From the NCBI GenBank assembly GCA_016928995.1, contig JAFGJS010000052.1, forward strand, positions 1 through 17,653: a stretch of 17,653 nt of DNA, in the 5' to 3' direction. The position numbers and the translations under genes are program-made. The notes beneath the pieces are model-generated. The model saw only the letters and a program-made list of their open reading frames with translations. It did no database searches and was not told the DNA's origin. Shown one piece after another: positions 1 to 17,653 of the stretch (position 1 is its first letter; the number at the start of each line of letters is the position of its first letter). The DNA is from Candidatus Sumerlaeota bacterium. GTDB lineage: Bacteria > Sumerlaeota > Sumerlaeia > JAFGJS01.

Positions 1-6
1 GAGCGG

Positions 7-276
7 ATGATGACGCCGAGCGGCCGCTGGAGGCGTGAGGATTGGGAGGAATATGGAGCGCTCAAGGAGCATGTGCGGAATCAGGATCTGAAACTGGATC
101 AGTTGTTGGAATTGCACGACGCGCAGCGCGAGCGTCTGGATCGGATATGCGCAAAGATCGACGATCTGAATCACTTGCGCCGGCGCGGCGCGATGTTCGG
201 CGCGTCGGCCGGAACGGGCGCTGCGGCGTTCCTCGTGGCGCTGTACGAGATCGTCAAACAAAGGCTGGGATTGTAA
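7..276 (+). CDS. Small coiled-coil protein with C-terminal membrane segment (phage accessory-like)
   Basis: An 89-residue protein. Residues about 15-55 are charged, with heptad-like leucines, and look like a coiled coil. Residues about 60-83 (from GAMFGASAGTGAAAFLVALY onward) form one hydrophobic membrane segment, leaving a short basic tail. This layout, charged helix then one C-terminal membrane helix, is seen in small phage proteins of the XhlA/haemolysin or holin-associated type, and a tail-like gene lies downstream. I see no diagnostic motif, so the function is inferred from shape and context only. The frame is open to the left edge of the window, so the true start may lie outside; two consecutive ATGs (7 and 10) are available. 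A candidate terminator follows at 304-345. Confidence 0.55.
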   Translation: MMTPSGRWRREDWEEYGALKEHVRNQDLKLDQLLELHDAQRERLDRICAKIDDLNHLRRRGAMFGASAGTGAAAFLVALYEIVKQRLGL

Positions 277-303
277 AACGCGAGAATGCGCGAAGTAAAG
301 GAA

Positions 304-345
304 CGCATGGCCTGTTGCAAGTAAACGGCAGGCCATGCGGCTTTT
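304..345 (+). terminator. Rho-independent terminator candidate
   Basis: Bases 304-314 (CGCATGGCCTG) pair perfectly with 329-339 (CAGGCCATGCG), an 11-bp stem with a 14-base loop, followed at once by GCTTTTT. It lies between two plus-strand genes, so it may end or attenuate the upstream transcript. Confidence 0.6.
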
Positions 346-365
346 TCGGGAAAGGAGAATAAAAG

Positions 366-671
366 ATGAGACGGATTATAGGATGGGCGCCGGGATTGAT
401 GCTGGCGGCGCTGCTGCTGGCCACGGCGCTGCATTGCGGATGCACGCGCATCAGCGTGACCGAGCCGGACGGGCGGCAGGTGCGGTATCTGAGCCTGCTG
501 CAAAAGAAAAGCTTGCAGGCGAAAACGCCGGACGGCTGGGCGATCGATTATTCGACCGACAGCAACGCGGCCGTGCGCACGGCGGAGATCGTGAAGGACG
601 GCGTGATCGCAGGGCTTGAACTCGGCGCGCAGACCGCGGCGGCGAACAGCGGCGGCGCGGCCGGTCTTTGA
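366..671 (+). CDS. Small putative lipoprotein
   Basis: A 101-residue protein with a basic N-terminus (MRRIIGW), a hydrophobic stretch at residues 8-22 and a Cys pair (LHCGC, Cys24/Cys26) that resembles a lipobox, though not a textbook one because Leu is not exactly at -3. The mature part has no motif I recognise; it ends in an Ala/Gly-rich tail. The start is well supported by AAGGAG 9 bases upstream of ATG 366. It sits between a holin-like and a tail-like gene, so a phage lysis role (for example an outer-membrane spanin) is possible, but this is inference from position and size only. Confidence 0.55.
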   Translation: MRRIIGWAPGLMLAALLLATALHCGCTRISVTEPDGRQVRYLSLLQKKSLQAKTPDGWAIDYSTDSNAAVRTAEIVKDGVIAGLELGAQTAAANSGGAAGL

Positions 672-700
672 TTTATTCACTGATGTTGCGTATCTTTAGC

Positions 701-734
701 GCCTTGGACTGCGGCGGCCATGCCGCCGCCTTAG
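701..734 (+). repeat. REP-like palindromic element, copy A
   Basis: An 8-bp GCGGCGGC/GCCGCCGC stem with loop CAT (711-729), flanked by CCTTGGACT and CTTAG. It matches copy B (777-810, opposite orientation) at 28 of 34 positions by hand count, with paired changes in the stem. Confidence 0.7.
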
Positions 735-776
735 TTTGCAGCGGAATTCAACAAGATGATAGACAAAGATCCTTTT

Positions 777-810
777 CAAAGGCGCAGGCATGGCCTGCGC
801 AGTCCAAAGC
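777..810 (-). repeat. REP-like palindromic element, copy B (inverted)
   Basis: The stem is 782-789 (GCGCAGGC) with 793-800 (GCCTGCGC), loop ATG. Read on the minus strand it keeps the TTGGACTGCG head and CGCCTT tail of copy A. The two lie head to head 42 bases apart, like the paired REP units of BIME elements. Confidence 0.7.
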
Positions 811-857
811 ACCAGCCCCCGCGTAAAATCAGTTATTCAGCATGAATGGAGCAGACG

Positions 858-1835
858 ATGAGCGTGGCGATTGAGTTGTATCATGGCGAGACGCTTGCGG
901 CGGACGTGGCGCCGCACGCGTCGCATTGCGAGTTTGAATACGGCCCGCACGGCTGCGGACCGTGCCGGATCGCGCTGGATGAGAAGTGGCGCCAGGATCG
1001 TCTGGCGCGCGCCGGACAGCGCGTCCTGATCAAACGGGACGGCTCGACGGTCTGGCGCGGCTGGCTGCGGCGCATGGAGAAACATATGGACGCAGCAATG
1101 GCCGTGCTGATCGGCGAGGGCGACGCGGAACGCGCATCGCGCGCGGCCATCGCCGCCGGAGAGGACGCGTCGCTCAGCAGCGTCTCGCCGGAATCCGCGC
1201 TGCAAACGCTGTGGACGAACATCCTGAGTCCGCTCGGACTGGGCGATTCATTTTCGGCGGACGCCTCGGGGCAGACGCTGGATGCGTTCGCCTGGAGCGA
1301 AGGCGACAATATCGGCGCGCTGTGCGATCAACTCGCCTGGGCTGCCGGCGGCATGCTGTGGGGCGTGGATCCCGACGGCCTGTTTTTTCTGCGCGATCCC
1401 GCGGCGTTCAGTTCCGAGCCGCTGGCGACGATCGACCTGGGCGGCGGACTGCGCAAAACGGCGCTGATCACGACGGATGATCCGGTGAACCAGTTGACGC
1501 TGGAAATCGCCGGCGGCGACCTGCATTACGCGGATTCGGCTTCCCAGGCGGACTATCCACGGAGCTCCGTGGAGCTGGAAGCGCTGAACGTGACCAGCGT
1601 AAACGTGGCGGATTTGATCGCAGCGGGGTATTTCGCGCGCCGCGCGCTGCCCGAAGATGCCTGGACCTTGCGCACCACCGCGCCGGATACGCTGCCGCGC
1701 CCCTGGACCGGCCGCATCGCCGTGCGCGATCCGCAACGCGAAGCGCAAGGCCAGCTGACGCCCGTGGAGACGCGCCTGCGCACAACGCTCTTCACCGGCG
1801 GCCATTCCGCGCCGGTGTTGGAATTGCTGCAATGA
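858..1835 (+). CDS. Phage tail/baseplate hub-like protein
   Basis: A 325-residue protein if ATG 858 is used. I prefer that start to ATG 846 because GGAG lies 6 bases before 858, while nothing resembling a ribosome site precedes 846. The N-terminal part has a Cys pair (GCGPC) and a beta-rich stretch (GQRVLIKRDGSTVWRGWLRR). The middle region (DAFAWSEGDNIGALCDQLAW ... WGVDPDGLFFLRDP) resembles tail-hub and minor tail proteins that bind the tail tube end. The C-terminus looks like a barrel-type domain (TGRIAVRDP). No enzyme motif is visible. The assignment is from general resemblance and the small phage-like genes before it, not from a firm family match. It may be the last gene of a prophage or tail-like cluster that begins left of the window. 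Confidence 0.5.
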   Translation: MSVAIELYHGETLAADVAPHASHCEFEYGPHGCGPCRIALDEKWRQDRLARAGQRVLIKRDGSTVWRGWLRRMEKHMDAAMAVLIGEGDAERASRAAIAAGEDASLSSVSPESALQTLWTNILSPLGLGDSFSADASGQTLDAFAWSEGDNIGALCDQLAWAAGGMLWGVDPDGLFFLRDPAAFSSEPLATIDLGGGLRKTALITTDDPVNQLTLEIAGGDLHYADSASQADYPRSSVELEALNVTSVNVADLIAAGYFARRALPEDAWTLRTTAPDTLPRPWTGRIAVRDPQREAQGQLTPVETRLRTTLFTGGHSAPVLELLQ

Positions 1836-1871
1836 TAGGGCATTTGCTCAACCGCGAGGCTCTGCTTTTTT

Positions 1872-2438
1872 CTAGTTCAGGTTTCTGGTGTATTTTTGCA
1901 CTTCATGCAGGTGGTATGTTTTTTCGTCACTGTCAGTGCCGGTTTGTGGAAAGTTGAATCCATCGTCGCCGGATTGAGGCAGGTAGGATGAGATTGGCAG
2001 GTAGATGTATACGCCCGTTTCGATTCCATCTTCGACGTTTTGCGCCACGACGAGGTTACATAGATGCAAATAGACTTTGGCGGGATTCAGCGCTTTGATG
2101 CCGTCAGCCCAATACTCCGATGAAATCTCAACCCCCTGTTGCGCCTCGCCGGTTTTATTTTCCTTCAGGTAGGCGACGTATGTTTTCTGCGCATCGCCCA
2201 CCAGATCATTGGAGAACATCGCCGCGTCATCATTGTCCGCCAATTCAACGGGGATCGTCGCCGCGTCATCCTCGGATTCAACTGCGTCCGGATTGACAAT
2301 GCTTGATTCAGGTGCAACGCCCGCCTGCTCATCGGGAAGCATCACCACATCCTCGTTTGGTAAATCGGATGAACAAGCGCAAAAGCAACAGAGGGCAGCC
2401 AGGATAAGGCTCAAACTGAAAATGCGTCTCGTATACAT
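1872..2438 (-). CDS. Acidic putative lipoprotein of unknown function
   Basis: A 188-residue protein with an N-terminal signal (MYTRRIFSLSLILAALCC) ending in a Cys cluster; FCAC with Cys22 is the likely lipidation site. A long Asp/Glu/Ala-rich, low-complexity linker (residues about 25-75) follows, then a more structured part (about 80-188) with YVAYLKENKT, AKVYLHLCNLVVAQ and TGVYIYLPISSYLP segments that look like beta strands. I do not recognise the family. The start is ATG 2438 on the minus strand, with AGGA about 9 bases upstream. It converges on the tail-like gene (36 bases apart) and diverges from bioB. Its coding sequence is clearly less GC-rich than its neighbours, which may mark recent acquisition. 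Confidence 0.65.
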   Translation of the reverse strand: MYTRRIFSLSLILAALCCFCACSSDLPNEDVVMLPDEQAGVAPESSIVNPDAVESEDDAATIPVELADNDDAAMFSNDLVGDAQKTYVAYLKENKTGEAQQGVEISSEYWADGIKALNPAKVYLHLCNLVVAQNVEDGIETGVYIYLPISSYLPQSGDDGFNFPQTGTDSDEKTYHLHEVQKYTRNLN

Positions 2439-2586
2439 TTTGAATTGTCCTGTATTTGTTTTTCATTACGCTTTAGATTACTGCCGATGATTTTCGGAGA
2501 TCAACGGTTATTTCTTGAAAGGCAGAAAGGCTTTGGACGGCTCTGAAACGTCCATTCTCGGGGCTTGATGGACTTCATGGAAAGGG

Positions 2587-2615
2587 TTGACTTTTCCCCG
2601 GGCGGGCGGAATCAT
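2587..2615 (+). promoter_or_regulatory. Candidate promoter of bioB
   Basis: TTGACT (2587-2592) is followed 17 bases later by AATCAT (2610-2615), a 4-of-6 match to TATAAT. The -10 lies inside the left arm of the palindrome at 2607-2652, so a protein bound there would block it. Confidence 0.5.
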
Positions 2616-2652
2616 CCGCGCTTAGGCCAATGAGCATTGGCGGATGATTCCG
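2607..2652. promoter_or_regulatory. Nested palindrome, candidate bio operator
   Basis: A perfect 12-bp inverted repeat, CGGAATCATCCG (2607-2618) and CGGATGATTCCG (2641-2652). Each arm is itself a small palindrome, CGGA-N4-TCCG. Between them lies a third inverted repeat, CCAAT-GAGC-ATTGG (2627-2640). The arm centres are 34 bp apart, about three helical turns. It covers the predicted -10 and start of transcription. It does not match the BirA operator as I know it. Confidence 0.5.
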
Positions 2653-2679
2653 GCGTTAGCCGATCTGCGGGGACAGGGA

Positions 2680-3750
2680 ATGACGGTTTGTTTTCAGGAA
2701 TATGCGGCAAAAGTGACGCAGGGCAAGGCGCTTTCGCGCGAGGAATGCCGCGAAATCCTCCACGCGCCCAATGAGCGATTGTTGGCGCTGCTCGACGCGG
2801 CGTATCAGGTCCGTCGGCATTTTTGCGGCGGCAAGGTGCACATCCAGGTGCTGTCGAACGCCAAGAGCGGCAAGTGCCAGGAGGATTGCCATTATTGCTC
2901 GCAATCGAAGGTCTCCACGGCGGACGTGAAGCAGTACCCCTTGCTGGACCAGGAGACGCTGCTGGAGGAGGCCGGTCGGGCGAAACGCCTGCGGGCGAAG
3001 CGCTATTGCATGGCGATGAGCGGGCGCGGCCCCAGCGACCGGGAGATCGATAAACTCTGCGACGTGCTGCGCGCCATCAAGCAAAAGCATGACATTTCAC
3101 TCTGTTGCTCTCTCGGGTTGATGACGCTGGAGCAGGCGCGGCGGCTCAAGGAAGCCGGGCTGAATCGCGTCAATCACAACCTGAACACCAGCCAAAGCCA
3201 TCATCCGCAGATCTGCACCACGCACACCTACCAGGATCGTCTGCAAACGCTGCGAAACTGCCGCGAGGCCGGGCTGGAGCTGTGCTCCGGCGGGATCATC
3301 GGCCAGGGCGAGTCGGACGAGGACATCATCGACTTCGCGCTGGCGCTGGCCGAGCTTCGCCCCGAGTCGATCCCGATCAACTTCCTGATTCCCATCGAGG
3401 GAACGCCGTTCGCCGGAATGGACACCGGTCTGACGCCGCAGCGTTGCCTGAAGGTGTTGTGCCTGATGCGGCTCATGATTCCCGACCGCGAACTGCGCAT
3501 GGCCGGCGGACGCGAATATCATCTGCGCAGCTTGCAGCCGCTGGCGCTGTATCCCTGCAACTCGCTGTTCGTCACGGGCTACCTCACGACGCCCGGTCAG
3601 CGCGGCGACGAGGCGCTGCGGATGATCCGCGACATGGGCTTCGAGATGGAATTTGAGGAGCAGCCGGACGAAGCGTTGCAGGCGGCGCTGGAAAGCGATC
3701 AGAACGGCCTGCCGGTGACGCATTCGGCTAAAATCGCGGGGGCAGAATAG
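2680..3750 (+). CDS. bioB: Biotin synthase BioB
   Basis: A radical SAM enzyme that inserts sulfur into dethiobiotin, the last step of biotin synthesis. With ATG 2680 the protein has 356 residues, close to the usual length. The radical SAM cluster motif CxxxCxxC is at Cys66, Cys70 and Cys73 (KCQEDCHYCSQS). The second, sulfur-donating [2Fe-2S] cluster would use Cys110 (YCMAMSGRGPS), Cys142 or 143, Cys202 (LCSGGIIGQGE) and Arg273 (LRMAGGRE). NHNLNTS and IPIEGTPF are also typical. An in-frame ATG at 2644 exists but lies within the palindrome arm and lacks a good ribosome site; GGGGA precedes 2680 by 6 bases. It stands apart from the tightly packed rest of the biotin genes, separated by a repeat-filled gap of 274 bases. 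Confidence 0.95.
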   Translation: MTVCFQEYAAKVTQGKALSREECREILHAPNERLLALLDAAYQVRRHFCGGKVHIQVLSNAKSGKCQEDCHYCSQSKVSTADVKQYPLLDQETLLEEAGRAKRLRAKRYCMAMSGRGPSDREIDKLCDVLRAIKQKHDISLCCSLGLMTLEQARRLKEAGLNRVNHNLNTSQSHHPQICTTHTYQDRLQTLRNCREAGLELCSGGIIGQGESDEDIIDFALALAELRPESIPINFLIPIEGTPFAGMDTGLTPQRCLKVLCLMRLMIPDRELRMAGGREYHLRSLQPLALYPCNSLFVTGYLTTPGQRGDEALRMIRDMGFEMEFEEQPDEALQAALESDQNGLPVTHSAKIAGAE

Positions 3751-3764
3751 ATTATATTGCTCAC

Positions 3765-3830
3765 ACAAAGGCACGAAGACACAAAGGACCTAAATTTTAG
3801 ACAGGATTAACGAGATAAACCGGATTTTTT
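3765..3830 (+). repeat. Composite inverted repeat, left half
   Basis: Two blocks: 3765-3790 (ACAAAGGCACGAAGACACAA, then AGGACC) and 3800-3830 (GACAGGATTAACGAGATAAA, then CCGG and a T run). Both recur in inverted orientation and in mirrored order at 3929-3996. The blocks resemble dispersed intergenic repeats known from many environmental genomes (recalled, not searched). Confidence 0.7.
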
Positions 3831-3928
3831 CAATGGCACTTACAGAAAAAACGCCGCCACTATCATGGATCGCCAAAGCAGGAAATAAAAGCGCTGTCAT
3901 TTTTTTTCTTTTGTTTTAGCACATAATA

Positions 3929-3996
3929 AAAATATCCAGTCAATCCTGTTCATCCTGTCAAAAAAAAATCGGTTCTTTGCGCCTCCGCGCCTTTGC
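3929..3996 (-). repeat. Composite inverted repeat, right half
   Basis: Reverse complement of the left half. Block 1 (3971-3996) matches at 20 of 26 positions and all six differences are A/G transitions. Block 2 (3929-3959) matches at about 23 of 31. The 98-base spacer (3831-3928) is AT-rich and holds no gene I can support. The transcript could fold into a long cruciform-like structure between bioB and bioF. Confidence 0.7.
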
Positions 3997-4024
3997 GTTA
4001 AAATAATTTTCTGCTGAAATAACC

Positions 4025-5188
4025 ATGACATCCTTCGAACATGAAATGAACGCCATTCGGGAAAAGGGATTGCTGCGCTCCTTGCGCAGCCTGCCGGCCA
4101 CAGGCGGCAAATTCCAATGGCAGGACCGCGAGCTGCTTAACTTTTCCTCGAACGACTACCTCGATCTGGCCAATGACGAACGGTTGAAGCAGGCCGGGCG
4201 CGAGGCGCTGGAGCGCTGGGGCGGCGGCGCCACGGCCTCCCGCTTGATGTCCGGCACGCTGGACCTGCACACCGAACTGGAAGCCCGCCTTGCGGCCGTC
4301 ACGGGACAGGAAACGGCGCTGGTTTTCGGCAGCGGCTTCCTGACCAATCTGGGCCTTCTCAGCGCGCTGACCGGCAAGGACGACGCGATCTTCGCGGACA
4401 AACTGAACCACGCCAGCCTGGTGGACGGCGCGCGCTTCAGCGAGGCGCGCATGATCCGCTATCATCATCTGAAACTCGATAATCTGGAGAAAATGCTGCG
4501 CGAAACCGAATGCGCTGGCCGCCGATGGATCGCATCCGATTCGATCTTCAGCATGGACGGCGATCTGGCGGACGTGGCCGGCCTGCAACGTCTGGCGCAG
4601 GCCTCGGGCGCGACGTTATTGCTCGATGAAGCGCACGCCGTAGGCATCCTGGGCGAGCGCGGCGGCGGCCTTTGCCGCATTTCCGGCCAGCCGGTTGTGC
4701 CCGCGATCACCGTCGGCACCTTCAGCAAGGCGTTGGGCAGCTATGGCGGATTCGCCGCCTGCTCGCATGAAATTCGCGACTTTTTGATCAACCGCGCGCG
4801 GCCGTTTATTTATTCCACGGCGCTGCCGCCGGTCTGCGCGGCCTGCGCCCTGCGTGCGCTGCAGATCATCGAGGAAGAACCAGGATTGGGCGCGGAGCTC
4901 CTGCGCCGCGCGGAGTTCATGAAAGACGCCCTGCGCGCGCAGGGCCTAGAGGTGATGTCGTCCGCGTCGCAGATCATTCCGATTTTCGTTGGCGACAATG
5001 AGCAAGCCGTGGCTCTCGCGGACCGGCTGCTCGATCAGGGCATCCTCGCCACGGCGATCCGTCCACCCACGGTGCCGCCCGGCACGGCGCGCATCCGGCT
5101 GTCCGTCACGCTGGCGCACAGCGAGCAGGATCTGTCGCGCGCGGCGGAAGTCATCGCCAAAACCGTGAAACAGGCAGGCGCCGCATGA
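4025..5188 (+). CDS. bioF: 8-amino-7-oxononanoate synthase BioF
   Basis: A PLP-dependent enzyme that condenses pimeloyl-ACP (or -CoA) with L-alanine to give 8-amino-7-oxononanoate (KAPA). It has 387 residues, the normal size. The PLP lysine is Lys235 in TFSKALGSYGG. The cofactor-binding DEAHAVG is at residues 201-207, and the glycine-rich GGGATASRLMSG and SNDYLDLA segments near the N-terminus are classic for the alpha-oxoamine synthase family. ATG 4025 gives the typical N-terminus (SFEHEMNAIREKGLLRSL), though no strong ribosome site is visible before it. The stop codon overlaps the next start as ATGA (5185-5188), so the following gene is probably translationally coupled. Confidence 0.95.
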   Translation: MTSFEHEMNAIREKGLLRSLRSLPATGGKFQWQDRELLNFSSNDYLDLANDERLKQAGREALERWGGGATASRLMSGTLDLHTELEARLAAVTGQETALVFGSGFLTNLGLLSALTGKDDAIFADKLNHASLVDGARFSEARMIRYHHLKLDNLEKMLRETECAGRRWIASDSIFSMDGDLADVAGLQRLAQASGATLLLDEAHAVGILGERGGGLCRISGQPVVPAITVGTFSKALGSYGGFAACSHEIRDFLINRARPFIYSTALPPVCAACALRALQIIEEEPGLGAELLRRAEFMKDALRAQGLEVMSSASQIIPIFVGDNEQAVALADRLLDQGILATAIRPPTVPPGTARIRLSVTLAHSEQDLSRAAEVIAKTVKQAGAA

Positions 5189-5868
5189 AACGAAAAACGC
5201 TACTGCTGGCGGGCTGGGGCATGCATTCGGATGTCTGGCGTCCCTTGATCGAGCGGCTGGATGCGCAGATCGATCCTGTGCTGCTGGAATGGAACGGCGC
5301 CGTGCGCTCCGATCCGCCGGAGCTGCCCGGCGTGGAATGCGCCATCGGCTGGTCGCTGGGCGCGATGAAGCTGATCGAGTGGATCGCGCAACGACGTATC
5401 GCGCCATCGCGGCTGATCCTGCTCTCTTGTGGCGCATCGATGGCCTGCCGCGACGACGTACCCGGCGTTCATCCCCGGATTTTGCAGCGCATGCGCAAGA
5501 AACTGAGCGGCGAAAAGGCGGCGGTGCTGGATGATTTTTTCAAGAATGTGTTATATCCTTCCAATGATACAAACGCGACGAAGCCGTTGCTGGAGCGCGC
5601 CGTGCAATTTCCCGTGGCGGATTTGGAGGTGGGGCTGGATTATCTGATCAACGTTGATCTGCGCACGTCGCTGGACGCCATCACGATGCCGGCGCTGATG
5701 CTGCACGGCGATCAGGATCGCATTTTGCCGGTCGAAGCGGGAGAATGGTTGCAAAAGCAGATCCCGCAGGCACAATGGAGCATTCTGGCGGGACAGGGCC
5801 ATGCCCTGCCGCTTTCCGCCGCGGATGAAGCCGCGCGTCAAATCCAGAAGTTTCTCGAACATGGTTAA
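5185..5868 (+). CDS. bioH: Pimeloyl-ACP methyl ester esterase, BioH-like alpha/beta hydrolase
   Basis: Predicted to cleave the methyl ester of pimeloyl-ACP made by the BioC route, which ends chain elongation and frees the substrate for BioF. At 227 residues it is somewhat shorter than E. coli BioH (about 256). The oxyanion-region motif AGWGMHSDVW opens the protein; the nucleophile elbow is GWSLGAM with Ser57; Asp178 sits in HGDQDRILP; His206 sits in GQGHALP. That is a full catalytic triad. Position between bioF and bioC supports the role strongly. BioG, BioK and related esterases do the same job, and sequence alone cannot fully separate them, but the GWGMHSxVW and GWSLG signatures fit BioH best. 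It overlaps bioF by 4 bases and bioC by 8. Confidence 0.87.
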   Translation: MKRKTLLLAGWGMHSDVWRPLIERLDAQIDPVLLEWNGAVRSDPPELPGVECAIGWSLGAMKLIEWIAQRRIAPSRLILLSCGASMACRDDVPGVHPRILQRMRKKLSGEKAAVLDDFFKNVLYPSNDTNATKPLLERAVQFPVADLEVGLDYLINVDLRTSLDAITMPALMLHGDQDRILPVEAGEWLQKQIPQAQWSILAGQGHALPLSAADEAARQIQKFLEHG

Positions 5869-6655
5869 CATCGATCGATCCATTGTCAGTCAGAATTTTT
5901 CCGCCGCCGCGCGCAACTACGACCGCTGGGCTAAGCCCCAGTTGGAAATCGCCAAGCTGTTGCGGGAGTTGGCGCCTTCCGGCGCGGCGCCGGAGCGGAT
6001 TTTGGACGTAGGTTGCGGCGCCGGCTTTCTGACGCGGCTGCTGCGCGAACGCTATCCCGAGTCGCAGATTCACGGCATTGATCTGGCGCCCGGCATGATC
6101 GAGCTTTGCCGCGAACGCTTTCAGCACGACGCGCGCATGGACTTCAGCATCGCCGACGCTATGAGCTGGGATCCGGATGCGGCGTATGATCTGACGGCGG
6201 CGAGCTGCTGCGTGCAATGGCTGGGCGATCCGGCCGATTGGCTGCCGCGCTTCAGGGCCTGGCTGCGTCCGGACGGCGCAATGCTCGTGTCGATCCTGCT
6301 GCCCGGCACGTTCCGCGAGCTCCGGGCGAGCTACAGCGCCGTGTGCGGCGAAACGCTGACCGGACCGGAGTTGTTCCCGGAGGAATATCACCACGAAGCC
6401 TGGGACGCCATCGCGCTGAAATGCATCGAGGCGAAACGGGAAACCCATGTTTTCTTTTATCCATCCGCGCGAGACGTGCTGGCGTATTTCAAAAAGATCG
6501 GCGTGGCCATGAGCCGTCATCCGGGAAATTCGCCCTTGCCATATGGACGAATCAAGCGTTTGCTGGAATACTATACAACGCATTTCACGGACGCGGCTGG
6601 AAACGCAGCCTGCACGTACGACGTCCTGTATGCGCTGCTGGAGAAACCATCATGA
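5861..6655 (+). CDS. bioC: Malonyl-ACP O-methyltransferase BioC
   Basis: A SAM-dependent methyltransferase that methylates malonyl-ACP, so that fatty acid synthesis enzymes can build the pimeloyl chain. The protein has 264 residues from ATG 5861. The start VNIDRSIVSQNFSAAARNYD is typical of BioC. The SAM-binding motif I is ILDVGCGAGFLT (residues 47-58), followed by GIDLAPGMIELCRERF; VQWLGDPADWLPRFRAWLRP is the usual motif region after the core. The frame is open further upstream, but that lies inside bioH and lacks homology. It overlaps bioH (stop 5868) by 8 bases and bioD by 4 (ATGA at 6652-6655). With the BioH-like gene next door it makes a complete E. coli-type pimelate module. Confidence 0.92.
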   Translation: MVNIDRSIVSQNFSAAARNYDRWAKPQLEIAKLLRELAPSGAAPERILDVGCGAGFLTRLLRERYPESQIHGIDLAPGMIELCRERFQHDARMDFSIADAMSWDPDAAYDLTAASCCVQWLGDPADWLPRFRAWLRPDGAMLVSILLPGTFRELRASYSAVCGETLTGPELFPEEYHHEAWDAIALKCIEAKRETHVFFYPSARDVLAYFKKIGVAMSRHPGNSPLPYGRIKRLLEYYTTHFTDAAGNAACTYDVLYALLEKPS

Positions 6656-7383
6656 GCGGATTGATCATCGCCGGAACCGGCACGGACGTGGGCAAGACCT
6701 TTGTCGCCGCGGCCATCCTGCGCTATTTGCGCGACGCCGGATGCGACGCCGTTCCAATGAAGCCCGTGCAAACCGGCTGCCGCATGCTCGCCTCGGGCGC
6801 GTGGGAAGTTCCCGACCTTGATTTCGTTTTGCGCGCCAGCGCAATGCAGCCGCCGGCCGACGAGCGGCGCTGGATGGCGCCCTTCGTGTACCGGGAGGCC
6901 TGTTCGCCGCATCTGGCCGCGCGCATGAGCAACGAGGCGCCGCCCGATGCCGGCCGGATTATCTCCTGCGCCGGGATGTTGCTGGCCAAACATGACGCGC
7001 TGCTCGTGGAATTGGCCGGAGGCTTGATGGTTCCGCTGAACGACGCGCAGACTAACCTGGACCTGATGATCGCGCTGAAATTTCCCGTTGTGCTGGTCGC
7101 CTTGCCGGGGCTTGGCACAATCAACCACACGCTGCTTTCCATCGAGGCGATCCGCCGCGCCGGACTGGAACTCCTCGGCGTCATCATCTGCGCGCCGGAA
7201 CCGGTTGCAGCGAATGCCGCCACGGAGGATAATCCCGCCGCCATCGCGCAATTTGGCCGCACGGAAATTCTGGGAAACATCCCGCATCAATCAAAACTCG
7301 ATTGGCCGAAGACCGCGAAGAGCATCCCCGGACTGGAAACAATCCGACGGCGCTTGATTCAAGACAATGGAGCAAATGCATGA
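6652..7383 (+). CDS. bioD: Dethiobiotin synthetase BioD
   Basis: An ATP-dependent carboxylase that closes the ureido ring of 7,8-diaminononanoate (DAPA) to form dethiobiotin. It has 243 residues. The P-loop GTGTDVGKT (residues 8-16) and the substrate-region PMKPVQTGC (Lys37) are diagnostic. YREACSPHLAA, VELAGGLMVPL and GLGTINHTLLSIEAI fill the expected later positions; VELAGG replaces the more common VEGAGG. The start is ATG 6652, overlapping the bioC stop; a longer in-frame reading upstream is only the open shadow frame of bioC. The stop (7381-7383) overlaps the bioA start. Confidence 0.94.
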   Translation: MSGLIIAGTGTDVGKTFVAAAILRYLRDAGCDAVPMKPVQTGCRMLASGAWEVPDLDFVLRASAMQPPADERRWMAPFVYREACSPHLAARMSNEAPPDAGRIISCAGMLLAKHDALLVELAGGLMVPLNDAQTNLDLMIALKFPVVLVALPGLGTINHTLLSIEAIRRAGLELLGVIICAPEPVAANAATEDNPAAIAQFGRTEILGNIPHQSKLDWPKTAKSIPGLETIRRRLIQDNGANA

Positions 7384-8720
7384 CTCAGCAGGACTGGAAA
7401 GCGCGGGACATCCAGCATCTCTGGCATCCCTACACGGACATTGAGCAGTTCGAGCAGAGCGCGGTGTACATGCTGATCGAGCGCGCCGAAGGCGTCTATC
7501 TCTACGAGCAAGGCGGACGGCGCCTGCTCGACGGCATCGCCTCGTGGTGGTGCGTGAACCTGGGCCACAGCCATCCGCGCCTCGTGCAGGCGATCCAGCG
7601 GCAGGCCGCGCAGCTCCAGCATTGCATCCTCGGCGGCATGTCGCATCAGCCGGCGATTGAACTGGCCGAACGCCTGGCACAGCTGGCGCCGGGCGAACTG
7701 AACCACGTGTTTTTTTGCAGCGACGGTTGCAGCGCCGTGGAGGCCGCGCTGAAGATCGCCGCGCAATACTGGGATAACATCGGCGAGAGCGGACGGAACG
7801 CCTTCGTCTGCCTGACCGACGGCTATCACGGCGACACGCTCGGCGCGGTCAGCGTCGGTTTTGTCGATGCGTTTCATCGCCCGTTCAAGCAGATCGTGCT
7901 GCAAAACCATCGCGCCCTTTCGCCGCACTGCAACCAATGTCCGATGGGCAAGGTGCCGGAGACTTGCGGCGTCGAATGCTTTCAGTCGATGGAAAATTTG
8001 ATCCGCGAGCACCACGAGCGGATCGTGGCAGTGATTCTCGAACCACTCTGCCAGGGCGCCGCGGGCATGCGGATCTATCCCGATGAATATCTGCGCCAGG
8101 CGCGGCGGCTGTGCGATGAGTACAACCTGCCGCTGATTTGCGATGAAATCGCCGTCGGCTTCGGCCGCACCGGCTCGCTGTTCGCCTCTAATCACGCCGG
8201 CATCGAGCCGGACATCATCACGGTCGGCAAGGGACTCACGGGCGGCTACATGCCGCTGAGCGCGACGATCGTGCGGACAAAAATCTACGACAGCTTCCGC
8301 AATGCGCTGGATCAACCCGCCGGCCAGAACCGCACGTTTTTTCACGGCCATACGTTCACCGGCAATCCGATCACCTGTGCCTGCGCGCTGGCCGCGCTGG
8401 ATGTTTATCGCGAGACCGGGGTCATCGAGCGACTCGCGCCGCGCATCGCCCAGCTGGAGCAAGGTTTCGCGGCCATCGCTCAAAAGCTTCCCGGCTCCAA
8501 AACCCGCTGCCTGGGCATGATCGGCATGGTGGAAATCTTCCCGGAAAGCCAAGGCGCCGCGCGCGCCAGGCGCATCGTCCAAGCCGCGTATGAACGCGGA
8601 CTATTCATCCGCCCGCTGGGGAACGTCCTGTATCTCTGGCCTCCGTTGATCTCAACGGAGCAGGAACTCGCCCAAATGATCGAAATCCTGCTCGACTCCA
8701 TTGAGTCCTGCGACTCGTAA
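7380..8720 (+). CDS. bioA: Adenosylmethionine-8-amino-7-oxononanoate aminotransferase BioA
   Basis: A class III PLP aminotransferase that converts KAPA to DAPA, usually with SAM as amino donor. It has 446 residues. HLWHPYTDI at the N-terminus, LLDGIASWWCVNLGHSHP, the PLP-phosphate loop SDGCSAVEAALK, CDEIAVGFGRTG (Asp255) and the PLP lysine Lys284 in TVGKGLTGGYMP are all present, as is GHTFTGNPITCACALAAL. A four-Cys stretch (Cys184, 187, 196, 200) resembles an insert I recall in a BioA subgroup and might bind metal. The start is ATG 7380, with GGAG 7 bases upstream, overlapping bioD by 4 bases. It ends the biotin cluster; no clear terminator is visible after it. Confidence 0.95.
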   Translation: MTQQDWKARDIQHLWHPYTDIEQFEQSAVYMLIERAEGVYLYEQGGRRLLDGIASWWCVNLGHSHPRLVQAIQRQAAQLQHCILGGMSHQPAIELAERLAQLAPGELNHVFFCSDGCSAVEAALKIAAQYWDNIGESGRNAFVCLTDGYHGDTLGAVSVGFVDAFHRPFKQIVLQNHRALSPHCNQCPMGKVPETCGVECFQSMENLIREHHERIVAVILEPLCQGAAGMRIYPDEYLRQARRLCDEYNLPLICDEIAVGFGRTGSLFASNHAGIEPDIITVGKGLTGGYMPLSATIVRTKIYDSFRNALDQPAGQNRTFFHGHTFTGNPITCACALAALDVYRETGVIERLAPRIAQLEQGFAAIAQKLPGSKTRCLGMIGMVEIFPESQGAARARRIVQAAYERGLFIRPLGNVLYLWPPLISTEQELAQMIEILLDSIESCDS

Positions 8721-8801
8721 ATCCACAACAGTCCACGCATAACCCACGCCATGATCCAACGCATGCGCACAGAACTGTGTGTAAATATCACATTAACAAG
8801 A

Positions 8802-8830
8802 TTGAGTGTAACTTCGCGATTGCGTATAAA
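8802..8830 (+). promoter_or_regulatory. Promoter of the prepilin gene
   Basis: TTGAGT (8802-8807), a 17-base spacer, then TATAAA (8825-8830). Transcription would begin near 8837, about 40 bases before the start codon. A small palindrome, CACAG-AA-CTGTG (8768-8779), lies upstream and could be a regulator site. Confidence 0.65.
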
Positions 8831-8875
8831 AGATCATGTATTCGTGCATTGTATTAATTTTATGGAGAGATGGAA

Positions 8876-9541
8876 ATGAACCGGTATTTATTAAAAGGGT
8901 TTACCTTAATCGAACTGCTGATCGTGGTTTTAATCATCGCGATCCTCGCGGCGATCGCCGTGCCCAACTTTCTTGAATTCCAAACGCGGGCCAAGGTCTC
9001 GCGCGCCATGGCCGATATGCGCAGTTTGTCGGTCGCCACGGTGGCGTATACGGTGGATGTCGGCGTTCCTGTGCCGAGCACGCAGAATTATTACGGCCAA
9101 ACAGGAAGCTGGCTCTCCGACGAGGAGCTCCGGTGTTGGCTAAGCACGCCAATCGCCTACATTTCAAACGCCTTTCTGGTGGATGAATTCGCGGATAAAG
9201 ATCCGATATCCTCGGGATTTGCCGCGCCGAACAAATTATATGAATATCAAACGTTCGAGCCGAGGGTTGATGATTCCTACCTGGGCGTCTCGGATTACTT
9301 TCCGATGCAAGTCGCGCAGGATCGAGGTTATACTTTTTATTACGGCAGTTACGGCCCGTCGCATGACCGCAATGCGGACACTGGAAGCGTCGCAACGCCA
9401 TTTGATCAGATCGGGTATTTCATCATCGGCGGCACTGTGGATCCCTATATTTACGATCCGACGAACGGCACCGTAAGCGAGGGTATGATCTTGTTCACCA
9501 ATGACGGCTATTTTGACGGCAGCAAATATTCCAAATATTAG
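8876..9541 (+). CDS. Type IV pilin-like / pseudopilin prepilin
   Basis: A 221-residue prepilin. The short leader MNRYLLKG ends at Gly8, followed by Phe9 (the methylated residue after cleavage by prepilin peptidase) and Glu13 (mature Glu5). The hydrophobic helix FTLIELLIVVLIIAILAAIA then anchors it in the inner membrane. NFLEFQTRAKVSRAMADMRS is the amphipathic continuation. The globular part (about 60-221) is rich in Tyr, Asp and Gly, as in GspG/GspH-like pseudopilins of environmental bacteria. ATG 8876 is preferred over 8870: GGAGAG lies 6 bases before 8876 but directly abuts 8870. It stands alone with its own promoter. Major pilin or minor pseudopilin cannot be told from sequence. Confidence 0.85.
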   Translation: MNRYLLKGFTLIELLIVVLIIAILAAIAVPNFLEFQTRAKVSRAMADMRSLSVATVAYTVDVGVPVPSTQNYYGQTGSWLSDEELRCWLSTPIAYISNAFLVDEFADKDPISSGFAAPNKLYEYQTFEPRVDDSYLGVSDYFPMQVAQDRGYTFYYGSYGPSHDRNADTGSVATPFDQIGYFIIGGTVDPYIYDPTNGTVSEGMILFTNDGYFDGSKYSKY

Positions 9542-9576
9542 ACACGGTCTCTCCTCCTTGGTTAGTCCAATGTGAT

Positions 9577-9641
9577 TATCGCCATCGGGATCGCAATCAT
9601 CATCGATTCAACTCGCATCGATGCTGATCCCGATGGCGATA
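9577..9641. repeat. Long hairpin between convergent genes
   Basis: TATCGCCATCGGGATC (9577-9592) pairs perfectly with 9626-9641. A second 7-bp stem (9601-9607 with 9617-9623) closes a 9-base loop inside. It lies between the convergent prepilin and proB genes and may end both transcripts, although no long T run follows on either side. Confidence 0.7.
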
Positions 9642-9680
9642 GCGCTTTTAAATTCGGCAAAGAAATCCCGAAACACGACG

Positions 9681-10856
9681 CTAAATCAGCACCAGATTAT
9701 CTTTGTGGATCACTTCTTCGTAAGGGATGTTGTCGAGCAGCCCGGCGATCTCGCTGGTGCGTTTGCCTTTGATACGCTCGATCTCTTCGCTGCTGAAGTT
9801 CACCAGCCCACGCGCGATGCAGACGCCGTTGGGGCCGCAGACGTCCACGGTGTCGCCGAATTTAAAAACACCCTGGGTCTGCGTGACGCCGGCGGGCAGC
9901 AGGCTTTTCTTTTTTTCCGTCAAGGCGCGCACGGCGCCATCGTCGATGATCAGCCGCCGGTCGCGGCTGGAGCGGCCGGTGGCGATCCAGGCCGCGCGCG
10001 CGCTCATCCGTGCGCCGCCGCGCGGCAGGAACACCGTGCCCTGCGCGCGAAAATCCATCAGCGCGTCCATCGTCTCCTTGTCGCGGCCATTGGTCAGCAA
10101 CGTATGCGCGCCGGCCGCGCCGGCAAGCTCCGCGGCGCGGACTTTGCTTTTCATGCCGCCCAGCCCCAGGTATGAGCCGCTTTTATGGCAATGGCCGTAG
10201 GTCTCCCCGGTCACTCGCTCGACAACGGAGATCAACCGCGCATTTTTATCGCGGTTCGGATGGCCGGTGTAAAGCCCGCCGACATCGGTGAGCAGGGCCA
10301 GCAATCCGGCTTGCATCTTCGCCGCCACGCGCGCTGAGAGCACATCGTTGTCGCCGAAACGCAGCTCATCGATCGCCGTCGTGTCGTTTTCATTCACGAT
10401 CGGCACAACCTCCATCTCCAGCAAACGCTCCATGGTCAGCCGGGCGTTGAGATAACGCTGGCGATGATCCATGTCCTGCTGCGTGAGCAGGATCTGCGCA
10501 ACCTCCATGCCGTGCTTGTGAAAGGCGCGGGTATAAGTGGACATCAGGCGGCTCTGTCCGATAGCCGCGATGGCTTGCTTTTCAGGGATCGTGCGCGGCT
10601 TGCGCCCAGGCTGCACCACGGACATGCCCGCGGCCACGGCGCCGGATGAAACCAGGATCACGGGATGCCCGGCGTCGCGCCAGCGCCGGATCAACGCGCC
10701 AAGGCGGCCGATGAAGTCCTGATCCAATTCGCCGCCGCCGCCGGTGAGCACCATCGAGCCGACTTTGATCACGGCCAGTCCAAAATGGACGTCGTGCGTT
10801 TCGCCGCCGTATGCATAGCGCAACGGACTATTCTTCGATTCGCTGGAGTTGCTCAT
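9681..10856 (-). CDS. proB: Glutamate 5-kinase ProB with PUA domain
   Basis: Phosphorylates L-glutamate to glutamyl-5-phosphate, the first and usually proline-inhibited step of proline synthesis. It has 391 residues. The amino acid kinase domain (about 27-285) shows VIKVGSMVLT (Lys31), ILVSSGAVAAGM, QAIAAIGQSRLM, PIVNENDTTA, FGDNDVLSA, LLTDVGGLYTG and GLGGMKSKVRAA. A PUA domain follows (about 299-376, RRLIIDDGAVRAL ... GKRTSEIAG). The N-terminus is about 25 residues longer than usual. ATG 10856 overlaps the end of obgE by 29 bases and has only a distant AGGAG; a TTG at 10823 just past the obgE stop is an alternative start. Position after obgE suggests one transcript. Confidence 0.93.
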   Translation of the reverse strand: MSNSSESKNSPLRYAYGGETHDVHFGLAVIKVGSMVLTGGGGELDQDFIGRLGALIRRWRDAGHPVILVSSGAVAAGMSVVQPGRKPRTIPEKQAIAAIGQSRLMSTYTRAFHKHGMEVAQILLTQQDMDHRQRYLNARLTMERLLEMEVVPIVNENDTTAIDELRFGDNDVLSARVAAKMQAGLLALLTDVGGLYTGHPNRDKNARLISVVERVTGETYGHCHKSGSYLGLGGMKSKVRAAELAGAAGAHTLLTNGRDKETMDALMDFRAQGTVFLPRGGARMSARAAWIATGRSSRDRRLIIDDGAVRALTEKKKSLLPAGVTQTQGVFKFGDTVDVCGPNGVCIARGLVNFSSEEIERIKGKRTSEIAGLLDNIPYEEVIHKDNLVLI

Positions 10857-11868
10857 ACAGCCGGGTGATCTCCTGTTTCAGGTGCAGTATCTTTTCATCG
10901 TCGATCGCGGAAAGCAGCAGCGTGCGCACGCCTCTGGCCTGGAATTCCTCGCAGACCTCTTCGAGCAGCGGCTCGAACTCCGCGTCCACCAGGTCGGTTT
11001 TATTCAGCGCCACGACCTCCGGGAGCGCGGTAAGGCGCTCCGTATAGGACTGAAGTTCATGGCGCACGATTTCGTACGTCGCCCACATCCGTTCGAAATC
11101 CAGTTTATCCGGCTCAATGGCCACCAGGTGCACCAGCATGCGCGTACGTTCGATGTGCCGCAGAAAACGATGGCCCAGCCCCTGACCCTTGCTCGCGCCT
11201 TCGATCAGGCCGGGGATGTCGGCCAGCGTGATTTTTTCGCCGAACTCCAACTCGATGACGCCCAGGTTGGGATGCAGCGTAGTGAAGGGATAATCCGCGA
11301 TTTTCGGCGTGGCCCGCGTCAGATTGGCGAGCAGCGTCGATTTGCCGGCGTTCGGCAGGCCGACCAGTCCAACATCCGCGATCAGCTTGAGTTCGAGGAT
11401 CAGCGTGCGCTCCTCGCCCAGCGTGCCCTCCTCGCGGATGCGCGGAGCGCGGTTCGAAGCCGTGGCGAAGGCGCTGTTGCCGCGGCCGCCTTTCCCGCCG
11501 CGCGCGGCCAGCATGCGCTGCGCCGGTTCGGCGAGATCGACAACGTCCACCTCCTCGCCGTTCTCATCGAGCGCCGTGATGATGGTGCCTTGCGGAACTT
11601 TGAGCACCACGTCGGGGCCATTGCGGCCATGCTGATTTTTGCCGCGACCCTCGCCGCCCTTGGCCGATTTGTAATGCGGCTGCATCTTGCAGTCCAGCAG
11701 CGTCATCATCCCCGGATCGGCCTCCAGATAGATATTGCCGCCATTGCCGCCGTCGCCGCCGTCCGGTCCGCCAAAGGGCACGAATTTCTCACGGCGGAAA
11801 CTCATGCAGCCATTGCCGCCGCGTCCGGCGTGACAGAAAACCTTCACATAATCGACAAATGCGCTCAT
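10828..11868 (-). CDS. obgE: GTPase ObgE/CgtA
   Basis: An essential GTPase that acts in late large-subunit ribosome assembly and stress signalling. It has 346 residues. The glycine-rich Obg fold is first (FVDYVKVFCHAGRGGNGCMS, then GGPDGGDGGNGG), about residues 3-158. The G domain follows with G1 GLPNAGKS (170-177), G2 around YPFTT, G3 DIPG (217-220), G4 NKTD (289-292) and G5 SAI (320-322). It has no C-terminal OCT domain. I chose ATG 11868 because it gives the family's usual N-terminus. An in-frame ATG at 11913, with GGGGAAGG just before it, would add 15 residues and cannot be excluded. The rplU-rpmA ribosomal genes often found upstream are absent. Confidence 0.94.
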   Translation of the reverse strand: MSAFVDYVKVFCHAGRGGNGCMSFRREKFVPFGGPDGGDGGNGGNIYLEADPGMMTLLDCKMQPHYKSAKGGEGRGKNQHGRNGPDVVLKVPQGTIITALDENGEEVDVVDLAEPAQRMLAARGGKGGRGNSAFATASNRAPRIREEGTLGEERTLILELKLIADVGLVGLPNAGKSTLLANLTRATPKIADYPFTTLHPNLGVIELEFGEKITLADIPGLIEGASKGQGLGHRFLRHIERTRMLVHLVAIEPDKLDFERMWATYEIVRHELQSYTERLTALPEVVALNKTDLVDAEFEPLLEEVCEEFQARGVRTLLLSAIDDEKILHLKQEITRLYEQLQRIEE

Positions 11869-11936
11869 ATTAGAAAAGGCGCGCGTCGCTGGATCGCGCG
11901 GGGCGCCTATCATCCTTCCCCTGTTTAAGAGGCATC

Positions 11937-11942
11937 ATTATC
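11937..11942 (-). promoter_or_regulatory. Weak -10 candidate for obgE-proB
   Basis: GATAAT on the minus strand matches TATAAT at 5 of 6 bases, about 70 bases before the obgE start. TTGCTT upstream is at a 19-base spacing, so the -35 is poor. Confidence 0.3.
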
Positions 11943-11982
11943 GCGTCGCTAGGGTATGCGCAAGCAAGAAACATGCGTCATC

Positions 11983-12081
11983 ATCGCAATCAGAATCGCT
12001 ATCGGTATCGCTATCGCTATCGGTATCGAAAAAACCATTGGAATCAGACAACCGGCAAAACGATCCCGATTTCGATCCCGG
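11983..12081. repeat. Hexamer-periodic ATCGNN repeat
   Basis: From 11983 to about 12030 the sequence repeats ATCG every six bases (GCTATC and GGTATC units). A partly complementary CGATCCCGATTTCGATCCC follows at 12061-12079. In one frame it reads as alternating Ile with Ala or Gly, a sign of a repeat and not of a gene. It resembles the hairpin at 9577-9641. It is part of the gene-free stretch 11869-12334. Confidence 0.65.
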
Positions 12082-12125
12082 CTACGGCCCGGGTGCATCT
12101 TGGCTCTGCTACCAAACTTCATCAA

Positions 12126-12197
12126 TCAGTACCGCGACCATGAGGGAGCGGCCCCTGGACGCGTATTTGGGCCGCTCCTTTACACTCGCGGTACTGA
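12126..12197. repeat. Nested inverted repeat (dispersed intergenic element)
   Basis: The outer arms TCAGTACCGCGA (12126-12137) and TCGCGGTACTGA (12186-12197) are perfectly complementary over 12 bp. The inner arms GGAGCGGCCC (12145-12154) and GGGCCGCTCC (12169-12178) are complementary over 10 bp, followed by TTTA. The pattern, AGTACCGCGACC then AGGGAGCGG and its mirror, resembles a repeat I recall from environmental genomes; I could not search for it. Confidence 0.7.
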
Positions 12198-12249
12198 CTG
12201 TGTAGCGTTTCAAGATGCGCCTCTACGGCCCAAAGTCCGGATTCTGCAA

Positions 12250-12279
12250 TTGACAAATGAGGGGTATTTGAGGCATAAT
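12250..12279 (+). promoter_or_regulatory. Strong promoter of the MshEN gene
   Basis: A perfect TTGACA (12250-12255), an 18-base spacer and CATAAT (12274-12279). The -10 covers an in-frame ATG at 12278, so the transcript would begin after it, near 12286. This decides the start of the downstream gene in favour of 12335. Confidence 0.75.
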
Positions 12280-12334
12280 GAATACTTGCAGTGGAATCAC
12301 GGATGGAATTGCCGGGCAAAGGCGGGAAGGCATC

Positions 12335-13066
12335 ATGGACGATTTGCTGTTTAGCTCGGGCGACTATTGGGGCGGGGATCATGAGCGCAGGCGAGTGTTG
12401 CATGACCGTCTGCGGCGCTTGCAGCATTTTGTGCAGGAAGCCAAACGGCTTTCCGAATTAATCCTCAACGACCCATCGTTGCCCGAGCTCGAGGTTAAGC
12501 GTTATGAGGACGCCCTGAACCAGCTGTTGCGATTGGATCTCACCGGCCGCAACCGCAATCGCAACGTGCTGGATGAAAACGCGCCGATCCAGTTTGACAT
12601 CAGCATGCGGTCGCGGGCGCGAAAGGCTTCCAAACTCAGCCTGGAGTGGATCCTCAAAAAAGCAGGGCTGCTCACGCGGAAGGAACTGGACCAGATCAAG
12701 GAGGAACTCAAGCGCAATCCGGAAGAAAATCTGGTGCAGGCGTTGAAACGGCGCCGCCAGCTCAGCGACCGGGAAATTTTAAACGCCGTGGCGAAGGAAC
12801 TGCAGCTGGAGATGATCGACCTGCGCCAGGCGCAGATTTCTCCGGCCACGCTGGCGCTGGTGCCCCCGAGCGTGGTGAAGGAATTCAAGGTGCTGCCAGT
12901 GCGGGAAGAAGGCGATACGATCTATATCGCGCTGTCCGATCCCCTGGATGTGCAGTTGCAGGACGATCTGGAAATGATCTTGCAGCGGCGCGTGACGGCC
13001 GTGCTGGCCAGCGATGCGGATATTGAGCTGGCGATCCAGCGATATTACGAAAACGGCGAAAACTGA
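12335..13066 (+). CDS. Stand-alone MshEN/GspE N-terminal domain protein
   Basis: A 243-residue protein without an ATPase domain. Residues 1-95 are charged and probably helical and I do not recognise them. Residues about 98-238 match the N-terminal domain of GspE/PilB/MshE ATPases (LSLEWILKKAGLLTRKEL; then EFKVLPVREEGDTIYIALSD, PLDVQLQDDLE, ASDADIELAIQRYY). Over the last 62 residues about 39 are identical to the N-terminal domain of the PilB-like protein encoded next. Some MshEN domains bind c-di-GMP through RLGxxL...G motifs; here LS replaces LG, so binding is doubtful. The start at ATG 12335 has GGGAAGG four bases before it, and an earlier ATG lies in the promoter -10. It is probably a partner, assembly factor or regulator of the pilus/secretion motor. 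Confidence 0.8.
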   Translation: MDDLLFSSGDYWGGDHERRRVLHDRLRRLQHFVQEAKRLSELILNDPSLPELEVKRYEDALNQLLRLDLTGRNRNRNVLDENAPIQFDISMRSRARKASKLSLEWILKKAGLLTRKELDQIKEELKRNPEENLVQALKRRRQLSDREILNAVAKELQLEMIDLRQAQISPATLALVPPSVVKEFKVLPVREEGDTIYIALSDPLDVQLQDDLEMILQRRVTAVLASDADIELAIQRYYENGEN

Positions 13067-13090
13067 TTTCGCGGTGAAATCCCGTTTTTT
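13065..13090 (+). terminator. Weak intrinsic terminator candidate
   Basis: GATTTC (13065-13070) pairs with GAAATC (13076-13081), loop GCGGT, followed by CCG and six T. The stem is short and AT-rich and begins within the stop codon of the MshEN gene, so readthrough into the ATPase gene is likely. Confidence 0.4.
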
Positions 13091-13118
13091 ATGCTGGCAA
13101 TCCGTCTCAAACGGCCCA

Positions 13119-13124
13119 TATAAT
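13119..13124 (+). promoter_or_regulatory. Perfect TATAAT -10 upstream of the ATPase gene
   Basis: TATAAT lies about 100 bases before ATG 13224. No good -35 is seen at 16-18 bases (TGGCAA is nearest), so it would need an activator or be weak. Confidence 0.4.
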
Positions 13125-13223
13125 TAATGTATCAAAATCGCGCTACGAGCGGTTCTTTTTTCTGGCGGTTTGATTTCGAACAACGCCGGTAAAGAGTCAT
13201 TTTATCAGTTTGAGGAATCTCGC

Positions 13224-15158
13224 ATGGTTTTCGGGCGGCGTAAAAAGAAACAAAAAGATCAAGAGAATCAATCCGATAAGCAGGGATCTGGCAAAGGGCC
13301 GGATATTCTGCCGCCGCATCAGCAAGGCGCCGCGATGCGCGACACCTTCGACACCCTGCAGGACTGGGGCGCGCCGCTGGAGGATGCCCCGCCGATTGAA
13401 CCGATGGAGTCAGGCGCACGCAGCAAAACCGCAAAACTCACCCCTTCGCTCGGCACAATCCTGGAAGAAGCGGGATTGGTGAGCACCGAAATGATCCAGT
13501 CCATCATGAACGACCGTGTGCGCGGCGAAGAGGCTGGCTCGCTCAAAAGCACCCTGATTGAAAAAGGCCTTGTCCGCGAAGAAGACATCATGGACGCCAT
13601 CGCGGAGGAGATGGGGCTGGTAAAGATCGAGCTGCACACCCTGCGCCCCAGCAAGGACCTGATCGAAGCCATCGACGTCAAAGTCGCCAAGCAATACAAG
13701 GTTTTCCCCGTGCGCAACGAGGAAGACGCGATTTACGTCGCGCTTTCCGATCCCCTGAACGTGCAGGTTCAGGACGACCTGGAGCGCATTCTGCAAAAGC
13801 GCGTCGTGACGATGATCGCCTCGGAGGGCGAGATCGACCGCGCCATCGCGCGCTATTACGAAAAAGACGAGATCCTGGACGCCATCGAGAAGGTGACCGA
13901 CAAAGTGCATGAAGAGATGGGCCTGGCGGGCGACGAATGGGATCAGAAAATCGTGATCGACGACGACATCCCGGCCGAAGAACTCCCCGCCGTGGTGCGC
14001 TTCATCGACCTGATCTTCCGCATGGCCGTGCATGAAAAGGCCTCGGATATTCACATCGAACCGGCGAAAAACACAACAAACATCCGCTTCCGCGTGGACG
14101 GCGTGCTGCATGAAATCCCCTCGCCGCCCAAACGCTGGGAGCGCTCCATCATTTCGCGGCTCAAGGTGCTTTCCCGCATGGACCTGGCGGAAAAACGCAT
14201 TCCACAGGACGGCCGCATCAAACTGGACATCACGGATAAAAACCTCGACTTGCGCGTCTCGGCCCTGCCCACGATTCACGGCGCGGAGTCGGTCGTCATG
14301 CGTATTTTGGATCAGGAATCTGTCTTGCTGGGCTTGGAAGACGTCGGTTTCCTGCCGCGCAACATCGCGATTTTCGAAAGATTAATCCGCACGCCCACCG
14401 GCATCATCCTCATGACCGGACCGACCGGTTCGGGCAAGACCACCACGCTGTACGCCGCGCTGGGCACGCTGAACTCGCCGGAAACGAAACTCGTGACGAT
14501 CGAGGATCCGGTCGAGTACATGCTGGAAGGCATCATCCAGGTGCAGATCAATCCGGCGGCGGACGTGACCTTCTCCACCGGCCTGCGCACGATCCTGCGC
14601 CAATCGCCGGACGTGATTCTCGTCGGCGAGATCCGCGACATGGAGACCGCCGAAATCGCAATTCGCGCCGCGCTCACCGGCCACTTGGTGTTCAGCACGC
14701 TCCACACCAACGACGCAGCCACGGCTCCCGTGCGTCTGATCGACATGGGCGTCAAGCCCTATCTCGTGGCTTCATCGCTGGCCGCCGCCATCGCGCAACG
14801 TCTGGTGCGCCGCGTCTGCAGCCATTGCAAGAAGCCCTATGCGCCCACTCCGCAGGAACTGATCGATATGGGCGTGGATCCGAACGAATACGCCGAACAT
14901 GAATTTTTCCACGGTTCGGGCTGCGAGCGTTGCGGCCAGTCGGGCTATCGCGGCCGCACGGCGATCCATGAGATCTTCATGCCCGAAGGCGAGACGAAAC
15001 AGATGATCCTGCGCAGCATGCCCGGCAGCAAAATCAAGATCAAAGCCGTGGAGCAAGGCATGCTGACCTTGCGCATGGACGGTTTCGAAAAGGCGAAGAT
15101 GGGCACAACAACCCTCACCGAGGTGATCCGCATCACCGGCATGGACGAGGCCGAGTAA
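13224..15158 (+). CDS. pilB: Type IV pilus/type II secretion assembly ATPase (PilB/GspE family)
   Basis: A hexameric motor ATPase at the inner membrane that drives pilus or pseudopilus assembly. It has 644 residues from ATG 13224, chosen because GAGGA lies 7 bases upstream; a TTG at 13170 is a poorer choice. Residues 1-75 are a Lys/Gln/Pro-rich linker (GRRKKKQK). Residues about 73-215 form an MshEN domain (PSLGTILEEAGLVSTEM, KVFPVRNEEDAIYVALSDPL). The ATPase core has Walker A GPTGSGKTT (399-407), Asp box VTIEDPVEY (424-432), Walker B region VILVGEIRD with Glu469, and His box TGHLVFSTLHTND (485-497). Four zinc-binding Cys are Cys532, 535, 567 and 570. PilB and GspE are hard to separate; the absence of gsp genes nearby gives no help. 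Confidence 0.9.
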   Translation: MVFGRRKKKQKDQENQSDKQGSGKGPDILPPHQQGAAMRDTFDTLQDWGAPLEDAPPIEPMESGARSKTAKLTPSLGTILEEAGLVSTEMIQSIMNDRVRGEEAGSLKSTLIEKGLVREEDIMDAIAEEMGLVKIELHTLRPSKDLIEAIDVKVAKQYKVFPVRNEEDAIYVALSDPLNVQVQDDLERILQKRVVTMIASEGEIDRAIARYYEKDEILDAIEKVTDKVHEEMGLAGDEWDQKIVIDDDIPAEELPAVVRFIDLIFRMAVHEKASDIHIEPAKNTTNIRFRVDGVLHEIPSPPKRWERSIISRLKVLSRMDLAEKRIPQDGRIKLDITDKNLDLRVSALPTIHGAESVVMRILDQESVLLGLEDVGFLPRNIAIFERLIRTPTGIILMTGPTGSGKTTTLYAALGTLNSPETKLVTIEDPVEYMLEGIIQVQINPAADVTFSTGLRTILRQSPDVILVGEIRDMETAEIAIRAALTGHLVFSTLHTNDAATAPVRLIDMGVKPYLVASSLAAAIAQRLVRRVCSHCKKPYAPTPQELIDMGVDPNEYAEHEFFHGSGCERCGQSGYRGRTAIHEIFMPEGETKQMILRSMPGSKIKIKAVEQGMLTLRMDGFEKAKMGTTTLTEVIRITGMDEAE

Positions 15159-15166
15159 TAATCATC

Positions 15167-15219
15167 GGAAAGTCTGTTTGCCTGAATTGGCTTGCCGCGC
15201 ATCCCCAGCCTTAAATCGC
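15167..15219 (+). repeat. Direct repeat, left copy, bordering the three-gene block
   Basis: GGAAAGTCTGTTTG (15167-15180), 22 bases, then CCCCAGCCTTA (15203-15213), AAT and CGCCA (15215-15219 region). The same blocks in the same order occur at 17617-17652. The right end overlaps the stop codon of the XRE-cyclase gene. Confidence 0.45.
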
Positions 15220-15945
15220 CAGTTCTTGGATGCGCACAGGGCGGCTGAAATTTTTAAACGTCACGCTCTTGATTTTACCACGAACGAATTCCTGGGCGTA
15301 TTGCTCCGCTGTGGCCGCCGTGGCCGCCGCGCCCGACTTGGCTTGTTCATCCGCCCAGTTCATCGTCAGGAAGCCCAGGTTCACCGTCTCCCCCATGATA
15401 TCGGGTCGCGCATAATCCGGATGCCCGATCTTGCCGAGATAAATCTCGCCGCTGCTCAGGCCGATCTTCAGCATCTTCGGCTCGCTGATCAGTTCCCGCG
15501 CCAGACGCGCGGCCTCCAGCGCGCGCAAGGCGTGATGCAATCCGGAAAAAAAACAGAGAAATTCATCGCCCATGTATTTGATCGGCACACCGTCGTGACG
15601 CAGAGCCGCCTCGCTGACCTGGTACAAAATCCCATTGGCCCAGGCGGCATAGTCCCGCGGCGGCATGCCGACCGACTTGCCATACGCCCCATGCAGGCTT
15701 GAGACGAATACCGTAGCCTCGAACACGTCCAGATCCTGATCATACGCCCCCAGCAGCCAGTCCAGCGACACGCCCAGCAACTTGGAGAGCGTCGGCAGCA
15801 GCGTGATATCCGGACCGTTCTCGCCGCGCTCCCATTTCGACACCGCCTGCGGACTGATCTGCAACGCATGCGCAATGTCGTTTTGCTTCAAGCCGCGCTT
15901 CTCGCGCGACTCCCGGATCCGCCGCCCCAAATCCGCCAGCAACAT
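15211..15945 (-). CDS. XRE-type HTH regulator fused to a degenerate class III nucleotidyl cyclase domain
   Basis: A 244-residue protein. Residues about 5-64 are an XRE/Cro-type helix-turn-helix (LGRRIRESREKRGLKQNDIA, then ISPQAVSKWERGENGPD and LSKLLGVSLDWLLG). Residues about 75-235 resemble a class III adenylate/guanylate cyclase domain: IKYMGDEFLCFF (Lys123, Asp127), IGLSSGEIYLGKIG, then RPDIMGETVNL (Asp182, Asn189). Spacing matches mycobacterial Rv1625c: metal Asp to Asp 44, Lys to Asp 4, Asp to Asn 7. But the first metal Asp is Ser83 and the transition-state Arg is Leu193, so catalysis is unlikely; the domain may sense a nucleotide. The start ATG has GAGGA 6 bases upstream. It lies 39 bases after the rhodanese gene and is probably co-transcribed with it. 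Confidence 0.8.
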   Translation of the reverse strand: MLLADLGRRIRESREKRGLKQNDIAHALQISPQAVSKWERGENGPDITLLPTLSKLLGVSLDWLLGAYDQDLDVFEATVFVSSLHGAYGKSVGMPPRDYAAWANGILYQVSEAALRHDGVPIKYMGDEFLCFFSGLHHALRALEAARLARELISEPKMLKIGLSSGEIYLGKIGHPDYARPDIMGETVNLGFLTMNWADEQAKSGAAATAATAEQYAQEFVRGKIKSVTFKNFSRPVRIQELAI

Positions 15946-15984
15946 GACTCGTCCTCGCTTTCTCGGCTGCGTTGAATGACAACG

Positions 15985-17046
15985 TCAGATTTCCGTGCTC
16001 CCTGGAGTGCGCCGGGGCTGCGCGTTCGGGCGCGCGGGAGCGATGCGATGCTTGGGCAATTCCGCGCCCTGGCGCAACACGGGCAGCCGCTCATCCGCCG
16101 ACCATTCGATCCAGCTGTGCTCATAGACGCTGACGTTGTTAAACCCCATCGCAACGAGCGTATAGGCCGCGAGAAACGCCCGGCTTCCGTCGTGACTGTA
16201 AACGCAAACGCGCTTGCCTTTTGAAATCCCGGCTTTGTCCAGCAACCGCGAGAGTTCCGAATAGTAGCGCAGCTGGTAATGCCCATACTCGCGAAAGATA
16301 TTTTCGAGCGGAAAGTTCACCGCGCCGCGGATGTGTCCAGCGCGCATGACATGCGGCAAAATCACCTCGCCCTTGTATTCCTCTTCCGTCCGGCAATCCC
16401 AAAGCACGAAATCCTCCGGCTGATCGCGCACCTCGGCCAGCAAGCGGTCACGGGTCCACAGCGCCTCCATCCGCGGATTCGCTGTGTAGCTGGCCGGCTC
16501 GCGGAAGGCGGTGTTGAAATCCACCGGGAGTCCCGCGTCGATCCAAAATTCCATCACATCCCCGTCCACCACGTGCAGTTTTTCATGCCCCAGCCAATAA
16601 AGAACGTATGCCGCAAAAAGACTCTCATATGACTCGCTAGGATTTCCGTACACGTAAATATCGTTTTCCGGCGTGACGCCGAAAAGGCCGAGCATCGACT
16701 CATAACGCCCGGCGCTCCAGACCGCATCCGGCGATTGATTCAGACGATACATAAAGAAATTCGGCTCGCCCTCGCGCCACTTTGCGATCGGCATATTCAC
16801 CGCACCCGGCAGATGGCCCTCCTTGTACTTCTCCGCGGCTCGCCCGTCGATTAAAACAACTGAAGGATCGGTGTAACGATGCCGCAATTCTTCGGCACTG
16901 ACAAACATCCCTGATCGGGGAAACGCGTCAAAACCGGTCTTCAGCGGCAATCCATACGGCCCGCGACTCGTGGCGGCGCACGAGCATAAAATCAATCCAG
17001 TGGCCAGCAATGCGCCGATGTTAAGATACATCCGTGTTCGCTTCAT
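15985..17046 (-). CDS. Double-rhodanese lipoprotein lacking the catalytic cysteine
   Basis: A 353-residue protein with an N-terminal signal (MKRTRMYLNIGALLATGLIL) and lipobox LCSC (Cys23), so probably a membrane-anchored lipoprotein. Two rhodanese domains follow: about 45-180 (VVLIDGRAAEKYKEGHLPGA, YVYGNPSESYES) and about 195-330 (DFVLWDCRTEEEYKGEV, AGHIRGAVNFP, YSHDGSRAFLAAYTL, SWIEWSADERLP). As in other SseA-like two-domain sulfurtransferases the first domain lacks the Cys. Unusually, the second active loop also has Ser284 where the catalytic Cys belongs (YSHDGSRA). Codon AGT differs from TGT by one base. A role in binding or sensing is more likely than sulfur transfer. ATG 17046 has GAGAGG upstream; a longer reading to 17166 would bury the signal peptide. 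Confidence 0.85.
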   Translation of the reverse strand: MKRTRMYLNIGALLATGLILCSCAATSRGPYGLPLKTGFDAFPRSGMFVSAEELRHRYTDPSVVLIDGRAAEKYKEGHLPGAVNMPIAKWREGEPNFFMYRLNQSPDAVWSAGRYESMLGLFGVTPENDIYVYGNPSESYESLFAAYVLYWLGHEKLHVVDGDVMEFWIDAGLPVDFNTAFREPASYTANPRMEALWTRDRLLAEVRDQPEDFVLWDCRTEEEYKGEVILPHVMRAGHIRGAVNFPLENIFREYGHYQLRYYSELSRLLDKAGISKGKRVCVYSHDGSRAFLAAYTLVAMGFNNVSVYEHSWIEWSADERLPVLRQGAELPKHRIAPARPNAQPRRTPGSTEI

Positions 17047-17205
17047 GACGACCGCCTCTCCAAAGATAGGCCTATTCCCCGAATTCCGCGCAGCACAGTC
17101 CGCGCCGCCCGGCGATGGAAATCCCTCATGCAATTGAAACCTAGACCAATCACACGAGGCAGGCAATAAGAAAGAACAGCGCCTTTGCCGATCGCCGAAG
17201 AATGC

Positions 17206-17505
17206 TCAAGCTTCATTGGCTTTCTGCTCCGCGCCATCCGTTTTCGCGTTCTTTCTTCTACGCCGGCGTTTTTTCGGCTGCTCTTCGTCCTTCAGCGCAT
17301 TATGCACGCGCATCTTGACCGCCATCAGCGTGTAACGCTCGTCAAAAATCCGTTGGATCGAATCACAGATCCAATCGTAGGAATAACCGTTGACCTTCAG
17401 CAGCACCATTGTCCGCGTGATTCGCTCCTGCCGGTCTTCTTGCACGGCCTGCACAATCCTCTGTTCCACTTCCCTGCCTGCTTTTTCCACGATCTCCCGA
17501 ACCAT
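17206..17505 (-). CDS. Small basic protein, possible sigma-region-4-like HTH
   Basis: A 99-residue protein. ATG 17505 is set by a near-perfect AGGAGG 7 bases upstream; an earlier in-frame ATG at 17568 has none. Residues 1-35 are a charged helix (MVREIVEKAGREVEQRIVQ). Residues about 39-72 (NGYSYDWICDSIQRIFDER, then MAVKMRVHNALK) resemble the pattern GxSyeeIaexl ... tVKxRlhrA of sigma-70 region 4 helix-turn-helix domains. The tail PKKRRRRRKNAK is highly basic and suits nucleic acid binding. I do not recognise a named family. It is the first gene of the minus-strand block; 159 bases separate it from the rhodanese gene, so co-transcription is uncertain. Confidence 0.65.
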   Translation of the reverse strand: MVREIVEKAGREVEQRIVQAVQEDRQERITRTMVLLKVNGYSYDWICDSIQRIFDERYTLMAVKMRVHNALKDEEQPKKRRRRRKNAKTDGAEQKANEA

Positions 17506-17616
17506 TGAAAATCCTCCTGTGATCAAATCCAGCGGCTGGCGGCCGGCGGTCGCGTTTTTGAGTCTCATGAGCTAATTTAAAAATAGGCCAAACGTCGAAT
17601 TTTAAAGACATCAATT

Positions 17617-17652
17617 GGAGAGTCTGCTTGATTCAGCCCCAGCCTTACGCCA
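17617..17652 (+). repeat. Direct repeat, right copy, bordering the three-gene block
   Basis: GGAGAGTCTGCTTG (17617-17630), 6 bases, then CCCCAGCCTTA (17637-17647) and CGCCA. The first block differs from the left copy by two transitions and the second is exact. The window ends here, so its full extent is unknown. Confidence 0.45.
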
Positions 17653-17653
17653 A

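Follow-up and report, generated by a model that had tools for sequence, protein, structure and literature searches.

SahR is the ArsR-family, SAH-responsive regulator of Proteobacteria, where SAH is S-adenosylhomocysteine. Its core regulon comprises sahR, ahcY (S-adenosylhomocysteine hydrolase), metH, metF, metK and at times metE (PMC4239095). The SAH riboswitch likewise places ahcY operons under the control of SAH (PMC4239095). In Mycobacterium a cyclase homology domain is joined to a LuxR-type helix-turn-helix (HTH) in proteins such as Rv2488c and Rv0386, an arrangement restricted to that genus within the Actinobacteria; Rv0386 is an active cyclase, and no link to ahcY is made in PMC3466318. 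Hence, the fusion of a cyclase domain to an HTH is not new as such (PMC3466318). The main text of a 2004 cyclase survey (PMC2447327) has no passage on HTH fusions.

The window, by which we mean the whole 17,653-nucleotide stretch of Candidatus Sumerlaeota DNA analyzed, encodes a 244-residue protein that shares features with each of these systems. Its family resembles SahR in having nearly the same predicted targets (its own gene, ahcY, metF, metK and at times metE) and a predicted dimer operator at ahcY, but SahR has an ArsR DNA-binding and ligand domain, a 20-bp palindrome and no cyclase domain. As the domains differ, the window protein would work like SahR but is no SahR. The Mycobacterium proteins have the nearest layout, a cyclase domain plus an HTH, although the HTH is of the LuxR rather than the XRE type. 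The class III cyclases (CyaC, Cya2, CyaB and Rv1625c) share the fold (Z about 21) together with the Lys, Asp, Asn and second metal Asp residues, whereas the present family has lost the first metal Asp and mostly the Arg, carries an N-terminal XRE HTH and has other target genes. Lambda CI and P22 C2 have an XRE HTH and bind as paired dimers with one beside the −35 box, but their C-terminal domain and targets are different.

The regulator gene (15211..15945, on the minus strand, which the first-pass annotation had left unstated) is single-copy in its own genome by genome search, and directly couples the two domains in one open reading frame, as the first-pass annotation had proposed. The DNA-binding domain (residues 10–64; 15754..15918, minus strand) matches Pfam HTH_3 with an E value of 2e-16 and a score of 60.2 bits against a gathering cut-off of 23, in agreement with the XRE type first assigned to it. 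Pfam gave no match of the protein to GerE, the LuxR-type HTH, and the HTH is N-terminal; Pfam and NCBIfam returned XRE families and no ArsR family. The remainder (residues 70–244; 15214..15738, minus strand) is a degenerate class III cyclase domain by predicted structure, profile and alignment. According to the annotation, moreover, no described regulator family is known to have this XRE plus cyclase layout. This was borne out by a search of openly licensed papers, in which XRE plus cyclase plus ahcY, or degenerate cyclase regulators, gave no family description.

A gene for a two-domain rhodanese-like sulfurtransferase lipoprotein (15985..17166, minus strand; Pfam/NCBIfam domains) lies 39 bp upstream of the regulator gene on the same strand. 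Possibly the two are co-transcribed, in the window's genome only; the rhodanese-like gene is not a conserved neighbor of the regulator across the family. On the other side are two consecutive plus-strand genes with a pilus/type II secretion ATPase N-terminal domain (12278–15158), the second of which codes for a complete ATPase and is convergent with the regulator gene. Elsewhere in the window, translations indicate an ordinary biotin cluster (2644–8720, plus strand) of bioB, bioF, a bioH/bioG-like gene, bioC, bioD and bioA, and short open reading frames at the contig edge (7–671) resemble phage lysis or membrane proteins, possibly a prophage remnant.

Searched on its own sequence, the cyclase domain matched weakly, with an E value of 0.021 under the Pfam cut-off and of 9e-5 to PDB chain 2w01. 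Against the PDB, the family profile returned the class III cyclases Cya2 (E 1.6e-14) and CyaB (1e-12). The AlphaFold model of the single chain had a pLDDT of 88.4, with loop 173–178 of low confidence, and Foldseek with this structure gave a cyclase match at E 1.7e-11. Residues 70–244 of the predicted structure superimposed on the cyclase domains of CyaC, CyaB, Ma1120 and Rv1900c with Z 20.7–21.5 and rmsd 2.0–2.5 Å, the VIA-align value for CyaC (1wc1) being Z 21.5 and 2.5 Å over 171 residues. Thus, the cyclase fold first suggested from sequence was upheld by both profile and structural comparison of the single chain.

The active-site register given by the first-pass annotation proved correct. 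Ser83 occupies the position of the first metal (Me1) Asp and the second, Asp127, is kept; Asn189 of the transition-state pair is kept and the Arg is Leu193; the adenine-specifying residues Lys123 and Asp182 are both present. Given these losses in the catalytic features, the protein should not be called a cyclase. Among the 29 homologues position 83 is T in 11, S in 9, G in 8 and D in one, and D127 is found in all 29. Position 123 is K in 20, R in eight and Q in one (G353), D182 is present in 28/29 and N189 in 27/28. The transition-state Arg position 193, readable in 28, is L in 13, I in 9, R in four (G369, G371, G372 and G353) and G in two. W102, N104, H175 and Y178 are invariant in the family alignment. 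Hence, the first metal site has been lost family-wide and the Arg in most members with the presumed adenine contacts kept, a pattern that, judged by the 29 homologues, exceeds chance. Residue conservation could also reflect fold stability.

The earlier proposal of catalytic loss with retention of base-recognition residues therefore holds across most of the 29 homologues, but G353, a divergent long-branch member, has the reverse pattern. It retains the two metal Asp residues as well as the Arg, a combination that, in a homologue making cyclic nucleotide, would by the first-pass annotation count against the proposal, yet has lost Lys123, Asp182 and Asn189 and so, on its residues, is not a normal cyclase either. 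The gene after the G353 regulator (L064, 5767–6201) encodes a Trm112-like zinc ribbon at its start and is cut short by the contig edge; its product may be a methyltransferase-related protein.

Two genomes from the same class have close relatives, with 61–63% identity, and two public contigs, one labeled Candidatus Latescibacterota, also carry close relatives. Profile searches of a sample of fewer than 1000 genomes, many of them metagenome bins, found the regulator in 15/64 genomes in the phylum of G041, 8/24 in that of G244 and 1/3 in that of G183. With the later additions G403 and G383, the family has 29 members in several phylum-level groups, all with both domains (a contig end truncates G334). 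Other cyclase matches in the same phylum (for example L004, L007, L010 and L017) were longer cyclase proteins without an XRE HTH and were set aside. A plasmid search gave matches to the HTH part only, none of which spanned 80% of the protein.

The next same-strand gene was ahcY in 22 of the 27 members having a readable downstream gene, a count that includes five called via cluster c9, an open reading frame antisense to ahcY, and leaves out G334 and G383, which end at a contig edge. Pfam or NCBIfam served to check the identities of AhcY, MetF, MetK, MetE and ThrC. Eight genomes in the phylum of G041 have metF after ahcY; metK is nearby in two. In G183 the regulator is followed next by metE, and in G333 and G339 by thrC, encoding threonine synthase, which stands at the branch point with methionine. 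The window locus is an exception in that no ahcY adjoins the regulator; the ahcY of its genome is on another contig. We also observed two AhcY forms in the phylum of G041 (L078–L083 and L166–L176), a long form of about 483 residues and a short form lacking query residues of about 158–200. The long form is present wherever the regulator abuts ahcY in this phylum; in the short-form genomes the regulator is absent or lies elsewhere, before thrC or an unclear open reading frame.

A CAAC-N9-ATTG dyad lies upstream of the family members in 23 of 27 genomes, against a mean of 0.09 in shuffles. Its flexible positions mirror between the halves (CAAYNRM...KYNRTTG), which is what a dimer site should show. 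In 21/24 sites another CAAC precedes the dyad at exactly 21 bp, with 0 or 1 occurrences at other offsets from 10 to 59. The best −10 hexamer is on average about 17 bp after the TTGNNN of the dyad, a spacing by which the dyad center would fall near −41 and the second, upstream site at around −62. The dyad right half overlaps the −35 hexamer, and these −35 hexamers (TTGNNN) are poor. No operator precedes the window's own regulator gene, and in G333 and G339 ahcY has no site. A riboswitch was rejected as the cause of the upstream conservation, as ten regulator loci gave no Rfam match to a SAH or SAM riboswitch, an RNA element, at the gathering threshold.

The operator was also present beyond the motif training set. 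G403 and G383 have sites scoring 21.1 and 24.8 bits, with ahcY following in G403, and the lone ahcY of the window's genome is preceded by CAACAATGGCGGGAGCGGGATCAACGGCGCGTTCATTG, with TAAAAT 17 bp after TTGCCC. Specificity in this 4.55-Mb genome was assessed by pattern search and reading of each locus. All 51 TCAACN9ATTG core sites were read, and double sites, those with the second CAAC at 21 bp, were found only at ahcY and glyA (serine hydroxymethyltransferase). At glyA the downstream dyad is CAACN9GTTG and TATAAT lies 16 bp after TTGCGT. The other 49 core sites are not double, most are inside open reading frames and some outscore the ahcY site, so we rejected the single motif as a specific marker. 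Targets are told apart by the double site alone.

Among 43 relatives lacking the regulator, scores across the 250 bp preceding ahcY peaked at 10.7, and none of the 43 reached 13; the double site was absent from all 44 ahcY loci in such relatives. The held-out comparison, 3/3 versus 0/43, gives a Fisher p of 6.6e-5, a value uncorrected for relatedness of the genomes, which are not independent samples. The AhcY proteins of G325 and G328 share 96–98% identity with the query, taken from a sister genome that has the regulator; both genomes lack the site-plus-regulator block, with both flanks recognizable when compared by eye. The ahcY leaders of G325, G328 and G329 (L151, L154 and L159), which have no regulator, contain another shared element, GATTGAC...GATAGTTGGTAACTTC. 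This GATTGAC...GATAGTTGGTAACTTC element occupies the place that the operator and regulator have in the sisters.

Gene context and sites together predict a regulon that includes ahcY and SAM-cycle genes. Taken with the common operator, the association with ahcY and the methyl cycle points to the pathway and to the likely ligand class; relatives were needed to see this association and operator, and both are absent from the first-pass annotation. That the window protein is a methyl-cycle regulator is very probable. On sequence-derived evidence, the whole reading, a one-component transcription factor of the SAM/methionine cycle that senses an adenine nucleoside through a dead cyclase domain, is probably correct. 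The cyclase domain would dimerize as in cyclases and hold its ligand without turnover via Lys123, Asp182 and Asn189, and perhaps via the family-specific Trp102, Asn104, His175 and Tyr178. An adenine nucleoside is the probable ligand, most likely SAH or adenosine and less likely SAM or ATP. Two points favor SAH and adenosine: the enzyme under control consumes SAH with release of adenosine, and the adenine contacts persist in a domain whose metal-triphosphate site is broken. Ligand binding would reset the two HTHs, and two dimers would lie next to each other at about −62 and −41. Positions of this kind are typical of class II and class I activator sites, as known from CRP and lambda CI, so activation is favored with reasonable confidence over repression, and a build-up of SAH would most likely activate ahcY and its partner genes.

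Speaking against this reading are the Arg at position 123 in eight members, the lack of Lys, Asp and Asn in G353, the ahcY genes of G333 and G339 without a site and the window regulator gene without an operator or a neighboring ahcY. A methyl-cycle repressor, the dimer of which would cover the −35 box until released by SAH or adenosine, fits the overlap of the dyad right half with the −35 hexamer, and auto-control of a regulator–ahcY operon is common among repressors. However, a fixed center near −41, preceded by a second site at a distance of two helical turns, would suit activators better, judging from CRP and lambda CI, as would the poor TTGNNN hexamers, and we regard a repressor as rather unlikely. 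In another variant of the methyl-cycle regulator, the cyclase domain would serve as a dimer scaffold or for protein binding, and any small-molecule ligand would be missing or unrelated to adenine. Pseudoenzyme domains can act as scaffolds, and the eight Lys-to-Arg members would be in keeping with this, but almost all members keep Lys/Arg, Asp and Asn while the Me1 Asp and the Arg drift, and the enzyme of the partner gene makes and breaks an adenine nucleoside. We consider the scaffold less likely still than the repressor.

The remaining two alternatives concern nucleotides. An energy or second-messenger sensor of ATP, AMP or cAMP, with methyl-cycle genes as incidental targets, could be argued from the ATP-binding parent fold and the invariant D127. 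Loss of the Me1 Asp in 28/29 members leaves the two-metal triphosphate site broken, however, and the targets are narrow, methyl-cycle and one-carbon genes, which makes such a sensor improbable. Least credible of all is a functional nucleotide cyclase whose active site departs from the norm. Although some class III enzymes tolerate non-canonical residues and G353 keeps both Asp residues and the Arg, the Me1 Asp is absent in 28/29 and the Arg in 24/28 members, and G353 itself lacks the Lys, Asp and Asn. We therefore retain the adenine nucleoside-sensing regulator as the best reading. Its extension to an undescribed family spanning several phyla, in which a non-catalytic cyclase receptor for SAH or adenosine controls ahcY and further methyl-cycle and one-carbon genes from operators paired at about −62 and −41, has somewhat better than even chances of being right.

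For the uncultured phyla concerned we found no described methionine regulator in the literature. If the reading is true, they would have another SAH-linked route of ahcY control, beside SahR and the SAH riboswitch, and the paired operator opens direct and inexpensive tests of it. Proteins called adenylate cyclases from their fold alone may be misnamed, and the Arg-keeping and Arg-less members are possible steps in the loss of catalysis. A fold that makes cAMP would then have been recast as a metabolite receptor with a direct connection to DNA.
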